Assembly (NCBI RefSeq): GCF_007753265.1
Contig: NZ_CP036349.1
Coordinates: forward strand, 3,939,363-4,003,362
Origin: Botrimarina mediterranea
GTDB taxonomy: Bacteria > Planctomycetota > Planctomycetia > Pirellulales > Lacipirellulaceae
Reading direction: 5' to 3'
DNA length: 64,000 nucleotides
Shown here: positions 1 through 64,000 of the stretch, in pieces
Position numbering within the stretch: the first letter of the stretch is position 1
Layout of the letters: each line of letters begins with the position of its first letter
Made by a program: the position numbers and the translations under genes
Notes under the pieces: model-generated
Database searches by the model: none
What the model saw: only the letters and a program-made list of their open reading frames with translations
Told to the model about the DNA's origin: nothing

Positions 1-233
1 AGTTCGAGGACATTGGCGACTGTGCCGTCTTCCTCGACGAGCTCAATCGTGCCGTCGGTCACCTCGTACGACGGGTGGCCCATGATGGCGTTGCCCAGCG
101 TGCTCTTGCCCGAGCCGTTAGGGCCCATCAGGGCGTGGGTCTCGCCGCGGTTGATCGTGAGGTTGACGCCATTGAGGATCGGCTTTCCCTCGACGCAGAC
201 GTGGAGGTTCTTGATGCGGAGAGTTTTGGACAT
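1..233 (-). CDS. sufC: SufC, Fe-S cluster assembly ATPase (partial, N-terminus only)
   Basis: This is the N-terminal 77 residues of the SufC ABC-type ATPase, which powers the SufBC2D scaffold for Fe-S cluster assembly in the cytoplasm. The start is the ATG at 231-233 on the minus strand, and the rest lies beyond the left edge. The reading begins [12 protein letters not shown] and has the Walker A motif GPNGSGKST at residues 37-45, followed by [15 protein letters not shown], which is typical of SufC rather than of general ABC transporters. The product lies downstream of a SufR-like regulator and nuoB on the same strand, separated from nuoB by 253 bp holding an inverted repeat. Identity is very likely; nothing can be said about the missing Walker B and signature motifs. 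Confidence 0.93.
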
Positions 234-293
234 CGCTGGACTCGCTTGAAGCTTCGCTGAAGTGATGGTTTGTGGGTGACTGCTAGAGGGAAC

Positions 294-468
294 CGCGAAT
301 GGACGCGAATTCTCGCGAATGAAGGAACTGCCCACGAATGACACGAACTATCTCGAATCTTCCGGAACTGTATTCACTCGCTTGCTTCTGGCAGTCAGGT
401 CTCGCCTAGTGGTTCGATGGTCGCAGTACTTGTTTTCTATTCGTTCTTGTTCGCGTTGATTCGTGGGC
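294..468. repeat. Imperfect intergenic inverted repeat between nuoB and sufC
   Basis: The 253 bp between the nuoB stop and the sufC start hold an imperfect inverted repeat. The arm at 331-358 (beginning CCCACGAATGACACGAAC) is roughly complementary to 439-468. The related unit CGCGAATGGACGCGAAT lies at 294-310. The same GCGAATGACGCGAAT unit recurs near 18743 and 37952, so this is one member of a dispersed family. No gene is visible in this stretch. Confidence 0.6.
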
Positions 469-486
469 TCCATCCTTTCACAAGGA

Positions 487-1215
487 TTACGCTTTCGACG
501 CCGCTTTGATTTGGTCGGTGATCTGCTGGTGATGGCGGACCGGCTCGAGGTCGATCGCGGGAATCGTGTGGCCCGAGTGGTGCGGCATCGGCAACTCTTC
601 GGCGTCGGTGACGCCAACCGCTGCGCCAGCAACGCGCGCGATCCGGTGGCTACGGATCTTGTCCTGCACCCGCATGAGCCCCTCGAGCAGTGACTCGGGC
701 CGCGGCGGGCAGCCGGGGATGTAAACATCCACCGGCACCACCAAGTCGACGCCCTTCACCACGTGGTAACCGTGCTTGAAGTACGGCCCGCCACCGACGG
801 TGCAGGCGCCCATCGCGATGACGTACTTCGGGTCGGGCATCAGGTTGTAGAGCCGGCGGATCCGGCTCGCCATTTTGTAGGTAACGGTCCCGGCGACGAT
901 CATCAGGTCGGCCTGCCGCGGCGTCGCGCGGAAGGCGCCGGCGCCGAAGCGGTCGAGGTCGTACTTGCCGGCGCCGGTCGCCATCATCTCGATCGCACAG
1001 CAAGCGATGCCGAAGGTCATCGGCCAGAGGCTCGACTCGCGGGCCCAGTTGATCGCTTGCTCGAGGGTCGTAGTAATGACGTTCTCCTCGAAGCGCCCCT
1101 CGATCCACGGCCGACCGTCGGCGGTGTAAGTGACGCCATCAGCGCCGAGCGTCGTGGGGAGCACGTCGCCCGTTTCGGTGTAACTGGTCGAGTTGAAAGT
1201 GGCGGGGGTTTTCAT
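487..1215 (-). CDS. nuoB: NuoB, NADH-quinone oxidoreductase subunit B
   Basis: This 242-residue protein matches NuoB (PSST), the peripheral-arm subunit of respiratory complex I that carries the N2 [4Fe-4S] cluster next to the quinone site. The four expected cysteines are visible: the CC pair at residues 72-73 in ACCAIEMM, C138 in MGAC, and C169 in GCPPRPE. The block [14 protein letters not shown] at 97-110 is also diagnostic. An N-terminal extension of about 40 residues and a roughly 40-residue C-terminal tail are less conserved. The ATG at 1213-1215 overlaps the stop of the upstream sufR-like gene by 4 bp, so the two are probably translated together. No other complex I gene is in view, so this is an orphan copy or one part of a scattered complex. 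Confidence 0.94.
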
Positions 1216-1949
1216 TCCGTCGCCCCCTCCGTCGCGAACTCAGCCGATGGGCTAAACGTGCAGCAACCGCCACCGTCCAAGCGGCACTCGCTGAGCCGCA
1301 TGCCCTGCCCGACGATCTCGCTGATCATCGCTTTCTCGACGGCGCAGATGCTGCGGTCCTGCTCGGCGAGTTGTGGGTAGGGACACGCCAGCATCGTCAA
1401 CACCGGCAGGCCGTTCGTCTCATCGACATCGACCGGCACTTCGCGCTCGCCCATCAACCGCATAAGGTGACGCATCCGCTCGGCGACGTCTTCGCCGCCG
1501 ACTTGGCTGGAGTAACGCTGGGCGAGCCGCTCGGCGACTCGCTTCACGAGGCCCACCCGAACGCGGGGTTCCTCGATCTGGCGGATTTCCTGCCAGAGGA
1601 CCTCGGCGAGGTCGTGGAAGTTGTCGCCCGCGGACTGACGCCCGCGGTCGGTGAGGCGGTAGTCATAGCTCGGTCGCCCACGGCCGTTCTTGCTCCTTGG
1701 CGGCGTCGGGTCCCGACGGACCCCCTGAGAGGCCTCTAGGAGCTCCTCAGAGGCCTCCTGCGGGCCGTTTGTGACCGCCGGGTGCCTAAGTTGCCTCTCG
1801 ATCAAACCCTCCGCCATAAGCCTCGTGAGACGCTGGCGGATGGCGGTGGCGGTGACGCCGAGCAAATCGCCCAACTCCCCCACCGACGCCGTGCGGTGGC
1901 GGCGGAGATAGTCGAGTAACAGGCGGTCGGAGTCGTCGCTGGTAACCAT
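1212..1949 (-). CDS. sufR: SufR-like Fe-S sensing transcriptional regulator
   Basis: This 245-residue DNA-binding regulator resembles SufR, the repressor of suf operons that senses Fe-S status through its own cluster. Residues 8-52 form a winged HTH ([20 protein letters not shown]), followed by the wing [10 protein letters not shown] at 92-100. The C-terminal cysteine set is C189, C202, C222 and C229/C230, consistent with cluster binding. Between the HTH and wing, residues 56-88 form an insertion that I do not expect in the family; its DNA contains a palindrome (see separate entry). The gene starts at ATG 1947-1949 and leads into nuoB and sufC, which supports the assignment. The spaced half-sites CAAC-N7-GTTT at 1985-1999 could be an operator, but this is weak. 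Confidence 0.82.
1729..1757. repeat. Palindrome inside the sufR coding sequence
   Basis: Arms GAGGCCTCT (1729-1737) and AGAGGCCTC (1749-1757) are perfect reverse complements and enclose the self-palindrome AGGAGCTCCT (1738-1747). A second small hairpin GGTCC/GGACC lies at 1709-1722. Both fall in the DNA encoding the extra residues 56-88 of the SufR-like protein, and the reading frame is kept. Confidence 0.7.
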
Positions 1950-2139
1950 GGCTGACTCAATCGTAAAGCAGTCCGCATTTTCGACAACCCATAATGTTTT
2001 AAATGAGACGGCGTCGCATTAGCGCGATAGCGACGCGACGTAAAGCCTTGACTCGCCAAAGGTTTAAGTGTTGGATGCCCCCCGCAGGCGCCACGGCAAA
2101 CCGTCAATCGACCCCTCAAACCTCTAGGAATGAGTGCCC

Positions 2140-3750
2140 ATGCCAGAGACACCCCCCCCAAACGAAGTAAACGAGGCCACACCGGCCCAAAAAATTGGCG
2201 AGGGCTGGGGGTCGCGGATCGGGGTCATTCTGGCCGTGGCCGGCTCGGCGGTCGGCCTAGGCAACTTCCTGCGGTTCCCCGGGCAAGCGGCCCAGAACGG
2301 CGGGGGGGCCTTCATGATCCCCTACTTCATCTCGCTGCTGGTGCTCGGCATCCCGCTCTGCTGGGCGGAATGGGTTATGGGGAGGCACGGCGGGTCGCGC
2401 GGCTTCAATTCGGCGCCGGGCATCTTTTCCGTGATCTGGCCGCATCGGCTGTCGAAGTACTTGGCCATGCCGGCGCTGCTGATCCCGCTGGTCATCTATA
2501 TGTACTACGTCGTGATCGAGGCTTGGTGCCTCGGCTATGCGTGGAGCTATCTGACCGGCGACTTGATGCTCGGCAGCGACCCGCAGGCCTACGGCGCGTT
2601 CTTCGATAAGTTCGTCGGCGCCGGCGAAGACGGCGCGCTGCTAAAGCGCGGCGGCGGCAATTTGATGTGGTTGGTGGTCATCACCTTTGTGCTCAACTTC
2701 ATCCTGATCTATCGCGGCGTCGCCCGCGGGATCGAGACCTTCTGCAAGGTCGCCATCCCGGCGATGGCCATCTGTGCGTTGATCGTCCTCACACGGGTGC
2801 TGACGCTGCCGCCCGATGACTCGGGACGCACGATTCTCGATGGCCTCGGTTTCATGTGGAACCCGGACTTCAAGGCGCTTGCCAAGCCATCAACATGGTT
2901 GGCCGCTTCTGGACAGATCTTTTTCAGTCTGTCGGTCGGCTTCGGGGTGATCATCAACTACTCCAGTTATTTGAAGAGGAAGGACGATGTCGTTCTTAGC
3001 GGCCTGACGGCGTCGAGCATGAACGAGTTCTTCGAGGTCTGCCTCGGTGGCTTGATCACCATTCCAGCGGCCTTTCTGTTCCTCGGCGCCACCGTTGGAG
3101 ATCAGGGAACCTTCGGGCTCGGCTTCAACGCCTTGCCCAATGTCTTCGCCGAAATGCCGGCCGGACGCTTCTTCGGGTTTCTGTGGTTCTTCATGCTGTT
3201 CCTCGCCGCGATCACCAGCAGCCTCTCGATGCTGCAACCGGTGATCGCGTTCTTCGAGGAAGGGTTCGATCTGCCCCGGCCGGCTTCCGCCTCGCTGCTG
3301 GGGCTCATCTCCGCCTTGGGATCGGGGTTCATCCTTTACTTCTCGAAGGGGATGGTGGCGCTCGATACGTTCGACTTCTGGATAGGCACGACCCTGATCG
3401 TCATCCTCGCGCTGATCCAATCGATCCTGTATGGCTGGAAACTCGGCATCGACCGAGGCGCCAAGATCGCCGCTGAAGGCGCAAAGTTCCCGATCCCAAG
3501 ACTGGTGCAGTACCTCCTGAAGTACTTCGTGCCGACGTACCTCATCGTGATCCTCGCGGTCTCCGGCTACAAAGACCTCGGGCCGCGACTTGCCATCATC
3601 ACCGAAGACACGGTCGCACTGAGCTCGATATCGTTTATCGCGGTTGTGGGCGCCTTCTTGCTGATCCTGATCCACGTCGCGGGACGACGCTGGCGCGACG
3701 GCGGCAAGTTGGAGTTCGACGAGGTCGAAGAAGACGGCGCGGGCATCTGA
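2140..3750 (+). CDS. Sodium-dependent amino acid transporter (SNF/NSS family, MetP-like)
   Basis: This integral membrane protein of about 536 residues belongs to the neurotransmitter:sodium symporter (SNF) family and should import an amino acid with Na+. The family hallmark in TM1, [14 protein letters not shown], is followed by [10 protein letters not shown] and [13 protein letters not shown]. About twelve hydrophobic segments can be counted, ending near residue 520 before an acidic tail. A tiny MetS-like ORF follows 66 bp downstream, which points to the methionine/alanine transporter MetPS, although the substrate cannot be read from sequence. I chose ATG 2140 because AGGA at 2126-2129 is well spaced for it; a GTG at 2134 is the alternative. 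A possible promoter is TTGACT at 2048 with TTGGAT 17 bp on. It is transcribed divergently from sufR. Confidence 0.9.
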
Positions 3751-3816
3751 GAACGATGTCAGCGCAATGAAATCGACGACAAAACTACGACGCCCCTAAC
3801 TCCGAGGAACCAAGTC

Positions 3817-3921
3817 ATGACCTATGCAGGCTGGATCGTGATGGGCCTGTCGATCGGCACGGTGCTGTCGCTGGTGACTTTCTGCTTGTCGAAAGTGCTG
3901 CTGGACGATGGCGACGCTTGA
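3817..3921 (+). CDS. MetS-like NSS transporter small subunit
   Basis: This 34-residue ORF encodes a single hydrophobic helix (MTYAGWIVMGLSIGTVLSL and on, ending in KVLLDDGDA). It sits 66 bp after the SNF transporter on the same strand, with GAGGAA about 8 nt before the ATG. Its size, one-helix layout and position match MetS, the small subunit needed by the MetP transporter of Corynebacterium for secondary methionine uptake. It should sit in the membrane with the transporter. Identification rests on context and topology, since the protein is too short for strong sequence proof. Confidence 0.75.
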   Translation: MTYAGWIVMGLSIGTVLSLVTFCLSKVLLDDGDA

Positions 3922-3937
3922 GCCAACCGTCCACAAC

Positions 3938-4001
3938 GAACCGGGGGTAAGGCCCAGCGGCTGATCAGCGAGATCAGCCGGCACGCCTTAGCGTCCGGTT
4001 C
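3938..4001. repeat. Two-stem hairpin between convergent genes
   Basis: Outer pairs GAACCGG (3938-3944) with CCGGTTC (3995-4001) and TAAGGC (3948-3953) with GCCTTA (3985-3990) enclose a perfect 9-bp stem CGGCTGATC (3958-3966) / GATCAGCCG (3972-3980). It lies 17 bp after the MetS-like stop and before the end of the convergent SDR gene. It could act as a two-way transcription end, although there is no T-run. The rest of 3922-4066 holds no gene. Confidence 0.7.
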
Positions 4002-4066
4002 TTACGCACTCGACTCGACATACAGCGACCCCCTTGCGAATCGTTCGCTGTCCACGAGCGGCGCTA

Positions 4067-4858
4067 TCAAACCTCGTCCAGCGTCGCCTTGGTCGCGCCG
4101 GTGCTGATGCCGCCGTCTACCAGCAGCGTCTGGCCTGTGACGTAGGCGCTCGCGTCGGACGCCAGGAAGACGACGGCGCCCTCGAGGTCGCCCGGCAGGC
4201 CCGGGCGTTTGAGCGGGATGCGGTCCTTCAGATACTCGACCCAGCGCTCGTTCTCGTAGAGCATCTTGTTCTGCTCGGTGCGGAACCAGCCCGGCGCCAA
4301 GCAGTTGACCGTTACGCCGTGGCGGCCCCAGTCGTCGGCGAGGCTCATCGTCAGTTGCTTGACGCCGCCGCGGCTCGCGCAATAGGGGGCGAGGCCCGCG
4401 TAGCCCATCACCGACGTCACCGAGCCGATGTTGACGATCCGGCCGTACTCGTGCTCTATCATGTGGCGGCCGATCGCCTGCGCGACGAAGAACGTGCCGC
4501 GGAGGTTGGTATCGAGCACCAAGTTCCAGTCGTCCCACGTGACGTCGAGCGCCGGCTTGCGGGCGTTGCAACCGGCGTTGTTGACGAGGATATCGACTTT
4601 GCCGAACGCGGCGACGGCCTCGTCGGCGAAGCGATCGATGCTCGCCTTTTCGCGCACGTCGAGTTGGATGGGCGCCGCGTCGCGGCCGAGCGTCTCGATC
4701 TCGCGGCAGAACGGCGCGAGGTCGTCCCGCTTGCGGCTCGTGACGATGAGGTCAGCGCCCGCCTTCGCTAGCGCGCGGCCGAATTGTTGGCCAAGACCGC
4801 GACTCGCGCCGGTGACCACGGCAACTCGGCCGGTAAGATCGAATGGATTCACTGACAT
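4067..4858 (-). CDS. SDR-family oxidoreductase (gluconate 5-dehydrogenase-like)
   Basis: This 263-residue classical short-chain dehydrogenase should act in the cytoplasm on a sugar acid or alcohol with NAD(P). The dinucleotide motif TGASRGLG is at residues 16-23 and NNAG at 93-96; the catalytic Ser146 and Tyr159 are in place. The expected lysine of YxxxK is replaced: the sequence reads PYCASRGGV, giving Arg163 (codon CGC). The C-terminal PG and GQTLLVDGG blocks are normal. It starts at ATG 4858, 15 bp after the zinc dehydrogenase stop, so the two probably form an operon for polyol or sugar-acid oxidation. The substrate is not known. Confidence 0.85.
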   Translation of the reverse strand: MSVNPFDLTGRVAVVTGASRGLGQQFGRALAKAGADLIVTSRKRDDLAPFCREIETLGRDAAPIQLDVREKASIDRFADEAVAAFGKVDILVNNAGCNARKPALDVTWDDWNLVLDTNLRGTFFVAQAIGRHMIEHEYGRIVNIGSVTSVMGYAGLAPYCASRGGVKQLTMSLADDWGRHGVTVNCLAPGWFRTEQNKMLYENERWVEYLKDRIPLKRPGLPGDLEGAVVFLASDASAYVTGQTLLVDGGISTGATKATLDEV

Positions 4859-4873
4859 GTAGTTGCTGATCGG

Positions 4874-5905
4874 CTACGGTTCGAGAACTACTTTCATCAA
4901 GCCCGCTTCGCGGGCATAGAGCCGCTCGAACCACCGCGGCCCCTCGGCGAGCGGCGCGCGGGCGCTGAGCAGCGGCGCCACGTCGATCTTCCCCGCCGCC
5001 ATCAACTCGATGCACTCGGGGTACTCGCCCTGCGACGCGCAGGAGCCGTAGAGGGTGAGCTCGCGGGTTACAATCGACTGCAGCGGCGCCTCGACGCGCG
5101 GGCTCACATTGCCGACGAGCGTCACCGAGCCACCTTTTGCGACGCATTCTACGGCCGTTCGCAATGGCGCGGTGGCGCCGACGACCTCGAACGAAGCCGC
5201 CGCGCCGCGGCCGCCGGTGAGTTCACGAATGTGGGCGATGGGGTCTTGCCGATCGGGATGCACCGTGTCGCTAGCGCCGAGCTGGTGGGCGACGCGCAGC
5301 CGGTCGTCATCGACATCGACGGCGATAACGCGCTCGGCGCCGTAAGCGCGGAGCGCCTGAATCACCAACAGGCCGATCATGCCGGCGCCGACAACGACGG
5401 CTGTATCGCCCCGCCCTGCCCCGGACCGCCTGACCGCATGGACGGCGACCGAAACGGCCTCGATCATCGCCGCGTGCTCCATCGGCAGCGTATCGGGCAG
5501 ACGATAAACGATGTGGCTAGGGACCGCGACGTACTCCGCGAAGGCGCCGTGGCGACGGTAGTCGCCGCACGACACGCCCATCACCTGTCGGTTATCACAG
5601 AGGTTGATCTTGCCGACGCGGCAGTAGTCGCACTTACCACAGTAGATTGTCGAGTCGAAGGTGACGCGTTCACCAATCGCAAGGCCTTCGACCGCGGCGC
5701 CGATTTGCGTGATCACGCCGGCGGCCTCGTGCCCCATGACAATCGGTGGGATGCGGCGGCCGGTGCTGCCGTCGTAACCATGGACATCGCTGCCGCACAC
5801 GCCGCACGCCGCGACACGCACCAGCACCTCGTCGGCGGCGATCGGCGGCTCGGAGAAGTCGACATATTCCAGCCGCTTGGCGTCGGTGAGCAGCAGGGCT
5901 TTCAT
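4874..5905 (-). CDS. Zinc-dependent alcohol/polyol dehydrogenase (MDR family)
   Basis: This 343-residue medium-chain dehydrogenase has the catalytic zinc ligands C37 (GVCGSD) and H59-E60 (GHEAAG). The structural zinc set is C89, C92, C95 and C103. A Rossmann motif (VVVGAGMIGLL) follows near residue 170. It resembles sorbitol, threonine or galactitol-1-phosphate dehydrogenases and should oxidise a secondary alcohol with NAD(P). It starts at ATG 5905 and is followed closely by the SDR gene on the same strand, so a two-step oxidation is plausible. The antiporter gene ends 21 bp upstream. Substrate assignment is not possible from this sequence. Confidence 0.87.
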   Translation of the reverse strand: MKALLLTDAKRLEYVDFSEPPIAADEVLVRVAACGVCGSDVHGYDGSTGRRIPPIVMGHEAAGVITQIGAAVEGLAIGERVTFDSTIYCGKCDYCRVGKINLCDNRQVMGVSCGDYRRHGAFAEYVAVPSHIVYRLPDTLPMEHAAMIEAVSVAVHAVRRSGAGRGDTAVVVGAGMIGLLVIQALRAYGAERVIAVDVDDDRLRVAHQLGASDTVHPDRQDPIAHIRELTGGRGAAASFEVVGATAPLRTAVECVAKGGSVTLVGNVSPRVEAPLQSIVTRELTLYGSCASQGEYPECIELMAAGKIDVAPLLSARAPLAEGPRWFERLYAREAGLMKVVLEP

Positions 5906-5926
5906 CGGCGGCTTGCCTTGGGAGGT

Positions 5927-6994
5927 TTAAACGTTCGCCGCGCCGTTCCTACGACGCCTTAGTTCCAGCACCGTCAGGCCAACGAAGACCGCGGCGGTGA
6001 TCGGCACAACAAAGAAGCGCATCGCGTCGCCGAAGCCTTGCGTCGCTTCGTGCCGTTGGGCGGCCATCACGAGGTAGGTCACATAGGCTACATAGTAAGC
6101 GAGTAGCAGGGCGCCCTCCCAGCGGGCGACCGTGCTTCCCGTGAAGAAAATCGGCAGGCAGATCACCGCGACCGCGGCCATCACCGGCAAGTCGAATCGA
6201 AGCGTCTCCGCCGCGACCGCCACGCCGTTGGGCGAGATCGCCGAAGCGGCGCCGAGCACGGCGGTCAGGTTGAAAAGGTTGCTGCCGACGATGTTCCCCA
6301 CGGCGATGTCGCGCTGGCCGCGGAGGCTCGCGACGACGGAGGTCATCAGCTCCGGCAGCGACGTCCCCACCGCGACAACGGTCAGGCCGATCACCAACTC
6401 GCTGACGCCCCACCACTTGGCGATCGTGACCGCGCTGCCCACCATCCATCGCGCGCCGAGCATCAGCAGCCCCAGGCCGACGAGGATGAACAGGACCGAC
6501 GCCACCACCGACCCGCTGGGCGGCGTTGCGTCGGCGTCGATCGATGCTTCTCTCTTGGCAAGCACTAGTTGCAGCGCGGTGTAACCGATCGCCACCGCTA
6601 GCAGGATGAGACCGTCGACACGGCTGACTTTCCCGTCGAACGCCAGCCCGACCACTCCCAGCGACACGGCGATCATCAACGGCACGTCGATCCGTACGAG
6701 CTGTGAGGAGACGATGAGTGGCGCCGCCAGCGCCGACACACCGAGTATCAACAGCACATTGCAGATGTTGCTGCCAACGACGTTGCCCATGCCGATGTCG
6801 GCCTGCCCCGTGAGAGCGGCGTTGATGCTCACCGCCAACTCCGGCGTGCTCGTGCCGTAGGCGACGACCGTCAGCCCGATTGCCAGCGGCGAAATCCCCG
6901 CCCGGCCCGCTAACTGACTGGCGCCGCGTACGAGCCACTCGGCGCCGAACACCAATAGCACCAACCCACCAATCAGCAGCCCGAAGGCGACCAT
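5927..6994 (-). CDS. Calcium/sodium antiporter (CaCA family, YrbG-like)
   Basis: This 355-residue inner-membrane protein belongs to the cation/Ca2+ exchanger family. Both inverted alpha-repeats are visible: GTSTPELAVSINAAL with GNVVGSNICN in the first half, and GTSLPELMTSVVASL with GNIVGSNLFN in the second. About ten hydrophobic helices span the protein, with a short hydrophilic loop between the halves. It probably expels Ca2+ using the Na+ or H+ gradient. It starts at ATG 6994, 76 bp after the mgtE stop, and is followed by the dehydrogenase pair. The adjacency with MgtE suggests a small cation-transport group, although operon status is not proven. Confidence 0.93.
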   Translation of the reverse strand: MVAFGLLIGGLVLLVFGAEWLVRGASQLAGRAGISPLAIGLTVVAYGTSTPELAVSINAALTGQADIGMGNVVGSNICNVLLILGVSALAAPLIVSSQLVRIDVPLMIAVSLGVVGLAFDGKVSRVDGLILLAVAIGYTALQLVLAKREASIDADATPPSGSVVASVLFILVGLGLLMLGARWMVGSAVTIAKWWGVSELVIGLTVVAVGTSLPELMTSVVASLRGQRDIAVGNIVGSNLFNLTAVLGAASAISPNGVAVAAETLRFDLPVMAAVAVICLPIFFTGSTVARWEGALLLAYYVAYVTYLVMAAQRHEATQGFGDAMRFFVVPITAAVFVGLTVLELRRRRNGAANV

Positions 6995-7070
6995 CGTTGC
7001 GACTCGTTATGCGTTGCCGGGCGTCCGGCCCCACGCTAGGCCAAGCCGACGCCGTTAGGGCGTGAGCTTA

Positions 7071-8450
7071 TCAGACCAGCTTGTCCAGCAGCAGAGTGGC
7101 CAGGCTCAGCGCCGAGAAGAAGCCGCACATGTCGGTCACGGTCGTCAGCAGCGGGCTGGACGCCAGCGCAGGGTCCACTCCCGCCCTCTTCAGGGCGAGG
7201 GGGATCACGCCGCCGAGCAACACGGCGACCAGCGTGTTGATCGCCAGGGCGCCGCCAACGACAATCCCCATCCAAACATTTCCGGCGTACAACGCCGCGA
7301 CGACGCCGAGCAATCCCCCCAGCACCAAGCCGTTCAGAAAGCCGACACTCCCCTCCTTGATCCAGACACGCAGCCACTCGCTCGGCCGTAACAAGCCCAA
7401 AGACAACTCGCGCATACTGACGGCGACCGCTTGGTTGCCGCTACAGCCGGACATGTCCGAAATGATCGGCAGAAAGACCGCCAAGGCGATCACGCTGCTG
7501 AGCGTCTCCTCGTAGGCGGCGATGACGCTCGCGGCGACGACGTTCAGCAGGATGTTGACACTCAGCCACGAGAGACGCATCCGGCTGCGGCGCAGCACGG
7601 GCATCGAACGCAGTTCTTCGGCCACGACTCCCATTGAGCGGCGGTAGTCGCTGGTGGCCTGCTCTTCGGCCGCCTCGTCCACCGCGCGGCGACTGACCAC
7701 CCCAAGCAGGCGGCCCTCGCCATCGACAACCGGAACCCCGAGAAACGAATTACTATCGAAAAACGCGATCAGCTCGTCGAGCGGCGTCTCCGCCGGAATC
7801 GACAGGGGATCGGCGATCATGATCTCGGTTAGCCGTGAGCGCTCATCGGCAATCAAGAGGTCCCGCAGGCGCAGCACGCCCACAAGCCGCCGCCCCTTGG
7901 CGACGACATAGGCGTATTGCACGTCGAGGTCGCGCAGCTTGGTGGCGCCGGCGCGCAGACGCCGCAAGGTTGTCTCGACCGTGGCGATGTCGCGCAGCGC
8001 CACGACCTCCGTCGCCATCAGGCCGCCCGCGCAATCTTCGGGATACGCGGCGAGTTCGGCGATCCGTTCGGCTTCGTCGTCGGCGAGTTCGGCGAGCACC
8101 GCCGCGGCCGCCGCCGAGTCCATGGCGCCGATGAGGTCGGCTTGGTCGTCGCTGGGGAGTTCGTGGACGATCGCCGCGGCCACATCGGCGGGAAGCTCCT
8201 CCACCGCCTCAACAACGGTCACCTCGGGGAGCGTGTCGAGCACCTCGACCGCCGCCTCGGGCGACAGCCGCCGCAACAGTTCGGCCTGCTGCTCGATCGG
8301 CAGCTCGCACACCGCGCGCGCTGTCTCACGGGCGTCTAGCGACCCGAGCAGCTCGGTCAGCGGCTCGACAGCGGCGTCCTCCGATTCGAGCAACCGCTCG
8401 AGCTTCTCGAGGACTTGGGCTTCGTCGATGGCTACGTCGGTGGCTTCCAA
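7071..8450 (-). CDS. mgtE: Magnesium transporter MgtE
   Basis: This 459-residue protein has the full MgtE architecture. The acidic N-domain occupies roughly residues 1-130 (helical repeats such as LPSDDQADLIGAM), two CBS domains roughly 135-260, and five membrane helices the C-terminal third. The pore region reads LPIISDMSGCSGNQA where many homologues have GGNAG, and the conserved gate aspartate is in SPLLTTVTD. MgtE imports Mg2+ and closes when the cytoplasmic domain binds it. The start appears to be TTG at 8450, since no ATG lies nearby. It sits between the TA pair and the Ca/Na antiporter on the same strand. Confidence 0.95.
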   Translation of the reverse strand: MEATDVAIDEAQVLEKLERLLESEDAAVEPLTELLGSLDARETARAVCELPIEQQAELLRRLSPEAAVEVLDTLPEVTVVEAVEELPADVAAAIVHELPSDDQADLIGAMDSAAAAAVLAELADDEAERIAELAAYPEDCAGGLMATEVVALRDIATVETTLRRLRAGATKLRDLDVQYAYVVAKGRRLVGVLRLRDLLIADERSRLTEIMIADPLSIPAETPLDELIAFFDSNSFLGVPVVDGEGRLLGVVSRRAVDEAAEEQATSDYRRSMGVVAEELRSMPVLRRSRMRLSWLSVNILLNVVAASVIAAYEETLSSVIALAVFLPIISDMSGCSGNQAVAVSMRELSLGLLRPSEWLRVWIKEGSVGFLNGLVLGGLLGVVAALYAGNVWMGIVVGGALAINTLVAVLLGGVIPLALKRAGVDPALASSPLLTTVTDMCGFFSALSLATLLLDKLV

Positions 8451-8468
8451 ACCGGTCGCGTCCGTGCG

Positions 8469-8885
8469 TTATGCGGGGAGTCGGATAAACGGTGCGCCAT
8501 CGCCTCGGCGATAGATGTCGAAGTCAGAGTCGAACAAGACGACTTCATTGACGCCAAGCCGATCCGCGATTGCGACTAGGGTAGCGTCGGCGAAGTCGGC
8601 TGGTAGGTCGCTGTACTTCTGCATGACCTCAATCGCGCGGGCGAGGTCGGCGTCCTCCAACGTCTCGATCTCCACGGCAGGAGACTGAAGCCATTCGAGA
8701 AAATCAATCTGTGCGTTCTTATTGAAACGCAGGAGGTAGACACTCTCGGTAACGACCGCAAGCGTGGTTACATGCTTTCGCCGGGACGCTGCCAAGAAGT
8801 TGACCGTCTCGTGGTGGTAGATGTCGGCGCCATCAAACAAGGCAACGAGCGGTCCGGTGTCAACGATTGCGATGTTTCTCGTCAA
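8469..8885 (-). CDS. PIN-domain ribonuclease (VapC-like toxin)
   Basis: This 138-residue PIN-domain protein starts IAIVDTGPLVALFDGAD, with the first catalytic Asp at residue 9. Further acidic residues lie in VTESVYLL and DLPADFADATLVAIA, matching the metal-binding PIN centre. It is probably the RNA-cleaving toxin of a type II toxin-antitoxin pair. The only reasonable start is TTG 8885. It overlaps the upstream antitoxin-like gene by 26 bp, as expected for translational coupling. Base composition looks less G+C-rich than the neighbours, which fits horizontal spread. RNA target unknown. Confidence 0.85.
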   Translation of the reverse strand: MTRNIAIVDTGPLVALFDGADIYHHETVNFLAASRRKHVTTLAVVTESVYLLRFNKNAQIDFLEWLQSPAVEIETLEDADLARAIEVMQKYSDLPADFADATLVAIADRLGVNEVVLFDSDFDIYRRGDGAPFIRLPA

Positions 8886-9144
8886 AGATCTCGCCCAAGA
8901 TTTTCTCGTGGTTCACCGACAAATCAGAACGACCGCTCGAGTACTTGCCAAACACATGCTTGCCGAGTTCGTACGCTTCACTGTGCGTCGGCGTTGTTGT
9001 TTCCTCGTTCGTTGCGGGAGCTGCTTTACCAAACTGCTTCTTCAAGCAGCCGCGGACGAAGTCTTCTATGCTGAGCCCTTCCGACTGCGCCGCAACACTT
9101 AACGAAGCCTCCAATCCGGGATCGAGTTCAATGTGCAAGGTCAT
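8860..9144 (-). CDS. Antitoxin-like ribbon-helix-helix protein partner of the PIN toxin
   Basis: This 94-residue protein starts MTLHIELDPGLEASL and continues with SIEDFVRGCLKKQFG, which looks like a beta-strand followed by two helices, as in short ribbon-helix-helix antitoxins. The C-terminal half is hydrophilic (ELGKHVFGKYSSGRSD) and could wrap the toxin. I chose ATG 9142-9144 because GAGG lies 7 nt upstream; a longer reading to 9243 would overlap dusB. The gene overlaps the PIN toxin by 26 bp. The family assignment is by fold pattern and context only. Such proteins usually neutralise the toxin and repress their own operon. Confidence 0.7.
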   Translation of the reverse strand: MTLHIELDPGLEASLSVAAQSEGLSIEDFVRGCLKKQFGKAAPATNEETTTPTHSEAYELGKHVFGKYSSGRSDLSVNHEKILGEIFDEKHRNR

Positions 9145-9181
9145 AATTACCTCAACGGGATAGGCATCTATCTCTGATATC

Positions 9182-10282
9182 TTACACCACCGAACGCGGA
9201 AACCACTGCTCCACCACGTCGAAAAACTCCGCGGCTGTCTCAATACCCACCACGTGCTTGCGGAACTCCCGCGCGCCGGGGCGGCCTTGGGCGTAACAGC
9301 AGGCGAACTTCCGCATTAGCACGGCGCCGCGTTCTTCGCCGAAGCGCTCGCACACCAGACGGAAGTGCTCGACCATCAGTTCACGCTCTTCTTCGAGCGT
9401 CGGGTCGGGCGGGATTGGCTCGCCGCGCAGCGCGGCGGCGGCTTGCTGGAAGAGCCAGGGCTTTCCCAAGCTCGCCCGCGCGATCATTACGCCATCGACG
9501 TTCCAGCGACGGAACGCCTCGACGACCTTCTCCGCCGTGTCGAGGTCGCCGTTGCCGATCAGCGGGATCCGCTTGAGGTGCGGCTTGATCGTGCTGATCA
9601 GGTCCCACGACGCCTGCCCACGGAACATGTCGGCGGCGGTTCGGCCATGGACCGTCAGCGCTGCAGCGCCGGCGCCTTCGACGATCTGCGCGACATCAAT
9701 GATGTTGATCTTGTCGCGGCTGCAACCGAGTCGTGTCTTCGCAGTGACCGGGGTCGGATGGCAGGCGGCGACGACGCGCTCGATGATCTGACCCATCCGG
9801 TCGGGCGTGCGGAGCAGGTACGAACCGCTGTGGGCCTTCTCGGTCACCTGCCGCACCGGACAGCCGAAGTTGATGTCGACGACCGACACCTTGTACTCGT
9901 GAGTCAGTCGGGCGCCGACAGCGGCGAGCGTCTCCGGGTCGTTGTCCCAGATCTGCACGGCCAGCGGACGCGGCTCGTCGGCGACGCCCCACAAACGGTC
10001 GGGGTGCTCGGCCTGCTCGCGGTCCATCCAGATGAAGCCGCGGGCGTTGACCATCTCGGTCGCCAGCAGCCCCGCGCCGCCGTACGCGCGGACGATCTGA
10101 CGGAAGGCGTAATTGGTATAGCCCGCCATCGGCGCCTGCAGAATCGGTGGATCGACGACGAGGTCGCCGATCCGCAGCGGCGTCACTATCGGCAGAACGG
10201 CGGCGTCAAACGGCGTCGTGTCCGACGACGCTAAGCCGCTGAGCGGCTTGCGGTTGGCGATGGCGGTGATCCCGTTTGGCAT
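9182..10282 (-). CDS. dusB: tRNA-dihydrouridine synthase (DusB-like)
   Basis: This 366-residue flavoenzyme reduces uridine to dihydrouridine in tRNA D-loops using NADPH. The FMN-binding start APMAGYTNYAFR lies at residues 50-61, the catalytic cysteine is C141 in NFGCPVRQV, and VHGRTAADMFRGQASWD and GNGDL follow in the barrel. The N-terminal 35 residues are an extension without recognisable motifs. It starts at ATG 10282 and ends 37 bp before the antitoxin gene. Assignment to the Dus family is secure, while DusB against another subgroup is by overall similarity. Confidence 0.93.
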   Translation of the reverse strand: MPNGITAIANRKPLSGLASSDTTPFDAAVLPIVTPLRIGDLVVDPPILQAPMAGYTNYAFRQIVRAYGGAGLLATEMVNARGFIWMDREQAEHPDRLWGVADEPRPLAVQIWDNDPETLAAVGARLTHEYKVSVVDINFGCPVRQVTEKAHSGSYLLRTPDRMGQIIERVVAACHPTPVTAKTRLGCSRDKINIIDVAQIVEGAGAAALTVHGRTAADMFRGQASWDLISTIKPHLKRIPLIGNGDLDTAEKVVEAFRRWNVDGVMIARASLGKPWLFQQAAAALRGEPIPPDPTLEEERELMVEHFRLVCERFGEERGAVLMRKFACCYAQGRPGAREFRKHVVGIETAAEFFDVVEQWFPRSVV

Positions 10283-10321
10283 GGCGGGCTGCTAAGCGGA
10301 GGCCGCCGCCGGACGCGTTCA

Positions 10322-11989
10322 CTAACGCCGCGCGGGGCCGTTCGTCGAGGGGGTGCGGCTGGCCGAGCTGTTGGACCCGGCCGAGAAGCCGGCCATCAGG
10401 GCGTCGTCGGCCGACGCGGCGCTCGTCGGCGCCGTCCTTATCAGCATAGCCACGAGGCGGCCCGTGTCGATGTGGTCGGGCGTCGCCAGCTGCGAGTAGC
10501 GGTTGATCTGCAGGTTGTAGTCGCGGGCGATCTGCACAAATGCCCGGCGGCTCAGCGCGTTAAGCTTCAATGCCAGGACGATACCACGACCATCGGAGGT
10601 GTTCTGTTGGTCATTGCGTACCTTGTCCACCCAGTTCTCCGAACCCGCTAGGTCGGCAGCGGCGCCCTGCAATTCGGCGAGGCGTAGTGGGAGTAGCTCG
10701 GCGATCAGCCGCGCCTCGGCGGGGGCGCCTTCGGGGAAGACGGTTTCGATGCGAGTCGCGTAGGGTCCCGTAAAGGGCGTGTCGGACGGCAGCGGCGCCA
10801 CGCCGCCGCCCATCAACATTGACAGGCGGAACTGCGCGGCTCGGGCCGCTTTGAGCGACGTATCGAGGCGTGTCTTCAGCGTTGTTTCCGCTTCACCAAG
10901 TGCGGTGCTGTAGGTCGGCAGCGTCTGACGGAGCCGCGACATCTCGACCATCTCGTCGAGACCCAGGTAGTAGTCCGCCACTGCGGAGCTAAGCGCCCAG
11001 TAGGCCTCGACGCGCCGTGCTTGCTCGTCGCGATCCGCGGCCGACGAGACCACCGACGCCAGCGACATCGGCGACCCGCTGAGTTGTGATCCCTGCCGTG
11101 GAGCGAGCATCTTCTCGAGCATCTTGCGGGTGTTCTCTTCGCGCGTCCGAGCCTGCGGATCGCTGGCTGCGCCGACGCGACTCGTCAGCACCGACGAATT
11201 GCCGTCGAACGTCGGTTGCGAAGGGCGCGACGGTTGGCTCGTCGCCGGACGGCTGGGTTGATCGGCGGGACGGCTGGGTTGATCGAATGGACTCGACGAT
11301 CCCGCGGTCGATTGCGAGTAGCTGCGGAAGTCGTCGGCGGTGGAGCGATTTGTCGCCGACGAACTTGAAGAAGAAGAGTTCGAAGAGCCGGAGGATGTCG
11401 CTGTCGAGGAGAGGTTTGCGCGCGAAGATTGATTGTTGCCTCTAGAGTTCGATGAAGGCGATGGCGGCAGGCCGGCGTAGGGATCGGAAGCCCGCGGCGC
11501 CGATTGGCTTGAAGTCGAAGGAGGCATGGCGGATGCTGATGCCGAACCAGGCGTCGTCGCGGACAGCGGGCGGGACGAACCGGGGAGCGTCACTTGCGAT
11601 TGGCTGCTGGGCGTGACGCTTGAGGTCCGCGGCGGCAGCGATGCTGAGCTTGAGGGCGCCTGTGTGGACGAGGGCTGCCGCAGGTCGTTCATCGACGAGG
11701 GCCTCGGCGCCGATGCGCCCGTCGTAGTCGCGGATTGTGATGGCCGCGGCGCCGAAGATGGCGCGGGGTTCGAGGACGGCGACGAGCTCGAGGAGGGCGT
11801 CGTCGAGTTGCGATACCCGCCGGTGGCCGAGCTGCTGCTGGGCAGCTTGTCGAACGAGCCGAAGTCGTACGTCGACATATCGCCGCCGTATCGGTCTTCT
11901 TCAGCGGCATAGGCCGGCGCCGCCACGAGAGTGGCGATAGCAGTCAGCGCAAGCGTCGGTAGAAAACGCAACGGCAGTACGAAACGCAT
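10322..11989 (-). CDS. Exported Ser/Pro-rich protein of unknown function
   Basis: I do not recognise this 555-residue protein. It has a clear signal peptide (hydrophobic residues 8-26, ending APAYAAEE). Residues 50-290 are a low-complexity Ser/Pro/Thr linker with short repeats such as QPSRPATSQPSRPSQP. The C-terminal 250 residues look folded and mostly helical, with DYYLGLDEMVEMSRLRQT and RIETVFPEGAPAEARLIAELLP. It is probably anchored or exported to the envelope, with the linker crossing a wall-like layer. It starts at ATG 11989 and stands alone between dusB and a divergent small gene. Confidence 0.75.
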   Translation of the reverse strand: MRFVLPLRFLPTLALTAIATLVAAPAYAAEEDRYGGDMSTYDFGSFDKLPSSSSATGGYRNSTTPSSSSSPSSNPAPSSAPRPSQSATTTGASAPRPSSMNDLRQPSSTQAPSSSASLPPRTSSVTPSSQSQVTLPGSSRPLSATTPGSASASAMPPSTSSQSAPRASDPYAGLPPSPSSNSRGNNQSSRANLSSTATSSGSSNSSSSSSSATNRSTADDFRSYSQSTAGSSSPFDQPSRPADQPSRPATSQPSRPSQPTFDGNSSVLTSRVGAASDPQARTREENTRKMLEKMLAPRQGSQLSGSPMSLASVVSSAADRDEQARRVEAYWALSSAVADYYLGLDEMVEMSRLRQTLPTYSTALGEAETTLKTRLDTSLKAARAAQFRLSMLMGGGVAPLPSDTPFTGPYATRIETVFPEGAPAEARLIAELLPLRLAELQGAAADLAGSENWVDKVRNDQQNTSDGRGIVLALKLNALSRRAFVQIARDYNLQINRYSQLATPDHIDTGRLVAMLIRTAPTSAASADDALMAGFSAGSNSSASRTPSTNGPARR

Positions 11990-12348
11990 CCTTGCGTCTC
12001 CGCGACACGAGTTTTCGGGCGGTGAATGGCGGCCTTCCTGACTGCCTAGCCATCAAGGTCGCCAGACCCCGAGGCGGCGTCAAGAGCAATGAGGGTGGAG
12101 GGCAATTGTGGCCGAGTTGACGCTACCGTTGCTAGACAGCAGGAACGTAACACTTGGGTCTTGTCAGAACCCCTAGGCGTCAGCGCCGGGAATGAAGCGG
12201 GGAACACCAAGGCGAGCGCGTACGCGCTTCACTCCCGGCGCTGCCGCTTGGGCTCCGATTTGATTGCGTGCGACTGAGCTTGCTGCACCGCGGAAACAAG
12301 GGGTAGAAAATCCACTTCTGTTGCTACAACTCAGCCAGAGAGTGTCGT
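11990..12348. other. Divergent intergenic region without a gene
   Basis: These 359 bp separate the starts of the Ser/Pro-rich gene and the small secretin-like gene, so both promoters should be here. I see no convincing open frame. The only strong structure is the hairpin at 12181-12243. A CAACTCAG tract before 12349 lacks a clear Shine-Dalgarno sequence. Confidence 0.55.
12181..12243. repeat. 19-bp inverted repeat with an inner 12-bp palindrome
   Basis: CAGCGCCGGGAATGAAGCG (12181-12199) pairs with CGCTTCACTCCCGGCGCTG (12225-12243) at 18 of 19 positions. The perfect palindrome GCGCGTACGCGC (12216-12227) partly overlaps the right arm. Unlike most repeats in this window, it lies in a divergent promoter region. 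Confidence 0.75.
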
Positions 12349-12822
12349 ATGCGAAGTTCGTTAAGGAAATCCTTAGCTGCCTCTTTGTTAGCTGTGGTCG
12401 CTGCGTCATCCGGTTACTTCGTCGGCTATCAGCATGCTGGCGGATTGCTCGGCAAGGATACAAGCGTCACAAGCGTGACCTATCCCGTTCGCGACCTCGT
12501 AGTCTCCTGGGACCCTAAGGACACAGAACCGGACTACGATGGGCTAACCAACGCCGTTCAAACTTACGTCTTGCCCGATTCGTGGAACGCAACGCACTCC
12601 ATCAAGACTGACAGAAAGTTGATGGCCCTTGTTGTCTCTCACACTAAGAAAGGCCACGAAGAGGTCGCTACCCTACTCTCTCAGCTACGCTCGCTACACA
12701 ACGTTTACACCAGCCGAACGAAGGCTGGTGTGTGCGGACATTGCGGCAATGGTTCGCTGCCAAACATTGGCGAGCGATGCAGGAGATGCGAAATTCCCCG
12801 CCACGATCCGCCAGCGGCCTGA
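12349..12822 (+). CDS. Small membrane-anchored protein with secretin-N-like module and zinc-ribbon-like tail
   Basis: This 157-residue protein has an N-terminal hydrophobic segment (residues 8-27). Residues 44-116 (YPVRDLVV, LTNAVQTYVLPDSW, LMALVVSHTKKGHEEVATLL) resemble the module found in planctomycete proteins related to the N domains of type II secretin GspD. The tail then carries C129-x2-C132 and C144-x2-C147 (VCGHCG, RCRRC), which looks like a zinc ribbon. There is no secretin channel domain. A 9-bp hairpin (ACACCAGCC/GGCTGGTGT, about 12712-12736) lies within the coding DNA just before the Cys motif. Base composition is lower in G+C than the neighbours. The start is ATG 12349. The role is unknown; an accessory to an export complex is a guess. 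Confidence 0.7.
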   Translation: MRSSLRKSLAASLLAVVAASSGYFVGYQHAGGLLGKDTSVTSVTYPVRDLVVSWDPKDTEPDYDGLTNAVQTYVLPDSWNATHSIKTDRKLMALVVSHTKKGHEEVATLLSQLRSLHNVYTSRTKAGVCGHCGNGSLPNIGERCRRCEIPRHDPPAA

Positions 12823-12964
12823 TTGGCGCGCGACGTAGGCTCAATTACGGCGTGTAGTGCGATAGGCGTCACCCTGGAAATCGCCGTAACTGCGCTGGCG
12901 CTGGTTACGGCCTACGGTGACGCATTCCGGCTCCCTGCGCAACGAATGGCCGACCATCCCGTGG

Positions 12965-13004
12965 GTGGAGTGCCGGAGCGCGTTAGCGCCCGGTATGCTC
13001 CACG
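12965..13004. repeat. Hairpin between convergent genes
   Basis: GTGGAG...GCGC (from 12965) pairs imperfectly with GCGC...CTCCAC (to 13004) around a GTTA loop, with the inner stem GCGC 12978-12981 / 12986-12989. It lies between the small secretin-like gene and the convergent kinase gene and could end transcription of both. The remainder of 12823-13072 shows nothing else. Confidence 0.5.
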
Positions 13005-13072
13005 AGACGCTCGCCCATGTCGAAGCGTGATGGGCCTTCGGCGCCATCCTACGACGGGCGGCGCTGGCGCGA

Positions 13073-14176
13073 TCAATCCAGCTCTTCAAGCCAGACGCGT
13101 AGTTCGTTCTCGTACTCGCTCGCTAGGTCGCCGCGCACCAGCGTGCGTTGAAACTCCGCGAAACCCATCTCGGCCGTGTCGGCTTCTTCGGCGCTGCCGT
13201 AGCGCAGCATTGGGTCGGGCGCCGTCAGGCGGCGGCAGATGCCCATCAACAGGTCGCTGTCGGTGACCTCGTCGGGGAGGAGCTGGTCGAGCCGTTGCGG
13301 CAAGGTTCGCTTGGCTTCGAGCAGCTTGGCGTAATCGTTGATGCCCGCGAACAGGGGCTGGCCTGACAGGAGCTCGATCAGCACATAGCCGAGGCTCGCC
13401 AGGTCGCTGCGCGGGGTGAACTCTTCACGCTCGAGCATTTCCGGGGCGGCGTACTGCGGCGTGCAGGTGCGCTGCGCGGGCATGTCGTTGAGGTCAATCG
13501 CCGAGCCGATGTCGATGATCTTCGCGTTGCCGGTGCGCTTCACCATGATGTTGGAAGGCTTGATGTCGCCGTGGACGATCTCCTCCCTGTGCAGCGCGGC
13601 GAGGCCGCCGATGATCTCGCGCATGATCGCCACGGCCATACCGGGCTTGAGCCGGGGCCGCACGGGGCCGCGGGTGACGATCACGTTGTTGATGTAGTCC
13701 CAGCGGCGGCCGCTGACACGGTCCTTCGCGCGGCGGAGCATGGCCGGCGTCAGCAAAAGGTCGAGGTCGTATCCATCGACCCACTCCATCTCGAGGATCC
13801 GCACCCGGTCCCGCTCAATGAAGTTCTGGACGTCGATCAGATTGTCGTGGGCGATCTGCGCGACGCGGCCGCTAACCATCGCCATACGGCGCATGGCTTC
13901 GTCGTAGGCGTGTTCGGACGCGTATCGCTCCGGAGAGAAGAACTTCAGCGCGACCGGCAGCGTGAAGCTGTCGGCGCCGCGGCGTTCGCTCAGGTAGACA
14001 ACGCCCTGACCGCCCGTACCGAGCAGGCTCTTGAGGCGGAGGTGCTCGGTCCAGCCGAGTTTCTCGGACTGGAGCAGTTCGTCGTAGCGTTTGCAGAGAA
14101 TGGCGTTCTCGCGGGACCGAGGGGGGTCGCCGTGGAACGTGAGCGTCTTGCTCTGCTGGAGGACCGTCGTGTTCAT
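13073..14176 (-). CDS. Hanks-type serine/threonine protein kinase
   Basis: This 367-residue protein is a single kinase domain with no transmembrane or sensor part, so it is probably cytoplasmic. The glycine loop GTGGQGVV is at residues 53-60, the ATP-binding lysine K78 in VALKF, the catalytic loop HGDIKPSN at 202-209, and the metal-binding DIG (in place of DFG) at 222-224, followed by YAAPEML. All the catalytic residues are present, so it should be active. I chose ATG 14176; the frame extends to a TTG at 14215. Unlike the kinase at 22.2-24.3 kb it has no phosphatase neighbour. Targets unknown. Confidence 0.9.
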   Translation of the reverse strand: MNTTVLQQSKTLTFHGDPPRSRENAILCKRYDELLQSEKLGWTEHLRLKSLLGTGGQGVVYLSERRGADSFTLPVALKFFSPERYASEHAYDEAMRRMAMVSGRVAQIAHDNLIDVQNFIERDRVRILEMEWVDGYDLDLLLTPAMLRRAKDRVSGRRWDYINNVIVTRGPVRPRLKPGMAVAIMREIIGGLAALHREEIVHGDIKPSNIMVKRTGNAKIIDIGSAIDLNDMPAQRTCTPQYAAPEMLEREEFTPRSDLASLGYVLIELLSGQPLFAGINDYAKLLEAKRTLPQRLDQLLPDEVTDSDLLMGICRRLTAPDPMLRYGSAEEADTAEMGFAEFQRTLVRGDLASEYENELRVWLEELD

Positions 14177-14455
14177 AGTTGTGGCGCGACGGCCACTCGT
14201 GAAACTGTCGGGCAAGGCGAGCCGCCACTCGCCTCGTTAGGTAGGACTCTAGTCAATCGTTCGTGAACAGCGCAGGCCCCGTCCGAGGGGTTCGGCGAGA
14301 GGAGACAACCCAGCGATTGGATCATCCCCCCATTGTAGGCATAAAGTCGGCTGCCAGGTCGCTAGAAAAGCCGCTGGCAGTGTGGGGGATTCTGGCAGAT
14401 CGGGCGATCTCCTGTACGGCCGCGTCGATGTTCAAGTTCGTCCCCCGAGCCTCTT

Positions 14456-15475
14456 TCATCGCCGCCAAGCGGCATGCTCCGGTCGCGGGAACCCCAGCCG
14501 CTTGTCCGCCAGCAGATTGAGGACCGTCTCTCCGCGGAAGTATCTGATCAGGTTCTGGCAAAAAAAGTCGGTGACATCCTCGACCCGCGTGGCGACCTGC
14601 CCCCCCACGTGCGGGGTGATGATGGCGTTGGGCTGCCCCCACAGACGGCTTTCGACGGGCAGAGGTTCCACCTCCGTCACGTCCACCCCCACGCCGCCCA
14701 GGTGGCCCGACTCCAGGGCGTCGACCATCGCCGCTTCGTCAACGATCGGGCCGCGGGCCATATTCACCAGTAGGGTGCCCTTGGGGAGCAAGGCCAGCCG
14801 GCGGGCGTCGATCAGGTGGCGGGTCATCGCGTTGAGCGGCGCCGCCAGGATTAGCACGTCGATTTCCGGCAGGATTTCGTCCAATTGGTCGGCGGGGAGC
14901 AGAGCCTCGACCCCCTCGGGCTTGTCCTCGGGGAACCAGTCGGTCGCCAGAATCCGGCAGTGGAACGGCCGTAGCACCTCCACCAGCCGCCGGCCGTTAC
15001 CGCCCAGGCCGACGATGCCGATTCGCGAGCCGTGCAGGTCGCGCGTCGGACGGCGGATGAACTCCTTCTTTTGCTGGGCCCGGAAGAAGACCGGCAAGCT
15101 GCGCACGAGGCCGAAAAGCAGCGCAAACGTGTGGTCCGCCACCTGGTTCGCCAGGACTCCCGACGCGCTCGAAACGGTGATGTCCGAGGCGATCACCTCC
15201 GGCACAAGGCAGTGGTCCATCCCGGCTGCCGTGCTCTGGATCCATTTGAGCCGGCCGCCGGCGACGGTCTCGGCCCAGGGGACGGGGACCTTGGCGTGGC
15301 CGCAGTAGATCGTCGCGGTTGGCAGTTCCTCAGCGATCCGCTCCTGGCCCGCGTTAATGACCTCGGCGGCGACGCCGAGTTCCTGAACCGTGGCCTCGAT
15401 TTGGCGAAGATGCCAAGATTCTGCCGGAAAACAGAGAACGATTCGCTCAGTTGTGGAATTAGGTAGTGAGGGCAT
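14456..15475 (-). CDS. D-2-hydroxyacid dehydrogenase
   Basis: This 339-residue NAD(P)-dependent enzyme belongs to the D-isomer 2-hydroxyacid dehydrogenase family. The Rossmann motif GLGGNG is at residues 156-161, and the catalytic triad is R241 (NMARGPIVD), E270 (VTEVEPLP) and H289 (ITPHVGG). It interconverts a 2-oxoacid and a D-2-hydroxyacid in the cytoplasm; the exact substrate (glyoxylate, phosphoglycerate or other) is not evident, and there is no ACT domain as in long SerA. It starts at ATG 15475 and is a single gene, convergent with nothing close. The 279 bp beyond its stop, up to the kinase start, show no gene. Confidence 0.9.
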   Translation of the reverse strand: MPSLPNSTTERIVLCFPAESWHLRQIEATVQELGVAAEVINAGQERIAEELPTATIYCGHAKVPVPWAETVAGGRLKWIQSTAAGMDHCLVPEVIASDITVSSASGVLANQVADHTFALLFGLVRSLPVFFRAQQKKEFIRRPTRDLHGSRIGIVGLGGNGRRLVEVLRPFHCRILATDWFPEDKPEGVEALLPADQLDEILPEIDVLILAAPLNAMTRHLIDARRLALLPKGTLLVNMARGPIVDEAAMVDALESGHLGGVGVDVTEVEPLPVESRLWGQPNAIITPHVGGQVATRVEDVTDFFCQNLIRYFRGETVLNLLADKRLGFPRPEHAAWRR

Positions 15476-15703
15476 TGCACGTCGTCAGTTTGGACACAGC
15501 GGTTGCGGCGCCCAGAGAGTCTGCTGCCCCTTTTCATCCCCGTCGAGCCCAGCAGGTCGACCCGAGCCCAGCAATTCGAGCCGAGACCAGGGTTTGCGTC
15601 CTAACACATGGCCCAGATGCCCGGCCGACCGTCGTAGAAACAAGCCATAACGTCCGCTAGACTGCGGGTTTGCGAATCGTCGCCGGCTGCTTATCAATCT
15701 CGA

Positions 15704-16744
15704 ATGACACGAATCTCTACCATTGCGATCGCCGCCATCGTGCTGCTGCGCCTGCTCTGTGGGTGGCACTTCTTCAACGAAGGGGTCAAGAAGCTCGACC
15801 CGTCGTTCTCGTCGGCAGGCTTTCTCCGCACGGCGAAGGGGACCTTCGCCCCGCTGTTCCGGTCGATGATCCCGGGCCCCTACGGCGCCCACATCGACTT
15901 GGCGCGCCCCATCAAGTTCGGCTCGCGGTCGGCCGAGACGCAGGCCGCCATCGACGGTTGGCTCGCGGACTACGGCAAGCGCGCCGACCAAGCAGCCAAG
16001 GACGGCAAGCCTCTGCCGCACGACATCGATCCCGCGGTCCCCGGCAGCGGTTGGGTGCAGAACATCGCCAAGGGCTGGGACCAGGGCATCCAGCGGCTGG
16101 AGCAGGCGAATCTCGGCGACGAAACGATCGGAAAAATCCGCCAATTGCGTGACGAGAAGCTCGGCGAAGTCGTCTACTACGTCTACGGCATCTACCCCGA
16201 CATCGAAGACCTCCAACACGAAGAGTGGCGACTGCATCAGCTCCGCGAGTCCGGCGGCGATACGCCCGCGCCGTTCGCCCAAGCGCTCATCGATCAAAAA
16301 GACAACGAGAACTGGCTAACGATGCAGCCCTGGATCGCGACGGTGCGGCAGATCGAGGACCAGTTCATCGAAGCGGCGCAAGCGCTCGCCGCCGACGCCG
16401 ACGTTGAGGCCGGCAGCATCGCCGACGCCCTGGAAGAGAAGTCCAACCTGAAGCTGATTGACGGCGCGGTGACGTGCGTGGTCCTCGGCGCCGGGGTGTG
16501 CGTCTTCCTCGGTTTCCTCACGCCCGTTGCGGGAGTGATTGCGGCGGGTTTCCTTCTCTCGCTAATCATGACCCAACCGCCATGGGCTACGGGCGCGGAC
16601 ATGACGGCGTTCTTCAACTGGTCGATCGAGTTGGCCGCCTTCTTGGTGCTCGCCACGGTTGGCGCCGGCCGCTGGGCGGGGCTCGACGGCGTGATCCTCG
16701 GCGTCTGGCGCCGGTCTCGAGAGCCGAAACCCTCGACCGTTTGA
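15704..16744 (+). CDS. DoxX-like membrane protein with large insert
   Basis: This 346-residue membrane protein begins with a DoxX-type helix (IVLLRLLCGWHFFNEGVKKL). It then has a hydrophilic, helical insert over roughly residues 35-255, and closes with three hydrophobic helices (from VVLGAGVCVFLGFLTPVAGV to the end). The ends resemble the DoxX/SURF4-like family, and the long insert is atypical for short DoxX proteins. The function is unknown; other DoxX proteins are linked to redox and membrane processes. It starts at ATG 15704, and the Gfo/Idh oxidoreductase follows 75 bp downstream on the same strand, so the two may be co-transcribed. Confidence 0.7.
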   Translation: MTRISTIAIAAIVLLRLLCGWHFFNEGVKKLDPSFSSAGFLRTAKGTFAPLFRSMIPGPYGAHIDLARPIKFGSRSAETQAAIDGWLADYGKRADQAAKDGKPLPHDIDPAVPGSGWVQNIAKGWDQGIQRLEQANLGDETIGKIRQLRDEKLGEVVYYVYGIYPDIEDLQHEEWRLHQLRESGGDTPAPFAQALIDQKDNENWLTMQPWIATVRQIEDQFIEAAQALAADADVEAGSIADALEEKSNLKLIDGAVTCVVLGAGVCVFLGFLTPVAGVIAAGFLLSLIMTQPPWATGADMTAFFNWSIELAAFLVLATVGAGRWAGLDGVILGVWRRSREPKPSTV

Positions 16745-16819
16745 CGCGTACTACAAAGCAACCCAACCGTCCATCAACGCCGCAAGATCGCGGCACGCCC
16801 CCTGCCCTCCTCGCCAGCC

Positions 16820-18634
16820 ATGAACCTTTCCGACGAAGAGAAGGCCATCGGCCAAGACAACTTCCGCCGCGTCTCGGGCGAGCTGCTCGCCCGCAACGAG
16901 TCGCGACGTGACTTCCTCAAAGAGGTGACGCTCGCGGGCGCCGTTGCCGCGGGCGGCTTTGGCGCCGCTTACTGGGGCTATGGGAGGAAGCTTGACGACC
17001 GTCTCCGGGTCGGCGTCATCGGCACGGGGGACGAGGGGAACGTCCTGATCGGCGCCCTCAACCCCGATTTCATCGACGTCAAGGCGATCGCCGACATCCG
17101 GCCGTACAACCAGCACCGCGCGTTCTACGGCGACTGGTCCAGCGACGGCACACTCGACGCCCGTCCCGGCCTGTGCCGCGTCTACGGCTACAAGGACCGC
17201 ACCGAGGCGGAGAAGAGCATCGCCGTCTACAACGACTACAACGAGCTGCTGGAGCGCGACGACATCGAGGCGGTGATCATCGCGTTGCCGCTGTGGATGC
17301 ATCACCCGGCGGCGGTGGCCGCGATGCGGGCCGGCAAGCACGTGCTGACCGAGAAGCTGATGGCCTGGGACGTGGCCCAGTGCAAAGAGATGGCGCGTGT
17401 CGCCGACGAGACGGGCCTGTTGCTCGCCACCGGCCACCAGCGTCACTACAGCGTGCTCTACGACAACGCGGTCGACACGATCCGCCGCGGCCTGATCGGC
17501 GACATCCACAGCATCCGCGCCCAATGGCACCGCGGCAACCTGCCGGGCAATGACAGCTGGACGCCGCCTGTGCCGCAAGGAATGGATGTTGAAGAGGTCA
17601 AGAACCTCATCCGTGCTGCCCGCAAGCTTCCCAACAAGCAGGAGGCCGAAGCGCTTGAAGCACAGATCAAGGCGACGCACGAGCTGGTGCTGTCCCTCGA
17701 GTCGTGGGAGCTGGTGCTCGCTGGTAAGCATCCCAAGTACGGCAAGCTCAGCGTCAGCGACCAAGAGAAGTGGGCGATGAAGGTCGCTCAACTCAAGGCC
17801 CAGCTCGAGGATATTAACGTCGACGCCAAGGACTACGGCTACGAAGAAGGGACGCTCTCCGGCGGCTATCACCGCTCGGCGCTCGAAGAATTGATCCGCT
17901 GGCGGATCTGGAATCGCACCGGCGGCGGCTTGATGGCCGAGCTCGGCAGCCACCAACTCGACGCCTCGGGCATCTTCATCAGCTCGCAGTTCGAGGGCCA
18001 CGTGAAGGTCAACCCGCTAAGCGTCACCGCGGTCGGTGGCCGTTATATCTTCCCGCAAGACCGCGACTGCGACGACCACGTCTACGCCACCTACGAGTAC
18101 CCCGGCAAGGGTTACTTCGAGGACAACAATCCCTCGACGGCCAAGGTCGCCGACGCCAACAAGAAGGTCGGCGTCGTCTACTCGTCGATCAACGGCAACG
18201 GCTTCGGCGGGTACGGCGAGGTCGTTCTTGGCACCGACGGCACACTGATCCTCGAACGTGAGCAAGACGTCCTCCTCTACGGTGGGTCGAACACTCGCAC
18301 CAAGGTGACGGTCAACGACGCCGCCGACGCGCTCGACTCGTACGAGACGGGCGGCGGCTACACGCCCGCGGCCCAGGCCGTCACGCAAGCCGTCAGCCGT
18401 GGTTACAAGGAAGAGATCGAGCACTGGGCTTGGTGCATCCGCAACGGCGAGCCCGCCACGACATTGCACTGCCACCCGAAGGTCGCCCTGGCCGACGCGG
18501 TGATCGCGCTGACGACCAACATCGCGATCGCCGAGAACCGCCGCATCGATTTCAACCCCGAGTGGTTCGACCCGGCAAGCGACGCCGTCCCCGGCGGCCG
18601 CACGCCCCGCAAAGCTTCCGACGTGAAAGTCTAA
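16820..18634 (+). CDS. Tat-exported Gfo/Idh/MocA-family oxidoreductase
   Basis: This 604-residue protein carries a twin-arginine signal (SRRDFLKEV with RR at residues 29-30, then a hydrophobic stretch AVAAGGFGAAYWG). An NAD(P)-binding fold with GVIGTGDEG at 65-73 and the EKLMAWDV block follows, as in Gfo/Idh/MocA enzymes. An insert between about residues 250 and 340 (helical, Lys/Glu-rich) enlarges it beyond the usual 350-450 residues. Such exported enzymes are numerous in planctomycetes and are thought to act on sugars, although substrates are mostly unknown. It starts at ATG 16820 and is followed by a strong terminator at 18662. Confidence 0.87.
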   Translation: MNLSDEEKAIGQDNFRRVSGELLARNESRRDFLKEVTLAGAVAAGGFGAAYWGYGRKLDDRLRVGVIGTGDEGNVLIGALNPDFIDVKAIADIRPYNQHRAFYGDWSSDGTLDARPGLCRVYGYKDRTEAEKSIAVYNDYNELLERDDIEAVIIALPLWMHHPAAVAAMRAGKHVLTEKLMAWDVAQCKEMARVADETGLLLATGHQRHYSVLYDNAVDTIRRGLIGDIHSIRAQWHRGNLPGNDSWTPPVPQGMDVEEVKNLIRAARKLPNKQEAEALEAQIKATHELVLSLESWELVLAGKHPKYGKLSVSDQEKWAMKVAQLKAQLEDINVDAKDYGYEEGTLSGGYHRSALEELIRWRIWNRTGGGLMAELGSHQLDASGIFISSQFEGHVKVNPLSVTAVGGRYIFPQDRDCDDHVYATYEYPGKGYFEDNNPSTAKVADANKKVGVVYSSINGNGFGGYGEVVLGTDGTLILEREQDVLLYGGSNTRTKVTVNDAADALDSYETGGGYTPAAQAVTQAVSRGYKEEIEHWAWCIRNGEPATTLHCHPKVALADAVIALTTNIAIAENRRIDFNPEWFDPASDAVPGGRTPRKASDVKV

Positions 18635-18661
18635 GCCGTCGGTGCACCTTACTATCGAAGC

Positions 18662-18700
18662 GAGCCGCGTCGGGGCCAACCCGACGCGGCTCACTTTTTT
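18662..18700 (+). terminator. Rho-independent terminator after the Gfo/Idh gene
   Basis: A perfect 13-bp stem GAGCCGCGTCGGG (18662-18674) / CCCGACGCGGCTC (18680-18692) with a 5-nt loop is followed by ACTTTTTT. It lies 28 bp after the stop of the oxidoreductase gene and is the clearest intrinsic terminator in the window. Confidence 0.92.
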
Positions 18701-18711
18701 AATGAACCACG

Positions 18712-18839
18712 AAGGCACGAAGGACACAAAGGAAGGAACGCCCGCGAATGACGCGAATCAGCGCGAATGAACTTGCTTTCAGACATCCGTCGTTATTCGC
18801 GGGCAAGACCTTTTCTTTCCTTCGTGCCCTTCGTGCCTT
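18712..18839. repeat. Nested intergenic inverted repeat (two repeat families)
   Basis: The outer stem AAGGCACGAAGG (18712-18723) / CCTTCGTGCCTT (18828-18839) is perfect over 12 bp. Inside it lies GCCCGCGAAT (18740-18749) / ATTCGCGGGC (18795-18804), perfect over 10 bp. The inner unit CGCGAATGACGCGAAT (18743-18758) matches copies near 294 and 37952, while the outer CGAAGG-rich arms resemble the repeats near 39.4, 59.9 and 63.5 kb. No gene lies here. Confidence 0.8.
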
Positions 18840-18928
18840 AGTGTTTCCCTGACCTTTTCTTCCCAAGCGAAAAAGTATCGCGTTGATTAGACTAAGCGTG
18901 TCGATACGCTCCCGCCCGGGTTCATGCC

Positions 18929-20383
18929 ATGAAAGACGCTTGGTACTTCGAGATCGGTGACGGCCAAGTCTACGGCCCTTACCCGATGGCGAAGCTCCAG
19001 AAGTGGGCCGAGGCTGGCAACCTGATGCCCACGCACCGTGTGCGGCACGCCGACTCGGACGAGTGGATGATCGCGGCGTACGTCGACGGCCTCGAGCTGA
19101 CGACCGCCGCCGACGCTAAGAAGAAAGCGGCGCTCGACGACGACGCAGCGCCGAAGCGCCGCGGCTTCCTCGGCATGACGAAGGCTAAGCCCGCGAAGGA
19201 ACTCGAGACCGAAACGGCGCCGATCAACGCCGTCGAGGTCTGCAATGAGCTGCTCGAGTTGGCGTACGAGCGAGGCGCCTCCGACATTCACGTCGACGCC
19301 GAAGAGAACGTCGTCCTCTTGCAGCTGCGCGTCGATGGTTCGCTCGAGCCGGTGCGCAAGCTCGCCAAGAAACACCACTCGGCGATCGTCTCGCGCTTCA
19401 AGGTGATGGCCGGTATGGACATCGCCGAACGCCGCGAAGCGCAGGACGGGCGTTTCATGGTCCACCTAGGGCCCGACCAACGCCGCGTCGATTTGCGCGT
19501 CGCCTCGCTGCCGACGACGCACGGCGAGCGGCTTACGCTGCGGCTGCTGGCGATCGAAGCGTCCCGCATGACGCTCAACCGCCTCGGCCTCACCGACACC
19601 GCGTACAAACTCTTCTCCAACGCCATCGCCCAGCCGCAGGGGATGATCCTGCTCACCGGCCCCACAGGCACCGGCAAATCGACGACGCTCTACGCCGCCC
19701 TCCGGCACCGCCTGGCAAACTCACCCGGCCGCATCATCACGGTCGAGGACCCGGTCGAGTACGACATCGTCGGCGTCTCGCAGGTCGAGGTTGATACGGC
19801 CGACAAGGTGGCGTTCGGCTCGGTGCTACGGAACATCCTCCGCAGCGACCCCGACGTGATCATGATCGGCGAAATGCGCGACTTCGAGTCGGTCGACGTC
19901 GGCATCAAGGCGGCGCTCACCGGGCACCTCGTGTTCAGCTCGCTACACACCAACTCGGCCGCCGGCGCGGTGACGCGCCTTGTGGACATGGGCGTCGAGC
20001 CCTTCCTCGTCGCCGCGACGCTGCGGCTCTGCGTCGCGCAGCGGCTGCTGCGGAGGCTCTGCTCCAAGTGCCGTCGCCGCCGTGAGATGACGCTCGCCGA
20101 AGCGAAGGCGTTGGGCCACCCGAACCTCGTGGGATCGGCGCTGTATGAGCCGGTTGGCTGTGAGCTCTGCGGCAAGCGTGGCTACCGCGGCCGGGTGGGC
20201 GTCTTCGAGCTGCTGCCGATCGCGCCCGACATGCAACGATTAGTGGTTGAACGCGCCCCCGAGCCCGAGATCACCGCCGCCGCTAAGGAGCACGGCGGCG
20301 TCTCAATGATGGACGACGCGGTGGAGAAGCTGCTGGCGGGACACACGAGTTTTATTGAGGTGATGACGCTAGGGATGGGGTGA
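18929..20383 (+). CDS. PulE/GspE-type secretion ATPase with N-terminal GYF_2 domain
   Basis: This 484-residue hexameric-type ATPase powers type II secretion or type IV pilus machines. The core is complete: Walker A GPTGTGKST at 244-252, the Asp box TVEDPVEY at 271-278, Walker B around DPDVIMIGEMRD (308-318), the His box TGHLVFSSLHTN at 331-342, and the zinc cysteines C378, C381, C411 and C414. The N-terminus is unusual: residues 5-55 (WYFEIGDGQVYGPYPM, RVRHADSDEWMIA) look like a GYF_2/DUF4339 domain in place of the usual MshEN domains. The start is ATG 18929. No pilin, secretin or GspF gene is adjacent, so it is an orphan here. Confidence 0.9.
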   Translation: MKDAWYFEIGDGQVYGPYPMAKLQKWAEAGNLMPTHRVRHADSDEWMIAAYVDGLELTTAADAKKKAALDDDAAPKRRGFLGMTKAKPAKELETETAPINAVEVCNELLELAYERGASDIHVDAEENVVLLQLRVDGSLEPVRKLAKKHHSAIVSRFKVMAGMDIAERREAQDGRFMVHLGPDQRRVDLRVASLPTTHGERLTLRLLAIEASRMTLNRLGLTDTAYKLFSNAIAQPQGMILLTGPTGTGKSTTLYAALRHRLANSPGRIITVEDPVEYDIVGVSQVEVDTADKVAFGSVLRNILRSDPDVIMIGEMRDFESVDVGIKAALTGHLVFSSLHTNSAAGAVTRLVDMGVEPFLVAATLRLCVAQRLLRRLCSKCRRRREMTLAEAKALGHPNLVGSALYEPVGCELCGKRGYRGRVGVFELLPIAPDMQRLVVERAPEPEITAAAKEHGGVSMMDDAVEKLLAGHTSFIEVMTLGMG

Positions 20384-20472
20384 GACCCACTAGTAGCGCC
20401 GCCGCTGACTATCGCACGAGGGCTGGTAGGCGGAATCAATTCCTCTAACTCGATTGAATTCTGAAAGAGGAA

Positions 20473-20940
20473 ATGGCCTTCAATAGCAACCCGCCGGCCC
20501 ACGTTTGGGACGCAATCGATCGTCAAATCTCGCAGCAATTCGCTGCTGCTGACCAAGATCGCGTTAAAGAAATGATCCGCCCCTTCATGGAAGGGGATGC
20601 GAAACTTGCAAAATACATTCTCTTGTTGTCGCGTGGAAAGATCAATGCAGTTGCTAATTACGTCGAGTCAGCCAAGAACGATTCCCGCGACATTATTTTC
20701 TGGGTCGAGAACCCCGAAGAATCGAGACTCGAAACGCCCGAGAAGATTGAGGACTTTCAAAAGACCTGTGAATGGCTAGGTATCGGAAGGGATAGCGAAC
20801 TCGATCGATACAAGACGCAGCTCGAGAGCAAAGCACCCGATAGAAGAATACCTGTCTTGCCCGATGAGCCGGGGATTCCCAAATGGGTCCTTCTCTTAGT
20901 TACCTGCGGCGTGATCTTGTTTAGCTTCATGATTGCATGA
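20473..20940 (+). CDS. Hypothetical tail-anchored protein
   Basis: I do not recognise this 155-residue protein. It has a soluble, charged, helical body (FAAADQDRVKEMIRPFMEG, TCEWLGIGRDSELDRYK) and one C-terminal hydrophobic segment (VLLLVTCGVILFSFMIA) that would anchor it in the membrane with the body in the cytoplasm. AAAGAGGAA just before ATG 20473 is a good ribosome site. Base composition is clearly lower in G+C than the flanking ATPase gene, suggesting a younger or transferred gene. A possible 50-codon ORF overlaps its 3' end. Confidence 0.75.
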   Translation: MAFNSNPPAHVWDAIDRQISQQFAAADQDRVKEMIRPFMEGDAKLAKYILLLSRGKINAVANYVESAKNDSRDIIFWVENPEESRLETPEKIEDFQKTCEWLGIGRDSELDRYKTQLESKAPDRRIPVLPDEPGIPKWVLLLVTCGVILFSFMIA

Positions 20941-21085
20941 TAGTCGACATCGACACTCGCAAGACAAGATTAAGAAGGAACGGCCGGCAGAGGAGATTCC
21001 GTATGATTACGAGATGGGTCCTGCGTTCAAAAAACTATACGGAAGCCCCGAAGCAACCGACGTTACGAAACAACGAAATGAGTAG
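20933..21085 (+). CDS. Possible small ORF overlapping the tail-anchored gene
   Basis: A 50-codon frame runs from TTG 20933, overlapping the previous gene by 8 bp, to TAG 21083-21085. Its sequence (ERPAEEIPYDYEMGP, FKKLYGSPEATDV) looks like a real acidic protein, whereas the competing frame from ATG 20937 gives an Arg-rich, unlikely product. No ribosome site is needed if it is coupled to the upstream gene. An internal ATG at 21004 or a decayed remnant of a longer gene are the alternatives. Confidence 0.4.
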   Translation: MHDSRHRHSQDKIKKERPAEEIPYDYEMGPAFKKLYGSPEATDVTKQRNE

Positions 21086-21429
21086 GCATCCGCGAGTGGC
21101 CCCCTGGCCAAAAGCAAAATGCCGGTCAAAAGTCGGAGAAGTGGCGCCCCTCGCCTGAGCCCCTCAGCGGCCCGTTGCCGCGTTCCTTCGCCAACCCAAC
21201 GCCGGACACACGGACACGCCGGCGCAAATCCTGGAGCGTTCTAGGGCCCTTTAAGGGGATGCTGTGGGCGAGGAACCCGAGGCGTCGGTCTGGGCGCCAT
21301 GCCCCAGCACTTCAGCGTGGGCAAGCGCGGCAGAGTCTATCGACAGTTCACATGCCCATGCTGCGTGTGGGTGTGGCGCCTGGCTGAAGAGAGGTTGACG
21401 AAGCCAAATAAGCTGGCGTTTTTCCACAC
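21086..21429. other. Gene-free stretch between convergent genes
   Basis: About 340 bp beyond the small ORF hold no convincing gene on either strand. Only short palindromic bits appear, such as CTGAG-CCC-CTCAG near 21160. It may contain decayed sequence. Confidence 0.4.
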
Positions 21430-22107
21430 TCAGCCCTCTTCACGGTCAGGGTAGCTTTGTGTGCTTTGCTTCACCCTACGGCATGCAGAATCTTCTAGGA
21501 ACGCGGCGAATAGTCCAATCGTGCACATCAAGAATGCTGCCGGCTCTGGGACATTAATAGGGGTGTCGCGAACTAACCAACTCCCTGTAATGGAAGAGAC
21601 TTGGGACGAAGAACGTGAATTCTTCCAAATGATAATATCGTAACTTTCTTCTTGTCGCGTTGGAGCAATCAATGTGGCCAGACCAACAGAGCTATTTGTA
21701 TCCCCATCATTAAAATACCCTGCTATATGCCCGCCCCCTCTCGACGTCACAGATATGCCGACAAGGTCGAGTAACGCTATTGCTGGCGCGACGGGAGTAT
21801 GAGCGTCGATATCAAGCCCAGCATGCTCGAACAAAACGACCAGTTCGGCCTCCGTTGCATGATGGAACCCTTCGAATGCTCTACCGTCGCCAAGTTGTTC
21901 AATGACTTGTTTGTATGAGTAGCCAGTCGATAACGTTACATCGAGCCAATCAAGACCTGACTGCGTGTCGCGTGTGATGTTGAAACCATCTCGGGTATAA
22001 GTGTAATTGCCGACGATGAGAGGGTCGTTGACCTGTACAAGAACCGCTTTGGCTGTGCTGCCGGCAAGCAGCAGCAGGATGACACGAAGGCAAACCCTGA
22101 CTTGCAT
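21430..22107 (-). CDS. PEP-CTERM sorting-domain protein
   Basis: This 225-residue exported protein has a signal peptide at residues 1-22. The mature domain contains SGLDWLDVTLSTGYSY, seen in several exported bacterial proteins. It ends in a PEP-CTERM-like tail: VPEP at 186-189, hydrophobic AAFLMCTIGLFAAFL, then the basic CRRVK. Such tails are recognised by exosortase for surface sorting; no exosortase gene is in view. About 14 extra polar residues follow the basic cluster, which is unusual. ATG 22107 is chosen because AGGAG lies 8 nt upstream and the signal peptide starts there. Lower G+C than the flanks. Confidence 0.82.
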   Translation of the reverse strand: MQVRVCLRVILLLLAGSTAKAVLVQVNDPLIVGNYTYTRDGFNITRDTQSGLDWLDVTLSTGYSYKQVIEQLGDGRAFEGFHHATEAELVVLFEHAGLDIDAHTPVAPAIALLDLVGISVTSRGGGHIAGYFNDGDTNSSVGLATLIAPTRQEESYDIIIWKNSRSSSQVSSITGSWLVRDTPINVPEPAAFLMCTIGLFAAFLEDSACRRVKQSTQSYPDREEG

Positions 22108-22223
22108 TGCGAGTCTCCTCTTTAGCGTGCTTAGCACGTGCACGGGGTAGGACAACTTCGCAATGTCTTCTGCGGACACGCTGTCTTTGGAGATACTGAT
22201 ACTACAGAACGGCGTAGTCTGCC

Positions 22224-24329
22224 TCATCCCATAAGAAGCCACAAGATTGCCCCCACCAGTGGCGCGCCGATTCCAGCGCCTAGCACGGCCCACAGGTTCG
22301 AGTTCAACTGCCGCTCCCACGGGGCGCGTTCGGCCTGTTCTTGCTGGCGTTTTTGGGCGAGGCCGCGCCATTCTTCGACGTGGCGTTTGAACACCGACAT
22401 CGCTTGGTCGAGTTGGCCCTGCGCGGCGAACGCCATCGCGCGCATCCGTTTGGCGCCTTGGAGGATTTTGCGCGCGAGGGCGATTTTGAACCGCCGGGTC
22501 GCCTCTTGTTTGTCGGCGGCGAGTTCGCGCTCGGTGATTCCCTCTTCGGCCTTGTACTCGAACTTCTCTTCGACGCGCTGCCGCCACGCCTGGAGCTCGA
22601 GCATCACCGCGGGGCTGAGGCCGGGGACGCCCGTCAGCAGCGCCTTGTCGACGTGGTACGCCGAATCGACGCCGTACGATTCGAGGACCGACACCATCTG
22701 CGGCGTCAGGCCGGGGATGCGGCGGCGGTAGTCGCTGAGCGAGTAGTTGCGGAGGTAGTCCTCCTTCTGCTCGACGCGGAGCTGGCGGAGGATCGTCTCC
22801 ATGTCCTCGGTGTCGGACTTGTAGCGTTGGATGCCGGTCGAGACGCTCGCGGCGTAGGCGTCATACTCTTCTTGGCGTTTGCCGTGCTCGCCGTTGATCT
22901 TGCGGGCCTCGAGCGCCAGGCGCTGCAGCTTTTCGGTGAGCACCTTGTCGGCGTCGAGGAGGTCTTGGCGACGCTGCTTGCCCGCCTTGCCGAAGGCGAG
23001 CAGCGAAGCGGTGGCCAACGAGCCGACGGCGCCGGCCGCAAGCACGGGCCAGAAGAAGGCGCCCGCCACCGACGTGGCTGCCGACGCGATCCAGCCCGCG
23101 GCGATCCAGTCGGCCGCGGTGCGCGTCGGCGTCTTAGCGGTCTTCATCGCTAGCGGCAGACGGGGGAGCTTGAGCGAGGCGCCGACCAGTTCGGGGAAGT
23201 GGATCGCGTCGATCTTCTCGAGCTGCGTGTCGAGCGCCGCAAGCCGCGACTCGGTCGAGCCGTCGGTCATCGCGAAGTTGAGGAAGAACGACGGGCCGCC
23301 CGCATTTTCGATCCGGCACCACGGGCAGTCGAGCGACGCCGACGAGTAGACGTGGGCTTCTTCGATCGGGCAGACACGTCGCTGCTTGATCAGCGTCTCG
23401 AGCTCGCCAATCCACTCAGCCGGCCTGGGGCGCGTGGGCTTGTCTCCCTGCGCACGGAACGCGCGTTCGAAGAGGTCGCCCACCGAGTGCGGCAGGTCGT
23501 CGAGCCGCAGCGACGCCGGCGGCGGATCGACGAGGGTCTCGGCGCGGTTGTGCGAGAACGCAAAGCGGCGTTCGGCGATCGCCTTTTCGATCGTCATCTC
23601 GCCCGGCCCGTTGTAGCGGCCCGCGAAGGGGTGCCGCCCGACGAACAGCAGGTGGAAGATCAGGATCGCCAGGCCGAACGCGTCGTGATCGACCGTGCGA
23701 TCGACGTCGACGAGCTTCAGTGATTGCAACTCGGGCGGCGTGAAGTGAGGCGTGCCGACCGGGCAGCGGAAGAACTGCTTGCCGTGCGGGATCTGAAACG
23801 AGTCGCAGTCGATCATCCGCACGCACATCGACGAATCGACCAGGAGGTTGCCCTGGTTGACGTCGCCGATGACGACGCCGCGCTCGTGCATCGTGGCGAA
23901 CGCGGCCGCGAGGTTCCGCGCGGCGAGCACGAGGTGCCCCCACTGCGCTTGCGGGAACGTGCGCGCGCGGCTGCTGGTGCCGTACAGCTCGTGGAGCGGG
24001 TAGGCGTCGGCGATGCGGTCCATCAAGAGACCGCGGACCCCCTTGGTGCGAGGGTCGAACAGCAGCCCCCGAGGCCAAGCCGCGATCGTCAGCAGCTCGC
24101 CGCCGCTGAGAGAAGCGAGCTTACGGAGCTTGTGCTCGTGCTGCTCGGTGAGCTTGTCTTTGTGGTAGACCTTGGCCACCAGCTTTGGGTGGCCGGTGAT
24201 CTCGAACACAGCGCCCTCACCGCCGGAGCCGATCACGTCCCCCAGGGGGACGACTCGGTCGGACGCGTCGTAGAGCAGCGGCTTATCGAGCGGCTGTCTT
24301 AACAGCGAGGACGACGGTCTTGTCATCAT
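22224..24329 (-). CDS. YegI-like protein kinase with helix-hairpin-helix-like region (TerY-P triad)
   Basis: This 701-residue protein starts with a kinase domain of the YegI/TerY-P type: glycine loop GSGGEG at residues 34-39, K53, IGDVNQGN (catalytic D156 and N161) and IDCDSFQ (D174/D176). A hydrophobic region around 410-450 suggests a membrane hairpin, then come a coiled coil to about 520 and a helix-hairpin-helix-like stretch (RRIPGLTPQMVSVLESYG, LTGVPGLSPAVMLEL). A last hydrophobic helix ends the protein. It overlaps the PP2C gene upstream by 47 bp, and the VWA gene lies further upstream, giving the kinase-phosphatase-VWA triad known from yegI-yegK-yegL and Ter-linked clusters. Start ATG 24329, with a second ATG just after it. 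Confidence 0.85.
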   Translation of the reverse strand: MMTRPSSSLLRQPLDKPLLYDASDRVVPLGDVIGSGGEGAVFEITGHPKLVAKVYHKDKLTEQHEHKLRKLASLSGGELLTIAAWPRGLLFDPRTKGVRGLLMDRIADAYPLHELYGTSSRARTFPQAQWGHLVLAARNLAAAFATMHERGVVIGDVNQGNLLVDSSMCVRMIDCDSFQIPHGKQFFRCPVGTPHFTPPELQSLKLVDVDRTVDHDAFGLAILIFHLLFVGRHPFAGRYNGPGEMTIEKAIAERRFAFSHNRAETLVDPPPASLRLDDLPHSVGDLFERAFRAQGDKPTRPRPAEWIGELETLIKQRRVCPIEEAHVYSSASLDCPWCRIENAGGPSFFLNFAMTDGSTESRLAALDTQLEKIDAIHFPELVGASLKLPRLPLAMKTAKTPTRTAADWIAAGWIASAATSVAGAFFWPVLAAGAVGSLATASLLAFGKAGKQRRQDLLDADKVLTEKLQRLALEARKINGEHGKRQEEYDAYAASVSTGIQRYKSDTEDMETILRQLRVEQKEDYLRNYSLSDYRRRIPGLTPQMVSVLESYGVDSAYHVDKALLTGVPGLSPAVMLELQAWRQRVEEKFEYKAEEGITERELAADKQEATRRFKIALARKILQGAKRMRAMAFAAQGQLDQAMSVFKRHVEEWRGLAQKRQQEQAERAPWERQLNSNLWAVLGAGIGAPLVGAILWLLMG

Positions 24330-25047
24330 CAGACCGACGCTTCATCGAATCCGATTCGAGGAATCGGTGAAGCTCGGCGTTGAGGGCGTCGGGGGCGGGG
24401 GCGGAACGGAGAGCGTTAAACAGCGGGTCAAAAAACGGTGCGTGGGGCGTCCGCCCCTCGAACGACAGCGCTAGCCTCTCTACTCCGTCCGTCATCAAGG
24501 CGACATCGGTGAAGTCGCCCTCGGCCGCTTGGAACTCGACGTGGTCCTCGTACCGGTCGCCGGTGAGGAACATGGTTGAGTTCGCATACTCGCCCGATTG
24601 GGGCCAGAATACCACGCCGAGCGCGCCATTGCGACGACAGACGATGGCTCCGTCGCCGATCTGGAGAAAAACGGCCCCGGCCGGTGACACACAGGCGACA
24701 CAGAGCGTGGTCGCGTAATCGCGCAACTTCCCCTCACGCATCGCGACGAGCTGCTCGATCCGCGACCGGGCCTCACGGACCCAGCCGAGGGCCGTGTCGG
24801 CGGTGACGCCGGCGAACGAGCCCTTCGACTCGTCGAAGTGAGAAGTGGCGAGTTCGAGCACGGCCTCGCAGGCCAGCTTTGAACCGTCCTGGCTGAAGTC
24901 GGCGCTGCCTGCGCCGTCGGCGACGCAAGCAATGAACGAAGACTCCCCCAGACGAGTCAGCACGCAGGCCCGATGGCTATCCTGGCACGGCGCGCCGCTC
25001 TTAGCGTGAGAGGGCCCCGTGACGCTTCCTGCGATGTATCGCCACAT
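24283..25047 (-). CDS. PP2C-family protein phosphatase (TerY-P triad)
   Basis: This 254-residue metal-dependent Ser/Thr phosphatase has ADGAGSA (metal Asp), IGDGAIV, MTDGVERLA and a final DDDKTVVLAV, all normal PP2C landmarks. It has no membrane segment and should be cytoplasmic. It is the middle gene of the triad: the downstream kinase gene starts inside its 3' end (47-bp overlap), which implies coupled translation. In known triads the phosphatase counteracts the kinase on a VWA partner. Start ATG 25047. Confidence 0.9.
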   Translation of the reverse strand: MWRYIAGSVTGPSHAKSGAPCQDSHRACVLTRLGESSFIACVADGAGSADFSQDGSKLACEAVLELATSHFDESKGSFAGVTADTALGWVREARSRIEQLVAMREGKLRDYATTLCVACVSPAGAVFLQIGDGAIVCRRNGALGVVFWPQSGEYANSTMFLTGDRYEDHVEFQAAEGDFTDVALMTDGVERLALSFEGRTPHAPFFDPLFNALRSAPAPDALNAELHRFLESDSMKRRSDDDKTVVLAVKTAAR

Positions 25048-25057
25048 GGGGTGGGGA

Positions 25058-25158
25058 GGGGCTGAGGATTTGAGGGGCTGAGGGGCTGAGGGGCTGAGGG
25101 ACCAAGGGGAGGGCCGGGGTCCGCTTGCGATTCCCCTAAGCCCCTTAGCCCCTCAAAT
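25058..25158. repeat. Tandem GGGGCTGA array forming a long hairpin inside the triad operon
   Basis: Five 8-bp units (25058-25097; the second degenerate as GGATTTGA) read GGGGCTGA. The array pairs with pyrimidine-rich DNA downstream: ATTTGAGGGGCT (25068-25079) / AGCCCCTCAAAT (25147-25158) and AGGGGCT (25081-25087) / AGCCCCT (25139-25145). It fills the 125-bp space between the VWA stop and the PP2C start. CCGCTTGCGATTCCCC in its loop also occurs, slightly changed, in the repeat at 42.3 kb. Confidence 0.8.
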
Positions 25159-25172
25159 CCCCATCCCCTCCG

Positions 25173-25856
25173 TCAGATCGCCGCCCAGCCGCTGGGGCCG
25201 GAGGTTGGGTCTTGCAGCGCGACTTCTTCGCCTGGGGACGACTGCGACACCGCTTGCTGCGAGTTCGACAGCCACGTGAACAGCTCGTGGAACTTCAGGC
25301 CCTTCAGCCACAGCGGCTTGCGCACCGAGATCTCGTTGAGGACTTCCATGTTGGCGCCCTCCACGCCCACCGCGAAGAAGCAGAACGCCTTGTCCTTCTC
25401 GCCCGCTTGGACGCGGCTGCAGACCGGCTTCCAGTGGTCGTTGGGCTCGCCGTCGGTGATCAAGAAGATCCACGGGCGGTAGTAGGCGATGCCGTTCTCT
25501 CGGTACGCCTGCTTGCGTTCCTCGACCATGGTGATGGCCTCGAGGATCGCCTCGCCCATCGGGGTGCCGCCGATGGCGTCGAGCTGGGGCGGATTGAAGT
25601 CGGGGGCCGTGACGAACTTCGTCTTCCGCTGCACGCGGCCACCGAAGGTGATGATGCCCACTTCCACTCGCTTCGAGGCGAGCGGGTCCTTCATCAGCTG
25701 ATCGCGGTAGGTCTTGAGGCCCTTCGAAAGCTCGATGAGCTTCATGCCCTGCATCGAGGTCGAGGTATCGACCACGAGCACACAGGGGACCCGGGGCTCG
25801 GGGTTCTCGGCGAACTCGACGCTACTAAAGGCGCTTTCGGCGCTGAGTTGATCCAT
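25173..25856 (-). CDS. VWA-domain protein, TerY/YegL-like (TerY-P triad)
   Basis: This 227-residue protein is a single von Willebrand A domain. The metal-ion site is complete: DTSTS in VVDTSTSMQGMK, the Thr of GGTPMGEA, and the Asp of LITDGEPND. YegL/TerY proteins look like this and partner with the kinase and phosphatase encoded directly downstream. ATG 25856 is preferred to a TTG at 25877 because GAGG lies 8 nt upstream of it. A hairpin repeat separates it from the phosphatase gene, so expression of the first gene could be uncoupled from the other two. No tellurite-resistance (TerB/C/D) genes are nearby. Confidence 0.88.
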   Translation of the reverse strand: MDQLSAESAFSSVEFAENPEPRVPCVLVVDTSTSMQGMKLIELSKGLKTYRDQLMKDPLASKRVEVGIITFGGRVQRKTKFVTAPDFNPPQLDAIGGTPMGEAILEAITMVEERKQAYRENGIAYYRPWIFLITDGEPNDHWKPVCSRVQAGEKDKAFCFFAVGVEGANMEVLNEISVRKPLWLKGLKFHELFTWLSNSQQAVSQSSPGEEVALQDPTSGPSGWAAI

Positions 25857-25978
25857 TCGGTTAGCCTCGTCCTGCAACGGTGGGGCTGCCGCCCTTTGGA
25901 TTCGCCTGAACCTTTAGATTGCGTGCCGGGGCCGGCGAAATCAAGCGCCGCAATCGCCCGGGTAACAGACGGGGCGGA

Positions 25979-27121
25979 TCAACCCAGTGTTCGCAGGCCG
26001 GTCATAACAATTGCAGCAATTCCAACCAAGGCAAGCAAAGTCCTCCCCTCCTCATACCAATCGAGGGACTCCTCATCAGGCTCCGCAGAAATGCTGGAGA
26101 TTGGGGGCGAAACTTCTGCGCGAGCGTCGCGTTCTGGCTTCATTGGCTGCTGAGAAGATGTCGCAGGCGCCGAGGGCTTCCAGTCCGCCGACGTGTGGTG
26201 GCTCGATGAAACCGGTCGGCGGCTGGGCATTTCCGTCTGGCGGCTGGGCGTTTCCGGCCGGAGGTTGGCCTCTGCCGATTGGTGAATCGAAGCCAGCTGT
26301 GGCGCCGAGCTCCGATCGCTCAACGCCGGAGGCGGCGTCGGAAAAAGCGGCGCCGCTGTCGGTGGAGCCGACCGCTCTGCCGCCAAGAACGGATCGGTCG
26401 CGTCCCGTGAGAGCGGAGCCGCGTCGATCGATGGCAAGCGTTGCGGCGTCTGAGCTATGAGCGTCGCCGACTTCGCGGCGCCGATGTCGGGCGCGAGCGT
26501 CGCCAAGAACGTCTGGACGCGGCCGCCAAAACTACCCAGTGTCGTCCCCCGCGCGGCGCCAAAAAGGACGCCGGCGAGCTCGCCGCGGTCGTTGAAGATC
26601 GGCCCGCCCGAGTCGCCTTGCCGCGCTTGGACGTTGAGCTCAACGATCTCTTGCGGCTGACCAACTTCCGGCGAGTAGTAGTCGGTGCAACGACCCGTCT
26701 GCGCGAGGTACTCGCCTTGGCCGTAGCCGCAGATCGTGAGCCGATCGCCGGGCTGCGGCGGCGACATCGCGAGACGCGCTGGCGTGATCGGTGGTCGCCA
26801 CACGACGAGCGCCGCCAAGTCCCAGGTCTCGTCGAGCTTGAGCGGGCGGGCTTCGCTGGTGAAGCCGTCGGGGAAACGGACCTCGATCTTGCCCTTCGCT
26901 TCGTGGACGACGTGCCAGTTGGTCACCACTAGGCCATACGCATCGCGGCAGTCGATGAGCGTGCCGCTGCCGTAGGCTTTGCCGTCGCGTTCTTCAACCG
27001 CCACCCGACAGACGGCCGGGTGCGGCGGCACCGCCGTGTTGCCGAAGAGCGCAGCGTCGGCCCGGCTTGCGAAGTCGACAAGAAGAAGGCCCGCGGCGAT
27101 CCTGCCAAGCCACGCACTCAT
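25979..27121 (-). CDS. Exported trypsin-like serine protease with C-terminal membrane anchor
   Basis: This 380-residue protein has an N-terminal signal (ending near FASRADA) and a chymotrypsin-fold protease domain over roughly residues 25-225. The catalytic triad is visible: H70 in TNWHVV, D101 in ETWDLAAL and S171 in RQGDSGGP. Residues 225-345 form a Pro/Ser-rich linker with repeats such as TPSRQTEMPSRRP, and the last 20 residues are hydrophobic (ALVGIAAIVMTGL). No PDZ domain is present, so it is not a standard DegP. It probably acts in the periplasm, held to the membrane. It starts at ATG 27121, overlapping a small upstream ORF by 4 bp. Confidence 0.85.
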   Translation of the reverse strand: MSAWLGRIAAGLLLVDFASRADAALFGNTAVPPHPAVCRVAVEERDGKAYGSGTLIDCRDAYGLVVTNWHVVHEAKGKIEVRFPDGFTSEARPLKLDETWDLAALVVWRPPITPARLAMSPPQPGDRLTICGYGQGEYLAQTGRCTDYYSPEVGQPQEIVELNVQARQGDSGGPIFNDRGELAGVLFGAARGTTLGSFGGRVQTFLATLAPDIGAAKSATLIAQTPQRLPSIDAAPLSRDATDPFLAAERSAPPTAAPLFPTPPPALSDRSSAPQLASIHQSAEANLRPETPSRQTEMPSRRPVSSSHHTSADWKPSAPATSSQQPMKPERDARAEVSPPISSISAEPDEESLDWYEEGRTLLALVGIAAIVMTGLRTLG

Positions 27122-27309
27122 GCGGTGTGCCTGACGGGCTGTTGGCTGAGGCCACGCTCAGCGGTGCGCTGGCGGTGGTTCTCCATAATGAACCGCAACA
27201 AGCGGCGACGCATCCGCAAGAGGGCGACCTCGCTCTCGGGGAGGTTGTGGCGTCGCGGCGCTAGAGTGGGGCGGCCGAGAATGAAAGGGCGGCTCGTGAT
27301 GGGGGTCAT
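27118..27309 (-). CDS. Possible small basic protein upstream of the protease gene
   Basis: This 63-residue, Arg-rich ORF (ILGRPTLAPRRHNLPESEVALLRMRRRLLRF) overlaps the protease start by the classic ATGA. A weak GGAG lies about 12 nt before its ATG. The overlap suggests translational coupling, but the product matches nothing I know and could be chance. Confidence 0.35.
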   Translation of the reverse strand: MTPITSRPFILGRPTLAPRRHNLPESEVALLRMRRRLLRFIMENHRQRTAERGLSQQPVRHTA

Positions 27310-27665
27310 CGGAACGGCTCCGTCGTGTGGAAACGGGTTCGGCCGTCCAGCGAGGCCCTCCTTGCGCCCCGTGGGATCGTGCTTAATGGGCTGAGCGGCG
27401 CCGCGCGGGATTCGTTACCAGAAAACTTTCCCAAACGCTCCGCCGCTCGGCGGGCGCATTCCGGCCCGCGTCCTTAGGCTTCGGCGGTTGCCCCTTCACG
27501 CACGGAAGATTTCTCGAGGCGCCGGCGCCGCTTCCGTAGCGGAAACAGGCGTTACAACCTGCGCGTTTCGAATTGCACACGGTAGGTCAGGCCATTGCCT
27601 GCCTGGATCGGAGTTGCACGTAGCTTCGGCAGGTGAAGCCTGCTCTACATGTGCGATCAATCGAG
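27310..27665. other. Gene-free stretch with small hairpins
   Basis: These 356 bp between the S9 peptidase stop and the small ORF hold no gene. Two small hairpins appear: CAGGC (27588-27592) / GCCTG (27597-27601), and GTAG..CAGG (27620-27633) with CCTG..CTAC (27639-27648). Both lie just beyond the peptidase stop and may mark a transcript end. Confidence 0.5.
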
Positions 27666-30221
27666 TTATCGCTCGCCTAGCAAGTGCCGTACGAAGAAGT
27701 CGCACATCCGTCGCTCCCCGTACGCTCCGCCCATGCCGTGACCGGCGTTGGGAACCACCAACAGGTCAAAATCCTTGTCGGCACGGATCAACGCGTCGGC
27801 GACGCGCATCGTCGATTCGGGCGGGACATTGGTATCGACCTCGCCGACGATCAGCAGCAGCTTGCCTTGCAGTCGGTGGGCATTCTCGACGTTCGACGAC
27901 TCCGCGTAGTGCGGACCGACCGGGTATCCCATCCACTGCTCGTTCCACGAGGCCTTGTCCATCCGGTTGTCGTGACAACCACACGCCGCCACGGCGACTT
28001 TGTAGAACTCGGGATGAAAGAGCACGGCGGCCGCTGCGTTCTGACCGCCGGCCGAGACGCCATAGATGCCGACTCGGTCGAGGTTGAGCTCGGTGTGCTG
28101 CTTGGCGGCGGCCTTCATCCAGAGGATGCGGTCCTCAAAGCCGCCGTCCTTGAGGTTCTTCCAGCAAACGTCGTGGAAGGCCTTCGAGCGGTTGGCGGTG
28201 CCCATGCCGTCGATCTTCACGACGATGAACCCCTGTGATGTCAACGCCTCGTAGTACGGCGCTGGGCTGAAAGACTTCGGCACGAATGAACCCTGCGGGC
28301 CGGCGTAGATGTCCTCGATCACCGGGTAGCTCTTCTGCGGATCGAAGTCGCGCGGCCGGCAGATGATTCCCCAGATATCCGTGACGCCGTCGCGACCTTT
28401 CGCCACGAACACCTCCGGCGACGTCCAGCCGGAGGCGACGAGTTCGCTCGCGTCGGCCGACTCAAACGGGCAGACGAGCCGCCCGTCTTCGCCGCTGCGC
28501 AGTTCATGGACCGGCGGTAGATCGACGCGCGAGTAAGTGTCGATGAGGAAACGCCCGTCGGGCGAGAACTCAATCGAGTGGTTCCCGTCGCCCTCGGTCA
28601 ACCATATCAACGCGGCGGTGTCGATATCGACCAGCGCGTAGTGCTTGAAGTAAGGGTCTTGCTCCGCCCGGCCGCTGAGCGCGACCAAGACGCGTCGCTG
28701 AGCGTGGTCGATCCGCTCGATCGAACGTAGGACCAAGCCGCGCGGCGTCAGCTCACGGACCTCTTGCCCGCTCGCGGCGTTCACCAGCAGCAACTGACGC
28801 CAACCGTTCTTCTCCGTGACGTATAACACCTCATCGGCGCCCTCGAGCCAGCTGATGCGCGGCGTCGATGGATTCTCCGTGTGGGCAGTCCAGATGAAGG
28901 TCTCGGACTTCTCGTCGATGAGGTTGCGTACCTCGCCATCCGCCAGGCCAACCTCGATCAGCCGATAGCGCTGATGCCCGCGATCCGTCTGGCCGTAACG
29001 CAGGTGCGCGCCGCCGGGAGAGAACGTCACGGCGGGTCGCTCCCATTCGTGCTCGAACCGTTCGACCTTGGGTTTGAGTTGTTGCCCCGAGTCGATGTAA
29101 AAGACGTTCAACTCGTGCGTCGGGAACGGGTCTCCCGGCAAAAGGTACGGATGCGACTCCAGCACCGCGCGTCCGCCCTGCGGAGGCGATGAGCGGATGA
29201 CATGGACCGGTTGCTTTTCTACCTCAAACGTTCGGAAGGCGACCAAGTGCTGTGAATCGGGCGCCCAAGTCAGTTGTCCGTAACTCTGCCTGTCGCCCCC
29301 GTCGGTGCTCAGCGGCCGCGTCTGCCCCGACTCGACCAACCGCACCACAACGTTGTGGTCTTCAATCGCAGCGACCCAATTGCCGTCCGGTGAGTTGGCG
29401 CCCCGATCCATGTTGCGACGCCCTCGGCGAGACCGGCGTTCCGAACGCGGGCGCCGCTTGCCGTCGATGACGACATCTCGAGGTCGATCGTCGGCGATGA
29501 CCTCGTCGACCTCGACGCCATCGGCGTCGACAATCCGCCAGCGGTGGCCGCCAAACGTGTGTTGGTCGCGGCGCGCGCCGGCGGAGACTTCGCCGTAGCT
29601 ACGCTTCGTGCCGTCGCCGCTCAACCAGAAGAGCTCGACCGAATCCTTCAACTTGTTGATGAAGGTGATGGTGGTATCGGCGCCGGTCCGCGACGGGCGT
29701 TCGTCCCTCGACTGAATCGATTCCTCGGGCGGTCCAGCGTCGTCCGACTTCGTCAGCACTCCTGTGTCGGCGTTCCACAGCAATCGATTGTCGTTGCTCC
29801 GCACGGCGACCAGTTGGCCCTCCGCCGAGTACTCCAGCGAATCGATCGGCAAGCGGGCGGCGTCGGTGGATTCGCCTAACGCCACCGCCATTGCCGCGTG
29901 GTCGAACGCCGGCGACCGCACGCCCTTCAGTGCATCGACCACGACGAACTCTCGGGCGCCGTCCGCTAGGTCGTTGCGGTACCAGAACAGATTGTTGCCC
30001 GCGACCCAATGAGGCCTGACGTGCTGCCTATAGACGCGAGCGTCGCGGTCGCCGGCGTTCCGACCCGTTTGGTTCGCCGCCGGAGCGACATCGACGATCG
30101 GTAAGTCACCGAGCGAGGCGCCTCTCGGAGAGATCGGCTTTCCAGTCGGGGGCAGGGACCAAGCGTCGATGGCTGAACCCGAAAGCAGAATCAAGATCGA
30201 AGCTAAGTTGCGCCAAGACAT
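27666..30221 (-). CDS. S9-family prolyl oligopeptidase/dipeptidyl peptidase IV-like
   Basis: This 851-residue exported peptidase has an N-terminal signal (ILILLSGSAIDAWS), a large beta-propeller region (DPPIV_N-like, with RYRLIEVGLADGEVRNL and FSPDGRFLIDTYSRV), and a C-terminal alpha/beta-hydrolase domain. The catalytic triad is S723 (GVSAGG), D796 (GEVDTNVPPE) and H828 (NAGHGMG). It should cleave short peptides, typically after proline, outside the cytoplasm. It starts at ATG 30221 and is divergent from a membrane protein gene. It stands alone, with no clear operon partner. Confidence 0.92.
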   Translation of the reverse strand: MSWRNLASILILLSGSAIDAWSLPPTGKPISPRGASLGDLPIVDVAPAANQTGRNAGDRDARVYRQHVRPHWVAGNNLFWYRNDLADGAREFVVVDALKGVRSPAFDHAAMAVALGESTDAARLPIDSLEYSAEGQLVAVRSNDNRLLWNADTGVLTKSDDAGPPEESIQSRDERPSRTGADTTITFINKLKDSVELFWLSGDGTKRSYGEVSAGARRDQHTFGGHRWRIVDADGVEVDEVIADDRPRDVVIDGKRRPRSERRSRRGRRNMDRGANSPDGNWVAAIEDHNVVVRLVESGQTRPLSTDGGDRQSYGQLTWAPDSQHLVAFRTFEVEKQPVHVIRSSPPQGGRAVLESHPYLLPGDPFPTHELNVFYIDSGQQLKPKVERFEHEWERPAVTFSPGGAHLRYGQTDRGHQRYRLIEVGLADGEVRNLIDEKSETFIWTAHTENPSTPRISWLEGADEVLYVTEKNGWRQLLLVNAASGQEVRELTPRGLVLRSIERIDHAQRRVLVALSGRAEQDPYFKHYALVDIDTAALIWLTEGDGNHSIEFSPDGRFLIDTYSRVDLPPVHELRSGEDGRLVCPFESADASELVASGWTSPEVFVAKGRDGVTDIWGIICRPRDFDPQKSYPVIEDIYAGPQGSFVPKSFSPAPYYEALTSQGFIVVKIDGMGTANRSKAFHDVCWKNLKDGGFEDRILWMKAAAKQHTELNLDRVGIYGVSAGGQNAAAAVLFHPEFYKVAVAACGCHDNRMDKASWNEQWMGYPVGPHYAESSNVENAHRLQGKLLLIVGEVDTNVPPESTMRVADALIRADKDFDLLVVPNAGHGMGGAYGERRMCDFFVRHLLGER

Positions 30222-30529
30222 GCGGTGGGATTTTCAGCTCGAGGTTCTGCTTGTGGACCGGTAGCAACGAACCCTCTCAAGGTTCGAAAACATTAACGCA
30301 TCATTCTAACCTCGCGGCGGCGCACAGAGGGCGCGCCCCCGGCATTCGGAGGCGGAGGGCCTACGCCTATCCGGTAATCCCCGCATGGTTTGGTGGAATC
30401 GTGGGCCCGATCGGCCTCGGTTGCTAGCTCCCCGGCTTCGGTCTTCCGCTGTCGCCGACCCGTCGCTACGCTTCGCGCGCGATAGCTTTGCGCGCTCCGC
30501 GAGCGCCGCCGTCCCTTGCCGCTCTAGCG
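30222..30529. other. Divergent intergenic region
   Basis: These 308 bp separate the S9 peptidase and membrane-protein starts and should hold both promoters. I see no gene, strong repeat or clear promoter boxes. Confidence 0.4.
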
Positions 30530-31771
30530 ATGTCTGAAACCAGCCCCGCCGACGACGAGCCGATCGAAGAATCGTTCTTCGAACGCACCGCGGCAGGCGT
30601 CGTGCGGTTCATCGGACGTTCATTGTTCACGACCGGCATGTCGCTGGTCTTGCCGCAGCGTGTGGCCGTGCTCGCCCACGCAGGCGACAAGCGGCTCGCT
30701 CCGCCGCTGTCGTACCTGACAGCGACCCTGTTCCTCGCCGGCGTGGGCGTCCGCCTGCACCGCTCGCACGAGTGGGCCGAGGAGGTCGCCGCTAACCAAC
30801 TCGTCAGCGACTTGCGGGAGACTTTCTCGCAAGCATCGCTCGCCACCGCGGCAGTGATGACGTTCCCGAGTGTCCTGATCGTCGTCGCGCTGGCGACGCT
30901 GCTGGCCTGGGCGGGGGGCGTCGGTCGCTGTCCGACGCGGAGCCCGCTGTTCGCCTGTTGCTGCTACGCCGCGGGCTTTTTGTACGCGATGGTTGCGGTC
31001 CTGGTCTTCGGATCCATGGGACTACGGGTCGCGCTCGACATGGAGCTCTCTCCCTTCGAATTCGACTGGGTGAACTACACAGCGATGGGGCTTCTCTTCT
31101 TCTGCGCGGGCGGAGGGATGCTCACCGTTGCCGCGTCACTCGCCGAGGAGTCGCGCCGCGCATGGGCCCGGGTGTTGCGTTACCCGGCGGCGTTCGCTGC
31201 GACCTGCGTCGCGGGGATTGCTTGCGGCGTCGCCTTGGAAGCGAGCTTCGACGTCGAAGGCGCCGACGCCGCCAGCTACGAGGCCTACCGCAAGCGTGAC
31301 CGCACGGGCTTGAAGATCGACACCATCAAGTGGACCACCCGCCGCAACCCCGCGGGCGGCCCCGATATCGTCACCGCGACGCTCGCGCTCTCCAACCTCG
31401 AAGCGGCGCCGCTCATCGTCCCCTGCCCCGAAGCGCTGATGGCGACCAACTCGGATGGCCTTCGCGATCGTTCATGCAGGCCCTATGGCCCCGAGTCGCA
31501 AGTCCTGGCGTGCTCGATCGACAAGCTCGAAGGCGGCGCGCTTCTGATCGAACCGGGCCAGACCCGGCTCTTCACGATCGAGTACGCCCCGCCAGCCGAA
31601 CTCGCCCAGCCCGCTATCCAGTACGATCAAGTCCCGTACGCATTGACGTATGAGAAGCCCAGCGACCTCCGTTACTTTCATGCCGAAGTCGCCGAGCTTT
31701 GGTTGCCGGCGCCGCTTCACGTCAGGGAGCGAACGGCGACACAGAGCGACGGGGCGCCAACGACGCGCTGA
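30530..31771 (+). CDS. Multi-pass membrane protein of unknown function
   Basis: This protein of 413 residues has an acidic N-terminus (MSETSPADDEPIEES). About four to five hydrophobic helices lie within the first 260 residues (such as LTATLFLAGVGV, FPSVLIVVALATLLAW, YTAMGLLFFCAGGGM). A soluble C-terminal domain of about 150 residues (ATLALSNLEAAPLIVPCPE, ALTYEKPSDLRYFHAE) probably adopts a beta fold. I do not recognise the family. I prefer ATG 30530; the frame also allows TTG 30488. There is no good ribosome site in either case. It is followed 75 bp later by a VOC gene on the same strand. Confidence 0.75.
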   Translation: MSETSPADDEPIEESFFERTAAGVVRFIGRSLFTTGMSLVLPQRVAVLAHAGDKRLAPPLSYLTATLFLAGVGVRLHRSHEWAEEVAANQLVSDLRETFSQASLATAAVMTFPSVLIVVALATLLAWAGGVGRCPTRSPLFACCCYAAGFLYAMVAVLVFGSMGLRVALDMELSPFEFDWVNYTAMGLLFFCAGGGMLTVAASLAEESRRAWARVLRYPAAFAATCVAGIACGVALEASFDVEGADAASYEAYRKRDRTGLKIDTIKWTTRRNPAGGPDIVTATLALSNLEAAPLIVPCPEALMATNSDGLRDRSCRPYGPESQVLACSIDKLEGGALLIEPGQTRLFTIEYAPPAELAQPAIQYDQVPYALTYEKPSDLRYFHAEVAELWLPAPLHVRERTATQSDGAPTTR

Positions 31772-31846
31772 TCGTAGGGGGCAGAAGTTATCTGCCGATG
31801 TTAGGCTGGACGCCCGCGCCCGCTGCTTTCATCCCTGGAGTTCGCG

Positions 31847-32203
31847 ATGCGATTGACGGCCCTCGTCCCGATGCTTCCTGTGCGAAACGTCGCCGTTAGC
31901 ATCGCGTTCTACGAGAAACTCGGCTTCTCCGTCGAAGGCCAGAACGCCCCGTGGGGTTGGGCGATGCTCACCCGCGACGGTTGCCGGCTGATGCTCGACC
32001 AGTCGATCAACGTCCATCCCGAGGCGCCGCGGATGTCGGTCGTCTACCTCTACCCCGACGACGTTGCCGACTTTCATCGCTCCTTAGCCGACAACGGCGT
32101 TGCCGTCCCCGAACTCGAAGTCACGTTCTACGGCATGATGGAGTTCCGGATCGAAGACCCGGACGGCAACCGGCTGTGGGTTGGGGAATTGAAATCGCAG
32201 TGA
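31847..32203 (+). CDS. VOC-family protein (glyoxalase/bleomycin-resistance-like)
   Basis: This 118-residue protein has the paired beta-alpha-beta pattern of vicinal-oxygen-chelate proteins: LVPMLPVRNVAVSIAFYEKLGF at the start, and the closing MEFRIEDPDGNRLWVGE. One such protein usually works as a dimer with the metal site at the interface, in glyoxalase, dioxygenase or antibiotic-binding roles. Which applies here cannot be told. CTGGAG precedes ATG 31847 at 7 nt. Convergent with the DUF1801 gene. Confidence 0.88.
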   Translation: MRLTALVPMLPVRNVAVSIAFYEKLGFSVEGQNAPWGWAMLTRDGCRLMLDQSINVHPEAPRMSVVYLYPDDVADFHRSLADNGVAVPELEVTFYGMMEFRIEDPDGNRLWVGELKSQ

Positions 32204-32327
32204 GCGCATCGCTGGCGACTCGTGGCGAGCCGATGACGCGAGTCGTGGGAGTAAAGCGGGTACCGACACACCTCCATGAGTCGCGTCGTAGCCCCCCGTC
32301 ACTGGTTTAGGAAAGCATAACGTCACG

Positions 32328-32705
32328 CTACGCCCAGAACGCGTCATCCCTGCGTTTGCTCACGGTCTTGACGCAGTGTTGGGCCATCTTGCGGAGCAAC
32401 TTCTCCGGCACCAGCTCGTGGTAGGGCATCTTTAGGTAGTTCTTGGTCGTCTCGTGCTGCTCGAGTTCTTTGGCGAACGCTTCGAGCGTCCCCTCGATCG
32501 GCGCGAAGACGCAGTGGGCCTTGAATGCAGCGAACGAGTAGACGACCCGCGGCTCGATGAAGAACGGGGCGCCCCACTTGATCGCTTCCTCGGCCTCGGG
32601 CGCCTCGCTCTGAAGGATCGCATAGACCTGCCGCAAGTGCGTCTGCCCCGCGGCGGGTGCGGCGTCGATGTAGTCGGCGATCGTTGTGGGGCGGTTCTTT
32701 GCCAT
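32328..32705 (-). CDS. DUF1801/YdhG-like protein
   Basis: This 125-residue protein matches the DUF1801 fold (iron chaperone/YdhG-like). It starts MAKNRPTTIADYIDAAP and contains EEAIKWGAPFF, KAHCVFAPIEGTLEAF and a C-terminal basic helix. The function of the family is poorly known. ATG 32705 is chosen; the longer frame would run into hemD. Only 2 bp separate it from the CobA-HemD stop, so it is very likely co-transcribed with that gene. Confidence 0.85.
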   Translation of the reverse strand: MAKNRPTTIADYIDAAPAAGQTHLRQVYAILQSEAPEAEEAIKWGAPFFIEPRVVYSFAAFKAHCVFAPIEGTLEAFAKELEQHETTKNYLKMPYHELVPEKLLRKMAQHCVKTVSKRRDDAFWA

Positions 32706-32707
32706 CG

Positions 32708-34234
32708 CTATCGCTGTTGCAACATCGCGTCGATAACGCCGTCGGCGGTGTAGTCCGTGGCGACAGCTGCGGCTTCGTAGCCGGCGTCCCTTAACGCCGT
32801 GGCGGTGATCGGGCTGATCGCGGCGAATCGTGGCGCGTTTGGGGACGCCGCAATCGCTTCGCCAAACAACACAGCGGCGGAACGCGCGATGGCCGAACTG
32901 GTTGCGGTGATCCAATCAACGCGGCCGGCGGCGATCTCTTCGATCACGGCCGGATTCGCTGCGGTGATGTCACGGCTGACGTAGGCGACGACTTGATCGA
33001 CCTCGGCGCCGGCGTCGTCGAGCGTTTCGGCGAGGACCTCGCGCCCGCGGCTGGCGCGGATCAAGAGAATCCTCTTGCTTGCCGCTTCGCGGCTTAGCTC
33101 GGCGGCGAGGGACTCGGCGCAAAACTCTTCCGGGACGAGGTCCGCGTTAAGCCGCCAAGCGGCGAGGGCGTCGGCGGTGGCGGAGCCGATCGCGGCGATT
33201 CTTGAATTGCCGAACGCCCGTGCGTCGCGGTTGCGCTGTTGCATCCGCTGGAGCAACGCTTCGACACCGTTGCGGCTGCTGAACACCACCCAGGCGTAGT
33301 CGCTCAGGCGATCGATCGCCGCGTCGAGTTCAGCGAAGCCGTCGGGCGGGGTGATCTCGATAACGGGGTGCTCGATCACTCGAGCGCCGAAGTCCGCTAG
33401 GCGCTCGGCCATGGCGTCGCCCTGACCAGCGGGGCGCGTGACAACGACGGTCTTGCTGAACAGCGGGCGACTCGTGAACCAATTCGCGTCATCGCTCGAA
33501 CCCGCGACGTCGCCGATCACCACCACCAGGGGCGGACGCATCCGCCCCGGCGCAAGGATCGTCGGCAACTCGCCAAGCCTGCCGTGCAAGGTTTGTTGAT
33601 CGGGGAGCGAGCAACGGCGGACGATTGTGACGGGCGTGTCGGGCGCCTTGCCGGCGGCGATGAGATGACGGCTCCATTCGGGGGCGTTCGTCACGCCCAT
33701 GTAGACGACCAGTGTGCCGGGGAACGCCGCGAGCTTCGCGAAATCCGCGGTGCCCGATGGATCGCTGTCGCTGCGGTCGTGACCCGTGACGAGCGCAACG
33801 CACGAGGCGTGGTCACGGTCGGTGATCGTGACGCCCGCGTAGGCGCCGGCGGCGACGGCGGTCGTCACGCCGGGGACGATGGCGTACTCAATGCCCGCCG
33901 CCTTGAGGGCGGCGACCTCTTCCGCCAGACGACCGAAGACGCTCGGGTCGCCCCCCTTGAGCCGCACGACGGTCCGACCGGCCCGCGCCTCGGCGATCAT
34001 CCGGGCGTTGATCTCGTCCTGCTTCCAGAGCTTGCCGGCTCCGTGGCGGCCGAGGCTGACGCGCTCGGCGGCGGGTGAGGCGTGGCGCAGCAGGGCGTCG
34101 TTGGCCAAGTAGTCGTAGAGGACGACGTCGGCCTCTCGCAGGCGGCGGGCGCCGGCGAGCGTCAGCAGCTCGGGATCACCCGGCCCGGCGCCGACGAGGT
34201 AAACGCGGCCTGTCGGGGGGGCTGACACTTGCAA
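32708..34234 (-). CDS. Bifunctional uroporphyrinogen-III C-methyltransferase / uroporphyrinogen-III synthase (CobA-HemD fusion)
   Basis: This 508-residue fusion joins two consecutive steps of tetrapyrrole synthesis. Residues 9-250 form the SAM-dependent methyltransferase (CobA/SumT): VYLVGAGPGDPELLT at 11-25, VVRLKGGDPSVFGR, and VVYMGV, making precorrin-2. Residues 258-508 form HemD (KTVVVTRPAGQGDAM, YAWVVFSSRNGVEAL, AAIGSATADAL), which closes the ring to uroporphyrinogen III. Such fusions are known in several bacteria. The start is TTG 34234 or GTG 34228; no ATG is available and the ribosome site is weak. No hemC or other haem gene is adjacent. Confidence 0.92.
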   Translation of the reverse strand: MQVSAPPTGRVYLVGAGPGDPELLTLAGARRLREADVVLYDYLANDALLRHASPAAERVSLGRHGAGKLWKQDEINARMIAEARAGRTVVRLKGGDPSVFGRLAEEVAALKAAGIEYAIVPGVTTAVAAGAYAGVTITDRDHASCVALVTGHDRSDSDPSGTADFAKLAAFPGTLVVYMGVTNAPEWSRHLIAAGKAPDTPVTIVRRCSLPDQQTLHGRLGELPTILAPGRMRPPLVVVIGDVAGSSDDANWFTSRPLFSKTVVVTRPAGQGDAMAERLADFGARVIEHPVIEITPPDGFAELDAAIDRLSDYAWVVFSSRNGVEALLQRMQQRNRDARAFGNSRIAAIGSATADALAAWRLNADLVPEEFCAESLAAELSREAASKRILLIRASRGREVLAETLDDAGAEVDQVVAYVSRDITAANPAVIEEIAAGRVDWITATSSAIARSAAVLFGEAIAASPNAPRFAAISPITATALRDAGYEAAAVATDYTADGVIDAMLQQR

Positions 34235-34475
34235 TGACCGGGGCTCAAAGAGGCGAAGTTACTGGCGGACGGGGCGCGGCAGGACGGCCTGTGCCGATTA
34301 TGACTACCACCGCCGCCCACAAACGAGGGGCGCCGGGCGGATGTTGGTCCCGGCGAGCAGGAAGTTGTAGACTCGGAGGGAGGGCGATCTTCGAAGTCCC
34401 CCTCGTCCGGAACCGACAAAGCAGACCCAACCGCGCCAGAGGCCCCTACAAGGCCCCAGCGTGCATCCTACGGGC

Positions 34476-35987
34476 ATGAAAACCCCTCCCCCATCAAAGA
34501 CGCCACCCCCGATGGAACCGCCTCCTGCGGCCTCTGGCGGCCTCTCAGCGGCCGATCGGAATCGGCTGCAACAGGTGTTCCTGAGGGCGAAGAAATGCCT
34601 CGAACGGGCCGACTACGCCTACGCCCATGACCTCTTCTCGCAGTGCGTCGCGGAAGACCCCGGTTCGCTGATCTACTTGCAGCACTTCCGCGCGAACCTC
34701 GCGCAGATGCACCCCAAGACTGCGGCCGCGAAGCACAGCGCGTTCTCGGGCCTGCCGGGCTTCGGCGGCGGGCGGGCCGCCGTGTCGAAGCTGGCGGACA
34801 AGGGCAATTGGCGCGAGGCCTTCACCGCGGGCTGTAAGGCGCTAAAGAAGTCGCCCGGTGACGTGGGCGTCATCGCCGAGCTCGGCGGCGCGGCGGGCGA
34901 GCTCGGACACAGCGACTGCCAGCTCTACTACTTGCGGTGGGCGCTCGACCTGTCGCCGACGGACCTCGACGTCAACCGCCAAGCGGCGGCGGCGCTGGAG
35001 AAGATCGGCGAGTTCGACCAGGCGATCGGCTGCTGGCTGCGGGTTCAGCAACAAAAGCCCGGGGACGAAGAGGCCTCCCGGGCCATCTCCCGGCTTAGCG
35101 TCGAGAAGACGATCGACCGTGGCGGCTACAATCCACAGCTGCTCAAGGGCGCCGGCGACGTGGCGATGCCCCACACCGGGCGGGTCGCCGAGGCGTCGGC
35201 GCGGCGGAAGTACGATTCGCCCGACGCGGAACGCGAAGAGCAGCCCGCCGAGCCGCCCCAGGCTGCCCTTACCGAGGAAGAGCTTCGCGCCGCGATCGAC
35301 GCCAACCCGGCCGACCCCGCCGCGTACGTGCAGCTCGCCGAGATGTTCTCTAGCGCCGGACGGCTGCACGACGCCGAACGGCTCTACAAGAAGGCCCTCC
35401 ATGTCGCCGGCGGCGGCGACTTGGAACTTTTGGAGAAGCTGGAAGAGGTCTATCTCAACCGCAAACGCGACACGGCCCGGGTCGCCGAGCAACGGGCCCA
35501 GCGACAGCAGAGCCCCGCCGCCCAGAAGCTTGCCGAGCAAGCCCAGCGTGAGGCGAACCTGGCCGAGGTCGAGGTCTTCTCCGCCCGGGCCGAACGGACG
35601 CCGGGCGATCCGCGGGTGCAGTTTGACTTCGCCATCCGGCTCAAGCGGGTCGGCAACTTCCGCGAGGCGGTGAAGCCCTTCCAGGCGGCCCGAGCCGACA
35701 AGAAGCGGGCCGCCGAGGCCGAACTGCACCTGGGAGAGTGCTTCCAGCACATCGAGCAGCACCGTTTGGCGATGCGTAGCTACGAGGCGGCGATCGCGAT
35801 CTGCGGCGAGGGAGAATGGACCGACCTCCGGAAGCTGGCCTTGTATCGGGCCGGGGTGCTGGCCATGGGGCTCAAGGACCTCGACGCGGCGGAAAAGTAC
35901 CTGACGGACCTCGCTTCGGCCGATTTTGGGTATCGAGACGTCTCGGCACGGCTAGACAAACTGGCCACGATCCGCAAAACTGGCTGA
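34476..35987 (+). CDS. TPR-repeat protein
   Basis: This 503-residue protein has a Pro-rich N-terminus (KTPPPSKTPPPMEPPPA) and then mainly tetratricopeptide-like helical pairs, for example RLQQVFLRAKKCLERADYAY, DAERLYKKALHVAGG and HRLAMRSYEAAIAI. A charged linker around residues 215-275 divides two repeat blocks. No enzyme domain or membrane segment is seen, so it is probably a cytoplasmic scaffold. ATG 34476 is preferred; a GTG at 34461 is possible. It is followed 105 bp later by rpsT. Partners are unknown. Confidence 0.8.
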   Translation: MKTPPPSKTPPPMEPPPAASGGLSAADRNRLQQVFLRAKKCLERADYAYAHDLFSQCVAEDPGSLIYLQHFRANLAQMHPKTAAAKHSAFSGLPGFGGGRAAVSKLADKGNWREAFTAGCKALKKSPGDVGVIAELGGAAGELGHSDCQLYYLRWALDLSPTDLDVNRQAAAALEKIGEFDQAIGCWLRVQQQKPGDEEASRAISRLSVEKTIDRGGYNPQLLKGAGDVAMPHTGRVAEASARRKYDSPDAEREEQPAEPPQAALTEEELRAAIDANPADPAAYVQLAEMFSSAGRLHDAERLYKKALHVAGGGDLELLEKLEEVYLNRKRDTARVAEQRAQRQQSPAAQKLAEQAQREANLAEVEVFSARAERTPGDPRVQFDFAIRLKRVGNFREAVKPFQAARADKKRAAEAELHLGECFQHIEQHRLAMRSYEAAIAICGEGEWTDLRKLALYRAGVLAMGLKDLDAAEKYLTDLASADFGYRDVSARLDKLATIRKTG

Positions 35988-36092
35988 CTTCCCCGCCGCG
36001 GAGCGGCGTGGGCAGGGGCGGCCGGTCGATGATGACGAGGCCAGCCCCGTGAGTCCGGACACCCGCCAGCGTCATTTTCAGACCCCTTCCCG

Positions 36093-36371
36093 ATGCCCAA
36101 TTCAGCCAGCGCCAAGAAGAGCCTCCGCCAGAACCAGGAGCGTCGCCTCGCCAATCGCAGCGTCCGCTCGAGCCTGCGGACGCAGATCAAGAAGGTCCGC
36201 GCTGCGATCGCTGCCGGCGACGCCGAGAAGTGCGACGCCGAGTTCAAGACGGTGCAAAAGAAGCTGGACAAGGCCGCTGCAAGCAACCTGATCCACGACA
36301 ATAGCGCCGCCCGCACCAAGGCCCGCCTCACCAAGGCGATCAAAGCCGTGAAGGCGAAGGCCCAGGGCTGA
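36093..36371 (+). CDS. rpsT: 30S ribosomal protein S20
   Basis: This 92-residue, Lys/Arg/Ala-rich helical protein is ribosomal protein S20, which binds 16S rRNA in the small subunit. The start MPNSASAKKSLRQNQERR and the block NRSVRSSLRTQIKKVR are typical. Length is normal. It starts at ATG 36093, with no strong ribosome site visible, and is followed by a repeat arm and an intrinsic terminator. Confidence 0.95.
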   Translation: MPNSASAKKSLRQNQERRLANRSVRSSLRTQIKKVRAAIAAGDAEKCDAEFKTVQKKLDKAAASNLIHDNSAARTKARLTKAIKAVKAKAQG

Positions 36372-36380
36372 GGCCTAAAG

Positions 36381-36414
36381 GTCTCGCGCAGAGACGCAAA
36401 GACGCAGAGAAGAC
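36381..36414. repeat. Left arm of an inverted repeat flanking a gene
   Basis: CTCGCGCAGAGACGC (36383-36397) is the perfect reverse complement of 36999-37013, and GAGAAGAC (36407-36414) of 36990-36997. The two arms bracket the 36450-36947 gene and the rpsT terminator. The same GTCTCGCGCAGAGACGC unit heads the repeat at 56152. Confidence 0.8.
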
Positions 36415-36416
36415 GA

Positions 36417-36446
36417 GGGCTGGCATTTGCCAGCCCTTTTTCTTTT
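36417..36446 (+). terminator. Rho-independent terminator of rpsT
   Basis: A perfect stem GGGCTGGC (36417-36424) / GCCAGCCC (36429-36436) with loop ATTT is followed by TTTTTCTTTT. It lies 46 bp after the rpsT stop. Confidence 0.92.
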
Positions 36447-36449
36447 GAG

Positions 36450-36947
36450 ATGGGGGCAATCATGCCGCAATCACCGTCCGCTCACGATCGATTCCTCTCC
36501 GCAATGGAGGGGGAAGCCTACAACCCTGCCTTGAATCAGCCGAGCAAGAGCCCTGAGGTTTTTGCGGCATTGATTCCCGAGTTGGAACGTGAGGTTCAGC
36601 AGGGCGATATGCAGAGTGCGTACGCTCTGGCAGTCGTTCTCGTCGCTGGTCTAGCTCTCCGCTCGATGGAAGAGTTGGAAGCTCAGCGTGAAGACCTGCT
36701 CGTCCGTGCTTCAGAACTCTGGACCAAATGCGCCCTATCGGACAACTGGGGGGCTGTTGATAATCTCATGACCGAAGGCGTTGGTCCGTCCGCAGAACTT
36801 GCTCGTCGCTTGTGGTCAGAAGTCCATCGCGATCGCAGGGACCTGGTTCAGTTCGACAACGACGCACAGATGCCCATCTATGGCAGCGACTTCGCTCGCG
36901 AAGTCCATCGTCGCTGGCTTCTCAAATGGCCAGAAGTCTCGCAATAA
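36450..36947 (+). CDS. Hypothetical protein bracketed by inverted repeat arms
   Basis: I do not recognise this 165-residue soluble, helical protein (FAALIPELEREVQQGDMQSA, REDLLVRASELWTKCALSDN). The middle, with short helices of regular spacing, is reminiscent of Sel1/TPR-like repeats, but this is weak. The ATG at 36450 follows the rpsT terminator directly; ATG 36462, with GGGG 5 nt before it, is equally possible. Composition is lower in G+C than the neighbours. Both sides carry arms of the same inverted repeat, so the gene may have been inserted into, or moved together with, the repeat. Confidence 0.65.
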   Translation: MGAIMPQSPSAHDRFLSAMEGEAYNPALNQPSKSPEVFAALIPELEREVQQGDMQSAYALAVVLVAGLALRSMEELEAQREDLLVRASELWTKCALSDNWGAVDNLMTEGVGPSAELARRLWSEVHRDRRDLVQFDNDAQMPIYGSDFAREVHRRWLLKWPEVSQ

Positions 36948-36977
36948 GTCGGTGACACACTTCCTTAGCGCCTTCGC

Positions 36978-37018
36978 GGCTTTGCGTGAGTCTTCTCCGC
37001 GTCTCTGCGCGAGAGCTT
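36978..37018. repeat. Right arm of the gene-flanking inverted repeat
   Basis: GTCTTCTC (36990-36997) and GCGTCTCTGCGCGAG (36999-37013) are reverse complements of segments at 36407-36414 and 36383-36397. The neighbouring GCGGCTTTGCGTGAGTC also resembles the inner part of the 56.2-56.3 kb repeat. Confidence 0.8.
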
Positions 37019-37025
37019 AGCGCCG

Positions 37026-37931
37026 TTACCACTCGATGAGCGAGGCGTCGAACACGGGGCCTTCGACGCAGGTGCGTTTGTAGTCCCACTCGCCGTCGGG
37101 CTGGCGCACTTTGGCGACGCAACTGAAGCAGACGCCTAGGCCGCAGGCCATCGGCGTTTCGAGCGACACGTCGCAACGCACGCCGGAGGCGAGGCAGACT
37201 TCGGCGACGGCGTGCATCATTGGTTCAGGGCCGCAGCAGAGGACGCGCCGCGACGGGCCGGTGGTCTCTGATAGCGCCTGCTGCAAGAGGTCGGTCACCA
37301 GGCCGTTGTGCCCGATCGAGCCGTCGTTGCTGGCGATGCGAAGGTCGAATCCCGCGGCGCGGAAGTCTTGCTCACCAGCGACGTAGGCGGCGGTGCGGAC
37401 GCCGTAGCAGAAGGTGACGCGGGAAGCGCTAAGCCGCGAGCGGCTGGGCGCGCCGTAGGTCTTTTGGGCGAGGGCTTCCCTGCCCGCGGCGAGGAACGGC
37501 GTGTAGCCGATGCCGCCGGCGACGAGGATCAGGTGGTCGAGCGCCTCAATGTCGCCGGCCAACCGAGAACCCGTGAAACCATTGCCGAGCGGACCCCACA
37601 CTTCAACGAGGTCGCCGGGCTGACGCGTCGCAAGCAGCGCGGTCAGTTTGCCGTGAACTAGGTAGACCACGTCAACGGTCGTGCGGTCGTCGCTGGTGTC
37701 ATAGAGTGCGAAAGCCCGGCCCAGCAGCGGGTCATCGATCCCCGCGACGCGGACCATGACGAACTGCCCCGGCGTGATCACGTCGGCGATCGCCGGCGCC
37801 TCGAAGCGCAGACGATAGGTGTCGCGCGCGAGCTGGACGTTCTCGATGATCGGCGCCGAAACGAACGCCGCGCCGTCGGCGTAGTGATTGGCGTGTAGCG
37901 GCGTCGCGTCGAGGCGTTGGCAGTCCGGCAC
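37026..37931 (-). CDS. pyrK: Dihydroorotate dehydrogenase electron-transfer subunit (PyrK-like)
   Basis: This 301-residue protein has an FAD/NAD-binding ferredoxin-reductase fold and a C-terminal [2Fe-2S] motif with C263, C268, C271 and C288 (ACGLGVCFSC...TC), as in PyrK, which passes electrons from dihydroorotate dehydrogenase to NAD+. Visible blocks are TPGQFVMVRVAG, VWGPLGNGF and LVAGGIGYTPF. The start is GTG 37931: AAGGAA lies 6 nt upstream, and a longer frame would read through a hairpin repeat. No pyrD is adjacent. A related sulfide dehydrogenase subunit cannot be excluded. Confidence 0.88.
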   Translation of the reverse strand: MPDCQRLDATPLHANHYADGAAFVSAPIIENVQLARDTYRLRFEAPAIADVITPGQFVMVRVAGIDDPLLGRAFALYDTSDDRTTVDVVYLVHGKLTALLATRQPGDLVEVWGPLGNGFTGSRLAGDIEALDHLILVAGGIGYTPFLAAGREALAQKTYGAPSRSRLSASRVTFCYGVRTAAYVAGEQDFRAAGFDLRIASNDGSIGHNGLVTDLLQQALSETTGPSRRVLCCGPEPMMHAVAEVCLASGVRCDVSLETPMACGLGVCFSCVAKVRQPDGEWDYKRTCVEGPVFDASLIEW

Positions 37932-37948
37932 TTGTGCTTCCTTGTCGA

Positions 37949-37990
37949 GCCCGCGAATGACGCGAATGGAAATCGCTCTCATTCGCGGGC
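37949..37990. repeat. Perfect 12-bp hairpin repeat between the pseudouridine synthase gene and pyrK
   Basis: GCCCGCGAATGA (37949-37960) pairs perfectly with TCATTCGCGGGC (37979-37990) around an 18-nt loop. The unit CGCGAATGACGCGAAT (37952-37967) is identical to 18743-18758. It starts 8 bp after the upstream gene's stop and ends 17 bp before the pyrK start. Confidence 0.85.
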
Positions 37991-37998
37991 AACCAATT

Positions 37999-39276
37999 TC
38001 AACGCTTGCCCTTCGGCTTGCCGCCACCACTGCCGCCGCGGCCTTTGTTCTTCGACTTGTTGAACGGCTTGCCGCCGGACTTCTTGACGCCCTTCTTGAT
38101 GGGCGGCTTGCCACTAGGTTTGCCGGTAGGCTTGCCCGTGGCGCCGTGCTTATGGGGGCGGTGTTTGGCGGGGCGCGCGGTTGGGCGTTTAGGACGCTCC
38201 GTCGCCGATTTGGATTCTTCCCCGCCAATGATGGCTCGACCCTCGGCGGGCCGCTCGGCTTTCTTCGGCGCCGCCTTGCGCGGCGGTCGCTTGCGATCGG
38301 GGCGCGGGCCCGAGGGCCGCTTTTCTACGGCAATCGTCTTGTGCTTGCCGGTAGTCGCTTCACGCAGGGCCGTGACCTCTTCGCGCGTCAGTTCGCGGTA
38401 CGCGCCAACGGGCATCTCACCCAGCCGCACGGGGCCGACCGCGATGCGCTGAAGCTTCTGCACCTTGTGGCCGACACGCGCCAGGACACGGCGGATCTCG
38501 CGGTTGCGACCCTCGTCGAGGATCACTTCGAGGATCGCCGATGACTTGCGGGTGCTCTTGAGCTTCACATTCTTGAACGCGACGCGGCCCTCATCGATGT
38601 AGACGCCCTTACGAACCTCGGCGAGCACCTCGTTGCTCGGCATGCCCGCCACTTGGACGTGGTAGAGCTTCTCGACGCCGTGCCGGGGGTGGGTGATGCG
38701 GTTGGCGAGTTCGCCGTCGTTGGTGAGCAGGATCAGACCTTCGCTCGACATGTCGAGCCGACCGATGGCGAAGACGCGACCCGCGTTCGGCGGCAAGAGG
38801 TCCGTCACACGCGGACGACCAGCGGGATCGCGCGCCGTGCAGACGACGCCCGTGGGCTTGTTCAGGGCGAAGTAGACTGGCTTCGACGCGGTGAGCAACT
38901 CGCCATCGAGATGCACCGTTTGCTTCGACAGATCGACGCGGGCGCCGAGCTCGGTGACGATCTTGCCGTCCACATGGACGCGACCCGCGGTGATCAGCTC
39001 TTCGCACTCACGCCGACTGGCGACGCCCGCCGCGGCGAGGACCTTTTGCAGACGCTCGCCGTCTTCACGCGGCCCCGTCGTTGCCGGCGTTGCGCTGGGC
39101 CGTGGCGGGCGTTTGCGGAAGACACGCTTCTTCGGCGGGCCGTAGGAAGTCCTTCCCGCGGGGCCTTTCTTCTTGGCGCCTTTTTTCTTCGGCCGACCAC
39201 CCTGCCCTTTGCCGCCGACGCCCTTCTTGGCGGACGGGCCGCTGGGCTTGGATCGTTTAGCGAACTTCTTGGGCAT
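37999..39276 (-). CDS. RsuA/RluB-family pseudouridine synthase with long basic tails
   Basis: This protein of 425 residues isomerises uridine to pseudouridine in rRNA. After a basic N-tail (about residues 1-80, rich in Lys/Gly/Pro) comes an S4 RNA-binding domain (ERLQKVLAAAGVASRRECEE). The catalytic domain follows, with the key Asp in GRLDMSSEGLILLTNDGELA and later RQVRRML-like features (GRNREIRRVLARVGHKV). The last 130 residues are again a Lys/Arg/Pro/Gly-rich tail. The tails are much longer than in E. coli RluB (about 290 residues). ATG 39276 gives MPKKFAKRSKP. A hairpin repeat separates it from pyrK. Confidence 0.9.
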   Translation of the reverse strand: MPKKFAKRSKPSGPSAKKGVGGKGQGGRPKKKGAKKKGPAGRTSYGPPKKRVFRKRPPRPSATPATTGPREDGERLQKVLAAAGVASRRECEELITAGRVHVDGKIVTELGARVDLSKQTVHLDGELLTASKPVYFALNKPTGVVCTARDPAGRPRVTDLLPPNAGRVFAIGRLDMSSEGLILLTNDGELANRITHPRHGVEKLYHVQVAGMPSNEVLAEVRKGVYIDEGRVAFKNVKLKSTRKSSAILEVILDEGRNREIRRVLARVGHKVQKLQRIAVGPVRLGEMPVGAYRELTREEVTALREATTGKHKTIAVEKRPSGPRPDRKRPPRKAAPKKAERPAEGRAIIGGEESKSATERPKRPTARPAKHRPHKHGATGKPTGKPSGKPPIKKGVKKSGGKPFNKSKNKGRGGSGGGKPKGKR

Positions 39277-39380
39277 CGGGGCCACGCGGCGTAGACGGAG
39301 AGTTAAACCGCCTAGTTTAACGCCGCAACCCCGCAAAACCCAGCGGCCTTACGCCAATGCCGATGCTAATTCACCTCGCC

Positions 39381-39457
39381 GGGCAAGAAGCACACGAGGG
39401 TCACGCTCTAAGGCAATCCGCCGCCCCGCCAAATCGGCCGTCGTGTTCTTCGTGCCC
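39381..39457. repeat. Imperfect inverted repeat of the ACGAAG family
   Basis: GGGCAAGAAGCACACGA (39381-39397) pairs with TCGTGTTCTTCGTGCCC (39441-39457) at 15 of 17 positions. The repeat lies between the small lipoprotein stop and the start of the pseudouridine synthase gene, and resembles the arms near 18.7, 59.9 and 63.5 kb. Confidence 0.65.
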
Positions 39458-39487
39458 GTCGTGGCGAAATACTCTAAGTTTCTCAAT

Positions 39488-39742
39488 CTATCGCGGCGGG
39501 GCCACGGTCTGCTGCTTGTACCAGCCGCGGCGGGCCTCGGGCACCGGTTGGGCGTATTCGCGCGGGCGGCCGCCGACGATCTCGGGACCCACATCGTTCA
39601 TCGGGTACGGGTCATGGCGGATCGCGTTGTACTGCTGCGTCGCGGCGTTGCCCGGATCGAAGAGATTGGGCATGCGCGTGCTCGGCCCACAGCCGACGGC
39701 GGCGAGCAGCGTGAACCAAGCGATTGATCGGGCGCGGAGCAT
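39488..39742 (-). CDS. Small lipoprotein of unknown function
   Basis: This 84-residue protein starts MLRARSIAWFTLLAAVGCG, a lipoprotein signal with the lipobox AAVGC. The short mature part (NLFDPGNAATQQYNAIRHD, DPYPMNDVGPEIVGGRPREY) is polar and has no known domain. ATG 39742 is preferred to a start at 39805 because the signal then sits at the N-terminus. It lies between the repeats at 39381-39457 and 39817-39890. The sequence pattern looks like small planctomycete envelope lipoproteins, but the function is unknown. Confidence 0.7.
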   Translation of the reverse strand: MLRARSIAWFTLLAAVGCGPSTRMPNLFDPGNAATQQYNAIRHDPYPMNDVGPEIVGGRPREYAQPVPEARRGWYKQQTVAPPR

Positions 39743-39816
39743 GGGGCGGAATCGTATCAGCCCCGCCGCCGCCGCCCTACGGCAATCGCCGGGTGCTGGC
39801 GCCACTACCGATCAAT

Positions 39817-39890
39817 GCGAGCCCCCGATGTAAATCGGGGGTGGAACGTGGCTACCCGCTTCCCACCCCTCATTCACATCGGGGGCTCGC
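39817..39890. repeat. Structured repeat, copy 1 of the GCGAGCCC family
   Basis: Outer stem GCGAGCCCCCGATGT (39817-39831) / ACATCGGGGGCTCGC (39876-39890), perfect over 15 bp. The left arm also forms its own palindrome CCCCCGAT...ATCGGGGG (39822-39841), and GGGGTGG (39837-39843) can pair with CCACCCC (39863-39869). The second copy at 55174 keeps this fold with paired base changes. It begins 40 bp after the manA stop. Confidence 0.9.
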
Positions 39891-39930
39891 CATCAGATGC
39901 TTCGTGCTCGTCCGTGTCTGGATCGCCTTT

Positions 39931-40908
39931 CTACGACGGCAAACGCATGTCGAGCAGTGTTGAAGGCTCGCTGGCGACGAAGGTCGCCTTGGGGCACGCC
40001 GCTGGCACGAGGAGCGTCTGCCCCGGCGCCAGCTGCTCGTCGAAGCCCTCGCCCGTCAGGCGACCGCTCCCCTCGACGAGCGACACGATGTGGAAGCTCT
40101 CGCAGTTCGGTAGTGCGAGGCTCTCGTCCGAGCCGGTCCGCAGACGGCTGAAGAGGAACTTGTCGCTCGTCACGAGGCGTTCCCAACGCAGGTCGCATGC
40201 CTGGGGCTTTTGCGCACCAACGGGGCCGCGCTCGTAGTCCGTGACAGCGAGTGACTCTTCGATGTGCAACGGCCGCGGCTTGCCGTCTTTATCGACGCGG
40301 TTCCAGTCGAACAGGCGGAACGTCGTGTTGCTGGCCTGCTGGATCTCGGCGATCACGAGGCCCGCCCCCAGGGCATGGACCGTGCCGGCGGGGATGAACA
40401 CGCATTCGCCCGGACGCGGCTCGAACGAGTAGAGGCACTTATCGCATTCGCCCGCTTCGATCGCAGCGGCGAGGGTTTCGCGATCAACGCCCGGCTTGAG
40501 GCCAGAATAGATCTTGCCGCCGGGCTCGGCGGCGATGACGAGCCACGCCTCGGTCTTGCCGAGGTCGGGCGGCGATTGCTTCGCGGCCTGGGCGTCATTC
40601 GGGTGGACCTGGACTGAGAGCGTCTTCTGGGCGTCGAGGTACTTGAATAACAGCGGGAACCGCTCGGGCGGCGTAATTGGTCCGTAGAGGTCGGCGGGGA
40701 ACTCCTTGGAGATTTCTCCTAACGTCTTGCCTTCCAGCGGGCCATTCTCGACGACGCTCTGCCCGTCCGGGTGATCGACAACCTCCCAGCTCTCGGCGTA
40801 GGTCGGGCCGTCGCCGATCGATTTACCCAACAGCTCGCCAAGGCGACGCCCTCCCCACAGGTACTCTTGGAGAATCGGTCGCAAGCGGAGTGGGTAATTG
40901 CAAGACAT
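39931..40908 (-). CDS. manA: Class I mannose-6-phosphate isomerase
   Basis: This 325-residue zinc enzyme interconverts mannose-6-phosphate and fructose-6-phosphate. Family blocks are visible in order: LRPILQEYLWGGRRLGELLG, AESWEVVDHPDG, LSVQVHPNDAQA (zinc ligands), KTEAWLVI, and VFIPAGTVHALGAGLVIAEIQQ. A short beta-rich C-terminal part (SFHIVSLVEGSG) is smaller than in eukaryotic enzymes, matching the short bacterial class. It starts at ATG 40908, divergent from tatC across 158 bp. It supplies mannose for surface sugars or lets the cell use mannose. Confidence 0.93.
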   Translation of the reverse strand: MSCNYPLRLRPILQEYLWGGRRLGELLGKSIGDGPTYAESWEVVDHPDGQSVVENGPLEGKTLGEISKEFPADLYGPITPPERFPLLFKYLDAQKTLSVQVHPNDAQAAKQSPPDLGKTEAWLVIAAEPGGKIYSGLKPGVDRETLAAAIEAGECDKCLYSFEPRPGECVFIPAGTVHALGAGLVIAEIQQASNTTFRLFDWNRVDKDGKPRPLHIEESLAVTDYERGPVGAQKPQACDLRWERLVTSDKFLFSRLRTGSDESLALPNCESFHIVSLVEGSGRLTGEGFDEQLAPGQTLLVPAACPKATFVASEPSTLLDMRLPS

Positions 40909-41066
40909 CGGCGCCCTTCGGGGGTTCTGGAGCGTAAACTGTTGGCATAGCTTTCTTTGCGACCGCCGCGGCCGGGTTCTCCGCCGCGACGACTCCAGCT
41001 ATTATCGCGCCCCTGCCGCTCACCGCCAACCGCCTCCCCCCTGCCCGATACCCTCCCCGCTCGCCT

Positions 41067-42071
41067 GTGCTGAAGCGTCTGACGTCTGCCGACCCGCCCG
41101 AGGACTCGAAGATGTCCTTTGGCGAGCACCTCGAGGAGCTGCGTGGGGCGCTTTGGAAAGCGGTCGTCGCTGTTTTCCTGGGGTTTCTCGTTGGCCTCGC
41201 GGGCGGGAAGCAGTTCATTGAGTACGTGAAGGCGCCGCTCGAACAGGGCCTAGAGAACCTCGAACGCAACCGCAAGCAATCGGCATACAACGCTGAGCAA
41301 GGCGAAACGCCGGATGACGAGCACCCTCTGGTTAAGGAAGGCCTCGTCCCGGAGCGGTATTCGCTGGAGACAGGAGCCCTGCTTGAGGCGCTGAGCGGTC
41401 TCGGCATTGACGCCGAGCCGACCGCCAACGCGCCACCGCAGATCGACCTGTGGATGTGGACCAAGCCGCGCGACGCGCAATTGATCTCGACCGGCACGCC
41501 CGATGTCTTCTCCGTTTACGTGAAAGCGTCACTCGTGTTGGGCGTCGTGCTAGCGAGCCCCGCCGTCTTCTACTTCTTGTGGACGTTTGTCGCCGCGGGA
41601 CTCTACCCGCACGAAAAACGCTACGTGCATGTCTTCATGCCGCTGAGCATCGGGCTGTTCTTCCTCGGCGCGATTGTGGCGTTCTACGTCGTGCTGAAGT
41701 ACGTCATCACCTTCCTGCTCGGATTCAACGAGTGGATGGGTATCGAGGCGACGCCGCGGATCAACGAGTGGCTGTCGTTCGTGCTGGTCCTGCCGGTGAT
41801 GTTTGGCGTGTCGTTCCAGATGCCACTGGTGATGCTCTTCCTCGAGCGGATCGGCGTGATGACGACGGACTACTACTGGAAGTACTGGCGGCACGCGGTG
41901 CTGGTAATCTTTGTCCTGTCGATGGTCCTTACTCCGGCCGACCCACAGAGTCTCTTAGCGATGGCTGGTTGCCTGACGCCGCTCTACTTCATCGGCATCG
42001 CGCTGTGCAAATGGATGCCCAAGCTGAACCAACCCTTCGCGGAGCAACTCGCCTCGGGAAGTAGCGATTAG
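41067..42071 (+). CDS. tatC: TatC, twin-arginine translocase subunit
   Basis: This 334-residue inner-membrane protein is TatC, the signal-recognising core of the Tat export system used here, for example, by the Gfo/Idh oxidoreductase at 16.8 kb. It has SFGEHLEELRGALWKAVVA at the start and six membrane helices, including EWLSFVLVLPVMFGVSFQMPL in two parts and the final FVLSMVLTPADPQS. About 100 residues between helix 1 and 2 (periplasmic, ENLERNRKQSAYNAEQ, LWMWTKPRDAQL) are far longer than in E. coli TatC (258 residues in all). The start is GTG 41067, or ATG 41112 with GAGGAC before it. No tatA/B is nearby. Confidence 0.93.
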   Translation: MLKRLTSADPPEDSKMSFGEHLEELRGALWKAVVAVFLGFLVGLAGGKQFIEYVKAPLEQGLENLERNRKQSAYNAEQGETPDDEHPLVKEGLVPERYSLETGALLEALSGLGIDAEPTANAPPQIDLWMWTKPRDAQLISTGTPDVFSVYVKASLVLGVVLASPAVFYFLWTFVAAGLYPHEKRYVHVFMPLSIGLFFLGAIVAFYVVLKYVITFLLGFNEWMGIEATPRINEWLSFVLVLPVMFGVSFQMPLVMLFLERIGVMTTDYYWKYWRHAVLVIFVLSMVLTPADPQSLLAMAGCLTPLYFIGIALCKWMPKLNQPFAEQLASGSSD

Positions 42072-42082
42072 TTGTGTCGCTA

Positions 42083-42345
42083 GGAAGGGGAACGAGATAA
42101 AGGGATATTGGTGATAGGGGAGATCGCAAGCGGATGGTAAGTTGCGACGCACCTTAAAACCCCCTTCAGAAGACGAGCGGCTCGCAGTCCTTTTTCGTGT
42201 ATTCGGAGAGTCGCAATGCGACTGCCCGCCCATCTCCAAGCTTACAGTGGGTCGGGCATACCTCTTCCATAACCGTCCCCCAAGGTTCCCCGCCTCCACC
42301 CGCTTGCGATCCCCCCTATCACCAACATCCCCCCATCTCCTTCCT
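42083..42345. repeat. Long inverted repeat between convergent tatC and hydrolase-like genes
   Basis: TTGGTGATAGGGG-A-GATCGCAAGCGG (42108-42133) pairs with 42300-42325 with one A-C mismatch in 26. Further weaker pairing reaches out to 42083 and 42345. The 165-nt middle holds smaller hairpins and no gene. CCGCTTGCGAT is shared with the repeat in the triad operon, and GGAGATGGGGGGATG (reading the right arm in reverse) with the repeat at 45.4 kb. Confidence 0.85.
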
Positions 42346-42356
42346 CAGTAGAAGAC

Positions 42357-43322
42357 TTACTTCAAGCGCCGCTGCGACCAGGCGTAGTCGGGCTGGGCCA
42401 GGGTACGGTCGAGGAAACGGATGATCGCGGTCTCGCCGTCGCGGCCCGCTTGCTTGAGCCACGCCGAGCCTTGCAAGCGTGACGGGCCCGGGGCGTCGAT
42501 GACGCTCGGTGGTGTGGGGTCATCACCTTCGTTTAGCTTGGTCGGCTCAGGGCGACCTTTTTCGAGCTGCTTGACGATGCGGTTCACGTCGCTGGCGACG
42601 CCCTTGTCGTCGCCGCCGTAGGTGATCAAGAACGCGATCTCCGACTGCACACCCGGCTGACGCAGCACGGGGAGCATCTCCAGGCCGAGCTGCTTCCACG
42701 GCGGCGACACCAGCACCAACGCCTTCACGTCGCGTCCTTGCTTGCCCCGATTGAGCACCGGCACGGCCCAATCGACCGCCGCTGCGCCGGTGGCGACGAT
42801 CGCGCCGAGCTCGATGCCCAGGTAAGCCAACCGGTTGAGGTTCAACTCGCCGGCGTCGTTCTTATCGACGAGGAACCGCCGCACCGCCTCCATGTCCGAT
42901 TTCACCATCGCGGCGGCGTCGATGGGGGTGAGTTTCGCGCCGCGACGGTCGGTCACCTGGCCATTAGCACTGCGGACGCGGGTGCTGTCTCCCAAGCCAC
43001 GGAGGGCGACCGTGAGGACCGACATCGGCGTCGCGGTGGACCCCCCCTCATCGGCTGTTTGTAGTCGCGTCGCTAGGCCGTGAAACACCGCCGAGGACTC
43101 GTTCTCCCCAGCCAACATGACGACGACCGGCGTGTCGGGCCCGGCTTCTTCGGCAGGGAAAAACGTGCCCGAAAGGAGAACGCCGTCGGGCGTTTCAAGT
43201 TCCACCGGTAGCGGAGCAGCAGCGGCCACGATCGAGACGCCCATTCCCGCCAACAGCACAAGTGGCAGCATGCCGATAAAGCGGCGTAAGGCGGAAGAAA
43301 TCGGCTGGCGAAGGAATAGCAT
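42357..43322 (-). CDS. Exported alpha/beta-hydrolase-like protein lacking the nucleophile serine
   Basis: This 321-residue protein has a signal peptide (MLPLVLLAGMGVSIVAAAAP). The body resembles an alpha/beta-hydrolase: LETPDGVLLSGTFFP, TPVVVMLAGENESSAVFHGL, VLTVALRGLGDS, and a later FLITYGGDDKGV. At the nucleophile elbow the sequence reads LAYLGIELGAIVA, that is G-x-E-x-G instead of G-x-S-x-G (codon GAG). If the alignment is right, the protein is not an active hydrolase. ATG 43322 is preferred to a start at 43364 because it gives a clean signal peptide. It has no operon partner. The function is unknown. Confidence 0.7.
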   Translation of the reverse strand: MLFLRQPISSALRRFIGMLPLVLLAGMGVSIVAAAAPLPVELETPDGVLLSGTFFPAEEAGPDTPVVVMLAGENESSAVFHGLATRLQTADEGGSTATPMSVLTVALRGLGDSTRVRSANGQVTDRRGAKLTPIDAAAMVKSDMEAVRRFLVDKNDAGELNLNRLAYLGIELGAIVATGAAAVDWAVPVLNRGKQGRDVKALVLVSPPWKQLGLEMLPVLRQPGVQSEIAFLITYGGDDKGVASDVNRIVKQLEKGRPEPTKLNEGDDPTPPSVIDAPGPSRLQGSAWLKQAGRDGETAIIRFLDRTLAQPDYAWSQRRLK

Positions 43323-43438
43323 CAGGCGGTTGGCTCCAGGCAGGGGACAAATCGGCCAACTCAAGTATAGTTAATAGAAGGGCCCTCGCCGCGGGGTCGG
43401 CCCCGACCCGAACCGACTTTTATCGAGGCGGTCAGCGC

Positions 43439-45406
43439 TTGTCCGAGGCATACCAGGATCAACCGAACGCCACCGCCGCAGCGAGCGGACGGTTCAGCGA
43501 GCCGCTGGCATGGCTCTCCAGCTTGGCAATGCATGCCTGCGCACTGATTTGTCTAGCGGTCTTCACGCAGATCGCACCGCTGGACAAAGCGCCGCTGCTG
43601 TTCACCTCGCCCCCACCCGAAGAGCCCGAACCGCTCGACGATGCGTTCCGCGTCTCTGAGGAGCTTTCGATCGATATCGGCGCCCTCTCCGACGGCGGCG
43701 TCGGCGACGCCGCGGCCTCGGCGCCGCTCGAGGCGGTCGTCCCCGAGGTGGCGCTCGACCTGCAAGCGCTGACGGAGCTGGGACAGATCCCGACACTCGA
43801 AGCCTCAACGCCCTCGCTCTCCAGCCCGGACCCCAACAGCAACACGCTCGTCATTGGCGTCGGCGCGGTAGGCACAACCGGCAGCGAGGGCGCCATCGAT
43901 TGGCTCACCGGCGCGATCCTGCAATCGCTCGAACAGAGCCCTACGGTGGTCGTCTGGCTGTTCGACCGTTCAGAGAGCCTCACAGCGCAGCGGGAGGAGA
44001 TCGTCCGCCGCTTCGACCGCGTCTACGAAGAGCTAGGCGTCGCCGCGACGCGCGGCGCCGAAGGCTTCGACGCAGCCGAGGAGGACGAGGCGCCGCTGTT
44101 GACTTCGATCGTGGCGTTCGGCGAGGGCGTCGAGTTCGTCACCCGCAAGCCAACGGCCGACATCGAAGCAATCAAGGAGGCCGTCCGCTCGATCGAGCCC
44201 GACGAGAGCGGCGCCGAGAACGTCTTTGGAGCCGTGCTGAGCGCCGCCGAGCGTCACAAGCGCTACCGGCTCCAGCGGCCGCGGCGGAATGTGATGCTAG
44301 TGGTGGTCACCGACGAGGCGGGCGATGACTTCGCCAATATCGATCGCGCCGTCGCCTACTGCCGGAAGATGCAGATGCCGGTCTACGCCGTGGGAGCGCC
44401 GGCGCCGTTTGGCCGCCGAGAGACCTACGTCCGCTACGTTGACCCCGACCCGAAGTACGACCAGACGCCGCAGTACCTGCCGGTGCAGCAAGGCCCCGAG
44501 ACGCTGTTCCCCGAGCGGCTGCGGCTCGGGTCGTTTGCGGGCGACGACTACGACGGCACGATCCTCGATTCGGGCTTCGGCCCCTACGCCCTGACGCGGC
44601 TGACGCGCGAGACCAATGGTTCATTCATCGCCGTGCATCCCTTCCGTGTTGACGCCGGCCGCGCCAACCGCCGCGGCGCCGACGACACGATGGTCGCACG
44701 GCTCGATTACTTCTTCGACCAGCGGGTGATGCGGCGCTACCTGCCCGACTATGTGCCCACGACCGAGTACCAGAAGCGTGTCAGCCGCAACGGCGCGAAG
44801 CGGGCGCTGGTCGAGGCGTCGGCGATGGCTTGGACCGAGAAGCTCGAGAATGTGCGGCGTGATTTTCCGAAACTCGACGAAGCCCAGTTCGCCGAGGACC
44901 TCAGCAACGCCCAGCGCGCCGCGGCGATTCTTGAACCCAAGCTGGCGCAGCTGGTGACGACGTTGCGGCGCGGCGAAGCGGACCGGCCGAAGATCGACGA
45001 CCCGCGTTGGCAGGCGGGCTACGACTTGGCGCTCGGCCAGGCTCTCGCCGCCAAGGTCCGGGCCGAGGGTTACAACGCGATGCTCGCCCTGGCGAAGCAG
45101 GGGTTGTCGTTCACGTCCGAAAAGAAAGACACCTGGGTCATCCGCCCCGCCGAGGAGATTTCTACCGGCAGCTTAGACCAGCGCGAAGCGGAAGACGCGA
45201 TCCGCTACTTGAAGCGTGTCGTCGCTGAGCACGAAGGAACGCCGTGGGCCTTTCTCGCCCAGCGCGAACTCAGCACGCCGCTGGGTTGGAAATGGAACGA
45301 CGAGTTCCGCAACCTCGCCGAAAGGCGTCAGCAAGAGAACAACCGCCCCCCGCGACCGGAACGCCCCGAGCCGCCGCCGAAGCCGCGGCGCACTCCAAAG
45401 CTTTAA
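43439..45406 (+). CDS. Membrane-anchored VWA-domain protein
   Basis: This 655-residue protein has one hydrophobic segment near residues 28-45 (SLAMHACALICLAVFTQIAPL) and a Pro/Glu-rich spacer. A VWA-like domain follows from about 170: VVVWLFDRSESL (DxSxS metal site), NVMLVVVTDEAGDD, MQMPVYAVGAPAPF. The C-terminal 250 residues are mostly helical and end in a Pro/Arg-rich tail (PPRPERPEPPPKPRRTPKL). The start seems to be TTG 43439 (GAGGCGG upstream); the next in-frame ATG (43529) would cut into the membrane segment. It should display the VWA domain outside the cytoplasm. Partner unknown, and it is unrelated to the TerY-type VWA at 25 kb. Confidence 0.8.
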   Translation: MSEAYQDQPNATAAASGRFSEPLAWLSSLAMHACALICLAVFTQIAPLDKAPLLFTSPPPEEPEPLDDAFRVSEELSIDIGALSDGGVGDAAASAPLEAVVPEVALDLQALTELGQIPTLEASTPSLSSPDPNSNTLVIGVGAVGTTGSEGAIDWLTGAILQSLEQSPTVVVWLFDRSESLTAQREEIVRRFDRVYEELGVAATRGAEGFDAAEEDEAPLLTSIVAFGEGVEFVTRKPTADIEAIKEAVRSIEPDESGAENVFGAVLSAAERHKRYRLQRPRRNVMLVVVTDEAGDDFANIDRAVAYCRKMQMPVYAVGAPAPFGRRETYVRYVDPDPKYDQTPQYLPVQQGPETLFPERLRLGSFAGDDYDGTILDSGFGPYALTRLTRETNGSFIAVHPFRVDAGRANRRGADDTMVARLDYFFDQRVMRRYLPDYVPTTEYQKRVSRNGAKRALVEASAMAWTEKLENVRRDFPKLDEAQFAEDLSNAQRAAAILEPKLAQLVTTLRRGEADRPKIDDPRWQAGYDLALGQALAAKVRAEGYNAMLALAKQGLSFTSEKKDTWVIRPAEEISTGSLDQREAEDAIRYLKRVVAEHEGTPWAFLAQRELSTPLGWKWNDEFRNLAERRQQENNRPPRPERPEPPPKPRRTPKL

Positions 45407-45717
45407 TCAGAGAAAGGAGATGGGGGGATGGCGGGAACGGAACTCACGCCACCGATGTGAGGTCTTGGCCTCGCCTTGGTGGCGACTGCCAGCTGAGGAG
45501 ACATGGGGATGGCGGGTCGTTGGGACCTACCGCCACTCTGTGGAGAGGTTCTTATATTTCTTGCACGACGGCGTCGATGACCGTCCCGCGCCGTCCTGCG
45601 AAAGCGACATCCCCGATATCTCCTCGTGGATACCGCCGCTACGACGGGATGTGTGCAGCGCATCCTATGCGAGGGTCACGTACGACCATCTCCACATCCC
45701 CTTCTCCTCAACAACGC
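45407..45717. repeat. Gene-free region with degenerate inverted repeat
   Basis: These 311 bp between two convergent genes hold no gene. The outer arms, GAGAAAGGAGATGGGGGGATGG (from 45410) and CCATCTCCACATCCCCTTCTCC (45687-45708), are imperfectly complementary. An inner GGAGACATGGGGATGGCGGG (from 45497) is a further degenerate copy. The arm shares AAGGAGATGGGGGGATG with the repeat at 42.3 kb, so the two are probably related. Confidence 0.6.
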
Positions 45718-46416
45718 CTACCGATTGGCAAGAGCGTCCATCGCGAAGTCGGCCGTGGGGTCGTGCGGGTAGAAGTGCTTGCCGATCGCCATGGCGAGCA
45801 CGTTGACGTACTCGGTCTGGAACGTCGAAGGACTCTTGCTCTGAGCTGCGATCGGGGCGTTGAGCGGGTAGAGGATCTCGCCGAGCGGTTTGCTCCAGAC
45901 GATATTCCCGCCGGTGGTCATGTCGTGCACCTTGAGAGTGATGTCGGAGCTCCCTTGGTAGACCGTCTGGCCCGGCATCAGGTCGAAGTGCGCCAGGTCG
46001 ATATAGAGCACCATGTCGGCCTTCACGGCCTTGGCAAGCTCGAGGTAGTCGTCCGAGTCGTTCTCGTCGATCCAGGCGTCTACCTTACGCTGCGGGACGA
46101 CCTTGATCTTTTGCTTCTTGGTGAGGTGCTCTTCGAGCAGTTCACTGACGCGCTGCGAGATCTGCCGCGAGGCGCCGGCGTGGCGGAACTCCTGCGAGAC
46201 CGGCTGGCTGCAGAACACGACGACGGTCTTCTTCTTGAAGCCCTCGTACTCCGCGTCCTTGATGTTCCCCCCTTGGAACATGTAGATGCCGGTCGCCAGC
46301 AACATGTGCAGGCATCCCGCGGTGGGGAGGAGCGTCAACGCCGCCAGCGCGAGCGACAGCCGCGTTGCATAACGGGGCGTGACGACGGCCAAAGGGCGAG
46401 AAGCGGGGCGATCCAT
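45718..46416 (-). CDS. Lipoprotein of unknown function
   Basis: This 232-residue protein has a lipoprotein signal ending LLPTAGC, so it is tethered to the membrane. The mature part (KKKTVVVFCSQPVSQEFRH, QISQRVSELLEEHLTKKQKI, VPQRKVDAWIDEND) reads like planctomycete envelope proteins that share an alternating beta/alpha pattern. ADMVLYIDLAHFDLMPGQT and LKVHDMTTGGNIVWSK follow. The pattern recalls proteins of the CsgG/GNA1162 type, which bind other envelope components, but this is a loose comparison. It starts at ATG 46416, divergent from phzF across 180 bp. Confidence 0.75.
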   Translation of the reverse strand: MDRPASRPLAVVTPRYATRLSLALAALTLLPTAGCLHMLLATGIYMFQGGNIKDAEYEGFKKKTVVVFCSQPVSQEFRHAGASRQISQRVSELLEEHLTKKQKIKVVPQRKVDAWIDENDSDDYLELAKAVKADMVLYIDLAHFDLMPGQTVYQGSSDITLKVHDMTTGGNIVWSKPLGEILYPLNAPIAAQSKSPSTFQTEYVNVLAMAIGKHFYPHDPTADFAMDALANR

Positions 46417-46596
46417 CGCGTCGTTCTCTTCAAGGTAAGTAAGCAGAGCGCAGGCCCGCTGCCATGCGGGGCGGCGGGAGAATAGCGGGAGGCGGCAATG
46501 GTCGCAAGCTGGATTCCGTTTGCGTCAACACCAAGGCAGACGCCGAACCTCGGGGTATCCTGGCTGTCCTCTCGAACACCTCAACCCCGCGCCAGC

Positions 46597-47382
46597 ATGC
46601 CAATCCCCCTCTACCAGGTCGACGCTTTTACCAACGAGCTCTTCGGCGGCAACCCGGCCGCGGTATGCCCGCTTGAAGAGTGGCTTCCCGATGCGACGCT
46701 ACAAGCCATCGCGGCAGAGAACAATCTCTCGGAAACCGCCTTCTTTTCGCCCGAGGGAGACGGCTTTCGGCTGCGGTGGTTTACTCCGATCCGCGAAGTC
46801 GACCTCTGTGGGCACGCGACCTTGGCGACGGCCTTTGTTTTGTTTGAACGACAGGGGTTCCGCGGGGACACTCTCCGCTTCCAATCGCGGAGTGGCCTCT
46901 TGCTCGCCGAGCGCGGCGCCGACGGCATCACCCTCGACTTTCCTGCCGGCGCCGCGCAGCCGTGCCAAGCCCCGCGGGGCCTTGCCGAGGCGCTCGGAAT
47001 CGAACCGGTGGAATGCCTCAAGGCGAATGATTATCTCGTGGTGCTCCGCGACGAAGAAGCCGTGCGTAGCGCCAAGCCAGATTTTCGTGCGCTGGCAGAG
47101 GTCGAGTTGAGAGGTGTCGCCATTACGGCTCAGGGTAACGATGTCGATTTTGTGAGCCGCTTCTTCGCGCCGAGTTATGGCATCAACGAAGACCCTGTCA
47201 CGGGAGCGGCCCACTGCTTGCTAGCGCCTTATTGGGCTGGCGTTCTCGGCAAGCAGCAACTCAAAGCCGAACAGGTGTCTTCACGAGGTGGCGAAGTGCT
47301 TTGTGCCGTCGCGGACGATCGCGTGTATCTCACCGGACAAGCGGTGCTCTACCTGGAGGGCGCCATCACGATCAATCGCTAA
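46597..47382 (+). CDS. PhzF-family isomerase/epimerase-like protein
   Basis: This 261-residue protein belongs to the PhzF family, cofactor-free enzymes with a diaminopimelate-epimerase fold. It starts PIPLYQVDAFTNELFGGNPAAV, and the catalytic Glu46 is in NLSETAFF. Other markers are REVDLCGHATLATA and the final EDPVTGAAHC. The substrate outside phenazine producers is generally unknown, and no phenazine genes are nearby. ATG 46597 is chosen over the longer frame from 46498 because the family block starts there. Its stop overlaps the end of the convergent ymdB by 4 bp. Confidence 0.9.
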   Translation: MPIPLYQVDAFTNELFGGNPAAVCPLEEWLPDATLQAIAAENNLSETAFFSPEGDGFRLRWFTPIREVDLCGHATLATAFVLFERQGFRGDTLRFQSRSGLLLAERGADGITLDFPAGAAQPCQAPRGLAEALGIEPVECLKANDYLVVLRDEEAVRSAKPDFRALAEVELRGVAITAQGNDVDFVSRFFAPSYGINEDPVTGAAHCLLAPYWAGVLGKQQLKAEQVSSRGGEVLCAVADDRVYLTGQAVLYLEGAITINR

Positions 47383-48200
47383 GAGCTACGCTTATCGACT
47401 CGGAGCCGATCGGCCTCCGCCTCATTGACCATCACGCGCTCAATCGCGGTCGCCCGGCCCGATTCGGCGTCGATCGTCACCAGGGCGCCGTTGATGCGCA
47501 GGTCCTTCTCCGCGACATCGAACGAGTGCGGTACGCCGGTCAGCGTCGCCGCTAGCACACGATCGACGCGACGGCCGAGGATGCTGTCGTGCGGGCCGGT
47601 CATGCCGACGTCGCACTGGAAGGCGGTCCCTTCGGGAAAGACGCACTCGTCCGCCGTCGGCACGTGGGTGTGCGTCCCCAGCACGGCCGCCACGCGGCCG
47701 TCGAGATACCGGCCCATCGACTGCATCTCGCTGGTGGCCTCGGCGTGGAAATCGACGAAGCGGACCTTCACGTCCGCCGGCGCCTCTGAGAGCGCGGCGT
47801 CAACCGCTCGAAAGGGGCTATCGATCGGTTTCATGAAGAGCTGACCCAACGCGCAGCAGACGAGCACTTGATGTGCGCCGTCCTTCGTGCGGACCGTTGC
47901 CCAGCGGCGGCCGGTCGCCTCGGCCGGCAGGTTGCAGGGCCGCACAACGTTGTCCGCCGATTCAAGCAGCGGCAGCACCTCACGCCGGCGGTACACGTGA
48001 TCGCCGAGCGTCACCGCATCGACGCCCGCGGCGGTCAGCTCGGCGTGGATCTTTGGCGTGTAGCCCGATCCCGACGCGGCATTTTCGGCGTTGCAGACCA
48101 CCAGGTCGATCCCGCGCTCAGCGATCAGTCCCGGCAACGCACGCTGAACGATCTCCCGCCCCGGCCTGCCGACAACGTCGCCGATGAAGAGGAGAAGCAT
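47379..48200 (-). CDS. ymdB: YmdB-family metallophosphoesterase
   Basis: This 273-residue dinuclear-metal phosphoesterase matches YmdB (TIGR00282). Metal-ligand blocks are LLLFIGDVVGRPG at the N-terminus, VVCNAENAASG, LGDHVYRRREV, VDFHAEATSE and GTHTHVPTADE. In Bacillus YmdB cleaves 2',3'-cyclic nucleotides and is encoded beside RNase Y, with which it interacts; the same pairing occurs here. It starts at ATG 48200. Unlike most genes in this window there is no Shine-Dalgarno sequence: the bases just upstream on the coding strand are CTTTCCCCTTTCCC, part of a long inverted repeat. Confidence 0.92.
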   Translation of the reverse strand: MLLLFIGDVVGRPGREIVQRALPGLIAERGIDLVVCNAENAASGSGYTPKIHAELTAAGVDAVTLGDHVYRRREVLPLLESADNVVRPCNLPAEATGRRWATVRTKDGAHQVLVCCALGQLFMKPIDSPFRAVDAALSEAPADVKVRFVDFHAEATSEMQSMGRYLDGRVAAVLGTHTHVPTADECVFPEGTAFQCDVGMTGPHDSILGRRVDRVLAATLTGVPHSFDVAEKDLRINGALVTIDAESGRATAIERVMVNEAEADRLRVDKRSS

Positions 48201-48304
48201 GGGAAAGGGGAAAGGCGAAAGTGGAAAGGGGAGAGATAAACGGGGAGGGATTGCTTCGGGGAATCAACCGCTTTCCCCTTTCGCCTTTCCACTTCCCCTT
48301 TCAC
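48201..48304. repeat. Purine/pyrimidine inverted repeat abutting the ymdB start codon
   Basis: GAAAGGGGAA (48203-48212) pairs with TTCCCCTTTC (48293-48302), and AAAGGCGAAAG (48211-48221) with CTTTCGCCTTT (48278-48288). The two pairings compete for shared bases or form a bulged stem. The element fills the space between the rny stop and the ymdB ATG. Confidence 0.8.
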
Positions 48305-48305
48305 G

Positions 48306-49856
48306 TCACTTTGCCATCTCAGTAAAGCGGGTCTCGCGGATCATTGTCACGCGGATTTCGCCGGGGTAGGTGAGCTGTTCTTCGAACGCTTTGGCGATGT
48401 CGCGGCAGACCTTGGCGGCGGACTCGTCGGTCGTCTCGTTCGTTTTGGCGATGACACGCACCTCGCGGCCCGCTTGGATCGCGAAAGCTTGGTGGACGCC
48501 GGTGAAGCCTGAGGCGATCGCTTCGAGCTCCTGCATCCGCTTGATGTAACGGTCGAGCGTCTCGCGCCGCGCGCCGGGCCGCGAAGCGCTGCAGGCGTCC
48601 GCCGCGGCGACGATCACGGTGTACGGCATATCGACGCGGATATCGTCATGATGGCCGAGGGCGGCGTGCACAACGACATCGTTCTCGCCATAGCGTTTCA
48701 GTAGGTCGGCGCCGATCTTCGGATGGCCGCCCTCGGTGTCGTGGTCGGCCGCTTTGCCGATGTCGTGCAGCAGGCCCGCACGTCGAGCGAGGTCGCCATC
48801 GTAGCCCAGCTCTTCGGCGATCATGCCGGCGACGAACGCCACCTCGATCGAGTGTCGCAACACGTTTTGGCTGTAACTGGTGCGGTAGTAGAGGCGCCCC
48901 AGCAGCTGGATCGCCTTGGGGTGCAGCCCACGGATATCGACTTCTTGGGCCGCTTCTTCGCCGTACTTCACCAGCAGCTTCTCGACCTCGGCGGTCGTCT
49001 CGACGACCAGCTCTTCGATGCGGCTGGGATGGATGCGGCCGTCGGCGATGAGCTTCGTCAGCGCGAGTTGCGCGATCTGCCGCCGCACAGGGTCAAATGA
49101 GCTGACGATCACCACGCCCGGCGTATCGTCGATGATGACGTCAACGCCGGTCTCCTTTTCGAAGGTGCGGATGTTGCGACCCTCGCGGCCAATGATCCGG
49201 CCCTTCATTTCGTCGCTGGGGATATCGACCGTGCTGGTGGTCGACTCGGCCGTGTGCGCGGCGGCGAAACGCTGGATCGAGGTGATCAGCATTTCCTTGG
49301 CCTTGGCGTCGACCTTCTCAGCCAGACGCTTCTCAGCCTCCATGACGCGGACGCCCTGCTCGTGCGACAGTTCGGCGTCAAGCCGCTCGAGGAGCATCTT
49401 GCGGGCCTCTTCGGGCCCCAGCCCGCTGGCCTTGTGCAGGGCTTGCCGCTGGACGTCGAGGAGGTTCTCGAGTTCTTTCGTACGGACATCGACATCGGCC
49501 AGCTTTTCCGTCAGGCGGCGCTGGTTGCTCTCGACCATCTTCTCTTGCTTGGCGAGCTGGTCCTCACGTGAGGTCACGGCGTCGTCACGCTTGTCGAGGT
49601 GCCGCTCGCGTTCGTGGAGCTTGTCGCGTACGTCGGCAAGCTGCTCCTCGATGCGCGACTTCTCGGTGATGGCCATTTCTTTGGCCTCGATCGCCGCGTC
49701 CTTCAGACGATTCTTGGCTTCGAGGTCGGCCCGCTCGAGAATTTGGGCGGCCTCTTTCTCGGCGTCCCACTTGCGGAGTCGACCAAGGAATAGGACGACG
49801 CCCATTCCCATCAGGGCGGCGACAAGGGCCACCGCGGCGTAGATCAACGTTTGCAT
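48306..49856 (-). CDS. rny: Ribonuclease Y
   Basis: This 516-residue membrane-bound endoribonuclease starts mRNA decay. All domains are in order: an N-terminal membrane helix (residues 3-24), a long coiled coil to about 200, a KH domain with [12 protein letters not shown] at 219-230, and an HD domain with [12 protein letters not shown] (H364/D365) and LGHHDDI. Length matches the family. It starts at ATG 49856. ymdB follows on the same strand across a 105-bp inverted repeat, so the pair is probably co-transcribed and the repeat may set their relative output. Confidence 0.97.
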
Positions 49857-50159
49857 GGATCGGATTGTCCCATCGGACGCGCTTGCCCAAGCGGCGTCCT
49901 GGTGGTCCGCGGTCGATCCCTAAACACTCAGCGATGCGATTTGCCCCGGGGCGGCGACGCCCCGCGCTGGGGTGAGAGAAGACGCGGTTTGGTGTATTGA
50001 TGATGGCGGCGCGGGCTTCGATCGCTGGTAGACCATAGCTCCACCAGGGGGAAGGAGTACCGGCGCCGCTGCTAGCTTGCTCTTGCCCACATGGTGTCAA
50101 CGCTCGTCGCGCGGGCTACCAGTCGGCTAGGGTGCGTGTTTACCCAAACTCTTGTCACG
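49857..50159. other. Divergent intergenic region between rny and tilS
   Basis: These 303 bp should hold promoters for both genes. No gene is visible. A hairpin GGGGCG (49948-49953) / CGCCCC (49958-49963) with loop GCGA lies about 100 bp upstream of rny and could be part of its leader. Confidence 0.4.
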
Positions 50160-51233
50160 ATGCAAGATAGGGCGTTATCCACCAGCCTCAGCACAGCCCC
50201 TTCGGCACCGACCGAGAGGGGGGCCGCTGCGCGTCTCGATGCCCTTCTGGAAGCGGCGTGGCCAGCCGGTGAGTGGCGAGATTTACGCGTCGCGGTCGCC
50301 GTGTCCGGCGGGCCCGATAGCGTCGCGCTGCTGCGCGCGTTGGTCCAGGCCAAGCAATCGGCTGGCGGGAGGGGTGACCTCATCGTTCTACATCTCGACC
50401 ACGGAAGTCGTGGCGAGGCTTCCCATAACGATGCCGAATGGGTGCGACAACTGGCGACCGGCCTCGGCCTGGAGTCCGTTGTCGAAGCCGCTACCCAAGC
50501 CGGCCCTCACAGCGAAGAGGCCCTGCGCGATCTGCGGCGCGAATTCTACCGCCGGGCGGCGGACTCACTCGGCGCCCGCTACGTGGCGACGGGGCACACG
50601 GCCGACGACCAGGCGGAGACGGTGCTCTTTCGGCTGCTGCGGGGCACGGGCGTGCGGGGCGCCGCCGGTATTCGGCCGATGGCGGCGCTGTCGCCCGCGT
50701 GCTCGCTCGTGCGGCCGCTGCTCGGCGCCACCCGGGGCGGCGTGCTTGCCTATCTTGCCGCGATCAGCCAGCCCTACCGCACCGACGCCACCAACGGCGA
50801 GGACACGTACGCCCGCAACTGGCTGCGGAACCAAGCGCTGCCGCTGCTGGCTGAGCGGTTTCCGACGGCGGCGACTGAGTTGGCTGGCTTCGCGCAGCGG
50901 GCCGCCGAGACGAGCGACCTCGTCGAGAGCCTCGCCGCCGACCTGCTACGACGCGCCGTCGGCGCGACGCCAACCGCCGAGGGTCATGTCACGCTCCAAA
51001 GCGCCGTGCTTACGCAGTCGCCGCAGCCATTGGTGGTCGAAGCGTTGCGGCTGGCATGGCGTGAGGCAGGTTGGCCGCAGCAGGCGATGACGGCGGGGCA
51101 CTGGCGGCAGCTAGGGGAGATGGCGGTCACCGCTAAGCCGCAACCGGCGGTGGTGTTCCCTGGAAGTATTCGGGTCGAGCGGGTCGGCGCCGAGTTTGTG
51201 CTAGCTGGGCCGAAAGATACTGGCTCCTGTTGA
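50160..51233 (+). CDS. tilS: tRNA(Ile)-lysidine synthase
   Basis: This 357-residue PP-loop ATPase adds lysine to C34 of tRNA-Ile(CAU), changing its reading from AUG to AUA. The ATP motif SGGPDS is at residues 49-54, and the N-type blocks LHLDHGSRGEAS, YVATGHTADDQAETVLFRLLRG and the NWLRNQALPLL segment are all present. A C-terminal domain is shorter than in E. coli. ATG 50160 is chosen; the longer frame from 50091 adds an unlikely N-terminus. There is no strong ribosome site. The large AsmA-like gene follows about 200 bp downstream. Confidence 0.94.
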   Translation: MQDRALSTSLSTAPSAPTERGAAARLDALLEAAWPAGEWRDLRVAVAVSGGPDSVALLRALVQAKQSAGGRGDLIVLHLDHGSRGEASHNDAEWVRQLATGLGLESVVEAATQAGPHSEEALRDLRREFYRRAADSLGARYVATGHTADDQAETVLFRLLRGTGVRGAAGIRPMAALSPACSLVRPLLGATRGGVLAYLAAISQPYRTDATNGEDTYARNWLRNQALPLLAERFPTAATELAGFAQRAAETSDLVESLAADLLRRAVGATPTAEGHVTLQSAVLTQSPQPLVVEALRLAWREAGWPQQAMTAGHWRQLGEMAVTAKPQPAVVFPGSIRVERVGAEFVLAGPKDTGSC

Positions 51234-51437
51234 CCCTATTCCTAGGGGCCGCGTACTCTTCGCGGGTCGATAACCCCTTGTAACGAAAGGGCCTATGTAA
51301 CTGAAGGAAACGGTGCGACGCGACCCACCGCTGGCGAAGGATCGCCACCCGTCGCGCCGCCCGCAGCACTCCACGGACGGACCTGGGCTTCCATTTTCGG
51401 ACACGTCGTCAACTCCTGTTGGTCGCTCTTCCGCGGC

Positions 51438-54400
51438 GTGCTCACGCTCGCGGCGGTGCTCGCGGTTGCGCTGGCGGTGTTTTTGTACTACCGCCTCGAC
51501 GACGAGGCGCAGCGGCTCTGCGAAGCGGCGCTCAACCGCCACTGCGAGCCGTTCGTCGCGCGCGTCGGCGCCGCCCGCTTCACGCCGGGCAAGGGCGTCA
51601 CGATGTACGACGTCGAGATCGTCGAACGTCTCCAATGGCAGCCGCCGCGTGGCGTCCTGCAAATCGACGAGCTTCAGGTGCAGGGGCAATTCGACATCAC
51701 CACGCTGCTGCGCGGCGCGCCGGTGGTGACGCGCATCGTCGCCAAGTCGCCGCGTTTGGCGGTCACACGTCGCGAGAACGGCGTGTGGAACGTCAGCGAC
51801 CTCAAGCTCAAGAGCAACCCCAACCAACCGTTGCCGCGGATCGACCTCCACAACGCCACCGTCCTGCTGACGGGTGAAGCTGGGGGCACGAAGACGCTCG
51901 GCGTCAACCACCTCAACGCGTCTTTCGTACCGGCCACGGACGGCAGCCGTACCTTCAATCTGACGATCGCCGCGCGCGACACGCTCGCCAAGTCGCTCGA
52001 GGTGCGTGGCGCCGCCTCGGCGGATGGCTCGGGGTTCCGCCTCGATTACAAGGCTGATGGCATTGAAGCGACGCCCGCCCTCGTCGAGACGCTCGCCGGA
52101 CTCGGCCTCGCGCCGCGGATGACGTTGCCGCCGATGCAGGGCGTCCTCTCGCTCAGCGGCGAAGCGTCGCGCACCGCCGCAGCGGAACCGCTATCGTGGC
52201 GGACCGCCTTCAACTTCGCGGGGAGCGAGGGCCACATCCCGGGCTTCAAGCGCCCTCTCAGCGACATCGTCATCATCGGCGAAGCCTCGCCCACGGGCGT
52301 GCGGTTCGAGCAGGCGACGGCGCGGTGGGGTGATTCGGTGATCCGGCTGGTTGGGCGGCGTGAGGGCTGGTCGCTCGGATCGCCGCTCGCCGCGCGGGTG
52401 CGGATCGACGACCTCGACTTCGGCGACGTTCCCATCGAACAGCTGCCCCAGAAAGCCCTCGGCCTATGGAACCGCTTCCGTCCGGCGGGACGTAGCGACG
52501 TCGCGATGGACCTCGCCTACGACGGACAGACCTGGGCGCCGCGCGCGACCATCACCGCCAAGGGGGCGTCTTTCGAAGACGCCGAGAAGTTTCCCTACCG
52601 GCTCACGGGGGCGACCGGACAGATCCTCGTCAACGGCGGCGTCACCGACGACCCGCAACCGCCCGCGCCGGGAAGCGCCACGATCGACGTCCAACTCCAA
52701 GGTCAAGCCGACGGCGCGCCGGTCGTCATCACCGGCGCGCTACGCGATGTTCCCCTGAACCCAATCGGGCCCCTGAACCCAACCGGGCCTTTGAACCCAA
52801 CCGCGGACGATGACGGCCGCCAGAAGATGCCGCCCGGGTGGATCGAGGTCTCTGGCAACAACATCCCGATCAGCGACCGCCTGGTGGCGGCGATCCCCGA
52901 GGAAGGCGCCCGTGAGTTCATCGAGGCGCTCCACCCCACGGGCCGCATCGATGTCCGTTGGCGCGTGGAACGCAACAGCCTCGAAGACCCCGAGCTGTAC
53001 GTCGCGACCAACATGCGGCTAGTCGATTGCCGGATGACGTACGACCGCTTCCCGTACCCGCTGAGCCGCGTCACCGGTTGGGTCGAGCAGCGTGGCACGC
53101 AGTGGAAGTTCTACGAGCTCCGCAGCCGCGACACGCAAGGCCGCACCATCGTCGAGGGCGAGGGCTCGCTCGAGCCACGCGACGACTCGCACCGGTTCGA
53201 GCTCAAGCTCACCGGCGAAGCGGCGCCGCTCGACCAGACGCTGTTCGACGCGCTCCCCGATTCGGCCCAACAGGCCTGGTCGCTGATGCGGCCGCAGGGG
53301 CAGATCGACTTCGTCGCCGACATCTCGCGCGAAGGCGCGCACCAAGACCCCACGGTGCGGCTGCGGATGCGGCCGCACGAGCAGAACCTGCGCGTCGAGC
53401 CGCCCCTCTCCGACAGCGGCTACCGTTATCGACTCGAGAGAGTCGATGGCGACTTCTACTGGGCCGACAACAAGCTGACGGCGCGGCAAGCGCGGGCCGA
53501 GCACGGCCGCTCGGTGCTAACGGGCGACAGCGTATGGGAGGCCCTACCGGGTGGCGCTTGGAAGCTCGAATTGCTGGGCCTCGACGTCGACCGGGTCGAG
53601 TTCAACCGCGACTTCTTGCTCGCCGCGCCGGCGGGGCTGCGGAGCGTCATCGACGAGTTGCAACCGCAGGGGGCGTTCGGGCTCTTCGACAGCCGGCTGG
53701 AGTTCACCAAGGGCGCCGGTCCGACAGGCCCCGTCAACGCGCGGTGGCGTTTGGGTTTGAGCTGCCATCAAGCGTCGATCAACGCCGGCGTGCCGATCGA
53801 AGGCGTTTCGGGTGAGATCTTCCTCAGCGGGCAGAGCGACGGCGCCTCGGCCACCACGGCGGGCGAACTGAATCTCGACTCGCTCTTCTGGAACGACCTG
53901 CAACTCACGCAGGTGCGCGGCCCGCTGTGGTCAGACGGCGCCGACTGCTTCTTGGGAGAGGGGGCCGCGCGCAAACTCCAGAGCACCCAAACGCGGTCCA
54001 TCGAAGCGCAAGCCTACGGCGGCGAGGTGAAGGTCAACAGCTGGATCCGCCGCGGCGGACAGACACGTTATGGCATCGCCATCGGCATGAGCGGCGTCGA
54101 TGTCACCCGGCTCTCGACCGAGTGGCTCCGCCGCCCCGAAACCCTGCACGGCAGCCTTGACGGGCAGCTCAAGCTGCAAGGCATGGGCAATTCGCTGTAC
54201 GGCCTCACCGGCGAGGGCGCGATCGCTGTCAACGACGCCGACCTCTACGAGCTGCCGCTGTTCCTCAGCGTGCTCAAGGTGCTTCGCAACCGCAACCCCG
54301 ACAACACGGCGTTCAACCGCCTCGAAACCAAGTTCACGGTCGATGGCGATAAGCTCGACTTCCAGACGCTTGACCTATTGGGCGACGCGTTCAGCCTCAA

Positions 54401-54680
54401 CGGCCGGGGGACAGCGACACTGCAACGCAACGTCGACCTAACGTTCGCCACGATCGTTGGCCGCAGCGAGTTCGCGGTGCCGGTGCTTAAGGCGTTTGTC
54501 AGCTCGGCCAGCGAGCAGTTCTTGCAGCTGCGTGTGGTGGGTCCGATCGACAACCCGCAGGTCATCCGTAAGGTGCTGCCGGCGGTCGGAGATGCGTTAG
54601 AACAGTTGCAGACGGACCTCGGGACGCGCCCGGGGATGAATGCGACGCGCGCCGCAAGCGCGCCGGCGGCGAGATATTGA
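51438..54680 (+). CDS. Large AsmA-like envelope protein
   Basis: This 1080-residue protein has one N-terminal membrane helix (LTLAAVLAVALAVFLYYRL) and then a long series of beta-strand-rich repeats (VARVGAARFTPGKGVTMYDVEIVER, AKSPRLAVTRRENGVWNVSDL). It ends with an AsmA-type segment (GAIAVNDADLYELPLFLSVLKVL, FDFQTLDLLGDAFSLNGRGTAT read in parts). AsmA/YhdP/TamB-like proteins span the periplasm and help carry phospholipids or assemble the outer membrane. The start is a problem: GTG 51438 has no ribosome site and the frame stays open far upstream without ATG/GTG/TTG. A promoter-like TTGACC-N18-TACTCT lies at 51230. Three 18-bp repeats (PLNPIG/PLNPTG/PLNPTA) occur at 52752-52805. Confidence 0.8.
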   Translation: MLTLAAVLAVALAVFLYYRLDDEAQRLCEAALNRHCEPFVARVGAARFTPGKGVTMYDVEIVERLQWQPPRGVLQIDELQVQGQFDITTLLRGAPVVTRIVAKSPRLAVTRRENGVWNVSDLKLKSNPNQPLPRIDLHNATVLLTGEAGGTKTLGVNHLNASFVPATDGSRTFNLTIAARDTLAKSLEVRGAASADGSGFRLDYKADGIEATPALVETLAGLGLAPRMTLPPMQGVLSLSGEASRTAAAEPLSWRTAFNFAGSEGHIPGFKRPLSDIVIIGEASPTGVRFEQATARWGDSVIRLVGRREGWSLGSPLAARVRIDDLDFGDVPIEQLPQKALGLWNRFRPAGRSDVAMDLAYDGQTWAPRATITAKGASFEDAEKFPYRLTGATGQILVNGGVTDDPQPPAPGSATIDVQLQGQADGAPVVITGALRDVPLNPIGPLNPTGPLNPTADDDGRQKMPPGWIEVSGNNIPISDRLVAAIPEEGAREFIEALHPTGRIDVRWRVERNSLEDPELYVATNMRLVDCRMTYDRFPYPLSRVTGWVEQRGTQWKFYELRSRDTQGRTIVEGEGSLEPRDDSHRFELKLTGEAAPLDQTLFDALPDSAQQAWSLMRPQGQIDFVADISREGAHQDPTVRLRMRPHEQNLRVEPPLSDSGYRYRLERVDGDFYWADNKLTARQARAEHGRSVLTGDSVWEALPGGAWKLELLGLDVDRVEFNRDFLLAAPAGLRSVIDELQPQGAFGLFDSRLEFTKGAGPTGPVNARWRLGLSCHQASINAGVPIEGVSGEIFLSGQSDGASATTAGELNLDSLFWNDLQLTQVRGPLWSDGADCFLGEGAARKLQSTQTRSIEAQAYGGEVKVNSWIRRGGQTRYGIAIGMSGVDVTRLSTEWLRRPETLHGSLDGQLKLQGMGNSLYGLTGEGAIAVNDADLYELPLFLSVLKVLRNRNPDNTAFNRLETKFTVDGDKLDFQTLDLLGDAFSLNGRGTATLQRNVDLTFATIVGRSEFAVPVLKAFVSSASEQFLQLRVVGPIDNPQVIRKVLPAVGDALEQLQTDLGTRPGMNATRAASAPAARY
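52752..52805 (+). repeat. Three in-frame 18-bp tandem repeats in the AsmA-like gene
   Basis: Units at 52752-52769, 52770-52787 and 52788-52805 read CCCCTGAACCCAATCGGG with few changes and encode PLNPIG, PLNPTG, PLNPTA. They could expand or shrink by slippage without a frame change. Confidence 0.85.
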
Positions 54681-54829
54681 AGTACGTTACTGGGGCGTGC
54701 TCCCACGACGATTGTCGACCGACAGTTGGCGTCGGGGGCTCGCCGGACGATTTTTTTGGCTCCGCAACACGAGACTCCATCCGCATTCCGAGATCGCCAA
54801 TCCGCAATCCCTAACCCCTCTCGTTCATC

Positions 54830-55144
54830 ATGAGCATGGGACCGCTGGGAGGAATCCTTGGCAGCGCGGCCGGTTCGCCGCTGTCGCAGGCCAAGGGCGC
54901 AACGACGGAGCGGGCGGCGCGCGACAGCGCCGTCAAAGAGACGACCGACCAGCTCGACCTCCAAGCGGAGAAGTCGGCGGGCATCGGGTCCACCGAAGGC
55001 GATAGCGAAACCTCCGACCGCGACGCCGACGGCCGCCGGGCGTGGGAGTGGAACGACCACCCGAAGTCGGAGGAGGAAGCAACCTCCCCCGACGGATCGG
55101 CGCCGGACCCCGACAGCGAAGGGCATTTGGACCTTTTGGCGTAG
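54830..55144 (+). CDS. Small acidic protein of unknown function
   Basis: This 104-residue protein has a Gly/Ala-rich N-terminus (MSMGPLGGILGSAAGSPLSQ) and a strongly acidic, polar remainder (DQLDLQAEKSAGIGSTEGDS, WEWNDHPKSEEEATSPD). It has no membrane segment and looks largely disordered. I do not recognise the family. It starts at ATG 54830, about 150 bp after the AsmA-like gene, and is followed at 30 bp by a structured repeat. Confidence 0.65.
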   Translation: MSMGPLGGILGSAAGSPLSQAKGATTERAARDSAVKETTDQLDLQAEKSAGIGSTEGDSETSDRDADGRRAWEWNDHPKSEEEATSPDGSAPDPDSEGHLDLLA

Positions 55145-55173
55145 CGCGACGGGCGATACAAAGCTCACGATAA

Positions 55174-55250
55174 CGGCGAGCCCACGATGTTAATCGTGGG
55201 TGGATGTTGGTAGCCGCTGCCCACCCACGCTCAACATCGTGGGCTCGCCG
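55174..55250. repeat. Structured repeat, copy 2 of the GCGAGCCC family
   Basis: Outer stem CGGCGAGCCCACGATGTT (55174-55191) / AACATCGTGGGCTCGCCG (55233-55250), perfect over 18 bp. The inner palindrome CCCACGAT...ATCGTGGG (55181-55200) and CGTGGGTGG (55195-55203) / CCACCCACG (55221-55229) repeat the fold of the 39817 copy. The base that differs (C in copy 1, A here) is matched by compensating changes in every partner. Confidence 0.92.
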
Positions 55251-55319
55251 TCTCTCGGTAGTCATGTGCCTTCGCACTGCTGTTCGCGTCCGCGATCGGG
55301 CGTATGCTAAAAGCTCAAT

Positions 55320-55406
55320 CTGTAGGAGGCGTCTCCGACGCCGATTACGGTATCCATCCCGAAACGGCATGGTGCGCGTAATCGGCATCGGAGACGCCTC
55401 CTACAG
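55320..55406. repeat. 30-bp inverted repeat (GTAGGAGGCGTCTCCGA family)
   Basis: CTGTAGGAGGCGTCTCCGAC and on (55320-55349) pairs with 55377-55406 at 29 of 30 positions around a 27-nt loop. The left half contains its own hairpin GGAGGCGTCTCC. It lies 43 bp before the start of the next gene, so a transcript from upstream would carry it in the leader. With the previous repeat it fills 55145-55449, where I see no gene. Confidence 0.9.
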
Positions 55407-55449
55407 AAGTTGATTGTCCGAACATCTTCTTGATCCGTTAGAGAATGCC

Positions 55450-56058
55450 ATGCGCGCCGCGTTGCTGCTACTTTCTCTCGTTATCGCTACGCCTCTCGCC
55501 TTGGCCTCCGACGTCATCGATGTCGCCCGCTCTTTCCCCGATGGCGGTGGTTACAACTGGACCGCCGGCGCCACGGGCGTGAAGGAGCCGGTGGACTTCA
55601 AGGGCGCGCGACTGCTCGAAGCGACCGAGGGCGGCAGCTTCTGCTGCGGTTACACGTTCGCCGTCGCGATGCGCGTGGCGGAAGAACGCAGCCTGCTGAA
55701 GGACAAGTCGGTCGAAGACGCCCGCAAGTTCCTCAAGGACTGGTACGGCGCGCCGGGGGGTGACAAGACGCTCGTCGTCTTAGCGGTTGAGAACCTCGGC
55801 ATCGGCGAGGCCGTCCCCTTCGAGGACGCGCAAACCGGCGACTTCGTGCAACTGTGGCGTGAAGGGGGCTCGGGGCACAGCGTCATCTTCCTTAAGTGGA
55901 TCGAAGAAGACGGCCAGCGCGTCGGTTTCCGTTACCGCAGCTCGCAGAAGCTGACCGACGGCATCGGCGACCGCACCGAGTACTTCAGCGACGCGCCGGG
56001 TCTCAACGGGCGCGTGTTGCGGGAGGAGACGTATGTTTGTCGCTTGAATGAGAAGTGA
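55450..56058 (+). CDS. Exported NlpC/P60-like or CHAP-like protein
   Basis: This 202-residue protein has a signal peptide (MRAALLLLSLVIATPLALAS). The mature part contains GGSFCCGYTFAVAMRVAEE and later GDFVQLWREGGSGHSVIFLKW, an arrangement like the catalytic Cys and His of NlpC/P60 or CHAP peptidases, although the exact family is not clear. Such enzymes cut peptide crosslinks or amide bonds in the envelope. ATG 55450 is preferred to TTG 55414. The gene stands between two repeat regions. Confidence 0.65.
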   Translation: MRAALLLLSLVIATPLALASDVIDVARSFPDGGGYNWTAGATGVKEPVDFKGARLLEATEGGSFCCGYTFAVAMRVAEERSLLKDKSVEDARKFLKDWYGAPGGDKTLVVLAVENLGIGEAVPFEDAQTGDFVQLWREGGSGHSVIFLKWIEEDGQRVGFRYRSSQKLTDGIGDRTEYFSDAPGLNGRVLREETYVCRLNEK

Positions 56059-56430
56059 TAGTGAGCCGTCGGCGCTAGCCGCGGGTGGCCCCATATTGAC
56101 GCCCTCCTCTCCAAAATTAACCCGTTATAGCGTACTTCATTTTTCCGTAGCGTCTCGCGCAGAGACGCGGAGGCGCCGAGGGTAGGCAGCGAAGACTCAC
56201 GCAAAGGCGCCAAGGCGCAAACACAAAGTCGTTGAGAAATGAGCGCAGCCGCAAACGATCACACAGCAACGCGTTCTTTGCGGCTTGGCGGCTTGGCGCC
56301 TTGGCGCCTTGGCGTGAGTCTTGAAGGCATCCAACTCTGCGCCTCTGCGTCTCTGCGCGAGACACCCCTACGTTGCTCTGTGGATCAGAGCGAGGCTAGA
56401 AACGCTACGGCTAAGTGAAGCGTGCTCTAG
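56059..56430. repeat. Large nested inverted repeat in a gene-free region
   Basis: No gene is visible in these 372 bp between two convergent genes. The outer arms at 56152-56180 (GTCTCGCGCAGAGACGC and on) and 56335-56363 pair at 27 of 29 positions. Inner arms beginning AAGACTCACGC (near 56192) pair with 56307-56325, and the right inner arm contains the short tandem GGCTTGGCGCCTTGGCGC. The head unit also occurs as the gene-flanking arms at 36.4 and 37.0 kb. Confidence 0.85.
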
Positions 56431-57876
56431 CTATACGAAGAAGCTCACGAGCTTCGGCTCCAGATACTCGTGCAGCCCTTCGGGGCCCGACTCGGCGCCG
56501 AGGCCGCTTTGCTTCCAGCCGGGGAAAGGGCCCTCGGTGGCGTGGGGGACCCAGCCGTTGACGGCCACCATGCCGAACTCGAGGCGCTCGTAGGCGTGCA
56601 CCGCGCGATTGAGGTCGTGCGTGAACAAGAACGCGGCGAGGCCCGCTTCGAGCGAGTTGGCGTCGTTGATCGCTTCGTCGAGGTTGTCGTACGGCGTGAC
56701 GGCGAGCACCGGCCCAAAGGTCTCTTCGCGCCACAACGCCGAGTTCGTCGCCACGTCGGCGACCAACGTCGGCTCGAAGAAGTAACCGGCGTCACGGTTG
56801 GCCGGCCGCTTGCCGCCGACGACCACACGGCCGCCATGCTCGTGCGACAAGAGCTTCTCGACGCGGTCGCGCTGCGCGGCGTTCACTAGCGGGCCGATGT
56901 CGCTGGCGGCGTCGGCGCCGGGGCCGACACGGTAGCCAGCGACGATCGGCGCCGCCGCTTCGACGAAGGCGCCGCACACATCACGGTGCAGGTAGAAGCG
57001 CTGCGGCGCGACGCAGACCTGGCCCGCGTTGCGGAAGCGGGCGAGCACCGCCGCCTTCGCAAACGCCTCGGCGCCGACGCGCTCGATCGCGTCGGGCTCG
57101 ACGATCACCGGCGCGTTGCCGCCGAGTTCGAGTGCGAGGCGCGTGATCGTCGCGGCGGACTGCTTGATGAGCAGCCGGCCCACCTCGGTGCTGCCGGTGA
57201 AGCTCACCTTGCGGCAACGCTGGTCGTCGAGCATCGCGCCCGCCATCGCCGCGGGGGCGCCGTTGATGACGTTGAGCACGCCCGCCGGCAGTCCCGCGTC
57301 CTTGAGCGCGGCGCCGATCGCGAATCCCGACAGCGGCGTCTCGTCGGCGGGGCGGCACACCACCGTGCAGCCGGCCGCGAGCGCCGCGGCGATCGAGCGG
57401 GCCGGGTTGTACGCCGGGAAGTTCCAGGCCGTGATCACGCCCACGACGCCCAGCGGCTGCACGAGCGTCATCAGCCGCCGGCCGGGGAGCTTCGCGGGGA
57501 TCGTGCGGCCATAGGCGCGCTTCGCTTCTTCGGCGAACCAGTCGAAGAGGTCGGCGACAACGGTCCACTCTCCCTTGGACTCGGCGATCGGCTTGCCACT
57601 CTCGGCGGTGGTGACAGCGGCGAGCGCGTCGCGGCGTTCGCGCAGCAGCGTCGCGGCGGCGTGCAACACGTCGGCGCGTTGGTAGGCGGTCTTCGCGGCC
57701 CACTCGGGGAACGCCTTCGCGGCGGCGTCGATCGCCGCCTCGGCGTCGGCGGCGGCGCCGTAGGGGACCGTGGCGATCGGCTGCTCGGTCGCGGGGTCGA
57801 TCACGTCGATCGTGCGGCCATCGGCCGCGGCGACCCAGTCGCCGGCGATCAGTTGCTGGGCGGGAAAGTCGGACAT
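56431..57876 (-). CDS. NAD(P)-dependent aldehyde dehydrogenase (succinate-semialdehyde dehydrogenase-like)
   Basis: This 481-residue aldehyde dehydrogenase resembles the GabD group. WNFPAYN is at 151-157, the general base E250 in LELGGNAP and the catalytic cysteine C288 in NAGQVCVAPQRF. The usual KPA/KPS motif that binds the NAD ribose reads CRPADETPL here, with Arg175 in place of the lysine. ATG 57876 is chosen because GAGAAG lies 6 nt upstream; a longer frame runs to 58014. It should oxidise an aldehyde to an acid in the cytoplasm. Substrate is uncertain, and no gabT or other degradation genes are adjacent. Confidence 0.9.
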   Translation of the reverse strand: MSDFPAQQLIAGDWVAAADGRTIDVIDPATEQPIATVPYGAAADAEAAIDAAAKAFPEWAAKTAYQRADVLHAAATLLRERRDALAAVTTAESGKPIAESKGEWTVVADLFDWFAEEAKRAYGRTIPAKLPGRRLMTLVQPLGVVGVITAWNFPAYNPARSIAAALAAGCTVVCRPADETPLSGFAIGAALKDAGLPAGVLNVINGAPAAMAGAMLDDQRCRKVSFTGSTEVGRLLIKQSAATITRLALELGGNAPVIVEPDAIERVGAEAFAKAAVLARFRNAGQVCVAPQRFYLHRDVCGAFVEAAAPIVAGYRVGPGADAASDIGPLVNAAQRDRVEKLLSHEHGGRVVVGGKRPANRDAGYFFEPTLVADVATNSALWREETFGPVLAVTPYDNLDEAINDANSLEAGLAAFLFTHDLNRAVHAYERLEFGMVAVNGWVPHATEGPFPGWKQSGLGAESGPEGLHEYLEPKLVSFFV

Positions 57877-58166
57877 GGTCTTCTCGTGGCAAACGCCGCT
57901 GCAGGGAGGGCTGGGAGACTCTTCCTTGTACCCGCCGCGGCCGGCCCAGACACCCACCATGAACACCCGTTCAGACGCGATAGGAGCCACGCCACGGGCC
58001 TTTTGGCGCCTCACTCAGGGTTTACCCAGGGGGTCCGCTCGAACGCGTCAGATTGCGTCCTAGAGGCTCACAGGGGGGCACCCTTCGGGGGGGTCTTTAG
58101 CGCCGCTTGCCGGAGATCGAATGCAGATCCGTTTCCGGAGTACGCTTCGCCAAAACGTCGCGTGCA

Positions 58167-59723
58167 CTAGCTTTCGTAAACGACTTCTCCCCCCACGAGA
58201 GTCATCTTCACTTCGATGTCGGCGAGTTCTTCGAGCGGCGTCGTCAGCGGTGAGCGATCGAGCACCACGAGGTCGGCAAGCTGGCCCGGGGCGATCGCGC
58301 CGAAGCGGTCGGCGTCGCCCGAGAGCTGGGCGCCGGCGGCCGTGTAGGCGTGGAGGCCTTCGCGGACAGTGATCGCTTCGTGGGGGCCAATCGGGGCGCC
58401 GTCGCCGCTGAGCCGCCGCGCGGCCGCCGCAACACCGGCGAGGGGGCGTTCATCGACGACCACCGGCGCGTCGGTGGAGAGCGCAACCGTTAGCCCCGCG
58501 TCGACCATCGCACGGATCGGGTACGGCGTGATCGGGAAGTCTTCGGGCAGGTACTGGCGGAAGTTGGCGCCGAGTTCCGGCAAGAAGATCGCCTGGGTCG
58601 CCACGCCGATCCGCAGCCGAGTTGTGCGGAGGAGGTCGGCGCTGGTGGGCAGACCGAAGTGCTCGAAGCGGGCGCGCTTGGCGATGCGTGGCAGCGCTTC
58701 GAACGCGTCGAGCGCCGTCGTGATCGCCCGATCGCCGATGACGTGCGTCGCGACCCGGTAGCCAGCGGCGTCCGCCTTGCGGCAGAGCGTGGCGTACTCG
58801 TCGCATTCGTAGCGCAACACGCCGCGTGTGTCGGCGTGGCGATAGGGGACCGATAGCGCCGCCGTCGCACCGCTGAGCCCGCCGTCCATGAAGAGCTTGG
58901 CCGTATCGATACGCAAAAAACCACTAACGGTTGGCGGCGCCCATTCGGCCATCACCTCCGACGACGCCTCCTCGGGCGCAAGCCGCATGACGTTGAACCG
59001 TCCGACAAGCTCGCCGGCGTCGTCCATGGCTTGGTAGACAGCGAGCAGATGGTCGTCCACGCCGGGATCGGTGAACGCGGTCACGCCGAGGCCAAGAAGC
59101 TTCTGGTTCGCCGCGCGGACCATCGCTCGCAAGTCGTCACTCGAGGGCGGCGGCACGCGGTCGGCGACGAGGCGCATCGCGTTCTCGGTGAAGACGCCCG
59201 TCAACTGGCCGGCCGCGTCGCGGCGGACTTCACCGCCCGCCGGTGAATCCGTCGCGTTATCGATTCCCGCGGCGCGCATCGCGGCGCTGTTGGCGAGCCC
59301 CACGTGGTTGCAGACGCGGGTGATCCAGACCGGCCGATCGGGGAACCACGTGTCGAGTTCGTCGCGCGTCGGCAACCGGCCGTCGGCGAGCTTGAGCTCG
59401 TTCACGCCGCGCGCGAGCAGCCAGGCTTTCGTTGCGTCGCTCCGTGAGGCGAGGCGCGTCTGCAGCTCGCCGAGCGAGGTCGCGTCGCGGAGATCGACGA
59501 GCGAGGTCAGGAGATGCCCGACTTTCCAGACGTGGATGTGGGCGTCGTTGAAGCCCGGCAGCAACGCGCGGCCTTCAAGATCGAGACGGCGCCGCGGCGA
59601 GAGCTCGCGGCGCAAGTCGGCGCCCTGCCCTACCGCGGCGATCTTGCCATCCCGAATCGCCACCGCGTCCGCTGCGCCGTCGGCGAGCGGCAAGACGGCG
59701 TTCTCAAGGAGCAGGTCGATCAT
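58167..59723 (-). CDS. Amidohydrolase family protein (YtcJ-like)
   Basis: This 518-residue metal-dependent hydrolase has the first zinc motif H62-x-H64 in FNDAHIHVWK. It has further family blocks: SPAGGEVRRDAAGQLTG, LFMDGGLSGATAAL, HVIGDRAITTALDAFE and ALSTDAPVV. It matches the YtcJ/amidohydrolase-3 subgroup, whose substrates are mostly unknown amides. There is no signal peptide, so it is cytoplasmic. It starts at ATG 59723 and is preceded by an inverted repeat; 290 gene-free bases separate it from the aldehyde dehydrogenase. Confidence 0.9.
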   Translation of the reverse strand: MIDLLLENAVLPLADGAADAVAIRDGKIAAVGQGADLRRELSPRRRLDLEGRALLPGFNDAHIHVWKVGHLLTSLVDLRDATSLGELQTRLASRSDATKAWLLARGVNELKLADGRLPTRDELDTWFPDRPVWITRVCNHVGLANSAAMRAAGIDNATDSPAGGEVRRDAAGQLTGVFTENAMRLVADRVPPPSSDDLRAMVRAANQKLLGLGVTAFTDPGVDDHLLAVYQAMDDAGELVGRFNVMRLAPEEASSEVMAEWAPPTVSGFLRIDTAKLFMDGGLSGATAALSVPYRHADTRGVLRYECDEYATLCRKADAAGYRVATHVIGDRAITTALDAFEALPRIAKRARFEHFGLPTSADLLRTTRLRIGVATQAIFLPELGANFRQYLPEDFPITPYPIRAMVDAGLTVALSTDAPVVVDERPLAGVAAAARRLSGDGAPIGPHEAITVREGLHAYTAAGAQLSGDADRFGAIAPGQLADLVVLDRSPLTTPLEELADIEVKMTLVGGEVVYES

Positions 59724-59884
59724 TCGCTAATAGCAACCGTGAATCCGCTGCACACCACAACCAAGTGACGGGGTGATTCTAACAAAGAAATCCTCCGCGT
59801 TACGGCGGGTATTCGCCCGTATTGGTCGCTTGTTGCTACCTTGCGGCAAGGGCAGCTCGCATCTATCGCGAGCCAAAGAATGTT

Positions 59885-59979
59885 TAACGACGACGGACAC
59901 GAAGGACACGACAAGCGGCCATCACGACCATGTGGGCCGGTGGAAACGGCCGTCGTGTCCTTGGTGTCCGTCGTGGTAA
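59885..59979. repeat. 23-bp inverted repeat of the ACGACGGACACGAAGG family
   Basis: ACGACGGACAC-G-AAGGACACGAC (59890-59912) pairs with 59952-59974, with a single mismatch. Weaker pairing extends to 59885 and 59979. It lies 39 bp beyond the stop of the LolA-like gene and upstream of the amidohydrolase gene. The family recurs at 63512 and, more degraded, at 18712 and 39381. Confidence 0.9.
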
Positions 59980-60018
59980 TCCTCTCCTGCCATCCGTTTG
60001 AGTAAGACCGACAGAGAC

Positions 60019-61062
60019 TTATCGCACCACGCCGGCGCTCTGGGCGGCAAGGCGCACCTCGCGGTCGGTCTGGTCGGACCAGTCGTCTTTTGTCGGGCGA
60101 TAACTGAACAGCCGCGAGTCAAGGTGTTCGTCGAACGTCGGCGCGCCGAGGTCGAGCTTGAACAGCGGGCGGTTGCTGGAGGTTAGCAGCGTCTTGTCGG
60201 CCAAACCCTCGGCCGACAGAGGGTCCTTGTTGTCGCGGTACTCAACAAGCACAGGGAAGCCCGTCGTCTCGCTCAGCGCGATGACCACGTGATTCGGTGT
60301 CCGTGGCGGGACCTCTTCATGGCCGTACAGCTGCTTGAGTCGTTCGGGGCGCCAGCGGCCCACCATCGCGGCGACGCGTTCATTGCGGAACTGCATCAGC
60401 CAGGGCTGGCCGAATGTGAAGGACTCGTCGAGGCCCGCCAGCAGCATCGGCAGGCCGCCGAAGCGAGACCAAGCCGACGGGTCGTCGGAGAGCGGTTGAT
60501 CCTCCTCGTCTTCGCTTCCTTCGACAGCACGTCGGACCTTCCGCAGATCGACGCGCGTGACCGAGCGGTTGGGCTGCGAGGGGTCGCCCCACGCCAAGTC
60601 GGTCCACATGAAACGGCTGTCCGAGACCCGCAAGAGCCGCGTCGGGAAGCCGGCGAGCTGGCCGGTCTGTTCCAACAAGAACTGCCGCTGCCCGCCGGCG
60701 CCGAGTTGGTAGTACTGGCCGCTGGCTTTGACCGGCTCGCCGTCGATCCAGCCGTGCTGGTCGATGCGGACGCCGACCGTCGAGTGCTCTTCGAGCATCA
60801 GCGCGGCGCGGCGGACGTAAGCGTTGCCGGGCCCTTCGCTCGAAGCCGCCACGCGCGGGGGCGGGGGCGAGGGGGCGGGGGGGGATTCGATCGGCTCGAT
60901 CACCAAGTCTTGCCGGCCGCCAGCTAAGCGGTCCATCAACACCTGATCGGCGAGCTCCAGGCCGTAGTAGGCGCCGACGCCGACTGCTAGCAGCGCGAGG
61001 CCCCGGGCCATCCATCCAAGGGACCGCCGCGAGGGGGTCGGGCTACGCGGGTTCGTCCTCAT
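60019..61062 (-). CDS. Membrane-anchored LolA-like protein of unknown function
   Basis: This 347-residue protein has one N-terminal membrane helix (LALLAVGVGAYYGLELADQV) and a Pro-rich spacer (ESPPAPSPPPPRV). The soluble beta-rich domain (STVGVRIDQHGWIDGEPVKA, RFMWTDLAWGDPSQPN, FKLDLGAPTFDEHLDSRLFSY) recalls LolA/LolB-type lipoprotein carriers in its strand pattern and in the final PTFDEHLDS..F.Y block. The function is not established. It starts at ATG 61062, divergent from the surface-protein genes. Confidence 0.7.
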   Translation of the reverse strand: MRTNPRSPTPSRRSLGWMARGLALLAVGVGAYYGLELADQVLMDRLAGGRQDLVIEPIESPPAPSPPPPRVAASSEGPGNAYVRRAALMLEEHSTVGVRIDQHGWIDGEPVKASGQYYQLGAGGQRQFLLEQTGQLAGFPTRLLRVSDSRFMWTDLAWGDPSQPNRSVTRVDLRKVRRAVEGSEDEEDQPLSDDPSAWSRFGGLPMLLAGLDESFTFGQPWLMQFRNERVAAMVGRWRPERLKQLYGHEEVPPRTPNHVVIALSETTGFPVLVEYRDNKDPLSAEGLADKTLLTSSNRPLFKLDLGAPTFDEHLDSRLFSYRPTKDDWSDQTDREVRLAAQSAGVVR

Positions 61063-61353
61063 GCGCCGAGTTTGCCGCTTTCACCAAAGAAACGCATTGT
61101 GCGGGGCCGAACCTAAGGGCTGGGTAAACACCGGCCCCGTGGCGCGCGTCTCTTACGGACGCGTCGCGGCGGGAGTCTAGGGGCCGCCCACGGGGGGAGT
61201 CCACGGCAATTGCCGCCGAATTCTGGCGAGCCAATGGCCGTGCGATCACCGGCGGCGACAAGCCCATTTAACAAGCCACGTTACGTAGCGCAGCGACTCG
61301 CCGGCACGACGCCAGCGACCGAGCACGCGACGAACACGCCGAGGGGGGAAGCG

Positions 61354-62691
61354 ATGCGTGTCCAAACCTTGTTCGCGAACACGTTGCTGGTAGCCGCGGT
61401 AGCGGCCACTGGCTGCGCCGGCCGGATGGCCTACAACCTGCCGCCCGCCTCGCGCCTGATGCACCCAGGCCCGGGCGTTGACGGCCCTGGTCCCGGGGTA
61501 ATCCCGGTGGGGAATCAGATGATGGGCCCCGGCATGCCGGAACAGTTCGGCCCCGGCGGCACGCCGCCGATGCAGTACGGCGCTAGCCCGTGCTCCTACG
61601 AGGGCCAGCAGGTCCAATACTGCGAAGGGGGCAGCTGCCCCGTTGGCGGCGGCGGTTGCTACGGCGGCGGCGCCGGCGGCGGGATGGCCGCGGGCCCGAC
61701 CTCGCAGATCCAATTCGTCGGCGAAGACGGCCTCACCATCAACTGGGACGTCGCCAGCCAAGGGATGTTCGACTCGGCGTCGCTGTTCGTCCCGGGTCGT
61801 CAGGATTTCCCGCAAGGGGCGATCTTCCGTCTCAAGGTCAGCAACATCCCCGGCCGTGCCGGCGTGACGCTGTACCCGACGCTCGAGGTGGCGCCGGTCA
61901 CCTCACGGACCGACGCCTTCCTGGCGCACGCCGCGGTACCGGTGCAGTTCACTGAAGAAGACTTCGACCAAGTGATGAGCGGCAACTTCGTCACCAAGGT
62001 CATCTACCTGCCGGACCCCGAGTTCCAAGAGCTCGCGCTGTCGGGCGTCGAGACACTGGTGAGTACGCGACTCGATCCGGGTGTGGACCCGGTCGCCGAA
62101 GCGGACCGTCGCGGCTCGATCCTCGCGGTCTTGCGGATGGGCAGCAAGGACCTGAACAACCCGGGCGCCGGCTACCAAGAGAACGTCATCCCCGCCGCTT
62201 ACGGGGAAGGTTGTGACAACTGCGGCCCGAACGGCGGCGGCTCGTCGCCGAGCTTCAGTGGGCCGATGGCGGGCTCGGCTGGCGGCGCCAACATGCCGAT
62301 GGGCATGCCGACCGCCGGCTTCGCTCCGACGCCGATGCCGCCGCACATGATGGCCGGCGCCCCGCAGTGGGGCATGCCGTACACGGGTACGCCGATCGGC
62401 CTCCCCGGCCCGCCGCACCTCCCGTTGGGTTCGCCCGCCGGCCTGCGAAAGCACACGATGAAGAACCGCACCCGGGTCCACCTGCCGCCGCCGACGAACG
62501 CCGTCAATATCTCGGTCAAGCAGCGTCCTGGCTTGAACTACCCGAATCCTGTGACGCACGTCCACGTGGACGAAGTGAACCGCGCCCCGTTCAACCCGCT
62601 GCACGGCACCGTGAAGCCGGGGACTGGGATCCGCACCGCGCTGCAGGGGGCCCAGGTCTACGGCAACCACGGCGAGCAGTACTGCGAGTGA
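61354..62691 (+). CDS. Surface lipoprotein with Pro/Gly/Cys-rich flanks and a shared domain
   Basis: This 445-residue lipoprotein has a signal ending ATGC with C21 as the lipid-attached residue. Residues 25-110 are Gly/Pro/Cys-rich (PCSYEGQQVQYCEGGSC). A folded domain over about 115-295 contains IQFVGEDGLTINWDVASQGM, GVTLYPTLEVAP, TEEDFDQVMSGNFVTKVIYL and RGSILAVLRMG. The C-terminal 150 residues are again Pro/Gly/Met-rich and end with Arg/His-rich strands. ATG 61354 has GAGGGGGGAA in front and gives the lipobox; a longer frame begins at 61210. The folded domain recurs in the next gene, and a third exported gene follows, so this looks like one envelope unit. Confidence 0.8.
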   Translation: MRVQTLFANTLLVAAVAATGCAGRMAYNLPPASRLMHPGPGVDGPGPGVIPVGNQMMGPGMPEQFGPGGTPPMQYGASPCSYEGQQVQYCEGGSCPVGGGGCYGGGAGGGMAAGPTSQIQFVGEDGLTINWDVASQGMFDSASLFVPGRQDFPQGAIFRLKVSNIPGRAGVTLYPTLEVAPVTSRTDAFLAHAAVPVQFTEEDFDQVMSGNFVTKVIYLPDPEFQELALSGVETLVSTRLDPGVDPVAEADRRGSILAVLRMGSKDLNNPGAGYQENVIPAAYGEGCDNCGPNGGGSSPSFSGPMAGSAGGANMPMGMPTAGFAPTPMPPHMMAGAPQWGMPYTGTPIGLPGPPHLPLGSPAGLRKHTMKNRTRVHLPPPTNAVNISVKQRPGLNYPNPVTHVHVDEVNRAPFNPLHGTVKPGTGIRTALQGAQVYGNHGEQYCE

Positions 62692-62747
62692 TGGCTGCTG
62701 CGAGTGCGTAACGCCACGATTCTTCACGAGAGACGCTAAGAGTAATC

Positions 62748-63500
62748 ATGACAACGGTCCGCCCTCTCAGATGCGTCCCGCGAAAGCGGGGCCTTGCCGC
62801 TAGCAGCGTGATGCTGTTGGCGACGCTGGGCGGATTGCTGCCGAGCTTGCCTCAACACTCGGCCGCCGAAACGCCCAAGCACTGGCTACACGCCGGCGCC
62901 ATGCCTCCGGGAGCGATTGGGAATCAGCGGCTTCTGAGAGGCGGACCGTTGTATGGTTACACACAGCCGATCGAGTGGCGGATGCCTGCGGGCACGAGCA
63001 TCGCGGCGACGGGCCCCTACGGCGAGACGACCGATCGGTCGGAGCGTCTCAAGGTGGGCATCCTAGCGGGACAGCTCTATCGCTTCCGTGTCGAGGGGGT
63101 CCCGGGCATGGAACAAGCGGTCGTCTACCCGACCATCGAGTTGATCGACCGCACCTACCCGCCCTGCGGACGGGAGAGCGAGTTTCCGATCCCCATCGAA
63201 CTGACGATGGAAGACCTCCGGCTCGCCGCCGAGGGCGCCTTCGTTACGCGGGTAGTCTATGTCGAGGACCCAAAGACGGCGTTGCCGGTCTCGGAGAAGG
63301 AAGCGGGCGGCCAGCAGTGGTTCGAGGCCCGGCCGACCGACGACCCGCTCGTCCTCGCCGATGAGTTGGGCCGCCCCGTAGCGATCGTCCGCCTCGGCGC
63401 CCGCGACACGGGCGTCCTAGCAACGGGCTGCTACGCCGAACCCACGCCGCTCGCCGACGCCGCACCGGAAAGCGAAGTGCGTCCAGCATCAACTCACTAA
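62748..63500 (+). CDS. Exported protein sharing a domain with the preceding lipoprotein
   Basis: This 250-residue protein has an N-terminal signal (SVMLLATLGGLLPSLPQHSAAE) and a domain homologous to that of the upstream gene. QAVVYPTIELID matches GVTLYPTLEVAP, LTMEDLRLAAEGAFVTRVVYVEDP matches the TEEDFDQ...VTKVIYLPDP block, and LGRPVAIVRLGARD matches RGSILAVLRMGS. It lacks the Pro/Gly-rich flanks and the lipobox. It starts at ATG 62748, 57 bp after the previous stop, with AGAGACGC upstream. The gene pair probably arose by duplication. The function is unknown. Confidence 0.8.
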   Translation: MTTVRPLRCVPRKRGLAASSVMLLATLGGLLPSLPQHSAAETPKHWLHAGAMPPGAIGNQRLLRGGPLYGYTQPIEWRMPAGTSIAATGPYGETTDRSERLKVGILAGQLYRFRVEGVPGMEQAVVYPTIELIDRTYPPCGRESEFPIPIELTMEDLRLAAEGAFVTRVVYVEDPKTALPVSEKEAGGQQWFEARPTDDPLVLADELGRPVAIVRLGARDTGVLATGCYAEPTPLADAAPESEVRPASTH

Positions 63501-63511
63501 AAGAAAGATGC

Positions 63512-63572
63512 ACCACGACGGACACGACGAGCACGACGGATCGTTCGTCGTGCTCGTCGTGTCCGTCGTGGT
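63512..63572. repeat. Perfect 27-bp hairpin of the ACGACGGACACGA family
   Basis: ACCACGACGGACACGACGAG and on (63512-63538) pairs without mismatch with 63546-63572 around a 7-nt loop. It starts 12 bp after the stop of the preceding gene and ends 25 bp before the next start. It is the most perfect member of the family that also includes 59890-59974. Confidence 0.95.
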
Positions 63573-63597
63573 TAACTCTTGTTTCGAAGAGAGCGCG

Positions 63598-64000
63598 ATG
63601 AGCACACGATTGGACTCGCCGATGATGCCGAACTGGTTCCGGCGGACGCTGGTTATCGTCGCGGCGCTGCTAATGTGTTCTTGCCGCGCTTATGGGCAGG
63701 ATTGTCTGAGCTGCCCGGTCGGCCGTGACGGTAGCGCCAAGGGCGGTTGCAACGTCGAAGGGGGTTGCCCCGTTTGTCAGCCGGATTGCTTCGCCGGCCC
63801 TGGCGACGAGTACTTGTGCGACGGCGGCGACGGCGCCTACTCGACCGGCGTCATGCGTGACGGCAGCCTCTCCGGCTTTGAGCAAGAGGACACCGTCGCC
63901 ACCTACACCGGCTGCGAAGGCAAGACGATCGTCGCGCCGAGCTCGCGGGTTTGCATCTATGCGCCGCGTTTCGCGTCGGTGCGGCAGGTCGTTTATCCGA
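63598..64000 (+). CDS. Exported Cys-rich surface protein (partial, N-terminus only)
   Basis: The first 134 residues of a longer protein run from ATG 63598 (AAGAGAG upstream) to the right edge. The signal reads LVIVAALLMCSCRAYGQ, with a possible lipobox at C28-C30. The mature start is Cys-rich (DCLSCPVGR, GGCNVEGGCPVCQPDC), followed by DEYLCDGGDG, EQEDTVATYTGCEGKTI and VCIYAPRFASVRQVVYP. I recall this order from planctomycete proteins annotated with DUF11 domains and Cys-rich outer-membrane proteins, but the DUF11 repeats would lie beyond the window. It is third in line after the two domain-sharing exported proteins. Confidence 0.75.
   Translation, partial: MSTRLDSPMMPNWFRRTLVIVAALLMCSCRAYGQDCLSCPVGRDGSAKGGCNVEGGCPVCQPDCFAGPGDEYLCDGGDGAYSTGVMRDGSLSGFEQEDTVATYTGCEGKTIVAPSSRVCIYAPRFASVRQVVYP

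Follow-up and report, generated by a model that had tools for sequence, protein, structure and literature searches.

Three consecutive genes for exported proteins lie at the end of the 64,000-nucleotide stretch of Botrimarina mediterranea DNA that we analyzed (the window), and the question they raise is whether their products form one envelope structure and, if so, of what kind. The initial annotation had described a run of three exported-protein genes on the plus strand, and these are present with predicted signals (Table 1). Third-position G+C in genes 1 to 3 is 0.79-0.87, typical of real genes by codon-position G+C; gene 3 most likely starts at the ATG at 63598 and ends beyond the window at G000:C1:4004063, which gives a product of ~367 aa. 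No conserved RNA in the region reached the gathering score, and a promoter and terminator scan was uninformative in this high-GC genome.

Table 1. Features of the locus (window positions, unless a contig is named)
Feature	Position	Strand	Description
Gene 0	60019..61062	-	347 aa, divergent, exported, predicted membrane-anchored, LolA-fold-like
Gene 1	61354..62691	+	ORF, 445 aa, predicted lipoprotein; Pro/Gly arms flank the shared domain
Gene 1 predicted lipidated Cys	61414..61416	+	MRVQTLFANTLLVAAVAATG-C; sequence and lipobox scan
Shared domain, gene 1 copy	61705..62160	+	152 aa; alignment, AlphaFold model
Gene 1 C-terminal Pro-rich conserved motif	62368..62598	+	GTPIGLPGPPHLPLGSPAGL..H..KNRTRV..PPPT...YPNPV
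Gene 2	62748..63500	+	ORF, 250 aa, predicted Sec-exported
Shared domain, gene 2 copy	62970..63407	+	hhalign against the gene 1 domain
Palindrome, spacer of genes 2 and 3	63512..63572	none	61 bases, near-perfect
Gene 3 (part in window)	63598..64000	+	predicted lipoprotein (..VIVAALLMCSC)
Gene 3 63-residue module	63802..63990	+	GDEYLCDGGD...VAPSSRVCIYAPRFASVRQV
Gene 3 DUF11 domain	G000:C1:4003776-4004057		past window end

Signals were assigned by a simple pattern scan, in which the products of genes 1 and 3 have what defines a bacterial lipoprotein, namely a signal peptide and a lipobox with its Cys. The lipid anchor claimed for gene 1 is thus predicted from its lipobox AATGC (AATG-C in the window copy), and a lipobox was found in 76/79 homologues from Pirellulales and in most families outside that order; because the f18 proteins have none, gene 1 lipidation is not universal. 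For gene 3 the window copy reads LMCS-C, and 56 of the 62 separate Pirellulales homologues have a lipobox. The signal peptide of gene 2 is of the Sec type.

The unnamed domain that the initial annotation had seen in both gene 1 and gene 2 is real: the two copies are 31% identical over 114 aa by BLASTP (E = 1e-14), and profile-profile alignment with hhalign joins gene 1 residues 119-266 to gene 2 residues 75-220 at 99.9% (E = 2.4e-32, 144 columns). This domain of ~145 residues occurs in only two copies in the genome, those in genes 1 and 2, and the gene 1 copy has 25 invariant columns in an alignment of 32 diverse class-wide sequences. A match to a described family had been named as the result that would count against novelty, and no known family was matched in Pfam, NCBIfam, or the PDB: none of the 32 sequences matched Pfam, NCBIfam gave a single sub-threshold match and none that was credible, and the domain profile found no credible relative among PDB sequences (best E 0.21). 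By these searches, the domain is a family new to the libraries searched. Its AlphaFold model is confident (pLDDT 85.3, pTM 0.83), and Foldseek gave no match to PDB folds (best E 0.81) or to BFVD; since the alignment behind the model is of low diversity (82% mean identity), a new fold is a reasonable reading of the model, but unproven. Two candidates were rejected, a PilZ fold as chance (probability <= 0.21, TM <= 0.35) and FapA, which matched 1/32 members at E 0.066.

In a tree of the domain, the gene 1 copies fall into one clade (40 sequences) and the gene 2 copies into another (39 sequences). Both clades are arranged largely by family and mirror the same family groups; by this tree, the two domains arose by an ancient duplication and have since been inherited vertically. 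Unlinked paralogues of the gene 1 domain were seen in single genomes (L109 7541-8479 and G090:C3:136222-136674), the first at a locus with no gene 2 or gene 3 partner seen, and a 1709-aa frame elsewhere (G096:C178:76948-77406) also bears the domain.

Gene 3 has a different makeup. Upstream of its C-terminal domain lies a 63-residue module with the consensus DEYLCDGGD...EDTVA.Y...PSN.VCIYAPRF..VR, with a mean column identity of 54% over 35 diverse aligned sequences and a pLDDT of ~90; it has no relative in the PDB and is, as far as sequence comparison goes, new. The C terminus itself is a single Ig-like DUF11 domain (PF01345; E = 2.5e-6, 28.2 bits against a cut-off of 24.6), modeled at a pLDDT mostly of 93-98 and followed in nearly all homologues by a terminal VR or IR. 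A DUF11 match at E <= 0.01 was obtained for 50/50 gene 3 homologues, the first homologue lying just under the cut-off at 24.1. The relationship to DUF11 proteins proposed in the initial annotation therefore holds above the Pfam cut-off, though the domain is located past the window end, so that DUF11 had been inferred there unseen. Across all genes and whole alignments, the only known families that Pfam and NCBIfam returned for genes 1-3 were DUF11-type domains in gene 3. Gene 3 resembles the DUF11/TIGR01451 repeat proteins in this C terminus but differs from them in that DUF11 is just a small part of the system, alongside a new module of 63 residues and a new domain in genes 1 and 2.

Whether the three genes belong together was judged from their linkage in other planctomycetes, and unlinked genes in relatives had been named as a second result that would count against the proposal. 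The sample of 39 primary loci was made up of the locus in the window and 40 regions of ~20 kb taken from other genomes, from which two loci with paralogues were dropped. The order 1-2-3 is kept class-wide, in 39/39 of these diverse loci, which bears out the proposal that the genes are a unit: gene 2 lies directly downstream of gene 1 in each, and a gene 3 homologue lies directly downstream of gene 2 or is fused to it in all 39. Among named Pirellulales genomes, every locus long enough to display this order has it as well. Genes 2 and 3 are separate in 24/39 loci and form one fused reading frame in 15/39; the fusion occurs in five families (f18 and f20-f23) and in one f19 genome, and in the fused frames that were read no signal peptide is evident between the two parts. 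The stop and start of genes 2 and 3 overlap by 4 bp in 15 of 62 loci. As a control, besides gene 0, no neighbor within ~8-12 kb was common to more than 12 of 41 loci. Gene 0, which the initial annotation missed, has a homologue in the same divergent position in 32/39 primary loci.

The C-terminal Pro-rich stretch of gene 1 (GTPIGLPGPPHIPLG.PAGL..H...N.T) is 57-60% identical across orders, with E values down to 4e-24; its G[LI]PGP core is found in 75/79 Pirellulales and in nearly all f19 loci and is absent from f18 and f20-f23. Lineages without the motif are mostly those with the gene 2-gene 3 fusion, and one f19 locus (L116) has motif and fusion together. A 22-residue match to the GTPIGLPGPPH part of this motif (77% identical, E = 4e-5) was also seen in another protein, a 648-aa frame (G115:C1:1445328-1445393).

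The distribution of the genes follows the class closely. A gene 1 domain is present in 388/398 Planctomycetia genomes, in 336 of the 340 good ones, in 183/187 genera, and in 41 of the 44 genomes of Botrimarina's family; that family search included three other genomes of the same genus, and the domain is 95% identical to the window copy in Botrimarina colliarenosi and 87% identical in B. hoheduenensis. One good genome among the four exceptions (G296) does contain gene 0 and, at the very end of a 13,210-base contig, the first 30 domain residues; its apparent lack of gene 1 is an assembly gap, because the contig ends inside the gene. Across a sample of the whole phylum, the profile of the domain matched 40 genomes of the class and one outside it (G452, in a small single-domain lipoprotein), and the linked triad 1-2-3 was seen only in Planctomycetia. 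The gene 3 module is present as a single copy in each of 21 Planctomycetia genomes; its one match beyond the class is weak and lies in a small lipoprotein of G471 whose tail resembles DUF11. Given these two small lipoproteins, simple ancestors of the system may exist in other Planctomycetota. Three loci labeled Phycisphaerales or Candidatus Kuenenia (L196, L201, and L203) contain gene 1 domains ~70% identical to the window's and are probably mislabeled or misbinned metagenome-assembled contigs.

Gene order, co-inheritance, domain paralogy, the recurrent gene 2-gene 3 fusion, and restriction to the class are what we observe, and they point to a single Planctomycetia-specific protein complex of the outer envelope with a structural role, a reading to which we assign a probability of roughly 0.55. 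The predicted lipoboxes, the 4-bp overlaps, the LolA-like divergent neighbor, and the parallel family groups of the two domain clades also favor it. The core of the earlier interpretation, an undescribed envelope unit, is strengthened. In such a complex, the products of genes 1 and 3 would be lipoproteins, the gene 2 product is predicted to be released by signal peptidase I, the paralogous domains of genes 1 and 2 would pair with each other, and the gene 3 product would join through the gene 2 product. The complex may be located on the periplasmic side of the outer membrane or else on the surface. From there, the gene 1 product with its Pro-rich arms and the gene 3 product with its Ig-like DUF11 end could reach to a partner such as peptidoglycan, another wall protein, or the inner membrane. 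The complex would then be structural, as a scaffold or tether, and not enzymatic; no catalytic family in Pfam or NCBIfam matched anywhere in genes 1-3. Where gene 0 is present, its LolA-like product may help to deliver or assemble the lipoproteins.

The genes might instead encode a sensor or ligand-binding module, in which the shared domain would bind a ligand of the periplasm or cell surface (a glycan, peptide, or lipid) and report or transport it. A binding site could account for the extreme conservation of the domain core, and a Ser/Thr kinase of 1624 aa in another genome (L107 7360-12234, minus strand) has the gene 1 domain twice, each time as a partial copy, in its extracytoplasmic part, as a sensory role would suggest. 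We nevertheless consider this reading unlikely, on the grounds that no regulator, kinase, or transporter gene is conserved beside the main locus class-wide and that gene 2, which retains the domain, diverges fast.

A role in handling lipids or lipoproteins comes up through gene 0. The profile of the gene 0 family gave 12 matches in the PDB at E < 1, all of them to LolA (best E 0.016), and the NCBIfam lolA model (TIGR00547) matched 4/24 members (best 7e-4); there was no Pfam match, PF03548 included. The profile matches are individually weak, each falling short of the usual significance, but that all twelve are LolA does not look like chance. Canonical LolA (PF03548) gave no match in the window genome and was above the cut-off in just 1 of 13 genomes searched, and LolCDE has been reported in T. 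immobilis (PMC8567305). Gene 0 is one candidate for the LolA of these bacteria; it differs from LolA in being longer (~350 aa), apparently membrane-anchored, below Pfam detection, and linked to a class-specific operon. If gene 0 were a LolA-type carrier, genes 1-3 could be the outer-membrane receptor or acceptor that replaces LolB, and both the divergent linkage and the scarcity of PF03548 would agree with that. Yet none of the nine f20 genomes searched has gene 0, nor does G054, which makes it a frequent but not obligatory partner, and the f20 genomes retain genes 1-3 without it; moreover, the gene 1 domain and gene 3 bear no sequence resemblance to LolB, nor was a fold match obtained for the former. 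A LolB replacement accordingly strikes us as quite improbable.

In the initial annotation, the three proteins were pictured as a possible disulfide-linked surface layer or stalk-like structure, and cysteine content bears directly on the first of these. Gene 1 contains 1.3-3.4% Cys in the Botrimarina family versus 0-1.9% in other families; for gene 3, fused forms included, the values are 1.5-4.2% and 0.4-2.7%, against a crude background median of 1.0%. A clear Cys richness of gene 3 is thus seen mainly in the Botrimarina family. Just two Cys positions recur widely in gene 3 (24/39 and 32/39), and they are compatible with one internal disulfide. Because Cys content varies by lineage, the system as a whole is not characterized by a cross-linked, Cys-rich layer. 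A stalk would likewise be unlikely, since the genes are near universal and single copy in the class and stalks are not.

DUF11 also occurs in OmcB of chlamydiae, another PVC lineage. The chlamydial precedent pairs the lipoprotein OmcA with OmcB, a large Cys-rich partner (PMC2811131), and our locus is like it in combining a lipoprotein with a DUF11-type envelope partner; it is unlike it in that gene 3 has one C-terminal DUF11 and no array, its Cys levels are not maintained across the class, and nothing in Pfam is related to the domain of genes 1 and 2. An OmcA/OmcB-like disulfide-linked layer or stalk, for which the DUF11 end of gene 3, the gene 1 lipoprotein, and Cys levels of up to ~4% in the Botrimarina family might speak, is very unlikely, given that the elevated Cys is lineage-specific, that two common gene 3 Cys suit a single internal disulfide, and that in Pfam the 50 gene 3 proteins gave DUF11-type families and one stray match with none to an OmcB-specific family.

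The Planctomycetia envelope is a long-running puzzle, with its SDS-resistant wall, its crateriform pits, and division without FtsZ. Crateriform structures are pits of the outer membrane that contact the inner membrane and are a hallmark of the class, as is the protein wall. We know of no gene assigned to the pits, and for the wall only of the YTV proteins. An SDS-resistant protein wall has been described in planctomycete envelopes (reviewed in PMC3422733), and the Cys-rich YTV proteins are restricted to Planctomycetia (PMC10632474, PMC8567305). In Planctopirus limnophila, crateriform structures link the outer and inner membranes (PMC5394234), and the described Phycisphaeraceae are reported to be without them (PMC8882080, PMC7783415). 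Since genes 1-3 occur in almost all Planctomycetia and hardly at all beyond the class, they could be a core part of the crateriform structures or of a class-specific protein wall, a proposal we hold to be quite doubtful; because the phyletic pattern fits any class-defining trait, budding included, it serves as a lead but does not count as evidence for any one structure. The YTV domain of Pfam had no match in genes 1-3 or in the homologues scanned, and genes 1-3 differ from the YTV wall proteins in architecture and in being single copy at one locus. We found no paper in the open-access literature searched that names genes 1-3. A single-copy, class-universal, and class-restricted set of envelope lipoproteins with an unrecognized fold gives concrete genes to study; both the domain of genes 1 and 2 and the 63-residue module merit family entries, as near-universal proteins of the class that match no curated family.

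The palindrome in the spacer of genes 2 and 3 has a 29-bp stem with arms CACGACGGACACGACGAGCACGACG and a folding energy of -59 kcal/mol as RNA. Its half-sites occur 38 times in the window genome at <=3 mismatches, against 0 in the control; in the same genus, 10 were counted in one genome (G007) and none in two more. The palindrome looks like a dispersed genome repeat that lies outside the gene 1-3 system and has recently expanded.
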